The notes below the pieces were generated by a model, which saw only the letters and a program-made list of their open reading frames with translations, had not been told where the DNA came from and ran no database searches. 64,000 nt of DNA, taken from NCBI GenBank assembly GCA_951812785.1, contig OX638335.1:1081501-1145500 (forward strand), given 5' to 3'. Shown piece by piece: positions 1 through 64,000 of the stretch (position 1 is the first letter of the stretch; the number at the start of each line of letters is the position of its first letter). The DNA is from an uncultured Gammaproteobacteria bacterium (GTDB lineage: Bacteria; Pseudomonadota; Gammaproteobacteria; UBA4575). A program made the position numbers and the translations under genes.

Positions 1-28
1 CTTCTAACTACTAGTTTATTAGAAGTTA

Positions 29-1087
29 TTACTTTGCGTATAACCTAGTTACTGGCAACATCAATTCACCTTGAAGGTAGCATCGCAATAATTTCCAACT
101 AAACTTTCTATACTTAGCAACCATAACAAATAGCATTTTCCTTGCGGCTTGTTTGTCGTTATTGTTATATGCATTTTTAATCTTATAAATTGTCGGATAC
201 AAAGTTTTACTCTCATCTAATTTTGTCGTGTAGATTGAGCAATTTCTCCAACAGAAGGCATAATCGTAGGTTTCATTTGACTTATGGGCCAAGATATTCT
301 TTTCTTCACTATATGAGAGATACCTAGCATGAAAACATTTATGCTTAACAGATTTGTCTGTATAGATTGTTGCTATCTTTAGGTCTTGAGAATACAAATG
401 TTTATTGGAAAAAAACCAAAGAGTAAATTTAATATTATTAATCTTCTGTAAACCTACTCTAAACTTTGAATTATGTTTCCTACCTAGAACCAAGTTCATT
501 GCCCGCCCCAAAGCAAATGGCCCTGTTGGATATAATGCATTTTTACCATAAAAGCTTTCACGTACGTTTTGAACTACGACATCAATTGATTTCTTTAAAA
601 ACGGGTGCTTCTTCTCACAACAGATAAAAGAATTTAGAACTGCACTTTTTAAATTACTAGCACCGTAACGCTCTTTAACCGAGGTGAATTGTGTGCACTC
701 ATCTAACAATTCATCTAATTTCCCACATGATACAGCTTTAATATCGATATATACGCCACCGTAAATATAGAGCACACAGTATCGCCATAAATCCGCTTTG
801 TAGGCACCAGGAATTAGCGCATCGTAGGCATTCAAAATTTCTGCCGCGAAATTATTTTTAATGAAATTTCTACGCGACTCGATATCAAAAAAATAATATT
901 CCCACTCAGGGTTATTATTTATCCACGAAGATACAGCCTCAAACATATCTTCGGAAACTAAATCAGTCTCCCATGTCTGGAATATTTTTTTAGAAATGAA
1001 TTTGTATTTTTTATCTTCAGTTATATATTTTTCCCTAACAGGAATATAATTTGCTAACTTGATTGACCGACTCATACTAGTAGACAA
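29..1087 (-). CDS. GT32-type glycosyltransferase with sugar-binding DXD-like region
   Basis: A 352-residue protein resembling the Gly_transf_sug / GT32 (OCH1-like) family, which transfers a sugar from a nucleotide donor, usually onto cell-surface glycans. Visible hallmarks are the N-terminal IFQTWET segment (about residues 36-42), the ADLWRYCVLYIYGGVYIDIK stretch around residues 97-116 and the conserved TGPFAL further on. The classical DXD reads D-I-K here, as in some members of the family. The reading frame starts at a TTG at 1087, which has an AGGGGA Shine-Dalgarno sequence six bases upstream; the first ATG (1075) is too far from that site. No signal peptide or membrane segment is visible, so it is probably cytoplasmic. 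Acceptor and product are unknown. Confidence 0.75.
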   Translation of the reverse strand: MSTSMSRSIKLANYIPVREKYITEDKKYKFISKKIFQTWETDLVSEDMFEAVSSWINNNPEWEYYFFDIESRRNFIKNNFAAEILNAYDALIPGAYKADLWRYCVLYIYGGVYIDIKAVSCGKLDELLDECTQFTSVKERYGASNLKSAVLNSFICCEKKHPFLKKSIDVVVQNVRESFYGKNALYPTGPFALGRAMNLVLGRKHNSKFRVGLQKINNIKFTLWFFSNKHLYSQDLKIATIYTDKSVKHKCFHARYLSYSEEKNILAHKSNETYDYAFCWRNCSIYTTKLDESKTLYPTIYKIKNAYNNNDKQAARKMLFVMVAKYRKFSWKLLRCYLQGELMLPVTRLYAK

Positions 1088-1130
1088 AATAAATCCCCTA
1101 TCAAACTATAAAGATATAACAAGTTAATTT

Positions 1131-1376
1131 TTATTTTTTCACAGAAGGATTCAGTGACATAAAAAGTGATTGAACATGCTCCGCTGCGGTAATGCCTGAG
1201 CTTGTTAAATAACCACCATCTATCTGTGATGTAAATCCTTTTTCATACAAACTACGCGCAGCTGCCTTTGCTGCAGAATTTGCAGTTTTATGAATTTTAA
1301 TTCCTGCTCTAGAGGTAGAAAGGTCAAAAGCGAGAAGCAAATTTAATTCAGCAATATTATCTGATGAAAAAGACAT
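1131..1376 (-). CDS. Small conserved gammaproteobacterial protein, TIGR02647-like
   Basis: An 81-residue protein that matches from memory the TIGR02647 family of short gammaproteobacterial proteins of unknown function. Diagnostic features are the N-terminal ELNLLLAFDLSTSRAGIKIH stretch, the AAARSLYEKGF segment and the DGGYLTSSGITAAEHVQSL ending. A GGAG Shine-Dalgarno sequence lies eight bases before the ATG. It is read in the same direction as the downstream glycosyltransferase, 43 bases away, but nothing suggests a joint function. No signal peptide or membrane segment is visible. Confidence 0.7.
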   Translation of the reverse strand: MSFSSDNIAELNLLLAFDLSTSRAGIKIHKTANSAAKAAARSLYEKGFTSQIDGGYLTSSGITAAEHVQSLFMSLNPSVKK

Positions 1377-1916
1377 TGTTATCGCTCCAGTATAGTTAGT
1401 ATCAGTATTAATCCGGCCAATTAATGATATCCTATAGAAAAAATTTCAAGGGTTATATTTTATTTTAATAAAAAATATATGCTTCAAATTATATATGTAA
1501 CATTCTCCCATAAGAATATTAGAATTTAAATTCCTATCTGTTTTTATAATCAATAGCAATTGACTGCTTGATTTAAGTAACAATAACCAGCGTACATTCC
1601 ATTAAGCTAGGGTAAATTCATACTGTCCCTTTTTCTCCTTGGTGATCGCAAAACCTCCACTTTTGAACCTTACCCATACCAGTAGCAGTTTGGCTGTTTG
1701 ATTCTGCCTTCATAAGGTTTACATGGTTTTCCAGACTAAAAACTAGTTAATAACCTACCAAGAATATATAGCTGTCTAGTTATTGACTTAACCTGTATAC
1801 TGTTTGTTCGTATACAGTAGATCCTATCATCTGAATATTTTTCAATTCCAGTCAATCTACTAAAACTTTACATAGTGGAATGAGGAACAATTTTCCAGAC
1901 AAAAACTACAAGCGTT
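1377..1916. other. 540-base intergenic region, AT-rich
   Basis: No open frame here is convincing. The segment 1440-1570 is very AT-rich. A short minus-strand frame of about 31 codons near 1639-1715 has no recognisable relative and may be debris of a lost gene. The only ordered signal is the inverted repeat at 1793-1819, listed separately. The region separates the minus-strand pair at 29-1376 from the plus-strand genes at 1917-2888, so it should hold promoters for both, but no confident -35/-10 pair was assigned. Confidence 0.5.
1793..1819. repeat. Perfect 8-base inverted repeat, possible operator (SOS-box-like halves)
   Basis: CTGTATAC at 1793-1800 pairs exactly with GTATACAG at 1810-1817 across nine bases. 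An overlapping reading is TACTGT, ten bases, then ACAGTA (1798-1819). The half-sites equal those of gammaproteobacterial LexA boxes, but LexA needs eight bases between them, so binding by LexA is doubtful. The repeat lies about 100 bases upstream of the small gene at 1917 and could be an operator for it or a simple hairpin. Confidence 0.4.
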
Positions 1917-2171
1917 ATGACAGAAAACTCAGCAACCCCATCACAATTCTATACAATTCAATCCATTGAGCCTAGTGATCCACCTTCTGGCACAGAAGGA
2001 AGCGATTGGTATCAATATGTGATTGTGCAAGGCTCGAATAAAATAAGCGGGTATCGACAAGGTAATTTAGAATCGGTGCGACAAGCAATGGAAGAAAATA
2101 TCGAATTATTGAATGAACGCCAATTCGGTAAACGCGCTCGTATTCAACAGTCAATAACACCAAAAAAATAA
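1917..2171 (+). CDS. Small conserved hypothetical protein
   Basis: An 84-residue acidic-to-neutral soluble protein of no recognised family. It shows a central DWYQYVIVQGSNKISGYRQG stretch, likely beta strands, followed by a predicted helix (SVRQAMEENIELLNERQ) and a basic tail rich in Lys and Arg. This layout is that of a compact single-domain protein. Codon use and frame length look like a real gene, and it precedes the methyltransferase by 51 bases on the same strand. No clear Shine-Dalgarno sequence precedes its ATG. Function unknown. Confidence 0.55.
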   Translation: MTENSATPSQFYTIQSIEPSDPPSGTEGSDWYQYVIVQGSNKISGYRQGNLESVRQAMEENIELLNERQFGKRARIQQSITPKK

Positions 2172-2222
2172 TTTACCTGTAACTCGCATTGAAAATATAT
2201 TTCATCACCATGAAAAATTTCA

Positions 2223-2888
2223 ATGTCTGCAGTTAGATTTTGTTATCAAACAATTGAATTCGATAAAACCGATATACATTTAAGAACGTTGCGCGATAAG
2301 CAACAGTATTTCGATAAAGATAATATTGCAGAAAATTTAGGTATATCCTCAGCCACTTGGCCACTATTTGGGGTCGTATGGCCATCTAGTATCGTGTTAG
2401 CTAATTACATGCTCAATTATGATTTTGCTAACAAACGAATTCTTGAGATTGGTTGTGGCATTGGTTTAGTTAGTTTGCTTTTAAACAATAAGCATGCAGA
2501 TATAAGTGCAACAGACATGCATCCCGAAGCTGAAGATTATCTAGTAGAAAATACTAATCTTAATAATGGCAGGGTCATCCCGTTTGAACGAGCAACTTGG
2601 AATGAGCTTGACACAAAATTAGGTAAATTCGATTTGGTGATTGGTAGTGATTTACTATATGAAAAAGAAAACGTAAATTATCTAGCAGATTTTATTGATA
2701 ACCACACAAAGAGTAATAGCAACGTAGTTATTGTAGATCCAGGCCGAGGCAATCATGCATCATTCATCAAGAAAATGGTAAATCTAGGATATTCACACAA
2801 TCAAAGCAAGACTAAAGATACTAGCTACTTAGAAAAGCCATACAGCGGACAGATACTCGAATATAAACGTTTAGAAAATTCAACATAG
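2223..2888 (+). CDS. Class I SAM-dependent methyltransferase, METTL21/Nnt1-like
   Basis: A 221-residue protein with the Rossmann-type SAM-binding fold. Motif I is ILEIGCGIGLVSLLL (about residues 75-89), followed by an acidic strand end SATDMHP that would bind the ribose, and a DLVIGSDLLYEKENV segment (about 139-153) typical of the lysine-methyltransferase-like group (Methyltransf_16), where the D-x-x-Y stands at motif post II. The N-terminal LGISSATWPLFGVVWPSSIVLA also matches that group. Substrate cannot be read from sequence; a protein lysine is the likeliest by family. Length is normal and the frame intact. Confidence 0.7.
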   Translation: MSAVRFCYQTIEFDKTDIHLRTLRDKQQYFDKDNIAENLGISSATWPLFGVVWPSSIVLANYMLNYDFANKRILEIGCGIGLVSLLLNNKHADISATDMHPEAEDYLVENTNLNNGRVIPFERATWNELDTKLGKFDLVIGSDLLYEKENVNYLADFIDNHTKSNSNVVIVDPGRGNHASFIKKMVNLGYSHNQSKTKDTSYLEKPYSGQILEYKRLENST

Positions 2889-2950
2889 CTTATCGCTATA
2901 ATTAATTAAATTGAGGCTTGAATACAACGCAGCTGACCATAATCATTATC

Positions 2951-3900
2951 TGTAGTAGCTCAGACCTGATCGTACCGTTACCGGTTATTGATAGGAGTCT
3001 GTCAGTTTAGATGTGAGCTAAATTCTTTTCAGCCCAAATCAATTTACCATCCATTAACCTGTCCATGGGTATTCTACCACCGCCCATTTTGCCTTGATGA
3101 GTGCGTTCATTGTGATCAGTTTCTATCCAGTTGTCTTGATCTTTTGGTCAATCCTCCATGGTTGAGTACCGTTTTTTCCTGAAGGTAATTTGATAAAACT
3201 CATTCAGAATGGTTTTATCAAAGCGTTCACAGATGCCATGGGTTTGCGGTGATCAATGTCGTTAATGGGCAGGTATCACGGATCGTCATGATGCTCCACG
3301 CGCCCACAAGATTCTGTGCCTCTGTCGGTTAAACTACGTAGCATCGGCAAGGCATGCTTTTCAAAAAACGGTAGCACCTCATCAAAGAGTAGGTCTGCGG
3401 CAATTTCTTCTTCGAGTGCTTTGAGTCGTTTCTTGAAGTGCTCTCAATGATGGCGCAGCCAAACGGAACGCACACCGCTACCAGCGATAAACACACCAGT
3501 TCATTGCTGCTTCGATGTCGCCCAACGGCGGGCTGTTCAATCGCTGACGTAACCACTGCATGTGCTGTGGGTTCATCCACACGGTTTTTAACATCGGCTG
3601 TTCTACGACTCTTGTCAATCCGTGAGTCAATGCCACCTTCTTCAACCCGCTGTTGATAACGATAGAATGTGTCTCGCGACACCCCCATGACTTGACAGGC
3701 GCTAGATACGTTGCCCAGTTCTTCTGCTAAGTTGAGCAAGCCCGCCTTGTGTTTAATGATTGGATGTTAGTATGAAGCATGAGAGTTACCTGCCTTTTCG
3801 GTTTGATTTAAAGATTTCAATACCTTTATCAAAACGGGTAACTCTCGCTTTTGCAACCCTTGTGGATTGCTAATTGTCAGATCGGGTCTGAACTATTACA
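2951..3900 (-). mobile_element. Decayed IS481-family insertion sequence
   Basis: The ends are imperfect terminal inverted repeats. The left end reads TGTAGTAGCTCAGACCTGAT and the right end, on the opposite strand, TGTAATAGTTCAGACCCGAT; they differ at three of 20 positions and carry the TGT...ACA termini usual for IS481. Inside is a broken transposase on the minus strand. The element is about 950 bases, slightly shorter than a full copy with a 340-350 residue transposase. No target-site duplication could be found at the flanks. It cannot move on its own. Confidence 0.8.
3007..3780 (-). pseudogene. IS481-family transposase, broken by frameshifts and a deletion
   Basis: The reading frame would start at the ATG at 3780 (MLHTNI...). 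It loses frame after six codons and resumes as GLLNLAEELGNVSSACQVMGVSRDTFYRYQ, the N-terminal helix-turn-helix of IS481 transposases. The middle part, with the first catalytic Asp, is missing or scrambled. Past it, frames near 3230-3330 still encode TDRGTE (second catalytic Asp region) and NDIDH, and the 3' end near 3007-3120 encodes NERTHQGKMGGG and WAEKNL, the family's C-terminus. The remnant spans 774 bases against about 1,050 for an intact gene. Nearby genes show no sign of using it. Confidence 0.8.
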
Positions 3901-4111
3901 GCTTAGGCTAGATATTTTTTAAGTTCTCTTTAGCAAATCACAACACATTAAATTTAGAAGGCTTATTAATAAACTGCGCAATGTCGGCACAAACAATTTA
4001 CCGATCCTTATCAAACTTTCTTCCACGCTGTTCTCAATATCCTTTTAGATATACGCGCCAATACCAACAATATCCTCTATACTCCTTTCATCCACTCTGG
4101 AAAGGTAACTC

Positions 4112-4915
4112 ATGCTTGAAGGATCTCTGAATGAAGAAAATATAAAACTGCTAATTATAGCAGCAGTGTATTTGATACTTTTTACTACTGAGCATTACGC
4201 GCCCTACTTCAAAAACCGACACCTTCATCTACCGCATTCGCTGCGCAACCTCACACTGGCAACAATTAATGCGTTAATATCGACAATATTTTTTATCGCC
4301 ATATTGAAGCACATTCTAACTTGGAGCGGAAACAACCAGGTTGGCTTACTTAATCAACTGAACTTACCTGGCATTTATTCGCTTTTATTAGCCTTATTAT
4401 TGATAGATTTATGGCAGTACATATGGCATCGACTCAACCACCAAATTTCTTGGTTATGGAAATTCCATCAAGTCCATCATGCTGACAAAGACATGGATGC
4501 AAGTACAGGACTTCGCTTTCATCCAGTAGAAATAATTTATTCTAATTTAATTCGTATCAGCATTATCCCTCTTATTGGCTTTCAATTAGACCACTTACTT
4601 CTCTACAATATTTTGCTATTACCCATTACCTTATTTCATCACAGCAACATAAAATTAAACGAAAGGATAGATAAAATATTACGAATAATCACTGTCACAC
4701 CACACATGCATCGACTGCATCACTCCGACATTCAAAGCGAAACCGATTCTAATTATGCAAGTGTTTTTTCTATTTGGGACCGACTTTTTAAGTCTTATAC
4801 AATGCGCCCTATTGAGCAGGCATTTAACCTTGGGTTAAGCAGTAGCTATTCTGATAGACAGTGGAATCGTATCTATGGAATGTTAGCACTTCCTTTTGCG
4901 AACAAAACAAGTTAG
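4112..4915 (+). CDS. Fatty acid hydroxylase / sterol desaturase family membrane protein
   Basis: A 267-residue integral membrane protein of the FA_hydroxylase superfamily (PF04116), di-iron enzymes that hydroxylate or desaturate lipids. The eight-histidine pattern is present: HRLNH and HQVHHAD near residues 112-130, then HHSN and HRLHH towards residues 175 and 203, followed by the family's SNYASVFSIWDRLF. About four membrane segments flank these motifs, starting at residues 10-25 and 50-70. A GGAAAGG Shine-Dalgarno sequence lies six bases upstream of the ATG. Substrate is unknown; bacterial relatives act on fatty acids, hopanoids or carotenoids. It stands alone between the IS remnant and an empty stretch. 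Confidence 0.8.
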   Translation: MLEGSLNEENIKLLIIAAVYLILFTTEHYAPYFKNRHLHLPHSLRNLTLATINALISTIFFIAILKHILTWSGNNQVGLLNQLNLPGIYSLLLALLLIDLWQYIWHRLNHQISWLWKFHQVHHADKDMDASTGLRFHPVEIIYSNLIRISIIPLIGFQLDHLLLYNILLLPITLFHHSNIKLNERIDKILRIITVTPHMHRLHHSDIQSETDSNYASVFSIWDRLFKSYTMRPIEQAFNLGLSSSYSDRQWNRIYGMLALPFANKTS

Positions 4916-5428
4916 CAAACAATTATCAGTGTCTAATTGTACTCTTGAAACAATTGCCCAAATTCCCCCGGTAAAACTTTAAGTTCAGCACTCTAACCCT
5001 GAATTTCTGCACTCTGGGTTTACACGTCGCTCACACAGGACTACCTCTCAGCCGCTGACTCATTGGCTAGCGTTATTTCTAATTTTAAAATGTTCTTAAT
5101 GACGCCTAAGCAATAATTCTACTCCGCTGAAACACCAAAGATGTGACCCTGTTAACGAAATCCACTTACACAACCAATATGTGCATATGATTTAAATGGG
5201 TTACTTTGACCCCTAGAAAAGTACTTGACGTTTTACACTCTTACTTAAATGCAAGTGCAGGAAAGATATTACATGGTGGCTTTCCATAACCCTTCAGTAA
5301 GTAATGTTTAACGCCGCCGTTGCTAGCCATCAATCTACGAAATTAGACCTTTACTATACTTTCACATGAACAAGAATTACACTTAATAGTATTGATACTT
5401 TTAACCTCCAAAAGCACATAACTCAAAA
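4916..5428. other. 513-base stretch without a gene
   Basis: No credible coding frame, RNA gene or repeat is visible on either strand, and stops are frequent in all frames. Base composition matches the surrounding intergenic DNA. It lies between an intact membrane-enzyme gene and the phage-like debris that begins at 5429, so it may contain the left junction of that debris, but no attachment-site repeat was found. Confidence 0.4.
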
Positions 5429-6416
5429 ATGCAGAGACAAATCATGGATAACAACAAGAAACTACTAGCAGCAATTATCAAAGTGCTATTTTTAATCGCA
5501 ATGGGTCGTGGCATAGTACTCGGAAATGCTGTTGCTGAAGAGGATTTTAAAATGAATATGTTTCCAATCAATGTTGACTGGGGTCGAGATAAAATCAGAC
5601 AGAACAACGCGGAATTTTTAAATTATATCAATAACTTAGGACTTGTTCACGCGCAGAAAAAAGCGGAGGAAGCTCAAAAAGCGGAGCAAGCTCAAAAAGC
5701 GGAGGAAGCGCAAGCTGAGCAAGCAGCGATGCAGCAAGATTTATTGTCATTGTTTGAAAATCCCGATGCTAGCGCAAGGGACTTTGCGAAATTAGTTATC
5801 AACTATCCGAAGTTTAAAGCACAAATCAACGAAGCGTGGGGTGTGATTGATAGCGAGCAAGACGCAACTAATCAAGCGCAACAAGAAGCAAAACAAGCTG
5901 AGCAACTTAACCAAGCGGGCGAAGTGTATTCTGCGCTCAGCTCAGGAAATCCGGATATTGCGATCGATCTCTTAAAACGACAGGCACAAGCAGCGGAAAA
6001 CTCAGGTGATGCGCAATCTGCAAAAGAAGATCGTGATCTTATCGAGATGATAAAACTTGATCCCGACTTTGCAAAAAAATCAATTGGGTTTTCCATCGCG
6101 GCGATGCAAGGTCCAGATGCATTTCTCGAAAAATTTAAAGAGATCGAAGATCGAAAACTAGAACAAGATAAGTTTGCTTTTGAACAAAACAAATTTGATA
6201 AAGATCGCGCATTTGAAAAAGAAAAATTTGATTTTGAGAAAAATAAATTAGCGAAATGAAGTAGAGATCGAAAAAGAAGAAAAGAGAATCGCTGCGATGG
6301 AGGCTGCGTCTCAAAGAGAAGATAATGAGTTAAGGCGAGAAAAGTTAAAAGTAGACATTGCAGAAGCGAAGAGAAAGCGCGATAAAGAAATTAGAGAGGA
6401 AAAAGATAAAGATTAG
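5429..6416 (+). pseudogene. Phage ejection-protein-like coiled-coil protein, frameshifted
   Basis: The first 276 codons encode a Lys/Glu/Ala/Gln-rich protein with a hydrophobic N-terminal segment (about residues 11-30), heptad-rich helices (residues 75-100 and 240-276) and a central part (residues 148-240) that resembles phage DNA-ejection (DNA-transfer) proteins in its SGNPDIAIDLLKRQ and IGFSIAAMQGPDAF segments. The frame stops at TGA 6257-6259. Removing one base (T6257) rejoins it to EVEIEKEEKRIAAMEAA and a further charged coil ending at TAG 6414-6416, so the original protein was about 50 residues longer. The start is either 5429 or the ATG at 5444. The phage link rests on memory of the family; coding quality is clear. 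Confidence 0.55.
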
Positions 6417-6481
6417 TACTGCAAGATTTAATATAGATAACATGCTCTACACTATAAATCGCATAAAAAATACACCAAAGG

Positions 6482-6807
6482 GATGTTATTGATGCTGCGG
6501 TAGGTTCATTCGACAGCATGAAATGGACGAATTTTTTCGAGCAAGATGTTCTTGATTTCCAAAGATTGGTGGAGACAGTTGACGCGCAAGCATTTCTTTC
6601 GCAAGTTCCCCAAATGAATTTTTTTTAGACCAGAGTTCAGATAGATTTTTAGAAAACGTGATGGAAGCAGAAAGACTCGTGCTTAAAATGCGTAGAGACT
6701 TAGCAGAAAGTAGCGGAATTCCAGGTACGATTCCGGACATTCCAAATCCGACTGCTGAATCTGATGAAGTTGATCAGATTATGAAAAAATGGCTAACGCC
6801 AAATTAA
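6482..6807 (+). pseudogene. Second phage-like fragment, frameshifted at a T8 run
   Basis: From 6482 an open frame reads DVIDAAVGSFDSMKWTNFF, then goes on to FLSQVPQMNFF and a stop. At the run of eight T (6619-6626) one more T would join it to LDQSSDRFLENVMEAERLVL and on through IPGTIPDIPNP to the stop at 6805-6807. The joined product is about 108 residues with no start codon in a good position, so the 5' end is probably lost too. It lies between two other phage-like remnants in the same direction and is likely from the same module. Function of the intact protein unknown. Confidence 0.5.
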
Positions 6808-6823
6808 CTATGAGAAATAACTA

Positions 6824-7070
6824 ATGAATTCTACCTTGGCTGAAATAGAAGACGCTCTAGCTAATGCTGTTAGCGCGGGTGCTATGTATGATGCAGCTAA
6901 ATTGCAAAACATTATTAATCGTGAAAAACAATTACAAAAGAGAAGAGACCCCGTGCATCCACGCCCTCTTGGTGGCGAAACTTATATTGACTCAACGGGT
7001 GGCAAAACCGCCGGAGCCTACTACGCCCCGTGAGCAGGCTATCGGTACCGGAGAAGCACAGCTGCTCGCG
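6824..7070 (+). pseudogene. N-terminus of a phage internal virion / ejection protein, truncated
   Basis: The ATG at 6824 opens a frame reading STLAEIEDALANAVSAGAMYDAAKL, which resembles the start of podophage-type ejection proteins (an ALxNAxxAGDxxAA pattern). It stops at TGA 7031, but the next frame reads PPEPTTPREQAIGTGEAQLL at about 6997-7056, again like these proteins, so a frameshift lies between about 6950 and 7000. After about 7070 the likeness ends and the frame runs into the peptidoglycan-binding gene that follows. It is best read as the broken 5' end of a large virion gene whose remainder was deleted. Confidence 0.5.
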
Positions 7071-7111
7071 CTCAGGCGGAGCTGGAAACACAACGTAGCC
7101 AAACGGCAAGT

Positions 7112-8311
7112 ATGTCAGAGTACCTAATAACGAAACTCCTACCACCAAAGGCAAAAGCAGGCGAGTGTTATGCTCGCGTTTGGGTTAAGCCTACTTATAG
7201 GACTAACAGCGAAACCATCTTAGTTAGCGAAGCAAGTGAAAAAGTAACCACTTCTCCAGCTCAATACGAAACTGTTACTGAAGAAGTACTAGTAAAAGAA
7301 GCACGTTTCTATATGGAGCCAGTACCAGCTGTTTATGGCACAGAAAAAGAAACACGCCTAGTTGAAGAAGGGCAAAGACTCTGGAAAGTTGGTCTAGAAA
7401 GGAATGCTGCACCTGCTAGTGATGAACTACTAGCTGCAGCAAAAAACCATGGTATTAACTTAGATGCAGCTACTCCTGGAGCTTGTTATCACGAGCACTA
7501 CATTCCTGCACAATATGAAACTGTCACTGAGCAGATCATCGACAACCCAGCTCATCCAGTTTGGAAAAAAGGCACAGGCCCAATTCAACGTATTGATGAA
7601 GCGACTGGTGAAATCATGTGCCTAGTCGAAGTACCTGCAACTTACAAAACTATCAGTAAACGAGTCCTTAAATTACCAGCAGCCACAAGAACAGTAAATG
7701 TTCCTGCAGAGTACAAAACAGTTAAGGTTCGCGAACTAGTCGCTGGCCCTGAAGAAATTCGCAATCATGTGCCAGCTAAGTACAAGTCTCTATCTTCACA
7801 ACGTAAAGTTGCGGATAGGTCTTTTGTTTGGCATGAAATTCATAACGGAGAACATCCTAAAAGCACTCGTACAGGTAATAAAATTTGTTTAACAGAAACA
7901 CCTCCTCGCTACGAGCCAGTCACTAAAACCATCGTTAAGTCACCTGCTTCAACATGACGCGTTGAAGTTCCCGCAGAATACAAAACGGTTAAAGTGAACA
8001 AGGTTGTTTCAGAAGCAAAAGAAATGCGTGAAGCAATTCCAGCACGTTACGAAACTGTTACTTCACAAGAACTTGAAAAAGATGGCTACATGGAGTGGCG
8101 TTCTATTCTTTGTGAAACCAACATGACTACTGGAACTATCAGTTCAATTCAACGCGCCTTATCGGCAAAAGGATATAATCCAGGTGCAATTGATGGCGTA
8201 ATTGGAAGCAATACAATCAAGGCAGTCAATGAATTCCAGAGTGGCAATAAACTACCTACAGATAAATACATTAATATCGAAACCGTTCGAGCATTAGGTA
8301 TTGACCTGTAA
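7112..8311 (+). pseudogene. Repeat-rich peptidoglycan-binding protein interrupted by TGA
   Basis: The sequence encodes repeated units of the type PAxYETVTEEVLVKEA (for example at residues 48-62, 133-147, 199-205, 290-296 and 308-316) and ends in a PG_binding_1 domain (SSIQRALSAKGYNPGAIDG). Proteins of this type are gammaproteobacterial exported or lipoprotein-like envelope proteins. An in-frame TGA at 7955-7957 splits it into 281 and 105 codons. In a sister repeat the same position is Arg (AATRTVNVPAEYKTVK against AST-stop-RVEVPAEYKTVK), which fits CGA to TGA. The expected signal peptide is absent: the frame upstream merges with phage debris, and the ATG at 7112 has no Shine-Dalgarno sequence. 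Confidence 0.75.
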
Positions 8312-8417
8312 AATTTTTTGCCAAGAAGAGTGTAAATTCATTCCACTCTTCTTTTTAAAAATCCAAATAGCAATTCATACCAGAAAAACACATCATCTCT
8401 TAATCAATAGGGGTACA

Positions 8418-8786
8418 GTGGCAAATAAAATTACAGCCCTCGCTCTATTAACCATTATCAATATCGCTTGTATCGCACAGGTAGCCCAACATACTGGATC
8501 CTATACCGTTCAAATAGCCGTCTACAAAAATCTTCCAGAAAACTTTATTAGCTCCGCAGAAAAATATGGGACTGTACACGCCTCCCAAACTGGGGAGTTA
8601 ACCCGCATCAGCGTCGGCAGCTTTAGCAGTAGAAATGTCGCGCAAGAATTGTTATCACGACTAAGACAAGCTGGTTATAAAGATGCTTTCATTAACCGCA
8701 TAGGTTCAGGTATAGCCAGCAATCAGCGTCATGACCATACCGCTACTCTTTTGAAAAACTGGGGAATATGGTTCAGGCATAACTAG
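8418..8786 (+). CDS. Exported SPOR-domain protein, possibly with a frameshifted tail
   Basis: The GTG at 8418 follows AGGGG by four bases and opens a short hydrophobic signal-like segment (ITALALLTIINIACIA), then a SPOR domain running from SYTVQIAVYKN through ISVGSFSSRNVAQELLSRL to GYKDAFI. SPOR domains bind denuded glycan strands at division septa or other peptidoglycan sites. The frame stops at 8786, but a near-copy of the preceding 39 bases lies just past the end in another frame, so the natural protein may have been longer. It follows the peptidoglycan-binding pseudogene and may once have been co-transcribed with it. Confidence 0.7.
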   Translation: MANKITALALLTIINIACIAQVAQHTGSYTVQIAVYKNLPENFISSAEKYGTVHASQTGELTRISVGSFSSRNVAQELLSRLRQAGYKDAFINRIGSGIASNQRHDHTATLLKNWGIWFRHN

Positions 8787-8808
8787 CAATTGGCATCATG
8801 ACCACGCC
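8703..8808. repeat. Imperfect 39-base direct repeat at the SPOR gene end
   Basis: Bases 8703-8741 and 8770-8808 are near-copies: both encode GSGI-[AT]-SN-x-x-HDH. The first copy is in the gene's frame; the second is shifted, and in its own frame continues for about 20 codons (HQNVNPNSGKTKLRNLPTS) to a TAA. The simplest reading is that the gene once had at least two such units and lost frame between them. Confidence 0.65.
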
Positions 8809-8960
8809 CATCAGAATGTAAACCCAAACAGCGGAAAAACCAAGTTACGTAATTTACCAACGTCATAAAAAGATCTAAATAATATTTGTCAACGGGAACT
8901 ACACCTCAAAGAAGGCGGTAAATTTATGCCAGTACCATAGCACTGTAGTTAGAAAGCTAT

Positions 8961-8989
8961 AAAAAAGGGGCTTTTAAGCCTCTTTTTTA
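8961..8989 (+). terminator. Rho-independent terminator
   Basis: AAAAAAGGGGCTT pairs with AAGCCTCTTTTTT, giving a stem with one G-U pair and a T-rich 3' side. It lies about 170 bases beyond the SPOR gene, so it would end transcription from the peptidoglycan-binding/SPOR unit before the rnr remnant. Confidence 0.75.
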
Positions 8990-9083
8990 TTAGTTTTAAT
9001 TTAGTTATACGTTTATCCATGGAAAACCGGTAATATTCTCGGATAGCGAACAGTCACTCATTCACAATACTATTCCACTCCTA

Positions 9084-9578
9084 ATGGCCAAACCAAAAAA
9101 AACCAGTGATCCACATGCGGACAGAGAAGCAAAAAAATATGCCCATCCGATTGCTAGCCGCGAATTCATACTAGAACTTATTGATAAAAATGAAGGCCCT
9201 GCTACCTTCACTAAATTAAAAAAATCCCTTGGCCTTTCTAGTGAAAGAGATATTGAATCATTGGAGCGCCGACTGCGCGCAATGGAACGTGATGGGCAAT
9301 TAGTACGTAATCGACAAGGCTCTTATCTACCCGTAGGCCGTGCTGACCTAGTGCGCGGACGTATTATTGGCCACCCCGATGGATTTGGATTTTTAAACCC
9401 TGATGAGCATGGTGAATCCGATATATTTTTATCACCTCGTGAAATGCGTGCAGCACTACACGGTGACCGTGCTGTTGTGCAAATCACTCATACAAAAAGA
9501 GATGGTCGTAAAGAAGGTCATTTAGATAAGCTGCTGAAGCCGCACTTCATAATCTGTGTACGTCTTTCTCAAATTTAA
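9084..9578 (+). pseudogene. rnr: RNase R, N-terminal fragment only
   Basis: Residues 1 to about 147 match RNase R (a 3'-5' exoribonuclease): DPHADREAKKYAHPIASREFIL opens the helix-turn-helix (RNase B-like OB) region, and GRIIGHPDGFGFLNPDE with HGDRAVVQI is the first cold-shock domain. At about residue 148 the likeness stops; the catalytic RNB domain and S1 domain, about 550 residues, are gone. The new tail (LKPHFIICVRLSQI) is out-of-family, and an overlapping frame with AAEAALHNLC ends at 9619. A deletion is the likely cause. Such a fragment cannot degrade RNA. No intact copy is in the window. Confidence 0.85.
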
Positions 9579-9868
9579 ATACGCCCAAGCCAGCCAATAC
9601 TAATTATGACTTTAAGTAATAGGTTCATTATTCAGCAATGTTACCAACGACAAAGCTGCAACCGGAGTAACCAACGTAATCATTGAGACTCTAACCACAT
9701 CTATATTTTTTTAATATGAAGTAATAAAGTGAGAATCCTAACATGCCAAAGACATTTAGCCTGATTGTACCCATTAGATGTTATAGCTTCATAAATTCTC
9801 CAAGTGTTATTATTACACATGGATATACACTGATTTATAATCTCACAACATAACAGCTTGGATATTAA
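9579..9868. other. Intergenic debris between rnr and rapA remnants
   Basis: About 290 bases with no gene. The first 40 bases continue an out-of-frame 29-codon segment left from the rnr deletion, perhaps the 3' end of another lost gene. The rest is AT-rich with stops in all frames. No terminator or RNA gene is visible. Confidence 0.45.
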
Positions 9869-12244
9869 ATGGAATTTATCGTAGGACAACGTTGGATTAG
9901 TCATTCCGAGACACAATTGGGATTAGGCATCGTCACCGATGTTGCTAGCAGGCGCGTAAAATTCTTATACCCGGCTGTTAATGAAAGTCGTATCTATGCT
10001 ATAGATACTGCTCCTCTAAGCAGAATTCGCTACAACCTTGGCGACAGAGTATTTGATAGCGATGAACAATCAATTATCGTAGCAGAAATAAAAGAAGATA
10101 ATAATTTAATCACCTATTACGGCAAAACGATTAATGGTGAAGATAAAGAAATTCACGAACTAGATCTAAGCTGTTTTGTACAATTCACAACACCTCAACA
10201 ACGTTTATTCAGTGGACAATTAGATAAAAATAAGAATTTCTCATTACGTGTTGAAACGTTACAACATCTTCATCGTTTACAGCAGTCGCCCGTTAAAGGA
10301 TTATTGGGGTCTCGAACTGACTTATTAGCACACCAAGTCTTTATTGCTAGTTAATGTAGCTAATCGTCATGCGCCTCGCGTATTACTCGCAGATGAAGTA
10401 GGACTAGGAAAAACAATTGAAGCTGGCATGATTCTGCACCATCAATTGCATACTGGAAAAGCCTCACGTGTACTCATCTTAGTACCAGATAGCTTGATCC
10501 ATCAGTGGTTAGTTGAAATGTTGCGTCGATTCAATCTCAGCTTCTCCATATTTGATCAAGAACGAATTGACTCATTATTAGATGAAAAATATTCAAGTCC
10601 ATTTGAGTCAGAACAAAAAATACTTTGTCCGTTAAGCTTAGTCAGCCATGCAACTGAAACGCAGCAACATGTACTATCAGCCACCTGGGATATAGTTATA
10701 GTTGATGAAGCTCACCATTTAACTTGGAGCAAACAAAAAGTAAGCCCTGAATATCAATGCGTTGAACAGCTTGCTCAATAATGCGAAAGCTTGCTATTGC
10801 TAACAGCCACACCTGAACAAGCTGGCTTAGACAGTCACTTTGCACGCTTAAGATTATTAGACCCTGACAGATTTCATAATTTAGAAGCGTTTCAGAAAGA
10901 ACAGGCAGGACATGCTCAACTGAATTCATTAATTCAGCAACTGCTAGAAACCGAACACCTCAATACAGACCAGCAACAACAGCTTAAGCAATACCTTGGT
11001 GAGTCGTGCAGCGGTACAAGGTTTCCCAAGTAGAATAGCCAACCCCTACTCGTTAGATATTCCAGAAAATTTCACCTTAGAGAAAAAATCAATATATCCT
11101 GAGATTATCTTTGATGATGATTCATGGCTAGAGCAAGACCCACGTGTCACTTGGCTAGTAGACAAGTTAAAATCACTGAAACCACATAAAGTATTAGTCA
11201 TTTGCCATCATGCTGATACCGCTATACAACTAGATAATTATTTAAATCTAAGAATGGAAATCAGAAGTACATCATTCTATGAATGATTTAAGCATTATTG
11301 AACGAGATCAAGCTGCAGCTTACTTTGCTGAAGGATCGAACCCTGATGAGTTAGACAGTGGCGATGGTGCATTGGCAGCGAAGGAAGAAACTTTCAATTT
11401 TTTCACCACTTAGTGCTATTTGATCTACCTTTAAATCCTGATTTATTAGAACAACGCATTGGTCGACTAGATAGAATTGGGCAGAAACACAATATCGAAA
11501 TACATATTCCTTATATTAAAAACACTGCACAAGAAATATTGTTTAGATGGATACATGAAGGCATACAACTATTCACACAAAGTTGTTCTGCTGGATATGA
11601 AATCTACAATACCTTTTCTTCACAGTTAAATCAGCTAATTGAATCGGCAGAAAATATTGATTCTAATGCTCTCAACTCATTAATAGCAGACACCATTTCA
11701 TATACCTTTAAAACAATGCAGAGCCTGCATCAGGGCCGCGATAGATTGTTAGAATTAAATTCATGCAACAAATCTGAAGCACAAGCATTGATAGAAAAAA
11801 TCGAAAAAGAAGATCAACACGAATTACTTAATGAGTATATGGAACAAGTATTTGATCAGTATGGCGTTGACTTTGAATTCCACTCAGAGTACAGCTATAT
11901 ATTACGGCCGGGCGATCATATGCATGAAAATTTTCCAGGTCTGCACGAAGAAGGCAATACTATTACTTTTAGCAGAGAAAACTCGAGCGATCACCCAAGA
12001 AGTTTTATTAGTTTCACAACAACTCGCTGACAATAAGATTGCCGATATAAAGGACTCTGCCAAACAGAGCATGCTTAATGATTTATCTAGTGAACTTGAT
12101 CGACTTAGATCACTGCAGAAAGTTAATCCCAACATTCGCAACGAAGAAATAGAATATCTACAAGACCGCATTCAACTATCCGCTCAACAAATAGACCGTG
12201 CAAGATCTCAACTTCAAGGCATACGCTTAATCATTAATAATTAG
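9869..12244 (+). pseudogene. rapA: RNA polymerase-associated ATPase RapA, heavily degraded
   Basis: RapA is a SWI2/SNF2 ATPase that recycles stalled RNA polymerase. Its parts appear in order: N-terminal VGQRWISHSETQLGLG, the Walker A region [48 protein letters not shown] and the C-terminus NPNIRNEEIEYLQDR. They are split by an inserted T near 10333, a TAA at 10779-10781, a deletion near 11000 that removes part of the ATPase core, a shift and small deletion near 11370, and a large deletion near 11990 that drops most of the C-terminal region. The remnant is about 2.4 kb against about 2.9 kb for intact genes. These are true deletions, not base-call errors. Confidence 0.9.
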
Positions 12245-12621
12245 TGGGCTAGATATTACACAGCCACATTATACTTACCTCTGTTTACCGTAGATTGACT
12301 AATCGGAAACGTAAAGAAGAAAGTTGTGCCTATAATTTTTTAGTATATAAATTATTGAAACAATCGTAAGTTTTTGATTTAGGTTGCCAGATTAGCCAAC
12401 TAAATTTTAAACTTGGGCATAAAACTCAACGAATTTCTCTCTATAATATAATATATATTACATTATATAATTCATATAACCCATTGTTTAAGATAAAATA
12501 TCTAATCGATAAAAATAATATTCCTCCTATTAGAAAATTTTATTAGATTTAGCATGTAATTACATTAGAATATACTTATATATTTACTAACTACACTTCT
12601 AAATCAACCTGGGAAATATTT
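12245..12621. other. 377-base AT-rich intergenic region
   Basis: No gene is visible. Bases 12440-12480 are a run of AT dinucleotides, and the whole stretch is richer in A and T than its neighbours. It probably carries the promoter of the gene at 12622; several TATAAT-like hexamers occur, so no single one was chosen. Confidence 0.45.
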
Positions 12622-13206
12622 ATGTTTAAATCTAAAGCGTCATTATTGAGCATAATTGGCATACTAACAATTTGCACAACACCAATCTTTAGTGATCTAT
12701 CAGCTAGCGAAGAAAAAGAAGCAACAACGACAGCTTACACTAATGAATGTCAACTGCCAGAAGCATTTGAAAATACTGAAAGCATGGCAAATGCAGTTGC
12801 AGACCCTGCTAAATTTATGCAGCTAGTTACCTTAATGAGTAATCCGCAAGCAGCACAAAATTTGATGAACTGCTCTACAGATTCAGCACAATGGGATACA
12901 TGGATGAAAAACCTAAGTAATCCTACTTTCAAAATGAATGCAGCAGCGGTATTTATGAATCCATCATTATATATGAATTGGATGACTGCTATGTCTAACC
13001 CCGCCTACTATCAATCAATGAACAAAATGATGGACCCTAAATGGCAGCAACAAAGCAGCGCATGGATGATGAACCCTAACTCATATCAGCAAATGTTTAA
13101 TTCATTCATTCATGGGTGGACAAGTTGTAGCAGATGCATCAACTCAGTAAATCTTAGAAAGATTTTTGCAGGAAGCATAGAAATGTTTTTGACTCCCAGG
13201 ATCTAG
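12622..13206 (+). CDS. Exported protein of eight 13-residue [DN]P repeats, unknown function
   Basis: A 194-residue protein with a signal peptide (residues 1 to about 28) and a repeat domain at residues 61-163. [DN]P or its variant begins each unit at 61, 74, 87, 100, 113, 126, 138 and 151, a 13-residue period with one unit of 12. Aromatic residues favour position 5, and W-M or L-M pairs positions 8-9; Met is very frequent. Two Cys (43 and 84) could form a disulfide in the periplasm. The last 30 residues look out of frame: a one-base shift near 13112 gives MGGQVVADASTQ and a TAA at 13148. A strong terminator follows, so it is a single-gene unit. No family was recognised. Confidence 0.65.
   Translation: MFKSKASLLSIIGILTICTTPIFSDLSASEEKEATTTAYTNECQLPEAFENTESMANAVADPAKFMQLVTLMSNPQAAQNLMNCSTDSAQWDTWMKNLSNPTFKMNAAAVFMNPSLYMNWMTAMSNPAYYQSMNKMMDPKWQQQSSAWMMNPNSYQQMFNSFIHGWTSCSRCINSVNLRKIFAGSIEMFLTPRI
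12802..13110 (+). repeat. Coding tandem repeat, eight units of about 39 bases
   Basis: The DNA encoding the 13-residue units of the preceding gene. Units differ in base sequence and are similar mainly at protein level, so the array is old and not a recent expansion. The third unit has D-S in place of [DN]-P and the sixth is one codon short. Confidence 0.6.
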
Positions 13207-13232
13207 AGTAGTAGAAACATTTCCACCCCCAG

Positions 13233-13264
13233 AAAAGCCCTAATCGAAAGATTAGGGCTTTTTT
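13233..13264. terminator. Strong bidirectional terminator
   Basis: AAGCCCTAATC (13235-13245) pairs perfectly with GATTAGGGCTT (13250-13260) around a GAAA tetraloop, with T runs on both strands. It lies between the convergent repeat-protein gene (plus) and the carbonic anhydrase gene (minus) and can end both transcripts. Confidence 0.9.
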
Positions 13265-13303
13265 CTTTGTCGCATCAAGGGCTAAATTCCTCTCTTAGTA
13301 CAT

Positions 13304-13933
13304 CTAAGACATCATACTATGCATAAAAAATGCGAGATCTATAGAACTTACACAAGTATTTAAGTCCTTTAGAATCCCATCTTCAATACCATATATCCAA
13401 CCATGTACTGACAATTCATTATTGCGCTTCCAGTTATTTTGCACAGTTGTAGTGTTACATACATTAAATACTTGCTCTATAACATTTAACTCACTTAGAC
13501 GAATATGCTTTTCTTCACTAGTTAAGGTGGATAGCTCATCCGCGTGAAACCTTGCAACATCTTTAATATGTCTAAGCCAATTATCAATCAATCCATGTTG
13601 CTTTTTTTCTAGCGCTGCATGTATACCTCCACATCCATAATGTCCACACACAATAATATGTTTAACATTTAATACCTCCACAGCAAATTGGATGACAGAT
13701 AAACAGTTTAGATCAGTATGAACGACAACATTGGCTATATTACGGTGGACGAACACTTCACCAGGAGGAAGATTTACAATTTGATTAGCTGGAACTCGGC
13801 TATCTGAACAACCGATCCAAAGATATTCAGGTGATTGTTGTTGGGACAAGTTAGAAAAAAAGTCAGGGTTTTCATCTTTAATCTTTTTAGCCCATACACG
13901 ATTATTTTCAATTAAATTACTTAATGTTTTCAT
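13304..13933 (-). CDS. can: Beta-class carbonic anhydrase
   Basis: This 209-residue enzyme interconverts CO2 and bicarbonate. Zinc ligands are Cys42, His98 and Cys101, with the Asp44-Arg46 dyad in GCSDSRVPAN, at the same numbering as the E. coli Can protein. Length and HGWIYGIEDG near the C-terminus are also typical. No signal peptide, so it is cytoplasmic, where it would supply bicarbonate to carboxylases. It starts 18 bases after the end of the DUF3754 gene on the same strand and is probably co-transcribed with it. Confidence 0.93.
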   Translation of the reverse strand: MKTLSNLIENNRVWAKKIKDENPDFFSNLSQQQSPEYLWIGCSDSRVPANQIVNLPPGEVFVHRNIANVVVHTDLNCLSVIQFAVEVLNVKHIIVCGHYGCGGIHAALEKKQHGLIDNWLRHIKDVARFHADELSTLTSEEKHIRLSELNVIEQVFNVCNTTTVQNNWKRNNELSVHGWIYGIEDGILKDLNTCVSSIDLAFFMHSMMS

Positions 13934-13951
13934 TTTTATTTATGACTTATT

Positions 13952-15187
13952 TTAGTAGTTAAAATAACCATCCCATAGGCCGTCTAATTGTTTATTTGCA
14001 TCTGATAGCGATTTTGCTTGATATTTTCCTTCAATTTCTTGTATCAACTGAAAACGCAATAGCTTTTCCAATGCATCTTGCACCTCAAAATCAAGTGCGC
14101 ACTGGTATTTCTCATTAAACCAATGTTCAACACATTTATCTAACTGAGATGCTGACAATGGTTCATTAGCATTTAGCAAATGGTAGTACGCAAGAATTGT
14201 TTCTTTGCACTCCTCCTCTTCAGCGGCATCTATTAGGTGATGAAAAACACCTGCATTATTATCTAGATTTTTAAAATAAAGATTTTCAGCCAATTGTTTC
14301 ATAAACTGTATTTTTCTATTTTTATATTTACTAAATTGCCGCCATAGAAACCCACCTAAGCCTGCCAATCCTACAATCAAAGCAATTAATGTAGCCTGAT
14401 CAAACTTAGTAGGTTTATCATGTAGTCCCAGCCAGAAAGCGAGCACCGAGAAAACCAATAATAATGTCGCACCAAGCTTCGTTACTAGCATAAATATTCC
14501 TCCAACTGCAGCAGGCACTCCGATCAATAATTTATCAATTGGTTTCATGCGCACTTCTGTATTAGGGAATAGCATTTCTATATCATTTTTAGGCACGTTA
14601 CGAAATAGCTTAATAATGGTTGAACCAGGCTCAAAATACAGCTCTGTTCTTTCGAGTTTATCGAAATAATCTTTATTCTTAAAACGAACGTACACTAGCA
14701 CTTTGTCAAAAACTTGCAACTCTATTACACTCTTTTTTAAACCAAACCATTGACTGATTGTCTCCGTTTTGTCACTCAAGCCTCGTCTAAAAAATAGCAC
14801 TTCTTCAAAATCATTGAAGTCTACTTGGAGTTTAACTTTAAATAGTGACTCAGCATGTAATGCGCCTTGCAAATCAGATTCTGAAACAGGCTCGAAGTTA
14901 GCTTGCCCTAATACCACTTTTAGTTGCTTTTCTAATTCTCCCTTAAGTTCGTTTACATTCGCATCGGTGTTTTCTATTTGTCTTGTATCTCTATCAGGAT
15001 CAAATGGCGCATAACAGTTCTTCAGATGCTCTAATCTCTTGTGTAACTCAAAATGAAACAGACTCGTAAGCACTTCACAAAAATCGTTAAATGCTTTTAC
15101 CTTATCAGCACTTAACTGACTATCTTGCTGGCACATAGCGACAATATCGGTACGACGATAAGGAATGAATCTTTCTCTAATTTTCAT
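13952..15187 (-). CDS. DUF3754 (TMEM143-like) membrane protein
   Basis: A 411-residue protein with the DUF3754 signature (PF12576). The order is a soluble region (1-215) with ERFIPYRRTDIV at the start and FRNVPKNDIEMLFPNT near 195-210, two to three membrane segments (about 221-250 and 262-282), and a cytosolic tail containing YFKNLDNNAGVFHHLIDAAEEEECKE. Relatives occur in bacteria and in plastids and mitochondria (TMEM143), without an established role. Neighbours are the can gene downstream and a broken TraB/GumN gene upstream; no functional link is evident. Confidence 0.8.
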   Translation of the reverse strand: MKIRERFIPYRRTDIVAMCQQDSQLSADKVKAFNDFCEVLTSLFHFELHKRLEHLKNCYAPFDPDRDTRQIENTDANVNELKGELEKQLKVVLGQANFEPVSESDLQGALHAESLFKVKLQVDFNDFEEVLFFRRGLSDKTETISQWFGLKKSVIELQVFDKVLVYVRFKNKDYFDKLERTELYFEPGSTIIKLFRNVPKNDIEMLFPNTEVRMKPIDKLLIGVPAAVGGIFMLVTKLGATLLLVFSVLAFWLGLHDKPTKFDQATLIALIVGLAGLGGFLWRQFSKYKNRKIQFMKQLAENLYFKNLDNNAGVFHHLIDAAEEEECKETILAYYHLLNANEPLSASQLDKCVEHWFNEKYQCALDFEVQDALEKLLRFQLIQEIEGKYQAKSLSDANKQLDGLWDGYFNY

Positions 15188-15259
15188 TTATATACCCTTA
15201 ACTCTTATATTATTGATAACTCATATATGCCGTAATAGTTAGTCAATTTGTTGGATTGA

Positions 15260-16158
15260 TTACCCCTTTTCCTGCAAAAGGGCATTGATGCTATTTTCTC
15301 CCCAGAAATGCCCAGCACCAATTGCAAAGAAATAATTTTCATTCGGATTCTTACTAACTAGCGAATGAATTGTTTCAGTCATTTTCTCATTACGTTGATC
15401 AATTAATTGATCTAACAACTGATCGTAAAACTGATTATCTTTCATGTAAGACATTAAGTGCGACATCAAACGATCAAGATCACCTTGCAAATAAGAATTT
15501 ATAGACTTTTCTATAAAATCGCGATTTTGAAGTTTTGTAGATTTCATGAATTCAACAGTATCACTTAAAAAGTAATTTGCTGATTTTCTGTCATAGAGTC
15601 AAAAACTGTAAGCTGTTCTTCAATAGTTTCCAACCCACCAGTACTAAGCCCCATAGCGATTACTCTATCAAATAGAACAGCATCTAGTGCAGCTTGCCCC
15701 GGATATTTAAGTTGTTGTTCTAGCACAGTTAAGGTAATTGCCAATACCCAAATTTTTTGTTCCGCAAAAAACTCCACATTCAATGCAGGATTAATTTGTT
15801 TTAGATATTCTCCAATATCATCTTTAAGTTCACTTGGTAGATAATCATGTAGAGTATTTTTTCCAGGCAACCACATTGATTGCTTAATCATCATGGCATT
15901 AGATTCACTAAGATCTAGCTCGGCATAAAATGAAGCAGATTCTTTTAATGCTTGTTCTACTTCATCAGGGATTTCTGTCACTCTTGGATCTGGCAGATGA
16001 ATTGTTCCTAAAAGGTAAAAGTTATTATCACCTGTGGCTTTCCATAGAAATGGATGAGCATATAGGGTTGAATGACACGCTAATAGTACAATCAGTAATA
16101 TATTACTTTTGCTTCCAATGCTGATGTTTTCAAAAAACTTCATGACCATTAAAAACAT
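15260..16158 (-). pseudogene. TraB/GumN family protein, frameshifted at an A5/T5 run
   Basis: The 5' part (197 codons) has a signal peptide and the family motif YLLGTIHLPDPRV near residues 48-60, then runs to FDSMTENQQITF and a stop. One extra base in the run at 15567-15571 (T5 in the coding strand) would join it to FLSDTVEFMKSTKLQNRDF and the 3' part, which ends in the hallmark FFAIGAGHFWGENSINALL. The rebuilt protein of about 298 residues is of normal length for these envelope-associated putative metalloproteases. Since only one homopolymer base is at fault, either a recent inactivation or a base-call error is possible. Confidence 0.85.
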
Positions 16159-16188
16159 TCGCTTTAAATAAAACTAATTAGATCATAT

Positions 16189-17334
16189 TTAGGACATATT
16201 AGAGAGAATAGCTTTCTTCACTTCGTTCAAATTAGCATCAATAGTAATCATCTTGCTGCTTGCTTGTTTAATAGCTGTATCAGGTTCTTTTAATCCATGA
16301 CCAGTAAGTGTGCACACAACAGTGCTTCCCTTAGGAATTTTTCCACTATTAATATCTCTTAACGCTCCAGCGACAGAAGTTGCAGATGCTGGCTCACAAA
16401 ACACCCCTTCATCACTCGCTAATGTTAGCTGTGCAGCCAAGATCTCTTCGTCAGTACACTCATCAAACCAGCCGCCAGACTCTTTAGACACCGTCCAAGC
16501 ATTATCCCAACTTTGTGGGTGACCTATACGAATTGCAGTTGCAATTGTCTCTGGATCATCAACCATTCCCCCACGCATAAATGGAGCACTTCCTGCAGCT
16601 TGGTATCCAACCATTTTAGGTCTTGAGGTGATCACACCTGGAGTATTGAACTTGCAAGTACCAGAGCATAAGTTGCAAGCTTGAGTTTGTATTGAGCCGT
16701 TATCACTCGCGCACTCTGTATAGCCAATCCAATGTGCAGTAATATTCCCTGCATTTCCTACAGGTAAACAGTGAAAGTCAGGTGCTTTACCCAACTCTTC
16801 TACAATTTCAAATGAAGCAGTCTTCTGCCCTTGTAATCGATATGGATTAATACTATTCACAATATCTACTGGCGCATGATCAGCTACTTCTTTAACCAAA
16901 CGCATACCATCATCAAAGTTACCGCGTACTTGAATAACTATCGCACCATGAATCATTGCTTGAGCAAGTTTACCCATGGCAATTTTTCCGTCAGGAATTA
17001 ACACAAATGCAGTTATCCCAGCACGTGATGCATACGCTGCCGCTGCCGCTGAAGTATTACCAGTAGAAGCACAGATAATCGCACGGCTTCCCTCTTGAAC
17101 AGCTTTGGTTACTGCAACTGTCATTCCACGATCTTTAAATGAGCCAGTAGGATTAAGTCCTTCGTATTTCAAATACAAAGAAACATCATGTTCATTTGCA
17201 ACTTTTATGTTTTTACATAGAATTAAAGGTGTATTACCTTCACCGAGACTAATAATCCTTCCATTAGGGTCGGTAGGCAGCCTTGGTAAAAAGCGTTTAA
17301 TTAATCCTGTGTAATGTGTTTCTATATCTTGCAT
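16189..17334 (-). CDS. thrC: Threonine synthase with an unusual Cys-rich insertion
   Basis: PLP-dependent conversion of O-phosphohomoserine to threonine, the last step of the pathway. The PLP lysine is Lys67 in NPTGSFKDRG; ASTGNTSAAAAAYASRAG (89-106) and the PVGNAGNIT loop (191-199) bind the cofactor phosphate and substrate. Between residues 207 and 236, where relatives have a short loop before the SRPKMVGYQAAG segment, there is an extra stretch with four Cys (208, 220, 223, 227). It lies four bases after hom, so the two are translated from one message. Confidence 0.93.
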   Translation of the reverse strand: MQDIETHYTGLIKRFLPRLPTDPNGRIISLGEGNTPLILCKNIKVANEHDVSLYLKYEGLNPTGSFKDRGMTVAVTKAVQEGSRAIICASTGNTSAAAAAYASRAGITAFVLIPDGKIAMGKLAQAMIHGAIVIQVRGNFDDGMRLVKEVADHAPVDIVNSINPYRLQGQKTASFEIVEELGKAPDFHCLPVGNAGNITAHWIGYTECASDNGSIQTQACNLCSGTCKFNTPGVITSRPKMVGYQAAGSAPFMRGGMVDDPETIATAIRIGHPQSWDNAWTVSKESGGWFDECTDEEILAAQLTLASDEGVFCEPASATSVAGALRDINSGKIPKGSTVVCTLTGHGLKEPDTAIKQASSKMITIDANLNEVKKAILSNMS

Positions 17335-17338
17335 AAAC

Positions 17339-18649
17339 TTAACCTAAAGTTTCTAAACGAATTCTAACAATTTTACCTGTGACTGTTACCAGGCTTTCTA
17401 TCTTTTGTATTGCAACCATCATGTTTGATTCAAGCACATTATGAGTCAAAATTACTAAAGGCACACAATCTTGCTCATCCTTCTCTTCTTTTTGAACAAT
17501 CGCCTCAATACTAATATCTTGGTCAGCAAAGATTCGCGTAATATCTGCTAACACTCCAGCCTGATCTTGTACCTGCATACGCAAATAGAATGCTGTTTCT
17601 ACCTGATCCATCGTTAGCACTTCAATGTTCTGTATCGCATCTGGCTGGAATGCTAAATGAGGCACTCGATTACCTGGGTCGGTTGTTAATGCTCTCACTA
17701 CATCAACCAGATCAGCCACTACTGCTGACGCAGCAGGTTCTGCACCAGCACCAGCACCATAATACAAAGTAGGACCAACTGCATCAGCATGTACCAATAC
17801 TGCATTCATAACACCATCAACATTGGCAATCAGTCTTCGGTGTGGAATTAATGTTGGATGTACACGCATCTCTAAACCTGATGCCACTCTTCGCGCAATA
17901 CCTAAATGTTTAATTCTGTAACCCAGCTCACCTGCGTGTTCAACATCAGCGCGAGTAATTTCAGAAATACCTTCTGTATAGACTTTTTCAAACTGCAAAG
18001 GCACACCAAATGCAATTGAGGCAAGTATTGTCAATTTATGTGCGGCATCAATGCCTTCAACATCAAATGTAGGGTCTGCTTCTGCATAACCAAGTTCTTG
18101 TGCTTCTTTAAGCACATCCATAAAATCACGACCTTTGTCGCGCATTTCAGTCAGAATAAAGTTACCAGTTCCATTAATAATACCGGCAAGCCATTCAATT
18201 TGATTTCCCGCCAAACCTTCGCGAATAGCTTTTATAATAGGAATACCACCTGCCACCGCCGCCTCAAAGGCAACAGTGACACCTGTACGTTGAGCTGCTT
18301 CAAATATTTCATTGCCATGCAATGCAATTAGTGCTTTATTAGCAGTCACTATATATTTGCCATTTTTGATAGCACGTAACACAAGTTCTTTTGCTAAGTC
18401 AGTTCCACCAATCAACTCTAAAATAATATCTATATTAGGGTCATCAACTATTTCATTTGAATCTAGCGTTAACTTAACCTTATTTAATTCTGCACTATGC
18501 TTTTTATTAATGTCGCGTACACTAGCTGCGACTAATTCTATAGAGCGCCCTGCTCTTCGTGCTATTTCTGCTGCATTACGTTGTAGTACGGTTGCAGTGC
18601 CTCCACCGACAGTACCCAAACCTAAAATTCCAATTGTGACTGGTTTCAT
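17339..18649 (-). CDS. hom: Homoserine dehydrogenase with C-terminal ACT domain
   Basis: This 436-residue enzyme reduces aspartate semialdehyde to homoserine. The N-terminus has the NAD(P)-binding GLGTVGGGT (10-18), followed by ANKALIA and the catalytic-core motif GIINGTGNFILTEM (about 167-180) and AEADPTFDVEGIDAAHKL. An ACT regulatory domain occupies about residues 350-430 (FYLRMQVQDQAGVLADITRIF), where threonine feedback usually acts. It is a stand-alone enzyme, not fused to aspartokinase. It lies between alaC (21 bases upstream) and thrC (4 bases downstream), a common gammaproteobacterial operon. Confidence 0.95.
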   Translation of the reverse strand: MKPVTIGILGLGTVGGGTATVLQRNAAEIARRAGRSIELVAASVRDINKKHSAELNKVKLTLDSNEIVDDPNIDIILELIGGTDLAKELVLRAIKNGKYIVTANKALIALHGNEIFEAAQRTGVTVAFEAAVAGGIPIIKAIREGLAGNQIEWLAGIINGTGNFILTEMRDKGRDFMDVLKEAQELGYAEADPTFDVEGIDAAHKLTILASIAFGVPLQFEKVYTEGISEITRADVEHAGELGYRIKHLGIARRVASGLEMRVHPTLIPHRRLIANVDGVMNAVLVHADAVGPTLYYGAGAGAEPAASAVVADLVDVVRALTTDPGNRVPHLAFQPDAIQNIEVLTMDQVETAFYLRMQVQDQAGVLADITRIFADQDISIEAIVQKEEKDEQDCVPLVILTHNVLESNMMVAIQKIESLVTVTGKIVRIRLETLG

Positions 18650-18670
18650 TTTTTTATTTGTACTCTTTTA

Positions 18671-19822
18671 TTATTTAGAATCGCGGAACATTTTTTTAAT
18701 TCCACGTATTGCTTGACGCGTTCGATGTTCATTTTCGATCAAACTAAACCGAACGTGACCATCACCGTACTGATCAAATCCGACTCCTGGTAAAACGGCG
18801 ACTTTCGCCTGCTCCAACATCTGCATAGAAAAATCGAGCGAGCCTTGTTCAGCAAATTTCTCGGGGATTTTTGCCCAAACAAACATAGTGGCCTTTGGTG
18901 GGTCGACATGCCAACCCATGCTATTCAAGCCCTCAATCAATACATCACGACGTGAACAATACATATTTCGTATATCTTCAACGCAATCTTGTGGCCCATC
19001 AAGTGCAGCAATCGCGGCGACTTGTATTCGTGTGAACATGCCGTGATCAAGATATGACTTTAATCGTGATAATGCAGCGACAAGTATTTTATTCCCGCAC
19101 ATAAAGCCGACATGCCAACCAGGCATATTGTATGTTTTGGATAGCGAGTAAAACTCCGCAGCAATGTCTTTAGCTCCTTTCACCTGAAGGATTGATGGTG
19201 GCTCATAACCATCAAAGGTGATCTCTCCATAAGCAATATCATTGATCACCCAGATATTATGTTGTTTGGCAATCTCAACACACTGAGTGGTTGGGTTAGC
19301 TGGAAAATTCAGAATAATCAGTTTTGGTTTTAGCAATGCGCTTTTTATTGCTTTTTCTAGTTCTGAAAAAAAATCCGTATCTTCAGATAATGGAACATAA
19401 ACAACTTCAGCACCTGCAATAACACAACCATAAGGGTGAATCGGGTATGCAGGATTGGGAACTAATACCGCATCGCCTAGACTAAGCATGGCAAGAGTTA
19501 GATGCGCGAGACCTTCTTTAGATCCAATGGTGACGATAGCTTCTGTCTCTTCATCTAAATCCACATCAAATTTGCGTTTGTACCAACCGCAAATAGACTT
19601 CCTTAAACATGGAATTCCACGTGAGACTGAGTATCGATGAGTGTCGTTTCGCTGAGCAGCTTCGACTAATTTCTCAACAATATGAGCCGGTGCACCCTGA
19701 TCAGGGTTTCCCATCCCAAAATCGACGATATCTTCACCTTCTGCACGAAATGCTGCCTTTCGCTCATTGACGATATTAAAAATATACGGCGGTAACCGCT
19801 GAATTCTTGGAAAATCTTCCAT
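18671..19822 (-). CDS. alaC: AlaC-type alanine aminotransferase with a 12-14 residue internal deletion
   Basis: A fold-type I PLP aminotransferase; relatives make alanine from pyruvate and glutamate. The PLP lysine is Lys229 in [15 protein letters not shown], and NFPANPTTQ (172-180) is the usual cofactor loop. The N-terminus ([19 protein letters not shown]) and C-terminus match AlaC. At residues 181-183 the text goes from QCVE straight to IAKQHN, whereas relatives have about 12-14 further residues here (a helix before the AxAKxxxxxVxxDxAY strand). The protein is 383 residues against about 400-412. The deletion is in frame, so the fold may be damaged though not truncated. First gene of the threonine operon. 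Confidence 0.9.
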
Positions 19823-19882
19823 TGATGCGCTAGTCCAGAACTTAAAGTACTATTTAGTGACATTGTAAGTGAAAATTAGACC

Positions 19883-20254
19883 GTGCATTTTACAGAAGAC
19901 AAGCCCTCGGGTAACTACATTATTAATGACTACAGTGAAAATACTGTCACTATAAACAATGAATGTTACGAAAAATCGTTATATATCTCTGCGAACACAT
20001 TTATTGAACAGGTTCCCTTACAACATAGTTCAGATTTAACGCTACAAACCATTAAGTTCATCATTGATCTAAACCCCGAATTGGTGATTTTAGGCAGTGG
20101 CAAAACCCTTCAATTCCCACCCGCCTCAATAATTGCTCATTTTGCAAGCAACAGCATTGGCTTTGAGACCATGGATTATTCTGCGGCCTGTCGCACCTAT
20201 GCCACACTCAGCGCAGAATATCGTGATGTCGGTGCACTATTGTTAATTGATTAA
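19883..20254 (+). CDS. Mth938-like (DUF498) domain protein
   Basis: A 123-residue single-domain protein of the PF04430 family, related to human NDUFAF3 and archaeal Mth938. The order of strands is seen in IKFIIDLNPELVILGSGKTLQFPP and GFETMDYSAACRTYATLSAEYRDVGALLL. The start is a GTG at 19883. Role in bacteria is unsettled; the eukaryotic relative assists assembly of respiratory complex I. It lies between the divergent alaC operon and the convergent nlpD gene, in the place where rpoS is often found in relatives. Confidence 0.85.
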   Translation: MHFTEDKPSGNYIINDYSENTVTINNECYEKSLYISANTFIEQVPLQHSSDLTLQTIKFIIDLNPELVILGSGKTLQFPPASIIAHFASNSIGFETMDYSAACRTYATLSAEYRDVGALLLID

Positions 20255-20269
20255 AATATTCCTGCTAAA

Positions 20270-20956
20270 TTAGCGCGGCAAATACTTTAACGGATCAACA
20301 GGGTTTCCATCTTTACGAATTTCAAAATGAAGTTTAGCTCGATCAGTTCCGGTAGAACCCAGTTCCGCAATTTTCTGGCCGGTTTTAACCTTTGCACCTT
20401 CAGCTACAAGCAACTTTCTATTATGTGCATAAGCACTAAAGAAACTCGCATTATGTTTGATAATTAGTAGATTGCCATATCCACGCAAACCATTTCCGGC
20501 ATAGACAACTTTTCCTGCTGATGTAGCAGTTATTATAGTGCCCTCCTTAGCAACAATATCAATGCCATTGTTACTCCCTGAAAATTTACTCAGCAACTTA
20601 CCTCTTACAGGCCAGCGCCAATCACCGACAGGGACCGTCTTAACTAGCTTACGTGGTTTATTACTTACCGACTTAGACTTAGCCGACGACGATTTCCCTG
20701 ACGATTTTGCTCTTTTAATGGGTGCAGTTGAATTAATACGTAACTTCTGGCCTGGATAAATCGTATAAGGTCGAGAAATATTATTCCAACGCGCAAGAGT
20801 CTTACTATCTACACCATAACGCCAACTTATAGAATATAGCGTGTCACCTTTTTTAACAATATAATAACTATTATGATAGTAGCGAGATTGCTTTAGTTTA
20901 GAAGTACAACCGTAAAGTAGCAAAACCAAACATAAACAAGTGAAAAATATTCGCAT
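20270..20956 (-). CDS. nlpD: NlpD-type lipoprotein with LysM and degenerate LytM domain
   Basis: NlpD activates the cell-wall amidase AmiC during division. This 228-residue copy has a lipoprotein signal with the lipobox LYGC (Cys16), a LysM domain (about 31-77: YYIVKKGDTLYSISWRYGV), a basic Ser/Lys linker, and a C-terminal M23/LytM domain (about 114-226). The zinc site is incomplete, as in E. coli NlpD: the first ligand His is replaced (NNGIDIV), so it is an activator and not an enzyme. Shorter than the E. coli protein (about 379) because the linker is short. Fourth gene of surE-pcm-yqaA-nlpD. Confidence 0.9.
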   Translation of the reverse strand: MRIFFTCLCLVLLLYGCTSKLKQSRYYHNSYYIVKKGDTLYSISWRYGVDSKTLARWNNISRPYTIYPGQKLRINSTAPIKRAKSSGKSSSAKSKSVSNKPRKLVKTVPVGDWRWPVRGKLLSKFSGSNNGIDIVAKEGTIITATSAGKVVYAGNGLRGYGNLLIIKHNASFFSAYAHNRKLLVAEGAKVKTGQKIAELGSTGTDRAKLHFEIRKDGNPVDPLKYLPR

Positions 20957-20975
20957 CTTAATTAAACACGAGTTG

Positions 20976-21557
20976 TTAGTAGGTAGATGCCCACGCTATC
21001 CCGATACCAAGTAAAACAACAAATATCCATCCTAACCATTCGATATATTTTAACAACATAGGTTCAATTCGCGGCCCAGCAAATTTGACAATTCCTGCAA
21101 CCAAGAAAAACCTAGTCCCTCTTCCTACAAATGAAGCCAATACAAATGCTAGTAATGGCTGCACCATAACGCCGGCAGTGATGGTAAATAGCTTATAAGG
21201 GATCGGTGAAAAACCTGCAATAAATACAACCCATATACCCCATTGTTCAAACCAATCGCGTGCATGAATATAGCTATCCCAATACTTAGTGGTTTCAAGC
21301 CACTGTGAAATTAAATCAAAAGCAAAATATCCAATTGCATATCCTGCCAAACCTCCAAGCACTGAAAATATAGTCGTAAGAAAAGCAAACCAAAATGCTT
21401 TATTTGGTAAACGCATGCACATTGGCGCAAGCATGACATCAGGCGGAATAGGAAAAAATGATGATTCGGCAAAACTTAACGCACTTAAAATTGTAGGTGC
21501 ACGTCTATGTGCAGCCGCATTCATACACTTTTCGTAAATCGTTGAAAATAATTTCAT
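20976..21557 (-). CDS. YqaA/DedA-type membrane protein
   Basis: A 193-residue SNARE-associated (DedA-like, VTT) membrane protein. It has about five hydrophobic segments, the FFPIPPDVMLAPMCM re-entrant-type loop near residues 34-48 and the GFSPIPYKLFTITAGV motif near 115-130, which are shared by the YqaA branch. Family members are linked to lipid scrambling and proton-motive-force homeostasis. It lies 11 bases after pcm and 19 bases before nlpD, a standard order. Confidence 0.85.
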   Translation of the reverse strand: MKLFSTIYEKCMNAAAHRRAPTILSALSFAESSFFPIPPDVMLAPMCMRLPNKAFWFAFLTTIFSVLGGLAGYAIGYFAFDLISQWLETTKYWDSYIHARDWFEQWGIWVVFIAGFSPIPYKLFTITAGVMVQPLLAFVLASFVGRGTRFFLVAGIVKFAGPRIEPMLLKYIEWLGWIFVVLLGIGIAWASTY

Positions 21558-21568
21558 TTAATTTATCT

Positions 21569-22225
21569 TCATCCTCGCACTAAAGGCACAAATGAAACAT
21601 CTTCTATTTTTTCTTGAGTAACACCCTCGCTTGTTCTCTTAAGAGTCAGTAGTTGCTGTACATCATCTTGAGTACCCACAGGTATAATCAATCGTCCGCC
21701 AATCGCCAACTGGTTTATTAGTGAATTTGGAATTTCTGGTGCAGCCGCAGTCACTATGATCGCATCATAAGGTGCATAATTTTCCCAACCCCAAGTGCCA
21801 TCTGACAATTTGTATTGAACATTTCTCAAGCCAAGCGATATCAGTAATTTTCGTGCTTGTTGATATAACGGCTTTATTAATTCAACCGTATAAACTTTCT
21901 CAACAATATGTGCGAGTAACGCAGCTTGGTAGCCTGAACCCGTACCAATTTCCAATACTTTACTAGGAATCCCCTCAGAGATTAATGCTTCAGTCATTCT
22001 AGCCACAATGTATGGTTGAGAAATAGTTTGTTTATGACCTATAGGTAAAGCATCATCCTCATAAGCGCGCGTAGCCAATGCTTCATCGATAAATAAGTGC
22101 CTTGGCAATGAGCGCATGACTTCTAGCACAGTAACATTACGAATACCTTTAACACGCAAACGCTCAATTAAACGATCCCGCGTACGTTGCGAGGTCATAC
22201 CAATCCCTTGGATATTTTTATTCAT
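21569..22225 (-). CDS. pcm: Protein-L-isoaspartate O-methyltransferase
   Basis: It methylates isoaspartyl residues and starts their repair in aged proteins. Motifs are [22 protein letters not shown] (about residues 62-83 of the 224-codon frame), the SAM-binding [16 protein letters not shown] and [12 protein letters not shown]. The start was set at the ATG at 22225, which overlaps the surE stop by eight bases, giving 218 residues, close to the usual 208-215. Translational coupling to surE is typical. Confidence 0.95.
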
Positions 22226-22979
22226 GGCCAATCTCACAATCACCTAACCAGCTACTCACTAATTCCATTGAACCATATTTAGTAAGGTCGACATGAATTG
22301 GTGAAACCGATACGTAATTTTCGCTGACTGCATGAAAATCTGTTCCTAGGCCTGCATCTTGCTCTGGACCTGCTGCACCTACCCAATAAATAGTTTTTCC
22401 GCGCGGGTCTTTAGCTGCTAATGCCGGTTCTGATTTATGTCTATTGCCTAATCTTGTAGTTTGCACACCTCGAATATCCGCTAATGGAACATCTGGCACA
22501 TTAACATTAAGAATTGTATCTTTAGGTAGTGGCTTATTGATTAATTGTTTGACTAAATTTTTAGTTACTACAGCTGCTGTCACGAAATGCTCAGCTTTAA
22601 ATGAATTAATGGAGACAGCCACCGCTGGGAAGCCCAGATGTCTTCCCTCCATTGCTGCTGCTACCGTACCAGAGTAAATCACATCATCACCCAAATTTGG
22701 CCCACAATTAATCCCTGAAACCACCATATCAGGTTCGCTCTGTAGCAATCCAGTGAGCCCTAGATGAACACAATCAGTAGGTGTTCCATCAACTTTATAC
22801 CAATCTGACTCTACTTCATTGGCACGTAGAGGCATTTGTAAGGTAAGCGAATTACTTGCGGCACTTCGGTCTATATGAGGTGCAACTACAGTGATTTTGG
22901 CAATTTCACTAAGTGATTGAGCCAATGCCACAATACCAGCAGCCTGGTAACCGTCATCATTGCTAAGTAATAGATGCAT
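22218..22979 (-). CDS. surE: 5'/3'-nucleotidase SurE
   Basis: This metal-dependent phosphatase acts on nucleoside monophosphates and is a survival protein. The N-terminal [14 protein letters not shown] carries the Asp-Asp metal site, with SAASNSLT and [27 protein letters not shown] downstream, all as in the family. The start was set at the ATG at 22979, three codons after an upstream TTG that gives no better ribosome-binding site. About 253 residues, normal. It is the first gene of the surE-pcm-yqaA-nlpD run. Confidence 0.95.
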
Positions 22980-23081
22980 GCAATTCAAGTAAAAAATGTA
23001 CTATCTAGAAAATAAAATCCGCTTATAATAACAGGCAACTGCCCAAGCTTCGTAGTAATAATTTAATTGATTGCAATCTTC

Positions 23082-23624
23082 ATGTCAGGCCATAAGAAAA
23101 ATCTAAGTGATTCTCCAAGCTTTGCAGAGCTAATTGATGGTGTAAAGGCATTATCCGATGATGATAAAGTTATTCACGACACGCCTAAGCCTCGTCCTGT
23201 ACCAAAACAATCTCATAGTGATGAACAAAAAGTAATGGAAGAGCTGTTGGTAAGCCCAACTGAACATGAAGACATGCAACCTGGTGATAGCCTCTCTTAT
23301 GTTCAAGCTGGTATACAAAAACAAGTTTTCAGAAAACTCAAGCGCGGCCAATACAGCATTGGAGCAGAACTGGATTTACATGGCCTAACTAGACTAGAGG
23401 CCCAACAGCAACTCAGCCAATTTATCAATGAATGCCGAGACAGAGGTATTCGTTGTGTGCGTATTATCCATGGCAAAGGCTACGGCTCTAACAATCAAGG
23501 GCCAGTGATAAAGCCGCTGGTCAATCAATGGTTACAACGACGCGCAGAGATTTTAGCGTTTTGTTCTGCGCGACCCGCAGATGGTGGTACCGGAGCAGTC
23601 TACGTATTATTAAAGTCAGCTTAA
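23082..23624 (+). CDS. Smr-domain protein (SmrA/YdaL-type)
   Basis: A protein of about 180 residues whose C-terminal 85 residues are a Smr domain: LDLHGLTRLEAQQQLSQFI, then RCVRIIHGKGYGS and the closing ADGGTGAVYVLL. Such domains nick DNA or act on RNA and stalled ribosomes. The N-terminal part (SFAELIDGVKALSDDDK) is the usual proteobacterial adaptor. The ATG at 23082 was preferred over the start five codons earlier because the motif MSGHKKNLSDSPSF matches the family's start; neither has a good Shine-Dalgarno sequence. It is divergent from surE. Confidence 0.88.
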   Translation: MSGHKKNLSDSPSFAELIDGVKALSDDDKVIHDTPKPRPVPKQSHSDEQKVMEELLVSPTEHEDMQPGDSLSYVQAGIQKQVFRKLKRGQYSIGAELDLHGLTRLEAQQQLSQFINECRDRGIRCVRIIHGKGYGSNNQGPVIKPLVNQWLQRRAEILAFCSARPADGGTGAVYVLLKSA

Positions 23625-23715
23625 TATAAGCGCAAGCAAAAATTAAAAATATTTTTACTCATCATTCAGATTATGAAATCGTCAAACAAGATTATACCAA
23701 TGTAGAATCATTGCC

Positions 23716-24984
23716 ATGATAGAAAAAAAAATAAAATGCGTCCCTAGCTGCATGGATGATTACGACCCATCCTCGATGGATGCTCAAATTGCCCAGCAAC
23801 ATATTCTGCATTCAATCAATCCGATCACGGAAACGGAAATTATCCCTCTTCGCGAAGCATTGCATAGAGTTGTTGCTGAAGATATTCGCTCAACTATCAA
23901 CGTCCCGGGCCATACCAACTCAGCTATGGATGGCTATGCAATACGAAGTAGCGATATTCCCAATGAAGAAACAAAGCAATTTAAGTTAATTGGTACTGCT
24001 TGGGCCGGTCGCCCATTCAACGACAAGGTTAGCAACAACGAATGCGTACGTATTATGACTGGCGCAGCGATGCCAACGAATACTGATACAGTTGTCATGC
24101 AGGAGCATGTGCAGGTCGATGACAGCCTCATTACTATAGATAACAAACAACGAGCTAATCAAAACGTACGCCAAGCAGGCGAAGACATTGCCGAAGGCGC
24201 TCTTGTCTTTACACCAGGAAAATTTTTAAACCCATCTGATATAGGATTAATCGCATCGCTAGGGATAGGCAAGATAAAAGTTATTCGCAAATTACGGGTA
24301 GCCTTCTTTTCAACCGGCGACGAACTTATCTCTATCGGCACGCCATTAGAAGCCGGACAAATTTACGACAGTAACCGCTATACCTTATGGGGCATGCTCA
24401 CTCGCATTGGTGTAGAAATAAATGATCTCGGTGTTGTACGAGATACACCTGAAGCCGTTGAATCCTCCTTTTTAGAAGCCTCAGGAAATGCAGACATTGT
24501 TATCACATCCGGTGGCGTCTCAGTCGGTGATGCAGACTTTGTAAAAGAAACTTTAGAAAGATTAGGCGAAGTTAATTTTTGGAAAGTCGCTATGAAACCC
24601 GGCAGACCACTAGCCTTCGGAAAAATAAAAGATGCTTACTTTTTTGGCTTACCCGGCAATCCCGTTTCTGTCATGGTAACATTTTATATATTCGTACAAG
24701 CCGCTATCGAAAAAATGATGGGCCACGAACCTAAACCACGCATACAAATAAAAGCCATCTCCAAAAGCAAATTGCGCAAGCGTCCAGGACGTGTTGAATA
24801 CCAGCGCGGCACCTATCAATTAAATGAAGATGGTGATTACATCGTTGAAAGAACAGGCGAACAAGGTTCCGGAATATTACGTTCCATGTCTAATGCTAAT
24901 TGTTTTATTTTTTTACCGATGGAGAGTAACGGTGTGAGCATCGGTGACAAGGTTGAAATTTGGCCGTTTGATTCTTTTATTTAA
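23716..24984 (+). CDS. moeA: Molybdopterin molybdenumtransferase
   Basis: MoeA inserts molybdate (or tungstate) into adenylated molybdopterin. The 422-residue frame has GHTNSAMDGYAI (about 67-78), the PTNTDTVVMQEH loop, FFSTGDELI with IYDSNRYTL (about 197-228), the catalytic SGGVSVGDADFV (about 261-272) and a C-terminal GLPGNPVSVMVTF segment. Length is normal. It is alone, without other molybdenum cofactor genes nearby, but a molybdate/tungstate-type binding protein occurs at 39.1-39.9 kb. Confidence 0.95.
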   Translation: MIEKKIKCVPSCMDDYDPSSMDAQIAQQHILHSINPITETEIIPLREALHRVVAEDIRSTINVPGHTNSAMDGYAIRSSDIPNEETKQFKLIGTAWAGRPFNDKVSNNECVRIMTGAAMPTNTDTVVMQEHVQVDDSLITIDNKQRANQNVRQAGEDIAEGALVFTPGKFLNPSDIGLIASLGIGKIKVIRKLRVAFFSTGDELISIGTPLEAGQIYDSNRYTLWGMLTRIGVEINDLGVVRDTPEAVESSFLEASGNADIVITSGGVSVGDADFVKETLERLGEVNFWKVAMKPGRPLAFGKIKDAYFFGLPGNPVSVMVTFYIFVQAAIEKMMGHEPKPRIQIKAISKSKLRKRPGRVEYQRGTYQLNEDGDYIVERTGEQGSGILRSMSNANCFIFLPMESNGVSIGDKVEIWPFDSFI

Positions 24985-25225
24985 CTTTACCCTCATAACG
25001 ATTTAGGTTATTTGAAAACCCAGTAAGATCAACATAAAACCTACGTATGTTCTTTAAGGCATCTTCCCCCACTCAGAGTGGATTGCATACGATGAGATAA
25101 TATCAATTCTTTTACTTTCCCTCACTGGCAATGTTGAAGCGCGCTGATTATATGGAAAGTTATTACGTGTTTGTAAAAAGCTCAAGAAATCATTATTTGG
25201 GTAAACATCAGCAACATGAGATTAA

Positions 25226-25981
25226 TTACCCTTTCTGACCGCCTACTTTTAAACGATGATAGTCGTCTATTATATCCACCCCGACCCCAGGATTTTCAAT
25301 ACACTCATCAACTATTATCTCATCTCCATTTTCAAGTGCACGTAATTGTTCGAGCTTTTCTATCTGCTCTAATCGCGAGGGCAACATACTAATAAATTGC
25401 TTAAGATAATTGACACGATAAGCATAAATCCCAACATGCCGGTACACACTGTTCTCTTTTAATATTTTGACATCCACATCACGGATATAAGGTAAAGAGC
25501 TGCGACTGAAATAAAGTGCTCGACCCTTTGTGGTTTTTATCACTTTCACCACATTCGGGTCACCATATTCTTGAATTGTATGAATGCGATGGCATAAGGT
25601 ACTGATGGCGGCGTTAGCATTATTCACCATTAGATCTGCAACTTGCTTGATGTTGGCTGCCGGTATCTGTGGTTCATCACCTTGCAGATTAACGATGACT
25701 TCATCATCTCTCCAGCCTTGCTTTTCAACAGCTTCTGTAATGCGATCAGTACCAGACATATGTTCACTACTAGTCATGCACACTTCCGCATTAAATTTAC
25801 TGACCGCTTCAGCAATACGTTCATCATCTGTGGCAATCAGCACTGACTCGGCATCACTTTCACAAGCATTCCTATATACATGCTCAATAATGGGTTTATG
25901 CTGAAATGCCAGCAGGGGTTTCCCTGGCAAACGACTTGACGCATAGCGAACAGGAATGACTACTCGAAAAGAGTTAGACAT
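25226..25981 (-). CDS. kdsB: 3-deoxy-manno-octulosonate cytidylyltransferase
   Basis: It activates KDO with CTP to CMP-KDO for lipopolysaccharide core synthesis. Motifs are [17 protein letters not shown] (nucleotide-binding loop), IATDDERI and [13 protein letters not shown], with PIRDV-like YIRDVDV later. The start at 25981 ([10 protein letters not shown]) matches family length (251 residues) and overlaps the ycaR stop by eight bases. A longer frame from 26017 would add 12 residues that relatives lack. Confidence 0.95.
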
Positions 25982-26177
25982 TATTTCTTTTTTTATAACG
26001 TTTGTATTCTTCATCATTAATATGGCGCGCTTCTTCTTCTAACATGACGGGAATATCATCACGTATTGGATAAGCTAAGCGCGCTGAAGTAGAAATTAAT
26101 TCTTGTTTTTGCTCATCATAGATTAAAGAACCCTTGGTAACTGGGCACGCTAAAATATCCATCAACTTCTTATCCAT
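25974..26177 (-). CDS. ycaR: Trm112-family small protein (YcaR)
   Basis: A 67-residue zinc-ribbon-like protein beginning [18 protein letters not shown], with [16 protein letters not shown], the Trm112/YcaR signature. In many proteobacteria it sits between lpxK and kdsB, as here: it overlaps lpxK by eight bases and kdsB by eight. Its role is unclear; eukaryotic relatives activate methyltransferases. Confidence 0.92.
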
Positions 26178-27171
26178 TAATATTCCTCAGCAATGTGTTC
26201 AACCGCGATATAAAATCATTAGGCAAAATTGTTTGTACTGGCACATACCACGCGTTATCTAATGACAATTGGCTACATTTTACCGCATCTTTCTCTGTCA
26301 TTAGTATTGGATTTTGATCTGAAAACGAAAAATCACTTAATTCATAACGAGCATGGTCAGGATACGGATGTTCAATCACTTTCAGCCCCAATGACGTTAG
26401 ACTGCTAAAAAACCGATTTGGATTGCCAATACCGGCAACCGCGTGCACTGTTTGGCTTTTGAATTGCTCTAAAGAACGCTTGTTATGCGAATTTGTTAGC
26501 TGAATACACTCAACAAGCTGCAATTTCATGCAATCTCCACTTACTGCTGGCACTGGTTTTGAGGTGGCGACAACAAAATTAGCTTTTTGCAATCGGCTAA
26601 TAGGTTCACGCAATGGACCTGTAGGCAATAACTTATGATTACCGAATGTTCGTTCTCCATCAACCATGATAATTTCAATATCATGTTCAAAACGATAGTC
26701 TTGCATACCATCATCACACACAATTATGTCACAGAGGTGTGTACTTATAAGTTCGTTAATAACATCTAGCCTATTTTGACCAATAACCACTGTTGCTTGA
26801 GTATTATTAAAAATCATTAAAGACTCATCACCAGCATGGTCCACATTAAGTGCTTGATTCACTAATATTGGTTGTCGTGCTTGTCCACCATAACCTCGAC
26901 TAGCCACTCCGGGCCTATAACCTCGTTGTTGCAACTCATTAACTAGTGTAATCACCATTGGTGTTTTACCAGTACCACCTACAGTAATATTGCCTACAAC
27001 GATAACCGGAACTGAAAAGCTACATTTTGATTTGCTCTGCTTCCACTGTCTAGCTTTTGACAACACAGAAAATATAACTGATAGCGGCAACAATAGGTAT
27101 GATAATTTATTTTGACCATACCACACAGAATTTACCCATTCATGCAAACATTGCTTGGATTTATCAACCAT
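26170..27171 (-). CDS. lpxK: Tetraacyldisaccharide 4'-kinase
   Basis: It adds the 4'-phosphate to the lipid A precursor. The P-loop is [25 protein letters not shown] and [26 protein letters not shown] are further family motifs. The ATG at 27171 ([12 protein letters not shown]) overlaps msbA by eight bases and gives 333 residues, as usual; a 17-residue upstream extension was rejected for that reason. An N-terminal membrane-associated helix ([20 protein letters not shown]) is present. Confidence 0.95.
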
Positions 27172-28948
27172 CCTGCAAAGATGGTTTTTTAAATTGACGA
27201 TGATAAAGATTAGCGTATTCACTATTTTTACTCACCAACTCCGCGTGAGAACCATGCTCAAGCACTTTGCCTTGATCCATTACATAAATTTCATCAGCAC
27301 CTTCTATGGTAGATAATCTATGTGCAATTACAAAAGTGGTACGATGCTTACGTAACTCACCCAATGCTGCTTGTATGTGATACTCAAATTCAGAGTCTAG
27401 TGCTGATGTCGCTTCATCCAGTATTAATATCGGCGCATCTTTAAGTAATGCACGCGCAATGGCAATACGCTGTCTTTGCCCGCCTGACAACAATAATCCT
27501 TTATCACCTACTCTAGTGTCGTATTTCTCAGGAAGTTTTTCGATGAACTCCGCAGCATGAGCTTGCTGTGCTGCTTTAATCACATCTTGCTTAGTTTTTC
27601 CAGATGTGGCGTAGGCAATATTATTCTCAATAGTGTCATTAAATAGAACCACATCCTGACTCACCATAGAGATATTTTTGCGTAAACTTTGCAAAGAGAT
27701 ATCTGCGATCATATGCCCATCTATTTTAATTTCACCTGACTGAATCTCGTAAAATCTTGGAATTAACTTCACCAATGAAGATTTACCACTACCAGACTTA
27801 CCGACAAAGGCAATCATTTGATTTGATTTTGCTGACAAACTAATATCAGTTAACACAATATCCGGCTTCGACGGGTATTGAAACGAAACATGCTTAAATT
27901 CAATTTCACCTCGACATGAATTTAGCTCAACTACACCCTTATCATGTTGCGAAGGCTGATCAATTAATTTAAATACACTTTCGCAAGCAGCAATACCTGC
28001 TTGAAGTATTTGATTGATAATCGTGAGTTTGCGTGCAGCATTAAGCATGCCCATCACTGCCGTTACAAAAGTTGCAAATGAACCAACTGTCAAATCTCCT
28101 TTCACCGATGGCAGAAATGCAACATATACGACCACAGCAAATGCAATACCTACAATCATTTGGACCAAAGGCGTATTCACAGCTTTAACGGCAACAAATT
28201 TAGTTTGATTGCGTCGATTTTTTTCATTTATCAATTCAAATCGAGCAATCTCTTCTTCTTCTGCTGTAAATAATTTTACCAGCGCTTGAGCACTAATAGA
28301 CTCTTCGACTCTAGAAGTAATATCACCTGTTGAAGTTTGGATTCGATGACTTAATTTCCTAAATCGTAACGTTGCATAACGAATAACCGCGTAAACCAAA
28401 GGTGCAGAGATAAGTAACACGCATGTTAACTTCCAACTAAGATGAAGCATAAGCCCGATCAAAAATATTACCGTAAGGGTATCGCGTACAATAATAGGAA
28501 TGCTTTTAGAACCCGCCCAAGAAACGCGCTCAACATCGAAGGTAAATTTTGAAAGTGTAGAACCCAATGTAACGGAGTCATAATAAGATGCAGGAAAATA
28601 GAGCAACTTTTCATGCATCTCTGCACGTAAAACCTTAACTATTCTCTGTCCAATGCTGCCAATAAAATATAAACCGAGAAAACTACCTACACTTCGAACG
28701 ATAAAAATTCCTGCAATTGTAAGCGGGATCCAGTGAAGACCGTCACTACTATCAGCGATAAAAGCCTCGTCAATGATGGGCCCCAATAACCAAGTAAATA
28801 CAAGTTGACATGCTGCTACAATAGCTAAGCCAGTCACAGCTAGCACTAGCAGTAACTTGTAATTCTTTAAGTATTTTAAGAGACGAAGGTATACCGACAA
28901 GCCCGATGAGTCTTGATCCGGATTACTTTTGGCTGTCGATTTTCTCAC
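27164..28948 (-). CDS. msbA: Lipid A export ABC transporter MsbA
   Basis: A half-transporter with six membrane segments (about residues 25-305) and an ATPase domain. It flips core-lipid A across the inner membrane. Walker A is GKSGSGKSSLVKLI, the signature LLSGGQRQRIAIARALL, Walker B ILILDEATSALD and the switch His in FVIAHRLST. The 594-residue frame starts at GTG 28948, within the last codons of exbD (26-base overlap). Operon order exbB-exbD-msbA-lpxK-ycaR-kdsB is typical. Confidence 0.95.
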   Translation of the reverse strand: MRKSTAKSNPDQDSSGLSVYLRLLKYLKNYKLLLVLAVTGLAIVAACQLVFTWLLGPIIDEAFIADSSDGLHWIPLTIAGIFIVRSVGSFLGLYFIGSIGQRIVKVLRAEMHEKLLYFPASYYDSVTLGSTLSKFTFDVERVSWAGSKSIPIIVRDTLTVIFLIGLMLHLSWKLTCVLLISAPLVYAVIRYATLRFRKLSHRIQTSTGDITSRVEESISAQALVKLFTAEEEEIARFELINEKNRRNQTKFVAVKAVNTPLVQMIVGIAFAVVVYVAFLPSVKGDLTVGSFATFVTAVMGMLNAARKLTIINQILQAGIAACESVFKLIDQPSQHDKGVVELNSCRGEIEFKHVSFQYPSKPDIVLTDISLSAKSNQMIAFVGKSGSGKSSLVKLIPRFYEIQSGEIKIDGHMIADISLQSLRKNISMVSQDVVLFNDTIENNIAYATSGKTKQDVIKAAQQAHAAEFIEKLPEKYDTRVGDKGLLLSGGQRQRIAIARALLKDAPILILDEATSALDSEFEYHIQAALGELRKHRTTFVIAHRLSTIEGADEIYVMDQGKVLEHGSHAELVSKNSEYANLYHRQFKKPSLQDG

Positions 28949-29352
28949 TTGAGGTTGCTACGAATACTTTATTGATACCAATTTTACCAGCTGCATCCAT
29001 GACAGAAACAACGGCTTGGTGTGGTGTTTGAGCATCAGCCCGTATAGTGATTTTTTCAACATTATATTTTTTATTCATTTTACCCAAGACTGATTCTAGG
29101 GCAATGCGATTGCCTATCCAGTAAAGCCTTACCATCCATATAAAATTGACCATTACGATCAATCACAACTTCTAGATTCTTTTCTTCCTCTGATTGTACC
29201 GTATTACCTGCCTTAGGTAATTTTATCTTTAGACTAGCATCATTATCAAAAGTCGTAGTTACCATGAAAAATATTAGCAGCAAAAAAACCACATCAATCA
29301 GCGGCGTTAAGCTAACATCAGTTTTATCTTCTTCGTCTAAGTTAAATTTCAT
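28923..29352 (-). pseudogene. exbD: ExbD/TolR-type protein, frameshifted
   Basis: ExbD couples the proton motive force to outer-membrane processes with ExbB and TonB. The 5' frame (90 codons from ATG 29352) contains the single membrane segment with the essential Asp in SLTPLIDVVFLLLIFFMVTTTF (Asp near residue 19), then NGQFYMDGKALLD. Thereafter it reads into another frame; the correct continuation GNRIALESVLGKMNKKYNV to SSEKIDSQK is one frame away, joined near 29105-29112. Thus a single small indel splits a gene of otherwise normal length (about 142 residues). Part of the msbA operon. Confidence 0.85.
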
Positions 29353-29358
29353 GCGGGC

Positions 29359-29984
29359 TTATTTTTCACCAGGTTTTGCTTTGCGTGAGCCTTGCATTAC
29401 TTCGACTAGCTTAATTGCCTCACCCTCCATGTCGACGACTAATCCATCCACTTTACGACGGAAGTAACGTACAAAGAAAATTGCAGGAATAGCAACTGAT
29501 ATTCCTGCTGCGGTGGTAATTAATGCTTTTGAAATGCCGTTGGCTAATTCTGCAGGGTCACCCACACCTACACTGGTAATAACGGCAAATACTTGAATCA
29601 TCCCCACAACCGTACCTAGTAATCCTAGCAATGGCGAGATTGCTGCAATAGTACCTAACGTAGTTAAGAATAACTGTAATTCATATGCGGTATGCCGACC
29701 TGTTTCTTCAATACTTTCGCGCATCACATCGCGCGTACTAAAGCGATTCATCAAGCCAGCCACTAATATCCTGCCCAATGGTGAACTGTCTCGAATATCA
29801 ATAACTTTTTCATCGCTAAGTTGATTGTTTTGATCCAGCTTCCATACTTTTGCAACCAAATTATCAGGAGCAACATGTTTTTTTGTAGGCTCCAGAACCT
29901 TTCTAGCACAATTGCCAAAGCTATCACTGAACAACCTAGGATAGGCATCATTAACCATCCGCCTGATTTGATAATCTCAAACAC
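29359..29984 (-). pseudogene. exbB: ExbB/TolQ-type proton channel protein, frameshifted at an A7 run
   Basis: The start at 29984 (MFEIIKSGGWLMMPILGCSVIALAIVLERFWSLQ) is the first membrane segment of ExbB. The coding strand then has seven A (29878-29884); eight would give LQKKHVAPDNLV and join the remaining 170 residues, which carry the two C-terminal membrane segments (AISPLLGLLGTVVGMIQVF and LITTAAGISVAIPAIFF). The rebuilt protein is about 208 residues, as expected. It is seven bases from exbD. One poly(A) base is the only defect visible. Confidence 0.87.
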
Positions 29985-29998
29985 TCTGTAGATATCCC

Positions 29999-32314
29999 TT
30001 ATTCTATTGAATCAGTTATTTCTTGTTGCGTGGAATGCCAATAACGTTTGTTATTTTGCCTATGCCCGGCCTGCATTTGCAGTCCGTCATTGGCATCAAA
30101 TAGAAATATCACTGCTCCTTGGCGTACCGTATCCACAAGTTGCGCTCCCATCTCCTCATAGCGCTGCGTAATAGTAGCATGAGGAAACCCATATCTGTTC
30201 CGATAACCCGCTGAGAAAACGACAGTTTGAGGACGAACCAGATCAACAAACCGATAATTCGAAGACGACTTGCTACCATGATGAGGAGCAATAATTATAT
30301 CGCTGGACAAATAATCACCATATTGGCTAATTAACCATTCTTCAGCTGTTTTTTCGATATCTCCAGTAAGTATAATACTGCCTGTAGTATGGTTAATTTG
30401 CAGTACACAAGATCGATTATTATCGTTAGATTGCCATTTTTTCGGTGGATGTAAAACTTTAAATTCTACGCCATCCCAGCGCCATTCATCACCAGCTCGA
30501 CACAAGCGCGTATTTTCAAAATCGTACAATTCTGGGCGGTTACTCACCATTAAATCAGTAATGACGCCTTGCGATATCAGCGAATGCATTCCCCCTGAGT
30601 GATCATTATCATTATGGCTAATAATGGCCAAATCCACCTTCGAGATAGCTCGTGATTTTAAGTATGGAAGCACCACAACATCACCTGTATTAAAACCTGA
30701 GGGTGAACGCACCCCCGCATCATAAATTAGAGAATAATTTTTAGTCTCGACCACCAATGCCAACCCTTGGCCAACATCAAGTACAGCAAGTCTCATCTGC
30801 CCTTGATTTAATTGCGGCTCTTTTATAAAGAATAAGCCTACTAACAGCACCCAAGCGAGATGACGTGCAGGCAACCCCTTAGATTGCACCAACATAAACA
30901 AACCTACTTCGTAAGCGACTACTCCTAGAATTTTAGGAGTGAATTCCAAGGAAGAATATTCAAACTCAGCAGATTGTTGCAAGCCCCACCACAACCAGGA
31001 GAACAACTGATCCAACATTATAAACATTGAATCACTCATCACTAAGTCGAATAAAAATAATATTTGTGTGACCAACAGCAATGGTAGCAATACAAAGCTT
31101 ACTAAGGGGATCGCAACTAAATTTACTAGCGGTGAAATAATCGAGGCTTGCGAAAAAAAAAGCAAACTAACAGGGAATAACGCGAAGCCCAAATAGAATT
31201 GCACCGCAATAATACGAAACAGCTTACTCTTACCTTGAGTACTGTTAATCACAATGAAAATAAACAACACGGCTAGAAATGACATCCAAAATCCTGCGTT
31301 TAAAACGGATAATGGATTAATAATTAACACTAGCAGCAGCGCAGACGACAACACAGGGATATTAATAACAGGTCTACGCAGCAATATTGCAAATAAGCCG
31401 ACAAGTACCATAATTAGCGCACGTTGAGTTGGCAAAGAGAACCCAGCCAAATATGCGTAAAATATTGCAATCACCATTGCAGACACTGCTGCTATAGATT
31501 GTGCAGGCACACGTTCACACACCCATGCATTGCAACGAGCTAATCGATTCAGTAGAAAAAACATCACCACACTTACAGCACTCAGGTGCAGGCCAGAGAT
31601 TGCTAACAAGTGTGATGTCCCTGTTTCACGCAGTACTTGCCATTGCGTTTGATCTATATCTTCACGTTCACCAAAGGTTAATGCTTGCATCAAGTTTGAA
31701 TGTTGGTAGCGTGGTGCCACCTGTTGAAAATGAGTTATCCATTGTTGTCGCAGACTCGGTTGCTCACTCTCAATTAAGTTTAGCTTATGACATTGCCCTG
31801 ATCGCACATATCCCTTCGCCCCAATTCCAGCAATAAACATGTTTTTCTCATAATCCATCCCTCCAGGATTTGAGTACCCCCAAATCTTCTTCAGACGCAC
31901 GACAAAATTACATTGTTGGCGAGGTTGGATTTCTTGCTTAGGCTGATACCAACTCAGCATGACCTTTTTAGGAATTTGAGAACTCAATTGGCGAATTGAG
32001 GCTTTATCCATATTAAAAATAAACTTAGAGAATTGAGGGCTCTCTGACTTCACTTCAGCTACAACGCCAGTGACTTGAATATCTTCCCCTTCTAATTGGT
32101 ATGATAGTTTTGGGTAAATAATGTGCGAAGAGAATAAAAATGCCCAACAGTAACCAAAAGATACAAAAAATAATGGAAAACTGAGTGGGTAACGCAATAA
32201 AAGCAAAAAACAAACAGGCACTAACAATAAACAATAATATGGAGGCAATATCCTAGAAGTCTGGAATAAGAGCACGCCCAACAAAAATGACAATGCGACT
32301 TTTGCCATGTTCAT
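29999..32314 (-). CDS. comEC: DNA internalisation-related competence protein ComEC/Rec2
   Basis: An intact 771-residue membrane protein for transport of single-stranded DNA. It has an N-terminal DUF4131 region (1-170), the competence domain with EREDIDQTQWQVLRETGTSHLLAISGLHLSAV (about 217-248) and many membrane segments, and a C-terminal metallo-beta-lactamase-like domain (about 505-740) with ISHNDNDHSGGMHSL and TGDIE. No other competence gene lies nearby. An intact gene of this length in a decaying region suggests it is still selected. Confidence 0.92.
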   Translation of the reverse strand: MNMAKVALSFLLGVLLFQTSRILPPYYCLLLVPVCFLLLLRYPLSFPLFFVSFGYCWAFLFSSHIIYPKLSYQLEGEDIQVTGVVAEVKSESPQFSKFIFNMDKASIRQLSSQIPKKVMLSWYQPKQEIQPRQQCNFVVRLKKIWGYSNPGGMDYEKNMFIAGIGAKGYVRSGQCHKLNLIESEQPSLRQQWITHFQQVAPRYQHSNLMQALTFGEREDIDQTQWQVLRETGTSHLLAISGLHLSAVSVVMFFLLNRLARCNAWVCERVPAQSIAAVSAMVIAIFYAYLAGFSLPTQRALIMVLVGLFAILLRRPVINIPVLSSALLLVLIINPLSVLNAGFWMSFLAVLFIFIVINSTQGKSKLFRIIAVQFYLGFALFPVSLLFFSQASIISPLVNLVAIPLVSFVLLPLLLVTQILFLFDLVMSDSMFIMLDQLFSWLWWGLQQSAEFEYSSLEFTPKILGVVAYEVGLFMLVQSKGLPARHLAWVLLVGLFFIKEPQLNQGQMRLAVLDVGQGLALVVETKNYSLIYDAGVRSPSGFNTGDVVVLPYLKSRAISKVDLAIISHNDNDHSGGMHSLISQGVITDLMVSNRPELYDFENTRLCRAGDEWRWDGVEFKVLHPPKKWQSNDNNRSCVLQINHTTGSIILTGDIEKTAEEWLISQYGDYLSSDIIIAPHHGSKSSSNYRFVDLVRPQTVVFSAGYRNRYGFPHATITQRYEEMGAQLVDTVRQGAVIFLFDANDGLQMQAGHRQNNKRYWHSTQQEITDSIE

Positions 32315-32364
32315 GTCATAATCATTGCGAAATATTCATACTGTTGCAGGCTGCCGTCATTATA

Positions 32365-32898
32365 ATGCCCAGAAAATTATTAAAAAGACTATTTCCAGAT
32401 CTAGACTCGATTAGAAACAATCAGTCACTAAAATTATTTGGACACGCCGGCAGAGAACCTAATCTCTGGCACCTCAACCGTTGTTCTGTTTCACGCGCCG
32501 TTGCCGTCGGTTTGTTTTGTGCGTTTGTACCAATACCTGGCCAAATGATCCTCGCCGCAGCGCTGGCTATTATATTGCGCGCCAATATCCCCATCTCGGC
32601 CATATTAGTTTGGGTATCTAACCCACTCACTATGCCTGCACTTTTTTATACGGCATATAAATTTGGAGTAATGTTATTAGACGTTCAATTACAACCTTTC
32701 CACTTTGAATTTAGCTTGAACTGGTTGTTTACTGAATTACAAGATCGATGGCAACCGTTCTTGGTAGGATGTTTGTGCAGTGGCGCACTAATGAGCGTAA
32801 TTGGCTACGGATTAATACAGGCCTATTGGCGTTGGTATGTATCTAAAGTATGGGCTAATCGTAAAAACTATAAGCGAACCAAGAAAATTAATTCTTAA
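32365..32898 (+). CDS. DUF2062 membrane protein
   Basis: A protein of 177 residues in the DUF2062 family. The ATG at 32365 gives the family start MPRKLLKRLFPD; an upstream frame would add 26 unrelated residues. It has the motif SVSRAVAVGLFCAFVPIPGQM (about 43-63) and SNPLTMPALFYTAYKFG (about 87-103), then two further membrane segments and a basic tail. Function unknown. Divergent from comEC. Confidence 0.87.
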   Translation: MPRKLLKRLFPDLDSIRNNQSLKLFGHAGREPNLWHLNRCSVSRAVAVGLFCAFVPIPGQMILAAALAIILRANIPISAILVWVSNPLTMPALFYTAYKFGVMLLDVQLQPFHFEFSLNWLFTELQDRWQPFLVGCLCSGALMSVIGYGLIQAYWRWYVSKVWANRKNYKRTKKINS

Positions 32899-32972
32899 TA
32901 ATTTTACGAGCTGCTTCTAATCCAGAAAGTTAATCACCTCTAACCAAATAGTGTCCCCCATGCAGACCCATC

Positions 32973-32992
32973 ATTCCCGCCTGCGCAGGAAC
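32973..32992. repeat. Degenerate ATTCCC-N8-GGGAAT repeat
   Basis: ATTCCC, eight bases (GCCTGCGC), then AGGAAC, a decayed right half of GGGAAT. It is related to the exact copy at 39018-39037 and to dRS3-type palindromes known from Neisseria and other proteobacteria. It lies in the short space between the DUF2062 gene and the GIY-YIG gene. Confidence 0.55.
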
Positions 32993-32997
32993 GATAA

Positions 32998-33240
32998 TTA
33001 AACAGCGAGTAATAACTTCTGATCTCTACTTAGCTGTTTAATTTGGTATTCACGGCTTAAGGCCAAGCCTTTCTCAGCAAACTCTTGTGTATAGATAATA
33101 CGAAAAGGTCCACGCCCTTTTGTGTATTTAGCACCTTGTCCAGCTTCATGTTGTTGAACACGGCGTTCTAGATTGTTGGTAATACCTGTATATAGCGTTT
33201 TATCTTGACACTCTAGAATGTAGACAACCCATGCATCCAT
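32998..33240 (-). CDS. GIY-YIG nuclease family protein (YhbQ-like)
   Basis: An 80-residue single-domain GIY-YIG protein (UPF0213/YhbQ group). The two halves of the motif are seen as VVYILECQDKTLYTGITNNLERR, with the catalytic Arg in LERRVQQHEAG and the later Glu of SREYQIKQLSR. Such proteins cut or process nucleic acids, role in cells not settled. It starts two bases after the lolD stop and may be read from the lolC-lolD message. Confidence 0.9.
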   Translation of the reverse strand: MDAWVVYILECQDKTLYTGITNNLERRVQQHEAGQGAKYTKGRGPFRIIYTQEFAEKGLALSREYQIKQLSRDQKLLLAV

Positions 33241-33242
33241 AA

Positions 33243-33932
33243 CTAAGACGTCGTTAGCACGCTATCTTTTAATTCGTAGACGATATCCATGGTTTCAGCT
33301 AATCCCATGTCATGAGTGACCATCACGATGGCAGTGTCTAATTCATTATTTAATTCCATCATAATATCTGACACTTGCGCGGCTGTTTTACTATCTAAAT
33401 TACCGGTTGGCTCATCCGCAAGAATAACTTTAGGTTGTGTAACCAATGCTCGTGCAATAGCGACACGTTGGCGTTCGCCACCAGATAATTCGCTTGGCTT
33501 ATGTTGAGTACGGTCTTTTAAACCTACTCGACCCAATATATCTTTAGCTTGTTGTTGAATTTTTTTCACCGATTCATTACGAACCATTAACGGCATCGCC
33601 ACATTTTCTAATGCAGTAAATTCTGGTAGCAGGTGATGAAACTGATAAATAAACCCTAAATGTTGATTGCGTAATTTTCCGCGCACATTATCCGCAAGAT
33701 TATTTAATTTATTCCCACATAATACAACTTCGCCTTGACTAGGTTTATCCAAACCCCCTAGTAATTGCAGTAAAGTACTTTTACCACTACCACTAGCACC
33801 AACTATTGCAATACGCTCACGTGCTTTTAACAAAAGGTTAACATCGTTAAGCACAGTGACATTAAGGTCCCCATCATGAAAACTCTTACTCAAAGCACTC
33901 ACTTCAATCACGTTATTTTCAATAACCCCCAT
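33243..33932 (-). CDS. lolD: Lipoprotein-releasing ABC transporter ATPase LolD
   Basis: The ATPase that drives lipoprotein release from the inner membrane. Walker A is [18 protein letters not shown], the signature [16 protein letters not shown], Walker [13 protein letters not shown] and the switch [11 protein letters not shown]. The region [24 protein letters not shown] is typical for LolD. The ATG at 33932 shares its A with the lolC stop (TAATG), so the pair is translationally coupled. Length 229 residues is normal. Confidence 0.94.
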
Positions 33933-35179
33933 TATTCGTACCTCAATGCTTCTGCAGGCTCAGTCTTTGCTGCTTTACGTGCGGGATAAAGTGTTGCTAA
34001 CACCGTTAAGAAGAATGAAATACATGCCACGTATATAACATCGCCGGCACGCACTTCAGAAGGAAGATCACTAATGTAATACACACTAGGTGACAGTACT
34101 TTTAGATCAAGCAACTGCTCAACAAAAACAACAATTGTTTCCAAATTTAACGCTAATGCAAGCCCTCCAATAATCCCTAGCACAGTGCCAACAAAGCCAA
34201 TCAGACTGCCTTGAATAATAAAAATCCAAAGAATACTGCGTGAAGACACACCATAGGTACGCAATATAGCAATATCAGACTGTTTATCTGTCACCACCAT
34301 AATCAACATAGACACCACATTGAATGCCGCCACTGCCACGATTAAAGTCATAATAATAAACATCATGGTTTTTTCCATTTTCACTGCGCGGAAAAAGTTT
34401 TGGTGTCGTTTAGTCCAATCAGTCACCCATAACTTTCCTTCTAACTGTTGATTTAGTTTATGAGTCAATTCCGGCACTAAAAAGAGATTTGATAACTTTA
34501 AGCGCAGACCAGTGACTTTGTTGTCGAGCCGATATAAGCGTTTTGCATCTTCAATATGAATAATGGCAGTATTTCTATCGAATTGATTCATGCCTACTTC
34601 GTATATTCCCGCCACGGTAAATCTTCTTAATTTCGGCAGTATCCCTGCAGGGGTAACAGAAGCTTCCGGCGTGATCACGGTAATTTTATCACCCACTCTT
34701 GTGCCTAAAAATCTTGCTAATTCACTCCCGACAAGAATTTTAAATTTTCCTGGCTCAAGTACATCTAAACCATTATCGAGCATGAAATTACTTATTTCTG
34801 AAACATTACTTTCAAGCGCTGGATTGATTCCACTCAATAGCACGCCTGTCACCTGCGTACTTTTTACCACCATGGCTTGGCCTTCCACATAAGGTGCAGT
34901 GCCGACAATCTCATCGATATGACTAAGTGCAGACACAGCTTGTTGCCAGTTATTCAGCGTGCCATCTAATTCCAACACATTGGCATGTGCGGTCATGCGC
35001 AACATGCGATCACGTACTTCAGTTTGAAAACCATTCATAACCGATAGCACTGCAATAATCACAATTATTCCAAGCGCTATTCCTAACACTGACGTCAGTG
35101 AGATAAATGAGATGAAGTGATTGCGCCGCTCCGCTCGCAGGTAGCGCAAGCCGACAAATAATTCCAATGGTTTAAACAT
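33932..35179 (-). CDS. lolC: Lipoprotein-releasing permease LolC/LolE
   Basis: A 415-residue FtsX-type permease with one N-terminal membrane segment (about 25-50), a large periplasmic domain and three C-terminal segments (about 270-300, 318-345, 380-400). Key motifs are [30 protein letters not shown] at the start, and [13 protein letters not shown]. It works with LolD to hand lipoproteins to LolA. Only one permease gene is here, so the transporter may be a homodimer (LolF-like), as in many relatives. Confidence 0.92.
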
Positions 35180-35351
35180 AATTATTTACTTTAAAATTAG
35201 TATCTATTCTTTTGTTTTATATAAATTTATTGAATCATGAATAGCACGGGTATTCAAACCAAAATAAAGTTTTATTCGTTGTTGTCACTGGCCTGAAGAA
35301 ACCTTCGAATTACCCTTTTTCGCTTTTGATGCACAAGCTGATGTTATCAAG

Positions 35352-35561
35352 ATGCCTTCTAAATCACCTCAAGTTATTATCAGTGATTCAACCCCCGTAC
35401 GCGGAATGACCAAAAATCAGGTGGAATCTCGTTTTGGTTCGCCTATATCGATTAGCGGACCAACGGGTACGCCAGCAATTTACCGTTGGGACTACCCAAG
35501 TTATTCAGTATTCTTTGAGAATAACTACGTACTTCACTCGGTGATTACCTCAAGCAATTAA
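35352..35561 (+). CDS. Small exported-type hypothetical protein, 5' end probably damaged
   Basis: A 69-residue frame whose core (VRGMTKNQVESRFGSP, then GPTGTPAIYRWDYPSYSVFFENNYVLHSVI) resembles a small conserved gammaproteobacterial exported protein, structurally like BamE/SmpA-type folds. Relatives have a signal peptide. Upstream in frame reads EELPF-like EETFELPFFAFDAQADVIK without a start, and a hydrophobic KVLFVVVTGL lies in another frame at about 35266-35295, suggesting a frameshift in the signal peptide. Either a shortened cytoplasmic product or a pseudogene. Confidence 0.5.
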   Translation: MPSKSPQVIISDSTPVRGMTKNQVESRFGSPISISGPTGTPAIYRWDYPSYSVFFENNYVLHSVITSSN

Positions 35562-35628
35562 ATCATTGGGAATTTTTCACGCGACCATGAATAATAACTA
35601 AGCGATCTACTATAGTTGTAACCTAGCA

Positions 35629-36681
35629 GTGAATAATTATCACCCTTTTCCAGAGTGGCGCACACAAGGTGCCACAATTTTAGTATGGCCCCACCGTTAT
35701 TCGGACTGGACAAACATGCTCAACGAAGTCTCTGCTTGCTACCTGGAAATGACTCATACTATTTCTCAAGTACAAAACGTCATAATTATATACTTTAATC
35801 AAGAACATAAACTCCATATAAACAAGTTGTGCAATAAATATGGCTGCAATATGCAGCAAATCATTATGATCAAAGTTAAAACCAATGATACCTGGGTGCG
35901 CGACTTTGGACCTCAGCTATTACTTGACGAAAAAGAATATCAATACCTTGATTTAGAGTTTAATGCCTGGGGCGAGCAATACGTTTACCACCTAGATAAT
36001 TTATTTTCAGAAGCTTTATTTAAAGCAGCCGCTAGCAGGCAATGCCTATATCGTCGCACCCCCCTAATTATTGAAGGTGGCAACCTAGAATTCGATAGCA
36101 GTGCAACCTTGTTAACCAATATTGCTTGCATTAAGCGCAATATGAAGAAAGAGAACATTAACAATAATGAATTAATCGATTCGATTAAATATGAGTTATC
36201 GGTGAAGCGTGTTTTAACTGTTGATGTTCCCCCTTTGTCAGGCGATGACACAGGCGGACATATCGACACGCTTGCAAGATTTATTGACGACGATTCTATC
36301 ATTTATGCCGCTTGCCATGACTCAGATAACCCCAATTATTCATGCTTATTATTATTGCTAGCACAATTAAGAACGTTGACTACCAAGCAAGGAAATCCCT
36401 ATCGCTTAATTCCATTGCCACTACCCAAAAAATTAATCAAACTTGACAAAGATAAATTTGCTCCCGCTAGCTATGTTAACTTTGTGCTCATTAACCGTGG
36501 CATACTGATCCCTATGTATGATGATGAACACGATCAGTTAGCATTAGACATATTCACAAGCGCATATCCTGACAGGAAAATCATCGGTATTAACGCCATA
36601 CCTTTATTAAAACAATCTGGCAGCTTACATTGCGCTACATTACACGTTCCAGAAAACGTAATTAATTCGAGAATTCAGTAG
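35629..36681 (+). CDS. aguA: Agmatine deiminase
   Basis: It converts agmatine to N-carbamoylputrescine and ammonia. The 350-residue frame begins at GTG 35629. The N-terminal FPEWRTQGATILVWPHRYSDW, NDTWVRDFGPQ (about 86-96), EGGNLEFDS, the catalytic SGDDTGGHIDTLARF (about 204-218) and the nucleophile Cys335 in GSLHCATLHVP are all present. It ends one base before aguB, so the two steps of the pathway are joined in one operon. Confidence 0.95.
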   Translation: MNNYHPFPEWRTQGATILVWPHRYSDWTNMLNEVSACYLEMTHTISQVQNVIIIYFNQEHKLHINKLCNKYGCNMQQIIMIKVKTNDTWVRDFGPQLLLDEKEYQYLDLEFNAWGEQYVYHLDNLFSEALFKAAASRQCLYRRTPLIIEGGNLEFDSSATLLTNIACIKRNMKKENINNNELIDSIKYELSVKRVLTVDVPPLSGDDTGGHIDTLARFIDDDSIIYAACHDSDNPNYSCLLLLLAQLRTLTTKQGNPYRLIPLPLPKKLIKLDKDKFAPASYVNFVLINRGILIPMYDDEHDQLALDIFTSAYPDRKIIGINAIPLLKQSGSLHCATLHVPENVINSRIQ

Positions 36682-37557
36682 ATGAAAGTTGGCCTAGTAC
36701 AACATAGCAATTGCAATGACCCAAATAAAAATCTTAGCTACACGCTTAATCAAATCGATACACTTGCAAAACAAGGCGCACAACTGATTGTTTTGCAAGA
36801 GCTGCATGGCTTTTTATATTTTTGCCAAACAGAATCACAACAATATTTTGATCTTGCTGAATCTTTGGATGGTAATACAGTATCTGCTCTTGCCGCCTGT
36901 GCAAAGAAAAATAAAATAGTGATTGTAGGGTCAATTTTTGAAAAACGTGGAAACGGAATTTTTCATAACACAGCAATTGTTTTAGAACGCAATGGAGCAC
37001 TAGCAGGGCATTATCGCAAAATGCATATTCCTGATGACCCTGGCTATTATGAGAAATATTACTTCACGCCTGGTGATACAGGCTTTACACCAATTAAAAC
37101 CAGTGTCGGCACATTAGGCATTCTCATATGCTGGGATCAATGGTTTCCAGAATCTGCGCGCTTAATGGCTTTGGCTGGCGCAGATATATTAATTTTTCCT
37201 ACCGCTATTGGTTGGGATAACCGTGACAGCAGAGAAGAAAAACAACGTCAATTAGATGCCTGGATCACTATCCAACGCAGTCATTCTGTCGCCAACAATT
37301 TACCATCAATAAGCGTGAATCGAACTGGACATGAAAACGATCCTAGCAATCAAACTGACGGCATTAATTTTTGGGGAAATAGTTTTGTATGTGACGCACG
37401 AGGAAAAATAATTACTTCATGTTCTCATGACAGCAATGAAAGCATTATTGCCGAACTAGATATGACAGAGTCTGAACAACAAAGACTAGTCTGGCCTTAT
37501 TTTCGTGATCGGCGTATTGATGCTTATTCTAATATCACTAAGCGCTCAATCGATTAG
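36682..37557 (+). CDS. aguB: N-carbamoylputrescine amidase
   Basis: A nitrilase-superfamily enzyme that hydrolyses N-carbamoylputrescine to putrescine, CO2 and ammonia. The catalytic triad is Glu40 (VLQELHG), Lys113 (RKMHIPDDPG) and Cys150 (LICWDQWFPE). Length 291 is typical. It starts immediately after aguA. Its last 20 bases overlap the 3' end of the symporter remnant on the other strand. Confidence 0.95.
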   Translation: MKVGLVQHSNCNDPNKNLSYTLNQIDTLAKQGAQLIVLQELHGFLYFCQTESQQYFDLAESLDGNTVSALAACAKKNKIVIVGSIFEKRGNGIFHNTAIVLERNGALAGHYRKMHIPDDPGYYEKYYFTPGDTGFTPIKTSVGTLGILICWDQWFPESARLMALAGADILIFPTAIGWDNRDSREEKQRQLDAWITIQRSHSVANNLPSISVNRTGHENDPSNQTDGINFWGNSFVCDARGKIITSCSHDSNESIIAELDMTESEQQRLVWPYFRDRRIDAYSNITKRSID

Positions 37558-38905
37558 TTTTAATTCCCACCGAAAATGCAGCACATCCCATCGTCAATAC
37601 AAATACTGAGATGTATAACAATTTAGTATATTTATGAATATCACCTAGCCATGCAGTATGACCAGAGGTCTCCAAGAAATAAATAGTCGTACCAAGCATT
37701 GCAAATACAAATGACACCAACAAACTCCATACTGGCACATTGTTTTTGTTCGCGAATATAGAAAAGAAAACCACAGGCGCCAAGAATAACGATGTGGTAC
37801 CACTCACGGCTACTGCACCAAATAAATCTTTATTCCCCCAGAAAACACACAACACACCTAGCAACATAAATACCAACATTGCCAAGCGGCCATTAAGCAC
37901 ACTAGGAGAAATCAATTTCATATCCAACGCAATCAGTTTTGACGCACTCGACAAACTACTATCTAAAGTAGACATGGCAGAAAAAATCAACGCAAGTGAC
38001 AACAATAACATTGGCCACTCACCTAACATACGCAGTAACACTACGTTCATATCATCACCTTCTAAGGCATTAGCACCTGCAAAAACACCTAAGCTACCAA
38101 ATGCAATGATGCATACAATACTAATCCAAGCCGCATGCAAGAAACTTTTTTTAGTTGTATTGCGATCAGCCAAAAACCCACGATCCATCATCACAGGATC
38201 ATGCATTGGGTAACTCCATATTTGTAAAAATGCAACTAACAACAACACAGGACCCGGTTGACCTATTTCGAATGAAATAAACTGCAAATCTATTAATGAG
38301 AACTGACCACTATCAAAAACTGAGAGCATTAAAAGTAATAACACGACAATAAACATACTCATTTGAAATACATCGGTTTTCAAAGACGCATGTAAGCCTC
38401 CTAACATAGAATAAAGCAACACGACGGTCGAGAAACCAATAATGGCAATGCTATACATGTTTGAGCCAGCCACACCAAACAAGATACCCACCACTAACAG
38501 ATTAACGAACACTTCATTAATTAAATGAATAATAACAACAATGTTATAGCAGGAGACACCTATTCGGCCAAAGCATCAATATAAAAATGCATGCAAACTT
38601 TCAAAGCCTTGCTTAAAACGAATTCCATTAACAATTTTCCAACCAGTTAGAAATGACAAATAGTGCCCAGCGTAAGCCAGTTTTCCCCAAATACCATAGT
38701 AATAACCAAGAATGGCAGCATTCATTAAAGATCTGGCAAAAATCCAAGTCGTCACTTGAGAAAAAGTTAACGTCAACGCATTGGGTTGCTTACCATCAGG
38801 TGATAAACCCGAGAAAAATGAATGTTCGCTACAAGCCTTAGGCAACAAGACAATTGAAATAAGTGCAGTAATGCCGATAATAGCAAATAATAAATAGTCC
38901 ATCAT
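37538..38905 (-). pseudogene. Sodium:solute symporter, split by an in-frame TGA
   Basis: A membrane protein of about 455 codons in the SSS family. The N-terminal part (109 codons) has SGLSPDGKQPNALTLTFSQVTTWIFARS and LGYYYGIWG. It stops at TGA 38576-38578 but the same frame continues with FGRIGVSCYNIVVIIHLIN and then the other segments. Related sequences have Arg or a similar residue where TGA stands, so CGA to TGA is likely. Its place beside aguAB suggests an agmatine or polyamine importer; substrate not proven. Confidence 0.85.
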
Positions 38906-39017
38906 TCCTCTAAAGATTGATTAATCAATTAAATTAAGACCTCAGTTTTTATCGTCTCATTACAATTAAAAAATAATTTAATCTTTAACCATGAGCCACA
39001 GTCCGAGTTTCAGCTGG

Positions 39018-39037
39018 ATTCCCGCTTACGCGGGAAT
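39018..39037. repeat. Exact ATTCCC-N8-GGGAAT repeat (dRS3-like)
   Basis: ATTCCC, GCTTACGC, GGGAAT: a palindrome that matches the dRS3 pattern (ATTCCC-N8-GGGAAT). It lies between the symporter remnant and the tupA-like gene and forms a stable hairpin. A degenerate copy is at 32973-32992. Confidence 0.7.
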
Positions 39038-39103
39038 GATCATGATTGCAAAACTCATCATCCTCACACAGACAGAAACCCAGCAGCAACCAAAGCGTCA
39101 AAG

Positions 39104-39946
39104 TTAACTATTATTTACACTTTCAGCATATTCCTTATTAAGAAAAAATAATTGTTCGCCATGCACACGATAATCTGCAATCAGTCGTTGACCTTGATCG
39201 CTTAACAACCAGTTAATGAATCTCTGAGTAAGTTCCACTTTAACATGCGCATGCTTAACAGGATTCACCGCAATCACACTATATTGATTATGCAATGGTG
39301 GATCACCTTCTAATACCATAATGTGACTTTGTTTATTACCAAAACTGACCCAGGTCGCTCGATCTGTTAATGTATAACCATTCATACTAATCGCTGTATT
39401 TAAGGTGGCACCCATTCCTGCACCTGCTTCTCGATACCAAGTACCACTATCTTTTACTGCATTTACATTGGCTAACGCCCACAACGACAATTCTTTAATA
39501 TGTGTACCGCTGTCGTCACCTCTGGACACAAACACTGACCGTGCTTGTGAAATTTTATGTAGCGCATCAACAATATTATCTACTTCAAGCACACCTGCCG
39601 GGTCTGATGCAGGACCCACCACAACAAAATCGTTATACATTAACTCATGGCGTTTTATGCCATAGCCTTGATCAACAAACTCTTGCTCACGTGTTTTCGC
39701 ATGTACAATTAATACATCCGCATCACCGTTACGTGCATTTCTTAATGCTTGCCCTGTCCCTACAGCCACTACACGCACATTGATGCCGGAGTCCTGTTTA
39801 AACTTGGGAATCAGGTAATCGTACAAGCCAGAGTTTTTTGTCGATGTCGTTGACTGCAATAGTACGTATGGCGATTCTGCTGAGTGTGTAATTTGCGTTG
39901 CAATTAAAATAAAACTGATAACAATAGTTTTTAGAAATTTTTCCAT
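39104..39946 (-). CDS. tupA: Tungstate/molybdate-type ABC transporter binding protein (TupA-like)
   Basis: A 280-residue periplasmic protein with a signal peptide (about residues 1-23). The TTSTKNSGLYDYLIPKF segment and AVGTGQALRNARNGDADVLIVHAK are the TupA/PstS-like oxyanion-binding signature; VSRGDDSGTH and WYREAGAGMG complete it. TupA binds tungstate. No permease or ATPase gene is in the window, so the transporter is incomplete here. A broken ModE-like regulator lies 1.5 kb away, on the far side of a broken porin. The frame itself is intact. Confidence 0.82.
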   Translation of the reverse strand: MEKFLKTIVISFILIATQITHSAESPYVLLQSTTSTKNSGLYDYLIPKFKQDSGINVRVVAVGTGQALRNARNGDADVLIVHAKTREQEFVDQGYGIKRHELMYNDFVVVGPASDPAGVLEVDNIVDALHKISQARSVFVSRGDDSGTHIKELSLWALANVNAVKDSGTWYREAGAGMGATLNTAISMNGYTLTDRATWVSFGNKQSHIMVLEGDPPLHNQYSVIAVNPVKHAHVKVELTQRFINWLLSDQGQRLIADYRVHGEQLFFLNKEYAESVNNS

Positions 39947-39975
39947 GATTAGATTTACCTTAATTATTGTTTGAC

Positions 39976-41257
39976 TTAAAAAGAAAATATTGTCTGACTG
40001 TATAAAAATTTAGAATCACCTTCATTATTAGTGTTAGGGGCATCATTAGCAAAACCACCTTTGAATAAGTATGCGCCACCAATTTCCCAACGTAAGCGGT
40101 CTTCTAATTGCTGCCCTAAATAACTACCAGAATTGCCTTCGAGGTCACGCACTTTTGCCACTGTCCAAGCATCTTTATCTGATGCTAGCCAGCATGCTCA
40201 ATGTGATACAAACATAGACACTTTAGAATTAGGCTGAAGCTGTAAACGCAAACCTGGGGAAATTATATTCGCACGCCCAAATGGTCCGTAAATTCCTAAC
40301 GGACCAAAATCAAAACGTCTTACTCCATACAAACTATCAAAGCGGTTATTATTTCCGTCGTTTGGATCATTATCACCACTAGCATAGTCAAATTATGCAA
40401 CCAATCTTGGCGACCATAATGCAGCAAAACTATAGCCTAACTCTATCCGTCCAAAGTAAGCCGAGTGATCTAAGTCTTCTCTATCGCTAGCAGATGCTGT
40501 CGCTCTTGATTCGCCAAATTGATATACCACTTCTATTTGGTAATTAAATTCACTACGTGTTTTGTTTTTATACCAACGTCCACCCACGCTATGAATATCT
40601 CTATTACGCGTAGGACGATTATGGGTATCGTTTTCATCCAGGCCAAAATAAAATAATTCAGCGTTACTATTCCATGCGCTTAATGTTCGTTGTGGTAATT
40701 TATAAATAAGTACTCCAGAAAGCGACTTCAGTATCTTGATCATCACCTTGGGTACGATTACGCGCTCTTCTATCAAGCTCTCTTGGCAATCTTTGTACTG
40801 GCAAGGTATAAAACGCACGCAATTGCTCACCATCAGCGCTAGCCCTACTCCAATCTACTCCCGTAAACGCGTTAATCGCGTTACGAAATTTATTACGTGC
40901 GACAAACCGGCGGCTACCAATATCCATAGTGAAGCGCCCAATACGTACATTGTTAACAGCACCGCTTTGTGAGGCATCGGCGCTACTCCACTTGTTATAA
41001 GTTTGGAGTACATCGAGAGGATTAACATCACCTGAAGATATTCTAGTGCTGTCATCAGCATGGGCTTGTCTTGAATCTAACAGTTCAAAACCGAATTCCC
41101 ATTGACCCCAAGTAACACGTGCCAGGATATTGGTTCTGAACACCAAAATCTGGTCATTACCATTATCGTTTGCTCTAAATTGTTCATCCAGCGTTTCGAC
41201 TCTAGCTCTATACTGACCAGAGATACTTAACCAATCAGGTGTGACTGAAACTTCCAA
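39976..41257 (-). pseudogene. Alginate-export-type porin, fragmented
   Basis: Pieces of an outer-membrane beta-barrel protein appear in order. The first, from about 41257, reads WLSISGQYRARVETLDEQFR, then ILARVTWGQWEFGFELLDSRQ and RIGRFTMDIGSRRFVARN. The second (from about 40740) reads DTEVAFWSTYL and in other frames FYFGLDEND, RDIHSVGGRWY and FGRIELGYSF. The last, near 39976-40161, ends in LRWEIGGAYLF. At least two frameshifts separate them and the signal peptide is missing; the first frame even starts at a TTG. It resembles the Alginate_exp (PF13372) family. Confidence 0.7.
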
Positions 41258-41438
41258 TATTCAGAAGTAACAAAACTATGAATGGTAAAAACCCAGTGAT
41301 TGAGTATGATGTTATTTGATACTTATGCATTAATGTGCTTATATCTTTTATCGATATTTAACAGCAGCTATTGTAATTTCGTTAATAATTTGTGCAATAT
41401 GATGTAGTTTACCACTATAGTTATGTACTATAGTTCAT

Positions 41439-42501
41439 ATGAAAATATCAGTTTCTCCTTCTTGGAAGTTCTCTACAGACCAAACAGGTCCAATAGATCC
41501 GGTGCTATTTGAATTACTTCGCTACTTACAAACAGATCACAAACTCACTAAAGCCGCAGAGCATGCCAGCATTTCATATCGTCACGCATGGAATATCTTG
41601 AAAAAATGGAATGAACAGCTTGGCAGACCATTAGTCACTCAAAACAAAGGCCAAGGTACTCGCCTCACTGAGCTAGGGGAAAAATTCGTGTGGGCAGAAG
41701 GCTTGATTGATGCCCATCTCAGACCTGACATCAGTACATTAGCTTCTACTATTAACCGGGAGCTCAACAGCTTATTAGGAGAAGGTGAAAATATATTAAG
41801 AATCCATGCCAGCCATGGTTATACCATCGATGTAATACCCAAACTAGATCAAAATGATAGCACTATAGATATTAAATACATAGGCAGCGCCGAAGCAATC
41901 AATTCACTTATTCACGATAATTGTGACATTGCCGGCTTCCATATTTGCACCCATCCACTGATTAGAAAAAAAATTGGCAACAAATATTACCGTGCTTTAT
42001 CTAAGCCCAAATACACCATCATTAGGCTGGTGCTACGTAAACAAGGTTTTATTGTTCAAAAAAGCAATCCGAAATCAATACTGCATTTATTAAACCTAAC
42101 CAAACCCAATGTACAATTCATTAATAGGCAAAAATCAGCGGGAACAAGAATTTTATTAGATGAATTATTAAATTATTGCAACATAGGTAAAAATGAAGTG
42201 AGCGGATACAAAACTGAAGAATACACACACTGCAGTTGCTGCTCACGTGGCTAGTGGCGCAGCAGATGTAGGATTTGGCATTGAATATGCTGCAAGAAAA
42301 TTTAATTTAGACTTTATCCCTATCATATCGGAGCAATACGTACTCGCATGCAAAACCGATTCAATCAATAAGTTATCAATTCATGCATTAATAGAGAATA
42401 TTAAAACCCATGCATTTGCAGAACAGATATGCAATTTACCCGGCTACGAACTTGATTCTGTCGGCACACTAGTCAACGCCAAAGAATTTCTCAATAACTA
42501 G
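41439..42501 (+). pseudogene. ModE-like regulator with PBP-type domain, frameshifted in an (AC)4 tract
   Basis: The N-terminus (about residues 20-85) is a ModE/LysR-type winged helix: LLRYLQTDHKLTKAAEHASISYRHAWNILKKWN. A periplasmic-binding-type sensor domain (PF12727-like) follows, with hallmarks KSAGTRILLDELL and SGAADVGFGIE. The frame is lost at ACACACAC (42223-42230): one more AC unit would give EEYTHTAVAAHVASGAADVG. Such regulators sense molybdate or tungstate and control transport genes. It is divergent from the porin remnant, which fits a former tup-regulating role. Confidence 0.8.
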
Positions 42502-42508
42502 ATTTTTA

Positions 42509-42931
42509 TTAAATCCAACGACGCACTCTATTTTTATACGCAAGATAATCAATAGAAAATTTATCTTCCAACATCAGCTCTTCTTGCAGTACAAACTTAT
42601 AATGAATCCATAGTGCAAATATAGGAACAACAATAAAAACGCTAGACGAAATGGTAATACTGTTATCATTTGTAAATAACTTACCTTTTTCCTCTTCAAG
42701 CTTTGCTATTTCACTTGCTTGAAGAATTTTGAAATTAGCATTAATATCTTTCTTTGTAAGAATGTTTCCTTCTTTCATTCCTCTAGTAACTGAGGCAACC
42801 AATAACCCATTATCCGAGGAAACAATATCTAACTCTGTAGTAGCTTCGCTATCGGGTTTTACTTTATTGCTGTTGCATGAAGCTAGAATAAAAATAGCAA
42901 ATATAAATATTAAATGAGTTTTAAACGACAT
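42509..42931 (-). CDS. Small lipoprotein with a methyltransferase-like C-terminal tail
   Basis: Starting at the ATG at 42931, the protein has a lipoprotein signal with lipobox LASC (after a FIFAIFILA core), then about 70 hydrophilic residues of unknown type (SDNGLLVASVTRGMKEGNIL). The end is different: a hydrophobic segment VFIVVPIFALWIHYKFVLQE and LMLEDKFSIDYLAYKNRVRRWI, which look like the last membrane segment and tail of isoprenylcysteine-type (ICMT/PEMT) methyltransferases. The join near residue 95 suggests a fusion through deletion. A longer N-terminal frame from 43030 lacks support. Confidence 0.5.
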   Translation of the reverse strand: MSFKTHLIFIFAIFILASCNSNKVKPDSEATTELDIVSSDNGLLVASVTRGMKEGNILTKKDINANFKILQASEIAKLEEEKGKLFTNDNSITISSSVFIVVPIFALWIHYKFVLQEELMLEDKFSIDYLAYKNRVRRWI

Positions 42932-43126
42932 TATTTGTTTTTCCAAATACTTTGTTAAAATATTTGATATGGAATTAATATTATTGGAAACCATAACAGT
43001 TTTAACTTTGAAATGAACATAAAAAATCAATATATTGATTCACGAATTTACTGGATGTCCGCTAAGGATCGAAATCAGACATTCGCATACAGTGTACTAT
43101 CTGTAACGAGAGAATCAATGAGTTTA

Positions 43127-43152
43127 TAGACTCGTTTTATTACCCGAGTCTA
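43127..43152. repeat. Perfect 8-base inverted repeat after ccmI
   Basis: TAGACTCG (43127-43134) pairs exactly with CGAGTCTA (43145-43152) around ten bases. It lies 15 bases beyond the ccmI stop on the minus strand. No T-run follows on that strand, so if it ends the ccm transcript it does so without the usual rho-independent tail; it could also be an RNA-stabilising hairpin. Confidence 0.45.
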
Positions 43153-43166
43153 TTCAAGACTGACTG

Positions 43167-44408
43167 TTACTCTACGACAGCGTTAATTTTTAAATCTACT
43201 TTTGCGGTATTAGACTGAGAAAAATCGACAACGATGGGTGACGAGACAAGGTCACCTTTTTGTGTAATGGCTTGCCCACTCTTTGATATTCGTGCAATGA
43301 CTTCTACTTTGTCAAAAGTACCGATATCCATACTAGGCATCATTGCCATTCCCTTGGTCAATGTTACTTTAGCCGGCAAATTAGCTACCGTTAAACGTGC
43401 AAGTGATAGTGGCATTTTTAGGCCTTGCAATGCTCTAGCATAGATAAATAATGTATCACCAGAGGCGGCCTGTTGGTTAACATTTTTATTTAATTGCACA
43501 GATACTTCTATTGTTCGTTGATCTTGCGTTTCCTGTTGTGCGACTTGTGTCTCTTCCTCCAATGGAGCGAGACCTGACTTTTCTCTCGCACTATTTAAAA
43601 ACTGCATTAGCGATGCTTTTACTTCTGGCCTATCTGTTGGCACCAAAGTCAACAATGCTTGCCAGTGTTTCACTGCATTTGAAAAATCTGATGTTGTAAA
43701 AGCAGCATAACCTGAATACCACAATCCTCGCTGATGATTAGGATTGATAAATAACGCTTTTGCTAATAGTGATTTTTCATATTGACCAAATATTTCATTG
43801 TTTGAGAATGCAGAGGCTTCTGCGGTTAACACCAAGATTTCCGGATCAGCCTGATTCACTAGATCCAATGCTTTTATATAAGCCTGCTTCGCTTCATCAT
43901 AACGTTGAACCACAAAATACGACTGACCTAACATCGTCCAACCTTCCACGCTATCAGGTTTATCTTTTAGCTTCTGCTCTAACCTTGCAATTGAGTTTTC
44001 GATGGATTGCACTTGTGATGCTGCCGTTTGTTGCTGGCTGACGTCATTGGTGAAACCACCGGTACTGACTTGCTGATACATCAACAAAGCGATGACCGGC
44101 AATGCCAGCGTCACTACTAGCGTAATCAGCCTATTATTTCCCGAGTGTGACGGTTTTGTTTCCTCAGAATCAGCATCTTGTAATAACGTTTGCTGCAAAT
44201 CAGCTAATGCGTGGTCGTACTCTTCTTTATCTAATAAATTTCTTTCCAGATCCGTTTGTAAGTCTTCTACTTTGCCAATATATATCGCTTTATTGATCTC
44301 TTCTCGAGAGACGTAATCAGTTCTGTTTTTTGTCGATAACAAAGGCAGTAACACAAATACTAAGCTTAGTAATATCAATCCAATTACGACTAACCAAAAA
44401 GTGATCAT
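43167..44408 (-). CDS. ccmI: Cytochrome c maturation protein CcmI
   Basis: CcmI holds apocytochrome c for haem attachment. The 413-residue protein has two membrane segments (about 3-22 and 95-112) around a cytoplasmic loop, and a periplasmic TPR region (about 140-300: DKPDSVEGWTMLGQSYFVVQRYDEAKQAYIKALDL), then a C-terminal beta domain with SLARLTVANLPAKVTL. Last gene of the ccm operon, ten bases after ccmH. Confidence 0.92.
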   Translation of the reverse strand: MITFWLVVIGLILLSLVFVLLPLLSTKNRTDYVSREEINKAIYIGKVEDLQTDLERNLLDKEEYDHALADLQQTLLQDADSEETKPSHSGNNRLITLVVTLALPVIALLMYQQVSTGGFTNDVSQQQTAASQVQSIENSIARLEQKLKDKPDSVEGWTMLGQSYFVVQRYDEAKQAYIKALDLVNQADPEILVLTAEASAFSNNEIFGQYEKSLLAKALFINPNHQRGLWYSGYAAFTTSDFSNAVKHWQALLTLVPTDRPEVKASLMQFLNSAREKSGLAPLEEETQVAQQETQDQRTIEVSVQLNKNVNQQAASGDTLFIYARALQGLKMPLSLARLTVANLPAKVTLTKGMAMMPSMDIGTFDKVEVIARISKSGQAITQKGDLVSSPIVVDFSQSNTAKVDLKINAVVE

Positions 44409-44418
44409 TTAATTTGCC

Positions 44419-44898
44419 TTATTCTTTATTCTTATCTTCTTGATTATTTTTCTCATCAAGAAGATCTTTTAAACGCTGTTTTTCATGCTCACTTAATTGA
44501 TTATCCGTTATATTTTTAGCGCGCCTTTTAACGAGTATCAATGCAAAAATAATACCGCCAACCAACAGTAAGAATGGCCCAATCCACAATAAGAAAGTAC
44601 GCGGCTTTATTGGAGGGTTATATAAAACAAAGTCACCATAACGGTCTGACATAAATGTTAAAATTTCTTGATCGGTTGCTCCTCTCTCTAACATTTCTTT
44701 TACTTCTATGCGTAAATCATTTGCAAGACCAGATGAAGATTCTGCGACCGTCTGGTTTTGGCATACCAGACAACGCAGCTCAGAAAGAATATGTTTATAA
44801 CGTTGCTCGTATTCAGGTGCCACAGATATGATTTCGGCACTAACCACATTAAACTGAGATAAAATCGCCATCAAAACAAGTACTACAAATTTATTCAT
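44419..44898 (-). CDS. ccmH: Cytochrome c maturation thiol reductant CcmH
   Basis: It keeps the CxxCH cysteines of apocytochrome c reduced. Features are a signal peptide (1-21), the LRCLVCQNQ motif (Cys43, Cys46), MLERGATDQEILTFMSDRYGDFVLYNPP and one C-terminal membrane segment (about 104-124). Its start overlaps the ccmG stop by four bases (ATGA). Confidence 0.95.
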   Translation of the reverse strand: MNKFVVLVLMAILSQFNVVSAEIISVAPEYEQRYKHILSELRCLVCQNQTVAESSSGLANDLRIEVKEMLERGATDQEILTFMSDRYGDFVLYNPPIKPRTFLLWIGPFLLLVGGIIFALILVKRRAKNITDNQLSEHEKQRLKDLLDEKNNQEDKNKE

Positions 44899-45431
44899 TT
44901 TGTAACCTTGGAAGTAATTTGTTGTATCTTAGGTGAAAATTGTTTTTCCCAAACATCGGGAGTCATAATACCAACTAACTTATGTTGAATAATGCCATTA
45001 CGATCGACTAAAAATGTTTCAGGTGCACCATAGACGCCAAAGTCGATCCCAATGCGTCCACTTTCATCAAAGATATTCACGACATAAGGATCACCGTATT
45101 GCTGCAACCAATTGATTGCTGAGGCACGATCATCTTTGTAGTTAAGCCCATAGATAGGTACTTGTAATTTTTCAGCAAAATACACTAACACTGCATGTTC
45201 CTGTTTACAGGCTGCACACCATGTTGCCCACACATTCACTAATGCATAATCACCTTGAATATCGTTATTTGTAATTATTTTTTCTGCATCTCTTAAAGTG
45301 CTGGCAGCAAAGATAGGAACTGGCTTACCAATTAAGGGCGAAGGCACTAATGATGGATCTTTATATAAACCGACAAACAAGAATCCTGTTAACACCAGAA
45401 AGATTAACACAGGAATAAGAAAACGTATCAT
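44895..45431 (-). CDS. ccmG: Thiol:disulfide interchange protein CcmG/DsbE
   Basis: A membrane-anchored periplasmic thioredoxin. The N-terminal helix (about 3-22) is the anchor; ATWCAACKQEH carries the active-site Cys72 and Cys75, and YGAPETFLVDRNG has the cis-proline region. WCAAC replaces the more usual WCPTC. Length 178 is normal. It passes electrons to CcmH. Confidence 0.95.
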   Translation of the reverse strand: MIRFLIPVLIFLVLTGFLFVGLYKDPSLVPSPLIGKPVPIFAASTLRDAEKIITNNDIQGDYALVNVWATWCAACKQEHAVLVYFAEKLQVPIYGLNYKDDRASAINWLQQYGDPYVVNIFDESGRIGIDFGVYGAPETFLVDRNGIIQHKLVGIMTPDVWEKQFSPKIQQITSKVTK

Positions 45432-45445
45432 GCTGATGTAATGTT

Positions 45446-47431
45446 TTATGTTGGCGTTGTATGTGGAACAGAATTACGTTTAGCGTTTGCTTTAGACAAA
45501 TTGCGATAACGTTTATCCATTGCACCTAGGAGACCACCCATAGCCATGAGTAATGTCCCTATCCACACCCATTGAATGAAAGGTCGATAGTAAATCCTAA
45601 ACCCCCATTCATTATCATTAATCGGTTCACCCAAAGACACATATAAATCTCGGAACACCCCTGTTTGAATGCCCGGCTCTGTCATTGGGTTTCTTTGCAC
45701 GGTATATATTCTTTTTTCTGGATACAGTGTTACCACAGGTACAGCTTGTTTTGTGACGTTGACACTGCCACGCATGGCTTGATAATTAGCCCCTTGAATA
45801 CCAGTGACTTTTTCCAATACAAATGTATAGCCAGCAAGTCCGACTTCTTCGCCAAATTTTACGCTGATTTCCTTTTGGTCACTGAAGGCGCTGGTAAAGA
45901 CAACCCCTAAAATAAATACACCGATTCCAATGTGTGCAATCATCATTCCTAACATTGCACGAGGTATTTTAGAATAAGCTTTGCCAATCGATGTTGAGCC
46001 ATCACGCTTAACAATCAATCTCAAGACTACATAGAGTGCCGTTAATATTGCCCAGGCCGCTGCCGCAATACCTATTGTTGTCATCACAGTTGTATCTCGA
46101 TAGATAGCCAACGGAAGAATAATGCCTAGCGCAACACCTAACAACAAGAATACTTTTAACTGACTAAACAATTCTTTTACTGGTACACGACGCCATTTCG
46201 CAATCGGCCCTATTCCCATCAAGACGACTAGCGGCAACATTAAAGGCACAAATACCGCTGAAAAATACGGCGGACCGACTGAGAGTTTTGGCAGCCCTAG
46301 CGCATCTAAAAATAATGGATACAAAGTACCAATTAAAATAGTGATCATAGCTACTACGAGCAAAACATTATTGATCAGCAACATGGTTTCTTTAGAGACC
46401 AATTCAAATCGGCCTCCTACAGTAAATTGCGTCGCACGCCACGCGTATAGCGTTAACGAACCACCCACAACAACTGCTAAGAAACCTAATATATATACAC
46501 CCCGTGCTGGATCACTCGCAAATGAATGCACTGATACAAGCACTCCTGAACGCACTAAGAAAGTACCGAGCAAACTTAACGAAAACGCTAAAATAGATAA
46601 TAAGATCGTCCAACTTTTAAATGTCGAGCGTTTCTCTGTGACGGTTAATGAATGGATTAATGCTGTACCGACTAACCAAGGCATAAATGAAGCGTTCTCT
46701 ACGGGATCCCAGAACCACCAGCCACCCCAACCCAATTCGTGATAAGCCCACCAACTCCCCAGCGCAATACCAATGGTTAGAAATACCCACGCGACACTTG
46801 CCCACGGGCGTGACCAACGCACCCAAGCTGAATCTAATTTACCACTTAGCAATGCGGCAATCGCAAAAGCAAAAGCCACTGAAAAACCAACATAACCCAT
46901 ATACAACATAGGTGGGTGTATCACTAGCCCCGGATCTTGCAACAAAGGGTTTAAATCACGTCCTTCAACGGCGGCTGGAAATAATCTTTCAAATGGATTA
47001 GATGTCAACAAAGTAAACAAAATGAAACCAATGCCAATCATCCCCATGACGGCTAACACTCTAGCGATCATGTCGGCAGGTAACGCACGACTGAAAATAG
47101 ATACCGCGAAACCCCAAGCAGACAATGCCAATACCCACAACAATAACGATCCTTCGTGCGCACCCCACACGGCAGAAATCTGATAATAAACAGGTAATTT
47201 TGTATTAGAGTTGTTTGCTACGTATAGAACAGAAAAATCATTAGTGACAAAGCAATAGGTCAAGCACACAAATGAAATCAATAGAAATAGAAACTGCCCA
47301 CTCGCTGCCGTGCGACCTACCGACATCCAGCTGAGATTATTTCGATGCGCACCAATCAATGGAATGATTGATTGTGCAACTGCCAAACATAAAGCAATGA
47401 CTAATGCGAACTGACCAATTTCTGCAACCAT
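45446..47431 (-). CDS. ccmF: Cytochrome c haem lyase subunit CcmF
   Basis: The haem-handling core of the Ccm ligase. The 661-residue protein has about 15 membrane segments. The WWD motif region WGGWWFWDPVENASFMPWL (about 233-251) binds haem, and RSGVLVSVHSFASDPARG lies just beyond it. Near residue 170 is DPGLVIHPPMLYMGYVGF with a conserved His. Frame and length are normal. Confidence 0.96.
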   Translation of the reverse strand: MVAEIGQFALVIALCLAVAQSIIPLIGAHRNNLSWMSVGRTAASGQFLFLLISFVCLTYCFVTNDFSVLYVANNSNTKLPVYYQISAVWGAHEGSLLLWVLALSAWGFAVSIFSRALPADMIARVLAVMGMIGIGFILFTLLTSNPFERLFPAAVEGRDLNPLLQDPGLVIHPPMLYMGYVGFSVAFAFAIAALLSGKLDSAWVRWSRPWASVAWVFLTIGIALGSWWAYHELGWGGWWFWDPVENASFMPWLVGTALIHSLTVTEKRSTFKSWTILLSILAFSLSLLGTFLVRSGVLVSVHSFASDPARGVYILGFLAVVVGGSLTLYAWRATQFTVGGRFELVSKETMLLINNVLLVVAMITILIGTLYPLFLDALGLPKLSVGPPYFSAVFVPLMLPLVVLMGIGPIAKWRRVPVKELFSQLKVFLLLGVALGIILPLAIYRDTTVMTTIGIAAAAWAILTALYVVLRLIVKRDGSTSIGKAYSKIPRAMLGMMIAHIGIGVFILGVVFTSAFSDQKEISVKFGEEVGLAGYTFVLEKVTGIQGANYQAMRGSVNVTKQAVPVVTLYPEKRIYTVQRNPMTEPGIQTGVFRDLYVSLGEPINDNEWGFRIYYRPFIQWVWIGTLLMAMGGLLGAMDKRYRNLSKANAKRNSVPHTTPT

Positions 47432-47449
47432 ACTCTTACTTACCAGGAA

Positions 47450-47914
47450 TTAATTGATAGTCGTTTTAGGCATTGATACCGGATGTTGCGCACCCGCTTC
47501 TTTTAACGCTTCGGCAACTTCTGGAGGCATGTAGTTTTCATCATGTTTAGCCAAAACTTCTTGTGCAACGAATACGCCTTGTTGATTTATTTTACCTTGA
47601 GCAACAATCCCTTGTCCTTCACGAAACAAGTCAGGTAACAACCCTGTATAACTCACCGTAAGGCTACCGGCTGTATCGGTTAAATCAAAGACCGTCGTAA
47701 TGCCATCACTTTCACGTCTAACACTCCCTTCAACCACTAAACCTCCCAAGCGAAACATCTGCCCTGTTTCTACTTCACCGGATGCAATTTGCGAAGGACT
47801 ATAAAAATATAGAAGATTTTTTTGGAATGCAAAAAGCGCTAATCCAATGGCAGCACCAAAGCCGACAATCAGCACCATGACAAATATTAAGCGTTGTTTT
47901 ATTTTTGGCGTCAT
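47450..47914 (-). CDS. ccmE: Haem chaperone CcmE
   Basis: It carries haem to CcmF by a covalent bond to His124 in AKHDENYMPPEV, with Tyr128 nearby. There is one N-terminal membrane segment (about 10-30), then a beta-barrel (OB) domain with FRLGGLVVEGSV and LPDLFREGQG. Length 154 is normal. Confidence 0.95.
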   Translation of the reverse strand: MTPKIKQRLIFVMVLIVGFGAAIGLALFAFQKNLLYFYSPSQIASGEVETGQMFRLGGLVVEGSVRRESDGITTVFDLTDTAGSLTVSYTGLLPDLFREGQGIVAQGKINQQGVFVAQEVLAKHDENYMPPEVAEALKEAGAQHPVSMPKTTIN

Positions 47915-47928
47915 AATAATAAATCTAG

Positions 47929-48081
47929 TTAGGCCTCTTCGGATAATTCCCGAAGTTCTTTAAAAATTCTTTTGCATTTCATTTTCGCGACAAATACATT
48001 CGCAATCATAACAAATGCGACGATTCCATAAGATGTCCAAACAAAAAAAGCATACCCACCCATAGCAAAAAATTCTTTCAT
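47929..48081 (-). CDS. ccmD: Haem exporter accessory protein CcmD
   Basis: A 50-residue one-span membrane protein (MKEFFAMGGYAFFVWTSYGI) that helps release holo-CcmE from CcmABC. The ATG at 48081 overlaps the ccmC stop by four bases (ATGA), which decides the start; an upstream in-frame start would lie inside ccmC. Basic residues follow the helix, as usual. Confidence 0.9.
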   Translation of the reverse strand: MKEFFAMGGYAFFVWTSYGIVAFVMIANVFVAKMKCKRIFKELRELSEEA

Positions 48082-48818
48082 GATTCTTGCTCCATGATTT
48101 CTTTGACCCACGAGGTGTTCTTTTCACGCGCCAATACTTCAGAACGTGTACGCGAAAACAACAATGCTAAGAAATACGTCTTAAATGCAAATGCCATGAC
48201 CAATAATGGTATTAACATCGACATATGCATTGAGGGTTTATCAAATTTTGCCACCGTGGCAGGTTGATGCAATGTACTCCACCATTCCACAGAGTACTTA
48301 ATAATAGGAATATTAATAATGCCTACAATAGCCAGTATCGCCGCCGCTCTCGCCCCTGTGCGTGGATTCTCAAAGGCACTATGTAATGCAATGACGCCAA
48401 AATACAAAAACAGTAATACAAGTTCTGACGTTAAGCGTGCATCCCATACCCAATAGGTCCCCCACATTGGCTTGCCCCATAACATTCCCGTAATCAGTGC
48501 CAGTGCCGTGAATGAAGCCCCAATCACGGCACATTCTCCGATGACAATTTCTGCTACTTTTATTCGCCATACAAGTGCAACAATGCCTGACACGGCCATC
48601 GACATATAAACAAACATCGACATCCAGGCAGCAGGCACATGAATAAAGATAATTCGATAACTTTCACCTTGCTGATAATCGGTCGGCGCAACAAACAAAC
48701 CTTGGTATAAACCATAACCCAGCAACAATAAGGTGATGACAGTCAACCAGCGTTGCCACCCTTTAGACCACTGATAAAAATATTTTGGTGACCCGTATTT
48801 GTGAATAAATTGCATCAT
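48078..48818 (-). CDS. ccmC: Haem transporter subunit CcmC
   Basis: A six-span membrane protein of 246 residues with the WWD-type motif WGTYWVWDARLTSELVLLFL (about 121-140) and conserved His residues near IFIHVPAAWMS and MHMSML. It loads haem on CcmE. The start lies two bases after the ccmB stop. Confidence 0.95.
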   Translation of the reverse strand: MMQFIHKYGSPKYFYQWSKGWQRWLTVITLLLLGYGLYQGLFVAPTDYQQGESYRIIFIHVPAAWMSMFVYMSMAVSGIVALVWRIKVAEIVIGECAVIGASFTALALITGMLWGKPMWGTYWVWDARLTSELVLLFLYFGVIALHSAFENPRTGARAAAILAIVGIINIPIIKYSVEWWSTLHQPATVAKFDKPSMHMSMLIPLLVMAFAFKTYFLALLFSRTRSEVLAREKNTSWVKEIMEQES

Positions 48819-48820
48819 GA

Positions 48821-49486
48821 CTAGTTATAGGAAACTTTTAATGCAGCAACGACTGCAAATGGAATTAACAAGGCAGAGACTATTAGAAATGCACCTAACA
48901 ATGCGTAATATCCCGAAACAGGGAGGCTATTTACCGACGCATTGATCGCCATAGTTGAGAAAATCAACACGGGGATATAAAAAGGTAAAATTAATAGTGA
49001 AGACAATATTCCTCCCGAGCGCAAACTAAGCGTTAAAGCAATACCCACTGAACCTAACAAACTTAGTATCGGTGTGCTTATTAATAAGGTAATGATCAGA
49101 CTACCCATGGCGTGAGTAGGAAAATACAAAAGCAAAGACATAATTGGCGCAAGTACAATTAATGGTAACCCGATACTTAACCAATGCGCAGTAATTTTCG
49201 CACCTATCAACAATATTTTAGGACCCGGCAACAATAGTAATTGTTCCAAGGAACCATCGTCATAATCTGAACGAAACATGGCATCCATGGACATCAGTGT
49301 CGCCAATAATGCGGTCACCCAAATAACCCCAGGTGCCATTTTACTCAATAAGTCTTGGTCTGGGCTAACTCCTAATGGGAATAGGCTCACCACAATCACG
49401 AAAAATACTAGTGGGTTAGCTAATTCTCGACGGCGCCGAATCGCTAACATTAAGTCACGATATAAGATTGAATAAAATAATTGCAT
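48821..49486 (-). CDS. ccmB: Haem exporter permease CcmB
   Basis: A 221-residue permease with six membrane segments. The N-terminal YSILYRDLMLAIRRRRELANPLVFF and the FRSDYDDGSLEQLLLLP segment are typical. With CcmA it forms the ABC module that frees holo-CcmE. It begins 14 bases after ccmA. Confidence 0.95.
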   Translation of the reverse strand: MQLFYSILYRDLMLAIRRRRELANPLVFFVIVVSLFPLGVSPDQDLLSKMAPGVIWVTALLATLMSMDAMFRSDYDDGSLEQLLLLPGPKILLIGAKITAHWLSIGLPLIVLAPIMSLLLYFPTHAMGSLIITLLISTPILSLLGSVGIALTLSLRSGGILSSLLILPFYIPVLIFSTMAINASVNSLPVSGYYALLGAFLIVSALLIPFAVVAALKVSYN

Positions 49487-49500
49487 GGTTACTTACTGCG

Positions 49501-50151
49501 TTATAAATCAAATATAAATGAAGCTTGCTCACCTAGATCAATGCCGCGATGAGTCGTTAATATTGCCATGCCTCTAGATTTCAGATGATTTTGCAAGCAT
49601 TTTTCGACCACGCCTATGAAATCAACATCTAAAGCCATTAAAGGTTCATCAAGTATCCATAGTTTCTGAGTGGATATAAATAACCTCGCCAATGACACTC
49701 GGCGTAGCTGCCCTGCCGACAACCTTGAACAAGAAACACTCAGTCGTTGGTGTAGACCAATACTGTCAGCCAAATCAGCAATTGAGCCTTCTGTATCAGA
49801 TGGCCAAAAACGTTTCAACAACTGTAGATTTTCCCTGACAGTTAATTCTGTTTTAACGGCCGCCAAATGCCCTATATACAAGAGTTGTTTCTGAAATTCC
49901 TCAGCAATCTTTTCGATATTTTGCTGATTCCAAGAAATTATTCCTCCAACAGGTTGGCTCAAGCCCGTAATGATGCGCAATAAACTGGTTTTTCCAGCCC
50001 CATTACTGCCTTGGATGATCATAGCTTGACCACTGCTGAGCGAGAATTCGAGATTTTCGAATAAAATCCTACTTCCACGCTCACACGTGAGCGTTTTTGC
50101 AACCAATTGGCAATTGTCTTGGATAACAGACTGTTGATGAATTGCAGACAT
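49501..50151 (-). CDS. ccmA: Haem exporter ATPase CcmA
   Basis: An ABC ATPase of 216 residues: Walker A GSNGAGKTSLLRII, signature LSAGQLRRVSLARLF, Walker B LWILDEPLMALD. The N-terminus CERGSRILFENLEFSLSSGQ is normal. First gene of the ccmABCDEFGHI operon, divergent from the napC-like gene. Confidence 0.95.
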   Translation of the reverse strand: MSAIHQQSVIQDNCQLVAKTLTCERGSRILFENLEFSLSSGQAMIIQGSNGAGKTSLLRIITGLSQPVGGIISWNQQNIEKIAEEFQKQLLYIGHLAAVKTELTVRENLQLLKRFWPSDTEGSIADLADSIGLHQRLSVSCSRLSAGQLRRVSLARLFISTQKLWILDEPLMALDVDFIGVVEKCLQNHLKSRGMAILTTHRGIDLGEQASFIFDL

Positions 50152-50229
50152 TTGTGACGACTTTAAGATTTAATCAAGGTAATGTACTGATGATATATCA
50201 AACAACATATACTCAGATAGATTGCTGCA

Positions 50230-50258
50230 TTGTGGTGACAAAGAATATTTCCTAGAAT
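50230..50258 (+). promoter_or_regulatory. Possible sigma70-type promoter for the napC-like gene
   Basis: TTGTGG, 17 bases, TAGAAT: the -10 matches five of six consensus positions, and the -35 three to four. It lies 40 bases upstream of the napC-like start, between it and the divergent ccmA. Based on pattern only. Confidence 0.35.
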
Positions 50259-50297
50259 GCACCAACTTAACTTGATACTAACACCCTCGGTTGTCCT

Positions 50298-50846
50298 ATG
50301 TCAGATGATTCTAATCAGCCTATAAGGCTTTTACGCTGGATAGTTTTTCTATTCGCAATTGTACTTGGAATAGTTTTTACCATTGGCTCATCAAAAGTCA
50401 TAGACACCACCAATACAGAAGAATTTTGTACTTCTTGCCATTCGATGCAGTGGGTCAAACAAGAATGGATGGAGTCATACCATTATAAGAATGCTTCCGG
50501 TGTTCGCGCTGGATGCCCAGACTGTCACGTCCCTCACTCTCTTGGTCCTAAATTATATGCAAAAGTCATGGCGGCCAAAGATGTTTGGGGCGAAATCATG
50601 GGCACAATTGATAACAAAGAAAAATTTGAACAACATCGTTGGAAAATGGCCAACCGCGTATGGGCTAAAATGGAAGCTACCGATTCACGCGAATGTCGCT
50701 CATGCCATGCATTTGATTCCATGGATACTTCTGAACAAGAAAAACAATCGCGTAAGAAACACAAAAGAGCACAAAAACAAGGCAAAACTTGTATTGATTG
50801 CCACAAAGGAGTTGCTCACAGAGAGCCCTCAGAACCAGATGCGTAA
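50298..50846 (+). CDS. Tetraheme NapC/NirT-type membrane cytochrome c
   Basis: A 182-residue protein with one N-terminal membrane segment (about 12-32) and four CxxCH haem sites at Cys44 (CTSCH), Cys73 (CPDCH), Cys133 (CRSCH) and Cys165 (CIDCH). This is the NapC/NirT layout: a quinol dehydrogenase that passes electrons from the membrane pool to periplasmic reductases. No nap or other reductase gene is in the window, so its partner is unknown. It stands between ccmA (divergent) and fccA (157 bases downstream). Confidence 0.9.
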   Translation: MSDDSNQPIRLLRWIVFLFAIVLGIVFTIGSSKVIDTTNTEEFCTSCHSMQWVKQEWMESYHYKNASGVRAGCPDCHVPHSLGPKLYAKVMAAKDVWGEIMGTIDNKEKFEQHRWKMANRVWAKMEATDSRECRSCHAFDSMDTSEQEKQSRKKHKRAQKQGKTCIDCHKGVAHREPSEPDA

Positions 50847-51002
50847 CTTACTTAATGTGATTTATTAATATCTAATGATGTAAATGTATAAATTTATTCA
50901 AAAAGCATATAAAACAAGCAATTTAGCCACTATCTAAAACAACTATTTTTGTGCACGTTATAATTACGCACTGAAATTTAACGCAAAATGCAGGAGTCAA
51001 CT

Positions 51003-51665
51003 ATGCAAATAACAATAAGATTAACCGCTTTGTTGCTGTTAGGCCTATTACAAATCAATTATGTAATGGCCGATCAAGATGCAGCCACAAATATGCTTGC
51101 AGACACATGTGTTGCCTGTCATGGCAAAGATGGTAATAGCGTAGGTCCCGCTATTCCAAGTCTCGCAGGTATGTCACCCAACTATTTAATGGGTGCAATG
51201 TTGGCTTATAAATATGACGACGATGAAGATAAATTAGACTCGGTCATAGAATCAGACACTGACTTTGAAGACATAGAAGCGTTTCCTCGCTACTCCACCA
51301 TTATGGGTCGACTGGCTAAAGGTTATACCGAAGAAGAGATTAAATTAATTGCACACTATTTCAGTAGCGAAACCCCTGTAAGACCAACTCAGGCGTTTGA
51401 CTCCACCAATGCTGCTCAAGGTAAGAAGCTACATGACAAATATTGCGAAAAATGCCATGAAGATGAAGGTCGTTTAGCGGATGATGACACCGGTGTGTTA
51501 GCAGGACAATGGAAACCATTTTTCCTTTACTCAATGAGTGACTTCAAACAAGGTCATCGCGCCATGCCGAAAAAAATGAAGAAGAAGCTTGATGAAATGG
51601 CTGAGACTGATGGCCCAGAAGCTATCGAAAAACTTGCTGATTACTACTCAAGCATTACTGAATAA
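51003..51665 (+). CDS. fccA: Flavocytochrome c sulfide dehydrogenase, diheme subunit
   Basis: A periplasmic c4-type cytochrome that takes electrons from FccB. The ATG at 51003 has AGGAG six bases before it. A signal peptide (about 1-24) ends in VMADQ; haem sites are CVACHGKDGN and CEKCHEDEGR. The GPAIPSLAGMSPNYLMGAMLAYK segment, and later AGQWKPFFLYSMSDFKQGHRAMPKKM, are typical of c4-like FccA. Its stop is 21 bases before fccB. Confidence 0.92.
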   Translation: MQITIRLTALLLLGLLQINYVMADQDAATNMLADTCVACHGKDGNSVGPAIPSLAGMSPNYLMGAMLAYKYDDDEDKLDSVIESDTDFEDIEAFPRYSTIMGRLAKGYTEEEIKLIAHYFSSETPVRPTQAFDSTNAAQGKKLHDKYCEKCHEDEGRLADDDTGVLAGQWKPFFLYSMSDFKQGHRAMPKKMKKKLDEMAETDGPEAIEKLADYYSSITE

Positions 51666-51686
51666 ACTGGAACGGAGAAGCCCAAC

Positions 51687-52970
51687 ATGAAAAAGTTAAA
51701 TCGTAGAGATTTTATAAAATTAGGTGGCGGCTCTATTGTTGCAGGAACAGCCGGTGTGAGTATTCCAAACATCGCCATTGGCGCAACTAAAAAAGTAGTT
51801 GTCATTGGCGGGGGTGCAGGTGGCGCTGTTGCTGCAAAATATATAAGAAAAGCTGACAGCTCAATTGATGTCACCCTGATTGAAACTAATAAGGACTATC
51901 ACACTTGCTTCATGAGTAATGAAGTAATCGGTGGTAATCGCAAAATTGAGACTATTCGACATAGCTATGAAGGCATTAAAAAGCACGGCATCAATGTTGT
52001 TCATAGCAAAGCAACTAATGTTGATATTGATGACAAAATGGTCACCACTGAAAGTGGTGATTCATTTGCGTATGATCGATTAGTTGTATCACCCGGTATT
52101 TCATTCAAATGGGGCTCTGTTGAAGGCTACGATGAAGCCGCTTCAGAGATTATGCCTCACGCATGGAAAGCTGGTAGTCAAACTTCTCTACTACGCAAGC
52201 AGATTGAATCCATGAAAGATGGTGGCTTAGTCATCATTGCACCACCAGCTAACCCGTTCCGTTGCCCTCCTGGACCGTACGAACGTGTTTGCCAGATTGC
52301 ACATTACTTAAAGCACAATAAACCCAAGTCAAAAATCTTAGTTTTAGATGCTAAAGATAAATTCTCCAAGCAAGGCTTATTCACACAGGGTTGGAAAGCG
52401 CGTTATGACGGCATGATTGATTGGGTACCGGCTGCAGATACTGGCGGTGGTATCACTTCTGTTGATCCTAGCAACATGACAGTCAATACAGACTTTGATG
52501 AGTATAAAGCTGATGTCGTTAACTTAATTCCACCTCAGTCTGCCGGTACAATTGCAATCGCTGCAGGATTAACCGATGACTCAGGTTGGTGCCCAGTTGA
52601 TTTAGGCACATTTGAGTCTAAAATTCATGCGGGTGTTCATGTTATCGGTGATGCAAGTATTGCGACGGGTATGCCAAAGTCTGGTTACGCGGCTAACTCT
52701 CAAGCCAAAGTATGTGCCGCAGCAATTGTTGCTTCACTGAACGACCATGAGATGGCTGATCCTTCTTATGTGAACACATGTTACAGCTTAGTCGCACCTG
52801 ATTATGGTATTTCAGTCGCTGCTGTATATAGACTCGCTGAAGACCGTTCTAAAATTGCTAAAGTCGCAGGTGGCTTAACACCAGGCGATGCCAGCGCAGA
52901 TGCGTTACAACGTGAAGTGCAATATGCATACAGTTGGTATGACAATATTGTTGCAGATATGTTTGGCTAA
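51687..52970 (+). CDS. fccB: Flavocytochrome c sulfide dehydrogenase, flavoprotein subunit
   Basis: FccB oxidises sulfide to sulfur or polysulfide with FAD and passes electrons to FccA. A Tat signal ([10 protein letters not shown], residues 6-15) leads to the periplasm. The FAD-binding [15 protein letters not shown] follows at about 41-55. Likely redox Cys residues are Cys193 ([11 protein letters not shown]) and Cys365 ([14 protein letters not shown]), in the positions of the active disulfide of known Fcc[24 protein letters not shown] is the second FAD motif. Length 427 is normal; a terminator follows. Confidence 0.95.
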
Positions 52971-52991
52971 TTCGTTCTTTAAGCCTGATCT

Positions 52992-53020
52992 AAAAAGCGG
53001 AGCTACATGCTCCGTTTTTT
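52992..53020 (+). terminator. Rho-independent terminator after fccB
   Basis: CGGAGC (52998-53003) pairs with GCTCCG (53009-53014) around TACAT, followed by six T (53015-53020) and preceded by A-run that extends the stem. It ends the fccAB transcript 22 bases after the stop and 30 bases before mfd. Confidence 0.88.
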
Positions 53021-53052
53021 ATTTGTCTGAAATTTTTAGTTAAAATTATTTT

Positions 53053-56000
53053 GTGAATTACCTTAAAGCATCATTACCTACCAACAAACAACCAATCAAA
53101 CATTGGGGACAATTGTATGGCTGTGCTCGCGGTTTAATTATTAATGATGCTGTCCATCAACATAATGGATTAGTCGTTGTTCTCACTGCAGATTCATTGT
53201 CTAGTCACATCACTTATAACGAGACAAAATTTTTTAACCAAGATGATACTGAATTTTTAAGTTTCCCTGAATGGGAAACGTTACCTTATGATATTTTTTC
53301 ACCGCACGAAGACATTGTTTCAGACAGAATTACCACACTACACAAACTACCTCAATTAACTCATGGTGTATTGGTATTACCCATCACCACGTGCATGCAG
53401 AGAGTTTCGCCTAAAGATTTCATTGCAGAAATTTCTCTGCATATTAAAATTGGCGATACTCTTGAACTAGATAGTTTACGCACATCTTTATCCGCAGCGG
53501 GATATCATCATGTCTCGCAAGTGGTCACGCGTGGCGAATTTGCAGTGCGCGGTTCAATTGTCGATTTTTTCCCAATGGGATCAAACCATCCTTATCGCTT
53601 AGAATTTTTTGATGATGAAGTAGAAACAATTCGTACTTTCGACCCAGAGAAACAAACCTCATTAGTTAAGCTTGATGAGATTAGCTTATTACCCGCACAT
53701 GAATTCCCAAGCGACGAACAAGCGATTAAAGAATTTCGCCGCCGTTACCGAGAGAAAATCGAGGGCGACCCTAATAAAAGCATTATTTACAAAGAAGTCA
53801 GCAATGGGAATTTTCCGCCGGGGATTGAATATTATTTACCTCTGTTTTTTGATAACACTTATACATTATTCGATTATTTTCCCGAGAATACTTTATTTAT
53901 TCTGTATGAAAATGCGTTAGAAGTCGCTGAAGAGTTTGAGTCCGAGTTATATAGCCGTTACGAGCAGCGTCGCCATGATATCAAGCGCCCTATTCTTGTA
54001 CCTAAAGATATATATCTATCCGCTGACGATACTAAAGAAAAAATTGAACAGTTCTTACGTGTACAGTTAAACAGTAATAAGTACCAAAACACTCAAGACG
54101 ATGTATTCACCAATTATCCCAGCTCAACGTTGCCTGCTATCAATATTGATTCACGCTTAGATGATCCTGCGATGCAGTTACGTCAATTCATGCAATCAAA
54201 AGACAGAATCATTGTCTTTGCAGCAGAATCATTAGGTCGACGCGAATACATTAATGAAACATTACGCAGTTTAAACATTAAGCCAACGACACAAGAAAAT
54301 TGGCAAACATTTACACAGAGCAAGGATAAAGTTAATTTATTAGTTGCACCAATTGATGATTCAGTAGATTTACCCGAACATGGCATCACCATTATTGCCG
54401 AACGTCAATTATTTGGTAACCGAGTCAGGCAAGCCAACAAACGAAAGAGAACACGTGACGCTGACGCCATCGTACGAAACCTAAATGATCTTACCGAAGA
54501 TGTACCTGTCGTTCATGAGAACCATGGAGTAGGTCGCTATAAAGGTTTGCAATCATTAAATATTCAAGGCTTAGAAACAGAATTTCTAACATTAGAGTAT
54601 ATGGGCGGTGACAAACTTTATGTGCCTGCCGCTAATTTACACTTAGTTAGTCGATACACTGGCGCCGATAACGAAAGCGCACCTTGGCATAAACTAGGCT
54701 CTGACCTATGGTCTAGGGTAAAACAAAAGGCAGCAGAAAAAGCGCGTGATGTTGCTGCCGAACTTTTAGAAGTTTATGCGCGTAGAGAAGCAAAACAAGG
54801 TATTCATTACGATATTAGCATGCATGACTATGCCACCTTCTCTTCGAGCTTTCCATTTGAGGAAACACCAGATCAGCAAACTGCCATCGAAAATGTACTC
54901 GCCGACATGGATTCTGCGAAGCCAATGGACAGAGTAGTTTGCGGCGACGTTGGTTTCGGCAAAACAGAAGTCGCCATGCGTGCTGCCTTCATCGCAGTGA
55001 GTAACGGAAAACAAGTCGGCGTACTAGTCCCTACGACGCTTTTAGCTCAGCAACACTATCAAACATTTTTAGATCGATTCGCGGAATGGCCAATTCAAAT
55101 TGAATCACTATCTAGGTTCAATTCTGCTAAAAAGCAGAAAGAAACTATTGAATCATTAAAAGACGGCAAGATAGATATTGTTATTGGCACACATAAACTA
55201 TTTAACACAGATATAAAATATAAAAATCTTGGTCTAATTGTGATTGATGAAGAACACCGTTTTGGTGTTCGCCACAAAGAAAAATTAAAAGCCTTGCGCG
55301 CTGAAGCAGACATATTAACGTTAACTGCCACTCCTATTCCACGCACATTAAATATGTCATTAAGTGGTTTAAGAGATTTATCCATTATTGCAACGCCGCC
55401 AAATTATCGCCATGCAATTAAAACTTTTGTCTCCGAATGGAACGATGCAAATATCAAAGAAGCTTGCACGCGAGAAATTAAACGCGGCGGACAAATTTAT
55501 TTCTTGCACAATGAAGTTAAAACGATAGAAAAAGTCACTAAAGAGTTACAAGAATTACTTCCTAATGCATCAATTCGATTTGCTCATGGACAAATGTCTG
55601 AGCGTGAACTTGAACAAGTCATGTTAGATTTTTACCATACTCGATTCAGTATTTTAGTCGCCACGACGATTATCGAAAGCGGGCTAGATGTACCTACTGC
55701 CAACACCATCATTATTAATCGTGCGGACAAACTAGGTTTATCTCAATTGCATCAATTACGCGGCCGCGTGGGTCGTTCACACCATCGCGCATATGCATAT
55801 TTGATTACTCCTCATAGAAAAGCCATGTCAGCAGATGCGATTAAGCGCTTAGACGCCATCGAATCACTTGAAGAATTAGGGGTAGGCTTCACATTAGCAA
55901 CACATGATTTAGAAATTCGTGGTGCTGGGGAGCTATTAGGCGAAGATCAAAGTGGGCAAATCCATGAAATTGGCTACACCATGTACAATGAGTTACTCTT

Positions 56001-56508
56001 GCGAGCAGTGCGTGCATTGAAATCTGGAGATTTACCTCAATTAGACCGGCCATTAGATCATGGTTTAGAAGTCGATTTAGGAGAACCGGCATTACTGCCA
56101 GAAGATTATGTACCCGATGTACATATGCGCTTAGTGTTATACAAACGCATAGCAAGTGCCGCAGATGAAACAGAATTAAAAGACTTACAGACCGAAGTGA
56201 TTGATCGTTTTGGGTTATTACCCAATTCTGCCAAAAACCTTTTCATCACCACGGAACTAAAATTGTTTGCGGGCAGTCTTGGTATTAACAAGATTGAAGC
56301 CCATGAAGATGGTGGACGAATCTTATTCGACAAGAACCCAAAAATTGATATTGATCAGTTATTGCTATTATTACAGCGTCAGTCATCTGTGTTTAAAATG
56401 TCAGGAAGCGAAAAATTGTTATTCACAGTAAACTTAACCACAATAGATAATCGAGTTGAATACATACGCAACATTATTAATACCATAGCCTTTAAGGAAG
56501 CCGCATGA
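53053..56508 (+). CDS. mfd: Transcription-repair coupling factor
   Basis: Mfd removes stalled RNA polymerase and recruits UvrA. The 1,151-residue frame starts at GTG 53053. In order: the UvrB-like N-terminal region with EWETLPYDIFSPH and RGEFAVRGSIVDFFP, the RNAP-interacting domain (HENHGVGRYKGL, LEYMGGDKLYVPAANL), Walker A GDVGFGKTEVAMRAAF (about 633), the DEEHRFG box, TATPIPRTLNMS, and the C-terminal TRCF domain. Length is normal. Its stop overlaps csiV by four bases. Confidence 0.97.
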   Translation: MNYLKASLPTNKQPIKHWGQLYGCARGLIINDAVHQHNGLVVVLTADSLSSHITYNETKFFNQDDTEFLSFPEWETLPYDIFSPHEDIVSDRITTLHKLPQLTHGVLVLPITTCMQRVSPKDFIAEISLHIKIGDTLELDSLRTSLSAAGYHHVSQVVTRGEFAVRGSIVDFFPMGSNHPYRLEFFDDEVETIRTFDPEKQTSLVKLDEISLLPAHEFPSDEQAIKEFRRRYREKIEGDPNKSIIYKEVSNGNFPPGIEYYLPLFFDNTYTLFDYFPENTLFILYENALEVAEEFESELYSRYEQRRHDIKRPILVPKDIYLSADDTKEKIEQFLRVQLNSNKYQNTQDDVFTNYPSSTLPAINIDSRLDDPAMQLRQFMQSKDRIIVFAAESLGRREYINETLRSLNIKPTTQENWQTFTQSKDKVNLLVAPIDDSVDLPEHGITIIAERQLFGNRVRQANKRKRTRDADAIVRNLNDLTEDVPVVHENHGVGRYKGLQSLNIQGLETEFLTLEYMGGDKLYVPAANLHLVSRYTGADNESAPWHKLGSDLWSRVKQKAAEKARDVAAELLEVYARREAKQGIHYDISMHDYATFSSSFPFEETPDQQTAIENVLADMDSAKPMDRVVCGDVGFGKTEVAMRAAFIAVSNGKQVGVLVPTTLLAQQHYQTFLDRFAEWPIQIESLSRFNSAKKQKETIESLKDGKIDIVIGTHKLFNTDIKYKNLGLIVIDEEHRFGVRHKEKLKALRAEADILTLTATPIPRTLNMSLSGLRDLSIIATPPNYRHAIKTFVSEWNDANIKEACTREIKRGGQIYFLHNEVKTIEKVTKELQELLPNASIRFAHGQMSERELEQVMLDFYHTRFSILVATTIIESGLDVPTANTIIINRADKLGLSQLHQLRGRVGRSHHRAYAYLITPHRKAMSADAIKRLDAIESLEELGVGFTLATHDLEIRGAGELLGEDQSGQIHEIGYTMYNELLLRAVRALKSGDLPQLDRPLDHGLEVDLGEPALLPEDYVPDVHMRLVLYKRIASAADETELKDLQTEVIDRFGLLPNSAKNLFITTELKLFAGSLGINKIEAHEDGGRILFDKNPKIDIDQLLLLLQRQSSVFKMSGSEKLLFTVNLTTIDNRVEYIRNIINTIAFKEAA

Positions 56509-57194
56509 ATTCCAAATCACTACTAATATATTTTGCGCTGGCTGGCTTTGGCTTATTTACATCAATGGTGTCCGCCAAAGATTATGCTATTGAAGTAATA
56601 TTATTCGCAAATAAAGCTGGCCTCCAACAGAGCGCTGAACGATTCAATTTCAATCACAAAATTCCAACACCCACTAATGGTTTAGACCTAACTAATACAA
56701 ATAGCAGTTCGCAGTGGCAAGCGCTTGCAGAAGACGAATATATTCTTAAAAATGTTGTGAAAAAACTTAAACGTTCTGGAAATTATCGCATCCTTAAGCA
56801 TATTGCATGGAGACAGCCTGTTGTAGATAAAAGCGAATCACGACCCATTTCAATACAAGCTGGGCGCGATTTCACTGACCAATACCCAGAACAAGCTTAT
56901 CGCCAAGTAGAATTCGGCGACACTTCAACAAGTAGCGCACGCGACTCAAAAGTATTCGAGCTAGATGGCACTATCAATGTCGTCATTACGCGATATGTAC
57001 ATTTTTATAGCGATCTCGTGTATCGCTTACCAAGAAAAATTCCTCCAGATATCAGTGACGCACTTAATCGCGGACAGGCCTTAGTTGACTATTCTGTACG
57101 ATCACATCGACGTATGCGTAGTCGTGAATTGCATTATATTGATCATCCCTTAGTCGGCATTTTAATAGAAGCAACACCAATTAAAGAAAATTAA
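56505..57194 (+). CDS. csiV: CsiV-family peptidoglycan-associated protein
   Basis: A 229-residue exported protein with a signal peptide (about 1-24) and the CsiV-type core: YAIEVILFANKA at the start of the mature part, WRQPVVDKSESRPISIQAG in the middle and ELDGTINVVITRYVHFYSDLVYRLP, then SRELHYIDHPLVGILIEATPI. CsiV of Shewanella/Vibrio binds peptidoglycan and helps resist D-amino acids. It overlaps mfd (ATGA), as in Pseudomonas and other relatives. Confidence 0.82.
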   Translation: MNSKSLLIYFALAGFGLFTSMVSAKDYAIEVILFANKAGLQQSAERFNFNHKIPTPTNGLDLTNTNSSSQWQALAEDEYILKNVVKKLKRSGNYRILKHIAWRQPVVDKSESRPISIQAGRDFTDQYPEQAYRQVEFGDTSTSSARDSKVFELDGTINVVITRYVHFYSDLVYRLPRKIPPDISDALNRGQALVDYSVRSHRRMRSRELHYIDHPLVGILIEATPIKEN

Positions 57195-57211
57195 ACAATA
57201 AATTTTAGCAG

Positions 57212-57952
57212 CTAAGCTATTTCCATTAACTTAGCTAACAGCATGCGCACTTTTTCCATACCAACTTCTGTGCATTCTCGAATTGACTCTAAAGTAATTA
57301 ATTCTTCACTACGACCTGCTGCCCAGTTAACTGACATTGCGCAATGGGCATAGCCCATTTCAAGCTCTCTTGCCAATGCGGCTTCAGGCATACCTGTCAT
57401 GCCTACGATGTCGCAACCATCACGTTCTAGCTTATTAACTTCAGCTGCTGTTTCTAGACGGGGCCCTTGAGTTGCCCCATAAATCCCGCCTTCAAAGGCA
57501 TCAATGCTAATCAGATGTGCAGCCTTAATAATTTTCTCACGTAAAGTTTGATCATAAGGATTAGAAAAGTCTATATGCTTAACTTGATTTAAATCTTTTT
57601 CGAAATATGTATGCTGACGTCCATAGGTATAATCAATAATCTGATCAGGAATAACTATTCTAGCAGGATTAATATCTGCATGTATTCCACCGACTGCAGC
57701 AATAGCAATAATATATTTCACTTGCTTATCACGTAACGCCCAAATATTAGCTCGATAATTCACCATGTGAGGCGGGATAGTATGACGTGACCCATGTCTA
57801 GGTAAAAATATTATTCTCTTCCCACAATAATCGCCGTAGGTAACAGGTCCTGATGGCTCACCAAAAGGTGTGCGTACCACTTCTTTACGAATAATTTTTA
57901 ACCCCGGAAATGAAGCTAATCCAGTACCACCAATAATTGCTATGTCTTGCAT
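57212..57952 (-). CDS. mtnP: S-methyl-5'-thioinosine phosphorylase
   Basis: A purine nucleoside phosphorylase-type enzyme of 246 residues. The N-terminus (IIGGTGLASFPG) and PRHGSRHTIPPHMVNYRANIWALRD are those of the MTAP/PNP-II family. The position and the group (Pseudomonas PA3004-like, beside nagZ) suggest S-methylthioinosine as substrate, releasing hypoxanthine and methylthioribose phosphate. Its partner hpt, 18 bases upstream on the same strand, would then salvage the hypoxanthine. Methylthioadenosine cannot be excluded. Confidence 0.88.
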   Translation of the reverse strand: MQDIAIIGGTGLASFPGLKIIRKEVVRTPFGEPSGPVTYGDYCGKRIIFLPRHGSRHTIPPHMVNYRANIWALRDKQVKYIIAIAAVGGIHADINPARIVIPDQIIDYTYGRQHTYFEKDLNQVKHIDFSNPYDQTLREKIIKAAHLISIDAFEGGIYGATQGPRLETAAEVNKLERDGCDIVGMTGMPEAALARELEMGYAHCAMSVNWAAGRSEELITLESIRECTEVGMEKVRMLLAKLMEIA

Positions 57953-57970
57953 GTTTTTTGCGCCTAATTG

Positions 57971-58525
57971 TTATTCTGAAATTGCGTAGACCGCAGGAAC
58001 ATTTCGCAAATAACCTTTGTAATCCATTCCGTATCCGTAAACATAACGATCTGTTACTTCTAACCCATAGATATCAGGCTTAATATCGACTTGAGGAGTT
58101 GATTTTCTTTTTAACAACAATACTGCTGTGATGACTTCTTTAGCCCCATGCTTTTTACAATAAGAGACTAGCTCATCCATTGTATAGCCTTCATCATAAA
58201 TATCATCCACCAGAACAACTGTTTGACCTTCTAATGATAGTTGCGGTTCTTTTAGCCAATGCAGACTACCTCCCACTGTTTTTTCAAGGTAACGAGCTAC
58301 TTGCAGATAATCTAAGCGCACATCACAATCCATGCACCTCAATAGATCAGATGTTATTATGATCCCACCATTCATGACACATATCAGAATAGCATTCTTA
58401 TTTTTAATCTTGGTTTCTAGCTCTAGACCCATTTTCTCTACTGCTGTTTTAATTTGGCTAGCACTAAAAATTAAATCTGAATTTTCTTTAACTTCTTGTA
58501 ACTCTTGCGAGGATAAATTTGCCAT
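57971..58525 (-). CDS. hpt: Hypoxanthine-guanine phosphoribosyltransferase-like
   Basis: A 184-residue purine phosphoribosyltransferase. The PRPP-binding site is VVLVDDIYDEGYTMDEL (about 104-120), with a type I PRTase fold; LDYLQVARY and KPDIYGLEVTDRYVYGYGMDYKGYLRNVPAVYAI are typical. It makes IMP or GMP from hypoxanthine or guanine. Its closeness to mtnP links the two in methylthioinosine/purine salvage. Confidence 0.9.
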   Translation of the reverse strand: MANLSSQELQEVKENSDLIFSASQIKTAVEKMGLELETKIKNKNAILICVMNGGIIITSDLLRCMDCDVRLDYLQVARYLEKTVGGSLHWLKEPQLSLEGQTVVLVDDIYDEGYTMDELVSYCKKHGAKEVITAVLLLKRKSTPQVDIKPDIYGLEVTDRYVYGYGMDYKGYLRNVPAVYAISE

Positions 58526-58533
58526 GAGAACTT

Positions 58534-59634
58534 TTAAATTTTGTTTAACTGCTGGCTTTGTTGCAAAAACATAGTAGTGGTTGGAAATGCCATCTCAGCA
58601 CCATTAGCCAAAACGATATTAGATATTCTCAGAAGAACATCTTGTTTAACTTCATGAAAGTATACCCAATTAGTGGTTTTGGTAAATGTGTATACAAAGA
58701 AATCTACTGACGATTCATTAAAAGCATTAAAATTAACAATCATGGTTTGCGATTGATCTATTTCTTCATGCGCTTTCAACATTGATCTTACATCTTCTAC
58801 AATGCGTTCCATTTGTTCCACGTCATCGTAACGTAACCCTATAGTCTCGTATATACGTCGATGCGACATGCGTGAGGGATTTTCAACAGCGATAGTAGCG
58901 AATATAGAATTCGGCACAAATAAAGGACGCTTATCAAATGTACGTATTGTTGTCAGGCGCCAACCTATCGATTCCACTATTCCTTCAATTTTTCTATCAG
59001 GTGAACTTATCCAATCTCCTACCGTAAATGGTCGATCCAGAAAAATCATCAATCCACCAAAGAAGTTGGACAACAGATCTTTCGCAGCAAACCCAATAGC
59101 GATACCGCCAATACCACCGAATGCTAAAACACCTGACACACTAAAACCTAATGTTTGTAAAATAATTAATGCAGTGGTGATAAAAATAGCTGTTCTTATT
59201 ACTTTACCTATAGCATGTATAGATGTTCGATCAACAGGCTGCCCTGTCTGAAATTTTTGCTGAATTGTGCCATTTTCAAAACGTGCTACAAAAGACATTA
59301 ATGCCCATGACATCATCGATACAATCAAGACATAACGAATTGTATTGATATAGTTAAATATTTCAGCATCAGCTTGAGCTCCAGCAATTTGTGCAGCGTA
59401 AGAAATACCTATGATGATAATCGTATAACGCAATGGTTTGCGAACTGCATTTATTAAAGCATTATCCCATGGGTTACAAGTCACTTCTGCTTTATCTGCT
59501 AATTTAACCAGTACACGTCTGGCAATAAATGCCAGAATTAATACTCCAAAAACAACAGCAAAAACTTCATAGACCCAAATGTCAATTAGATCATTGGCAA
59601 TGATATTTTTAATTTTTTCTAGTAAGGCTTGCAT
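58534..59634 (-). CDS. MscS-type mechanosensitive channel
   Basis: A 366-residue inner-membrane protein. Several membrane segments (about 15-40, 68-85, 98-115, 145-165) precede the pore helix, GVLAFGGIGGIAIGFAAKDLLSNFFGG, and the beta domain with FTVGDWISSPDRKIEGIVESIGWRLTTIRTFDKRPLFVPN, which are MscS hallmarks. It opens on membrane tension. It lies between hpt and nagZ, and may share their transcript. Confidence 0.9.
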   Translation of the reverse strand: MQALLEKIKNIIANDLIDIWVYEVFAVVFGVLILAFIARRVLVKLADKAEVTCNPWDNALINAVRKPLRYTIIIIGISYAAQIAGAQADAEIFNYINTIRYVLIVSMMSWALMSFVARFENGTIQQKFQTGQPVDRTSIHAIGKVIRTAIFITTALIILQTLGFSVSGVLAFGGIGGIAIGFAAKDLLSNFFGGLMIFLDRPFTVGDWISSPDRKIEGIVESIGWRLTTIRTFDKRPLFVPNSIFATIAVENPSRMSHRRIYETIGLRYDDVEQMERIVEDVRSMLKAHEEIDQSQTMIVNFNAFNESSVDFFVYTFTKTTNWVYFHEVKQDVLLRISNIVLANGAEMAFPTTTMFLQQSQQLNKI

Positions 59635-59646
59635 AACAATTTTTAA

Positions 59647-60681
59647 TTATAAATTTAGCGACATACTCTTGTTGATTTGATATGAGTGAATAAACTCATT
59701 AAGAAGATCTTGTTGCGCATCAGTCAATGGCTGAGGTGTTTTACCATGAAAGCGTGCCAATCGTAATTGAGAGCTAGGATTATTGTAACCATCGAGTTGC
59801 TCAAGTGCAGGTGGGATATCCTGTGGATTATTACATATTAAAACCATATCGGATCCCGCATCTAATGCAGCTTGTAAGCGCTCTTGAATACTACCTACCA
59901 CATGAGCACCTTTCATAGATAAGTCATCACTGAAAATAACACCTTCAAATCTCATTTGCTCACGCAGTACACGAGTTAACCAATATGGCGAAAAACTTGC
60001 CGGCTTTTTATCCACATGCTCGTAAACGACATGTGCAGACATTATTCCGGCTATACCGTGACCAATTAAGCGTTGAAATGGAATCATGTCAGCTAACTGC
60101 AAATCATTTTCATAACGATGATCAATCGGACACTCAAAATGAGAATCTGCAGTGACGGCACCATGCCCTGGAAAATGTTTACCGACTGATTCCATGCCAC
60201 CTTTGCGAAGACCTAACATGAAATTACTAGCTAAAGCGCTAACCGCATCTATATCACTATGAAAAGCTCTGTCACCAATGACTATGCTCTCCCCAGTATC
60301 AAGATCTAGAATAGGCGCAAAAGTAAAGTCGACGCCGATCTCACGCAATTCCGTAGCTAATCGACACGCGAGAATTTCTGTTAGTTGAAGGGCTTTCTTA
60401 GGTTCTTTATCGTAAATTTCCCCCAAACATCTCATTGGGGGAAATTCAGTGAATTCTTCGCGAAAACGTTGTACGCGCCCGCCCTCTTGATCCACGGCTA
60501 CCAATAATTTGGGCTTTTTAATTGCGTGAAGCTCGCTTATTAAAGATGCTAGCTGATTCTTATCATGATAGTTTCTAGTGAAGAGAATTACTCCGCCTAC
60601 TACAGGATGAGATAACCATAGGTGCTCTTCAGGACTGATTTCAGTCCCTTCAAGATCAATCATTAACGGTCCATTACTCAT
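59647..60681 (-). CDS. nagZ: Beta-N-acetylhexosaminidase NagZ
   Basis: A glycoside hydrolase family 3 enzyme that cuts GlcNAc from anhydro-muropeptides during cell-wall recycling. The 344-residue protein has the GH3 motifs DQEGGRVQRFR (about 66-76), SVGKHFPGHGAVTADSHFE (about 160-178) with catalytic His, and FSDDLSMKGAH with the nucleophile Asp. Length is normal. It is upstream of mscS-hpt-mtnP on the minus strand. Confidence 0.95.
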   Translation of the reverse strand: MSNGPLMIDLEGTEISPEEHLWLSHPVVGGVILFTRNYHDKNQLASLISELHAIKKPKLLVAVDQEGGRVQRFREEFTEFPPMRCLGEIYDKEPKKALQLTEILACRLATELREIGVDFTFAPILDLDTGESIVIGDRAFHSDIDAVSALASNFMLGLRKGGMESVGKHFPGHGAVTADSHFECPIDHRYENDLQLADMIPFQRLIGHGIAGIMSAHVVYEHVDKKPASFSPYWLTRVLREQMRFEGVIFSDDLSMKGAHVVGSIQERLQAALDAGSDMVLICNNPQDIPPALEQLDGYNNPSSQLRLARFHGKTPQPLTDAQQDLLNEFIHSYQINKSMSLNL

Positions 60682-61062
60682 TTTTTAATTATAATCCAAC
60701 AAATAAAACACTTTACTGAGACTAATGTAAGAATTAACGCCAATTGTATGGTGAAAAGCACGCTAAGATAAGCACTAAACTGGTACAGAGAATACTTTAC
60801 GGGGACGGATACTTCAGGTAAAAAATAGATCACCCATAACTGAATGCCCTAATCAGGAAGAGTCGAGAATAACAACGTAGCAATCAAATAAATTTTGATC
60901 ACTGTTGTGAAGCTTACTAGGTATACAGCATCAATGGCGCCAATAAATATAAGTTTATAATAATCAAAAAGTTAAAGACTCACCCTGTAAAATATGGCAA
61001 CAACTGCCGAAACGACCACTGGAACTCACTGAATTTTAGCCGTATTTTTAAATTTACTCACT
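60682..61062. other. 381-base intergenic region
   Basis: No gene, RNA or repeat is visible. It lies between divergent nagZ and zapE, so it should hold promoters for both. Stops occur in all frames. Confidence 0.45.
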
Positions 61063-62166
61063 ATGCCAAGAAAACGTTATCAAGCTGCGCTAGATGCCAA
61101 CGAATTGAACTATGACGAGATGCAAATGAACGTCGTAGAGCAACTTGATGCTTTGCATTCTCATGTCTCAAACCAAAACCTAACCAATGAGATTTCATTA
61201 AGCAGTAAATTAACAGGCGTTTTTCGTCGCTTGAAAAAACAAAATAACCACGCACAAGGGTTGTACATATGGGGTTCTGTAGGACGCGGCAAAACCTACT
61301 TAATGGATATTTTTTATGATTGCTTACCTACAGATAAAAAACTACGTTTGCACTTCCATCGTTTCATGCGAGAGATTCATTATCAGTTGCGAGACATTAA
61401 AAACGAGGAAAACCCTTTATTGATTGTGGCAGAAAGTTTCAAGCAACGTTGCGATATCATTTGTTTAGATGAACTGTTTGTTTCTGATATTGGTGATGCA
61501 ATGATCCTTGCGGGATTGCTTGAAGCATTCTTTTCACATGGAATCATTTTAGTTACTACCAGTAATTGTCACCCTGATAATTTGTACAAGGGGGGACTAC
61601 AAAGACAAAAATTTCTTCCTGCTATTGATCTTATTAAACAACAGACAAATGTAATCGAATTAGGTGGCAATACTGATCACCGCTTGGAATATTTAGAACA
61701 TGCTGATATTTATCATCACCCACTTGATGAAAATGCACATCAAGTGATGACAGATAACTTTATGCACGTCTCCCCTGAACCAGGAGTAGCAAATGAATGC
61801 TTACGCATAGAAGGTAGAAGCATTCAAACAATTCGCTGCGCTGATGGTACTGTGTGGCTATGTTTCAGCGACTTGTGTGGCGGTCCACGCAGTGCAGCAG
61901 ATTATATTGAAATTGGCCGATGCTTTAACACGGTATTAATTTCAAACATTCCGGTACTAACTAATAACGATGATATTGCACGTCGTTTCATTACTGCAAT
62001 TGATGAGTTTTATGATCGAAGCGTTAAGGTCATTATCTCTGCTGAAACTAGTGCTCATGATTTATACAAAGGAAAAAAATTATCATTTGAATTCCAACGC
62101 ACTGTGAGTCGATTACTTGAAATGCGCTCTCACGACTACTTAGCGCGACCGCATAAATCTCTGTGA
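61063..62166 (+). CDS. zapE: Cell division protein ZapE (AFG1-like ATPase)
   Basis: A 367-residue P-loop ATPase that affects FtsZ ring stability. Walker A is GSVGRGKTYLMDIFYDCL (about 71-88), followed by LHFHRFMREIH (family-specific), CLDELFVSDIGDAMI (Walker B region) and LVTTSNCHPDNLYKGGLQR. The N-terminus RKRYQAALDANELNYDEMQMNVVEQLD is typical. Intact. Confidence 0.93.
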   Translation: MPRKRYQAALDANELNYDEMQMNVVEQLDALHSHVSNQNLTNEISLSSKLTGVFRRLKKQNNHAQGLYIWGSVGRGKTYLMDIFYDCLPTDKKLRLHFHRFMREIHYQLRDIKNEENPLLIVAESFKQRCDIICLDELFVSDIGDAMILAGLLEAFFSHGIILVTTSNCHPDNLYKGGLQRQKFLPAIDLIKQQTNVIELGGNTDHRLEYLEHADIYHHPLDENAHQVMTDNFMHVSPEPGVANECLRIEGRSIQTIRCADGTVWLCFSDLCGGPRSAADYIEIGRCFNTVLISNIPVLTNNDDIARRFITAIDEFYDRSVKVIISAETSAHDLYKGKKLSFEFQRTVSRLLEMRSHDYLARPHKSL

Positions 62167-62221
62167 CAGACAAGGCTTGTTTCGCTATCATTACCACTAA
62201 ATTATTATGTGTGAATTCACT

Positions 62222-63205
62222 ATGAAAAAACCAGTCACTATTGCTATTACAGGTGCCGGAGGAAACATTGGCTATGCCATTGCTTTTCGTATAGCAGCGG
62301 GCAATCTATTTGGTCCCGATCAACCCGTTAACTTACACTTGATAGAAATTGAACCCGTACTGCCTGCATTAACAGGCATGGTGATGGAACTCAATGACTG
62401 TGCTTTTCCCACGCTCAACAAAATAGTTGCCACTGCAGATTTCTCCACCGGATTTGGCGATGCAGATTATATTTTTCTTATTGGCTCTAGACCTAGAGGC
62501 AAAGGAATGGAGAGGCAAGATTTACTAAGCGCAAATGGCGCAATATTCAAGCCGACCGGAAAAGCTATTAGTGAAAACGCAGCTAAAGATGTTCGTGTTT
62601 TAGTCGTGGGCAATCCTGCCAACACCAATGCCTTAATTGCTTTACATAATGCACCCAATTTACAACCTAACCAAATCACTTCAATGATGCGTTTAGACCA
62701 TAATCGCACTATCAGCATGCTTGCAGAAAAAGTGGGCAAACATTCTTCAGCAATAAATAACGTTACTGTCTGGGGTAACCATTCGACAACTCAATTCCCT
62801 GATTTACAACACTGCACGGTGAATGACAAAAAGGCTTACGATTTAATCGATATAAATTGGTATCGAAATGAATTTATTAAGCGCGTTCAAAAACGAGGCA
62901 CTGAAGTCATTGAAGCACGTGGTGCTTCTTCTGCTGCATCTGCTGCATCTGCTGCTATTGACCATATGCGTGACTGGATACTTGGTTCTGACAAAAATAG
63001 CTGGGTCAGCATGGGTAGTTACTCAACAGGAAGTTATGGCGTGACCAGTGAGCTTATGTATTCATTCCCGGCTCGTTGTAACACTCGTGAATTTAATACC
63101 ATTACAGATTTAGAATTAGATGAATTTTCGCGTGAGATGATCGCGCTCTCTGAAAAAGAATTAATCAAAGAGCGCGATATGATTAGATGGTTACTATGCG
63201 AGTAA
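62222..63205 (+). CDS. mdh: Malate dehydrogenase (LDH/MDH superfamily)
   Basis: The NAD-dependent enzyme of the TCA cycle. Motifs are [18 protein letters not shown] (NAD-binding), [15 protein letters not shown] (substrate Arg), [15 protein letters not shown] (Asp) and the catalytic His in [15 protein letters not shown]. The ATG at 62222 gives the family start; an alternative at 62207 adds five residues. A triple GCATCTGCT-type repeat near 62935-62955 encodes the [13 protein letters not shown] run, a usual feature of the family's [11 protein letters not shown] segment. Confidence 0.94.
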
Positions 63206-63211
63206 TAGATT

Positions 63212-64000
63212 TTATAAATTAACGCCCTTCCACTCAGTCACAAAGTCATTAATATATTTTGCGACTTCGTCAGGTCGATCTTCTTGCACCCAGTGCCCTG
63301 CTCGCTCAATGTATTGCACTCGCGTTGGACCCGAAATTCTTTCTTTTAGTTTCTCTGCGGCTGATGCAGACATAAAATTGTCATTCACACCCCACATCAC
63401 CATAGTTGGGCATGTAATTTTACTATGGTCAACATCAGTGTCTGAGTTTTGAGGGTCCGCTGAAATACGAATTAATGATTTAAAACCAGTCATACCTGGC
63501 CCTCTTCCCCAAAATTGCAAATAATTTTGTTTGCAATTTTTGTCTGTAAATGGTGAACCATCATAGCTACCCATGCGCATCAACGCAGGAAACCCTGCTA
63601 CCGCCTGTGCCATCGCCATCTGCAACACTTCGTCTGGAGCTCCATCCAAACCTGCAAGCGCTTCCACTTCACATACAGGCCACTGATCAAAGCAAACTGG
63701 ATTAATTAAAATTAGACGAGAAATATAGTCACAGTATTTTGTAGCAAACACTTGAGCAACACCGCCACCATGATCATGCGCAACAAGGATGACTTTACCT
63801 TTTAATCCTAGGCCGTCAATTACTCCTTTAACTGCTTCTGCCTGATTCATAAACGAATGTTTAAAATCGTTTAATGGCATATCTGATTGGCCATAACCGA
63901 CCATATCCATCGCAAGGGTACGATAACGATCTTTTAAATTCTCTTGAACATGTCGCCAAAGCCGAGCGTTAGTAGGGATACCATGAACCATTAAAAGTGT
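63212..64000 (-). CDS. Alpha/beta hydrolase, 5' end beyond the window
   Basis: A hydrolase of the epoxide hydrolase / haloalkane dehalogenase type. The visible part begins at the oxyanion HGIPTNARLW motif, with more protein expected upstream because the frame stays open to the edge (TLLMVHGIP). The nucleophile is probably the Asp in VAHDHGGGVAQ, with MWGVNDNFM and the catalytic His in RAGHWVQEDRPDEV. Substrate cannot be told. Convergent with mdh, six bases apart. Confidence 0.82.
   Translation of the reverse strand, partial: TLLMVHGIPTNARLWRHVQENLKDRYRTLAMDMVGYGQSDMPLNDFKHSFMNQAEAVKGVIDGLGLKGKVILVAHDHGGGVAQVFATKYCDYISRLILINPVCFDQWPVCEVEALAGLDGAPDEVLQMAMAQAVAGFPALMRMGSYDGSPFTDKNCKQNYLQFWGRGPGMTGFKSLIRISADPQNSDTDVDHSKITCPTMVMWGVNDNFMSASAAEKLKERISGPTRVQYIERAGHWVQEDRPDEVAKYINDFVTEWKGVNL

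Follow-up and report, generated by a model that had tools for sequence, protein, structure and literature searches.

Sulfur globules in Allochromatium vinosum are coated by hydrophobic, repetitive, proline-spaced exported proteins (PMC10386293), among them SgpD, a globule-attached protein that is in part helical (PMC10386293). Two further described systems are built from helices outside the sulfur field. GerD is an alpha-helical trimer that forms a twisted superhelical rope and clusters receptors (PMC11841064), and the C-terminal/STI1 domain of Sgt2 consists of short amphipathic helices with Asp/Asn-Pro caps that form a helical hand with a Met-rich hydrophobic surface (PMC8010706).

We compared with these systems the product of a gene found once in the 2.16-Mb single-contig genome from which our window, a stretch of 64,000 nucleotides, is taken. 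The protein resembles SgpA-D of A. vinosum, in a comparison made by description only, in being probably Sec-exported, in being repetitive with regularly spaced prolines, and in occurring in Dsr sulfide oxidizers. The center of SgpD follows a P-X2-P pattern, whereas the window family is built from 13-residue [DN]P units, and identity with SgpD was set aside because of this different repeat pattern. The described Sgps are also more hydrophobic than members of the window family, and the window protein showed no similarity to known Sgps in any model searched, including NCBIfam. The GerD core (PF17898) resembles the family in being extracytoplasmic and helical; however, GerD is a Bacillus spore lipoprotein that clusters germinant receptors, while neither the window protein nor its family shows a good lipobox, and the family occurs in Gram-negative sulfur oxidizers. 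The STI1/HOP DP domain (PF17830) and the Sgt2 C-terminal domain share short helices, [DN]P caps, and a Met-rich surface with the window family, but they belong to eukaryotic cytosolic cochaperones, have about five helices, and are attached to TPRs. Of the architectures known, those of GerD and STI1/DP come closest, and what they have in common with the window family is architecture, not membership.

A Probably Exported Repeat Protein of an Unnamed Family

The features of the locus are collected in Table 1. By inspection, the window protein has a Sec-type N-terminus that is kept in aligned relatives, in agreement with the original prediction of an exported protein. That prediction had also described [DN]P dipeptides, once replaced by D-S, recurring with a 13-residue period; all eight positions were confirmed, with successive [DN]P spacings of 13, 26, 13, 13, 12, and 13 residues. 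This spacing exceeds chance: at least four exactly 13-spaced pairs occurred in 0 of 20,000 full shuffles of the window protein, and four such pairs arose in 2 of 20,000 shuffles that left each [DN]P dipeptide intact and changed only where the dipeptides stood. Relatives keep the period, since successive [DN]P dipeptides in 22 family proteins are spaced by 13 residues in 104 cases and by 12 in 32. Within the 13-residue units of these proteins, position 5 is Y, F, W, or M in about 80%, position 13 is M in 70%, and position 12 is also mainly Met. At positions 8 and 9, for which W-M or L-M pairs had been described, the main residues are Trp (40% of 13-residue family units) and Met (62%), respectively.

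Table 1. Features of the 13-residue repeat locus, in window coordinates.
Feature	Position	Strand	Details
ORF	12622..13206	+	ATG start, 194 aa; residues ~1-161 are the family part, last ~31 frame-disrupted
Probable Sec signal peptide, residues ~1-24	12622..12693	+	sequence inspection; hydrophobic N-terminus kept in relatives
Two-cysteine region	12748..12873	+	C43 codon 12748-12750, C84 codon 12871-12873
Eight [DN]P/DS units, residues 61, 74, 87 (D-S), 100, 113, 126, 138, 151	12802..13110	+	helices in ortholog model
Unit start codons	12802, 12841, 12880, 12919, 12958, 12997, 13033, 13072	+	
Two units (78 bp, 26 residues) missing relative to G002	~12979..12981	+	pairwise alignment
TTCA tandem	13101..13112	+	frame departs from intact relatives
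Other-frame stretch	13112..13150	+	GGQVVADASTQ-stop, the family C-terminus
3′ untranslated stem-loop	13180..13223	+	sequence and pairing conserved with G002
Intrinsic terminator	13231..13265	+	folds at -21.3 kcal/mol, z = -6.7

No family had been recognized from the sequence, and this was upheld when the window protein was scanned against Pfam and NCBIfam, in which no model scored over its cut-off; the relatives tested from the window's own, Dsr-bearing bacterial family (hereafter the home family) likewise matched no Pfam or NCBIfam model above cut-off. A search of 143 genomes gave relatives in 15, and a class-wide sample of 369 genomes gave them in 8. Of the 19 genomes in the home family, 12 have a relative; beyond it relatives are uncommon and scattered over genomes of other families, and a genome of another class (G472) yielded three matches with the 13-residue period, two of which were read as full proteins. 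Two subfamilies can be distinguished, one window-like and the other carrying an extra N-terminal EHKFEKAKxYYxEC segment. Alignments and spacing counts show in the window protein the signal sequence, the [DN]P every 12–13 residues, the Met-rich composition, and the FMNPxxYxxW core that define the family. Judged by these traits, the window protein is a member of an unnamed 13-residue [DN]P repeat family of sulfur oxidizers, of which no description was found in the literature on methionine-rich sulfur-globule proteins. In a 342-aa relative from another class (L069:8312-9340(+)), which passes the Pfam GerD cut-off, [DN]P dipeptides lie 12, 13, or 25 residues apart along most of the sequence.

Mature family proteins contain 10–19% Met and about 8–19% aromatic residues and are acidic, with net charges of -2 to -10. 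Across an alignment of 20 sequences that covers both subfamilies, C84 is invariant and C43 nearly so, and a C43-C84 disulfide is possible from this conservation; equivalents of both cysteines are absent from the G472 proteins.

An Altered 3′ End and Conserved Untranslated Elements

The last 30 or so residues of the ORF had been suspected to be out of frame, and alignment of the 3′ end with relatives confirms this, placing the family C-terminus in another frame past 13112. Relatives end in QVVAD or PVVAD (e.g., QVVADVKVN and APVVADATSAK), and because the family C-terminus is read in another frame here, the final ~31 residues that the ORF encodes are translated from 3′ untranslated sequence. The frame change is either a mutation or an assembly error. 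The closest ortholog, from genome G002, is 71% identical to the window protein and has two units that the window copy lacks, although the exact junction of the loss is ambiguous because the units are alike.

Two genes upstream are also disrupted. The rapA homolog immediately upstream (window 9869-12241) is split into several frames compared with its intact 937-aa G002 ortholog, and it directly follows a 164-aa ORF (window 9084-9578) that corresponds by eye to the N-terminal part alone of RNase R. The broken rapA and the RNase R-like fragment make local decay plausible, and together with the loss of two units and of the native 3′ end they would fit a window copy that is a decaying pseudogene, its repeat a relic and the function of the family exerted elsewhere. 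Against this, the eight remaining units are all in frame, the loss amounts to exactly two units, as repeat turnover would give, and an assembly error may contribute. Furthermore, over the 163 codons shared with G002 we obtained a dN of 0.18 and a dS of about 1.7, which is near saturation, giving a dN/dS of about 0.11 and indicating that strong purifying selection acted on the repeat region through most of its past. We consider a relic pseudogene unlikely. The 3′ end of the window copy is likely decaying, and the copy as a whole, without two units and the native C-terminus, may be a variant or the beginning of decay. The original prediction included neither the unit loss, nor the likely 3′ decay, nor the link to sulfur oxidation described below.

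The strong terminator claimed downstream of the gene is borne out by its folding z-score (Table 1), though a simple consensus scan for terminators did not pick it up. Between the family stop codon and this terminator sits a stem-loop that occupies the same position in G002, where stem bases have changed yet still pair, and that includes two conserved GGA-containing stretches. Among the loci compared, the motif occurs at this locus only, in the window genome and G002, and an Rfam search of the 3′ region returned nothing above the gathering score.

Association with Sulfur-Oxidation Genes

In six home-family genomes from two genera (loci L002, L045, L046, L051, L059, and L062), the gene lies ~0.7–2 kb from soxYZ and near yeeE/yedE; G011 makes a seventh, with a distance to soxYZ of about 10 kb. 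In genome G032 (locus L053), which belongs to another taxonomic order, the gene adjoins yeeE/yedE and soxYZ is about 6 kb away. G472 has one relative with the 13-residue period at a distance of about 6 kb from both yeeE/yedE and DsrE2, and another that is separated from aprB by about 5 kb. Several of the soxYZ loci are also near genes for a NapC/NirT-type cytochrome and flavocytochrome c (FccAB). Within the genus to which the window belongs, rapA and a carbonic anhydrase gene flank the gene, and neither sox nor fcc genes adjoin it; farther along the window, at about 51687-52970, is an FccB-domain gene preceded by two ORFs whose products resemble the cytochromes of NapC and FccA type at other loci.

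Other repeat proteins accompany the family. Neighbors at the soxYZ/yeeE loci include further Met/Asn/Pro-repeat proteins, some with 9-residue MNPxxY units. Exported Met/Asn/Pro-repeat proteins (MNPMMGMMGPMM) are encoded beside soxYZ/yeeE at L002:8846-9460(-), L045:3792-4538(+), L053:11595-12590(-), and L073:714-1490(+); several of these carry one CxxCH or similar motif, and they had no Pfam assignment where tested. In two other bacterial families, members of the 13-residue family have exported proteins with a 9-residue MNPxxYMxW repeat encoded nearby (L053:10078-10710(-), L053:10815-11501(+), and L056:1616-2221(+)). Also conserved at the sox/yeeE loci is a DUF302 protein that is extended at its N-terminus by a Met-rich part (L051:12513-13610(-) and relatives).

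A DsrA match is present in 18 of the 19 home-family genomes (17 above cut-off) and SoxY in 16 of 19. Within the class-wide sample, dsrA occurs in 7 of 8 genomes that bear the repeat family versus 118 of 369 overall (hypergeometric p 0.0018, shared ancestry ignored), and FccB in 6 of 8 versus 110 of 369 (p 0.010, shared ancestry again ignored). Outside the home family, 4 of 5 family-bearing genomes have dsrA (p 0.035, with the same disregard of shared ancestry), and G472 carries it as well. Most dsrA-bearing genomes are without the 13-residue repeat family, indicating that the family is not required for sulfur storage. Based on gene neighborhood and co-occurrence, the protein probably belongs to a periplasmic sulfur-oxidation system. 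Sulfur-oxidation genes are present in family-bearing genomes, and the organisms may form sulfur globules.

Predicted Structure and Related Architectures

A structure was predicted with AlphaFold for a 202-residue ortholog with 19 sequences. The model has a pTM of 0.57 and a mean pLDDT of 75, with pLDDT values of about 78–89 in most 10-residue blocks between residues 51 and 180, and it contains ~12 helices of about 7–12 residues, most of them interrupted for 1–2 residues at [DN]P. The original prediction of a stacked-helix or solenoid-like fold is supported in one respect, as the model shows short helices in succession, all beginning at [DN]P. A compact solenoid finds no support in the low pTM or in fold searches: Foldseek against the PDB returned nothing with E < 1 and VIA-align nothing with Z ≥ 2 for the ortholog model. 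The model is consistent with a helical-repeat architecture, whose overall arrangement may be a solenoid, a rope, or a flexible chain. The corresponding model of a G472 relative had a mean pLDDT of 56.7 and was too poor for use. Sequence searches of the PDB with G472 members gave weak matches to alphaRep and other de novo or consensus helical-repeat designs; these are artificial and alike in composition and periodicity alone, and the matches were put down to chance or composition.

The architectural likeness to the STI1/DP domain would suit a periplasmic holdase or chaperone that offers exposed hydrophobic polypeptide a flexible Met-rich groove like that of STI1/DP or Sgt2. Sub-threshold matches point in this direction: paralog L018, the best-scoring relative, matches STI1-HOP_DP at 21.5 bits (cut-off 29.1), one G472 member does so at 16.8 bits, and another G472 member has a weak ubiquilin-1-like match at 17.8 bits. 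However, every match falls under its curated cut-off and the window protein has no PF17830 match at all, so that membership of STI1/DP is not supported. Family members consist of at least eight units, compared with a five-helix hand, fold searches returned no STI1 structure, and the gene neighborhood suggests sulfur rather than protein targeting, leaving a chaperone role quite improbable.

A GerD-like superhelical rope could instead scaffold or cluster membrane sulfur-oxidation complexes (SoxYZ/YeeE) with no sulfur binding of its own. GerD is the best Pfam match of the window protein, albeit a non-significant one (13.4 bits against a cut-off of 29.5, E 0.077), and one distant G472 relative passes the cut-off (31.5 versus 29.5 bits). 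Membership is not supported, since the window protein scores below the cut-off and is not a spore-former lipoprotein, the same difference in setting that separates the family from GerD as a whole. The GerD match may stem from a likeness in the periodicity of the repeats and in composition. When a G472 member served as query in a sequence search, GerD entry 4o8w was reached at no better than E 0.21, and fold searches with the ortholog monomer model gave no GerD structure. Such a rope appears distinctly unlikely.

A Proposed Role in Binding or Coating Sulfur

The protein is probably exported, rich in Met and aromatic residues, repetitive, and helical in prediction, and it is found in the context of sulfur genes; taken together, these properties make sulfur binding or coating the most economical reading. 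We infer a periplasmic location for a Met-rich helical-repeat protein that may coat or bind hydrophobic elemental sulfur, and we tentatively propose it as a candidate sulfur-globule protein, a proposal whose chances we judge to be close to, though short of, even. Short amphipathic helices of ~13 residues, each capped by [DN]P, would form a chain with a Met/Trp/Tyr surface, which could bind hydrophobic elemental sulfur or polysulfide. Sulfur globules would thereby be coated, or sulfur kept dispersed, outside the cytoplasm, and the stored sulfur might later be taken up via the YeeE/DsrE/Dsr route. A Met-rich periplasmic protein that buffers copper(I) or absorbs oxidants, and whose gene would stand close to sulfur genes because of the metal and reactive-sulfur stress that sulfur oxidizers face, would agree with the high Met content and with proteins such as MrpX, Met-rich and periplasmic, that reportedly have protective roles, but is highly improbable because a Met sink needs no conserved Trp, Tyr, or [DN]P and no strict 13-residue spacing, and inspection of the listed neighbors recognized no copper or methionine-sulfoxide reductase genes.

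A wider reading would be a new structural class: an extracytoplasmic chain of 13-residue helices, interrupted at each [DN]P, whose Met/aromatic face would solubilize or coat sulfur, common to distant Dsr-type lineages and expanded with related Met/Asn/Pro-repeat proteins. We regard this wider proposal as doubtful. Little is understood of how sulfur oxidizers store water-insoluble elemental sulfur outside the cytoplasm and still keep it within reach, and to our knowledge few sulfur coat proteins have been described beyond A. vinosum. The unnamed family, which is conserved and occurs in company with SoxYZ, YeeE/YedE, and Dsr, offers a directly testable candidate for such a coat.
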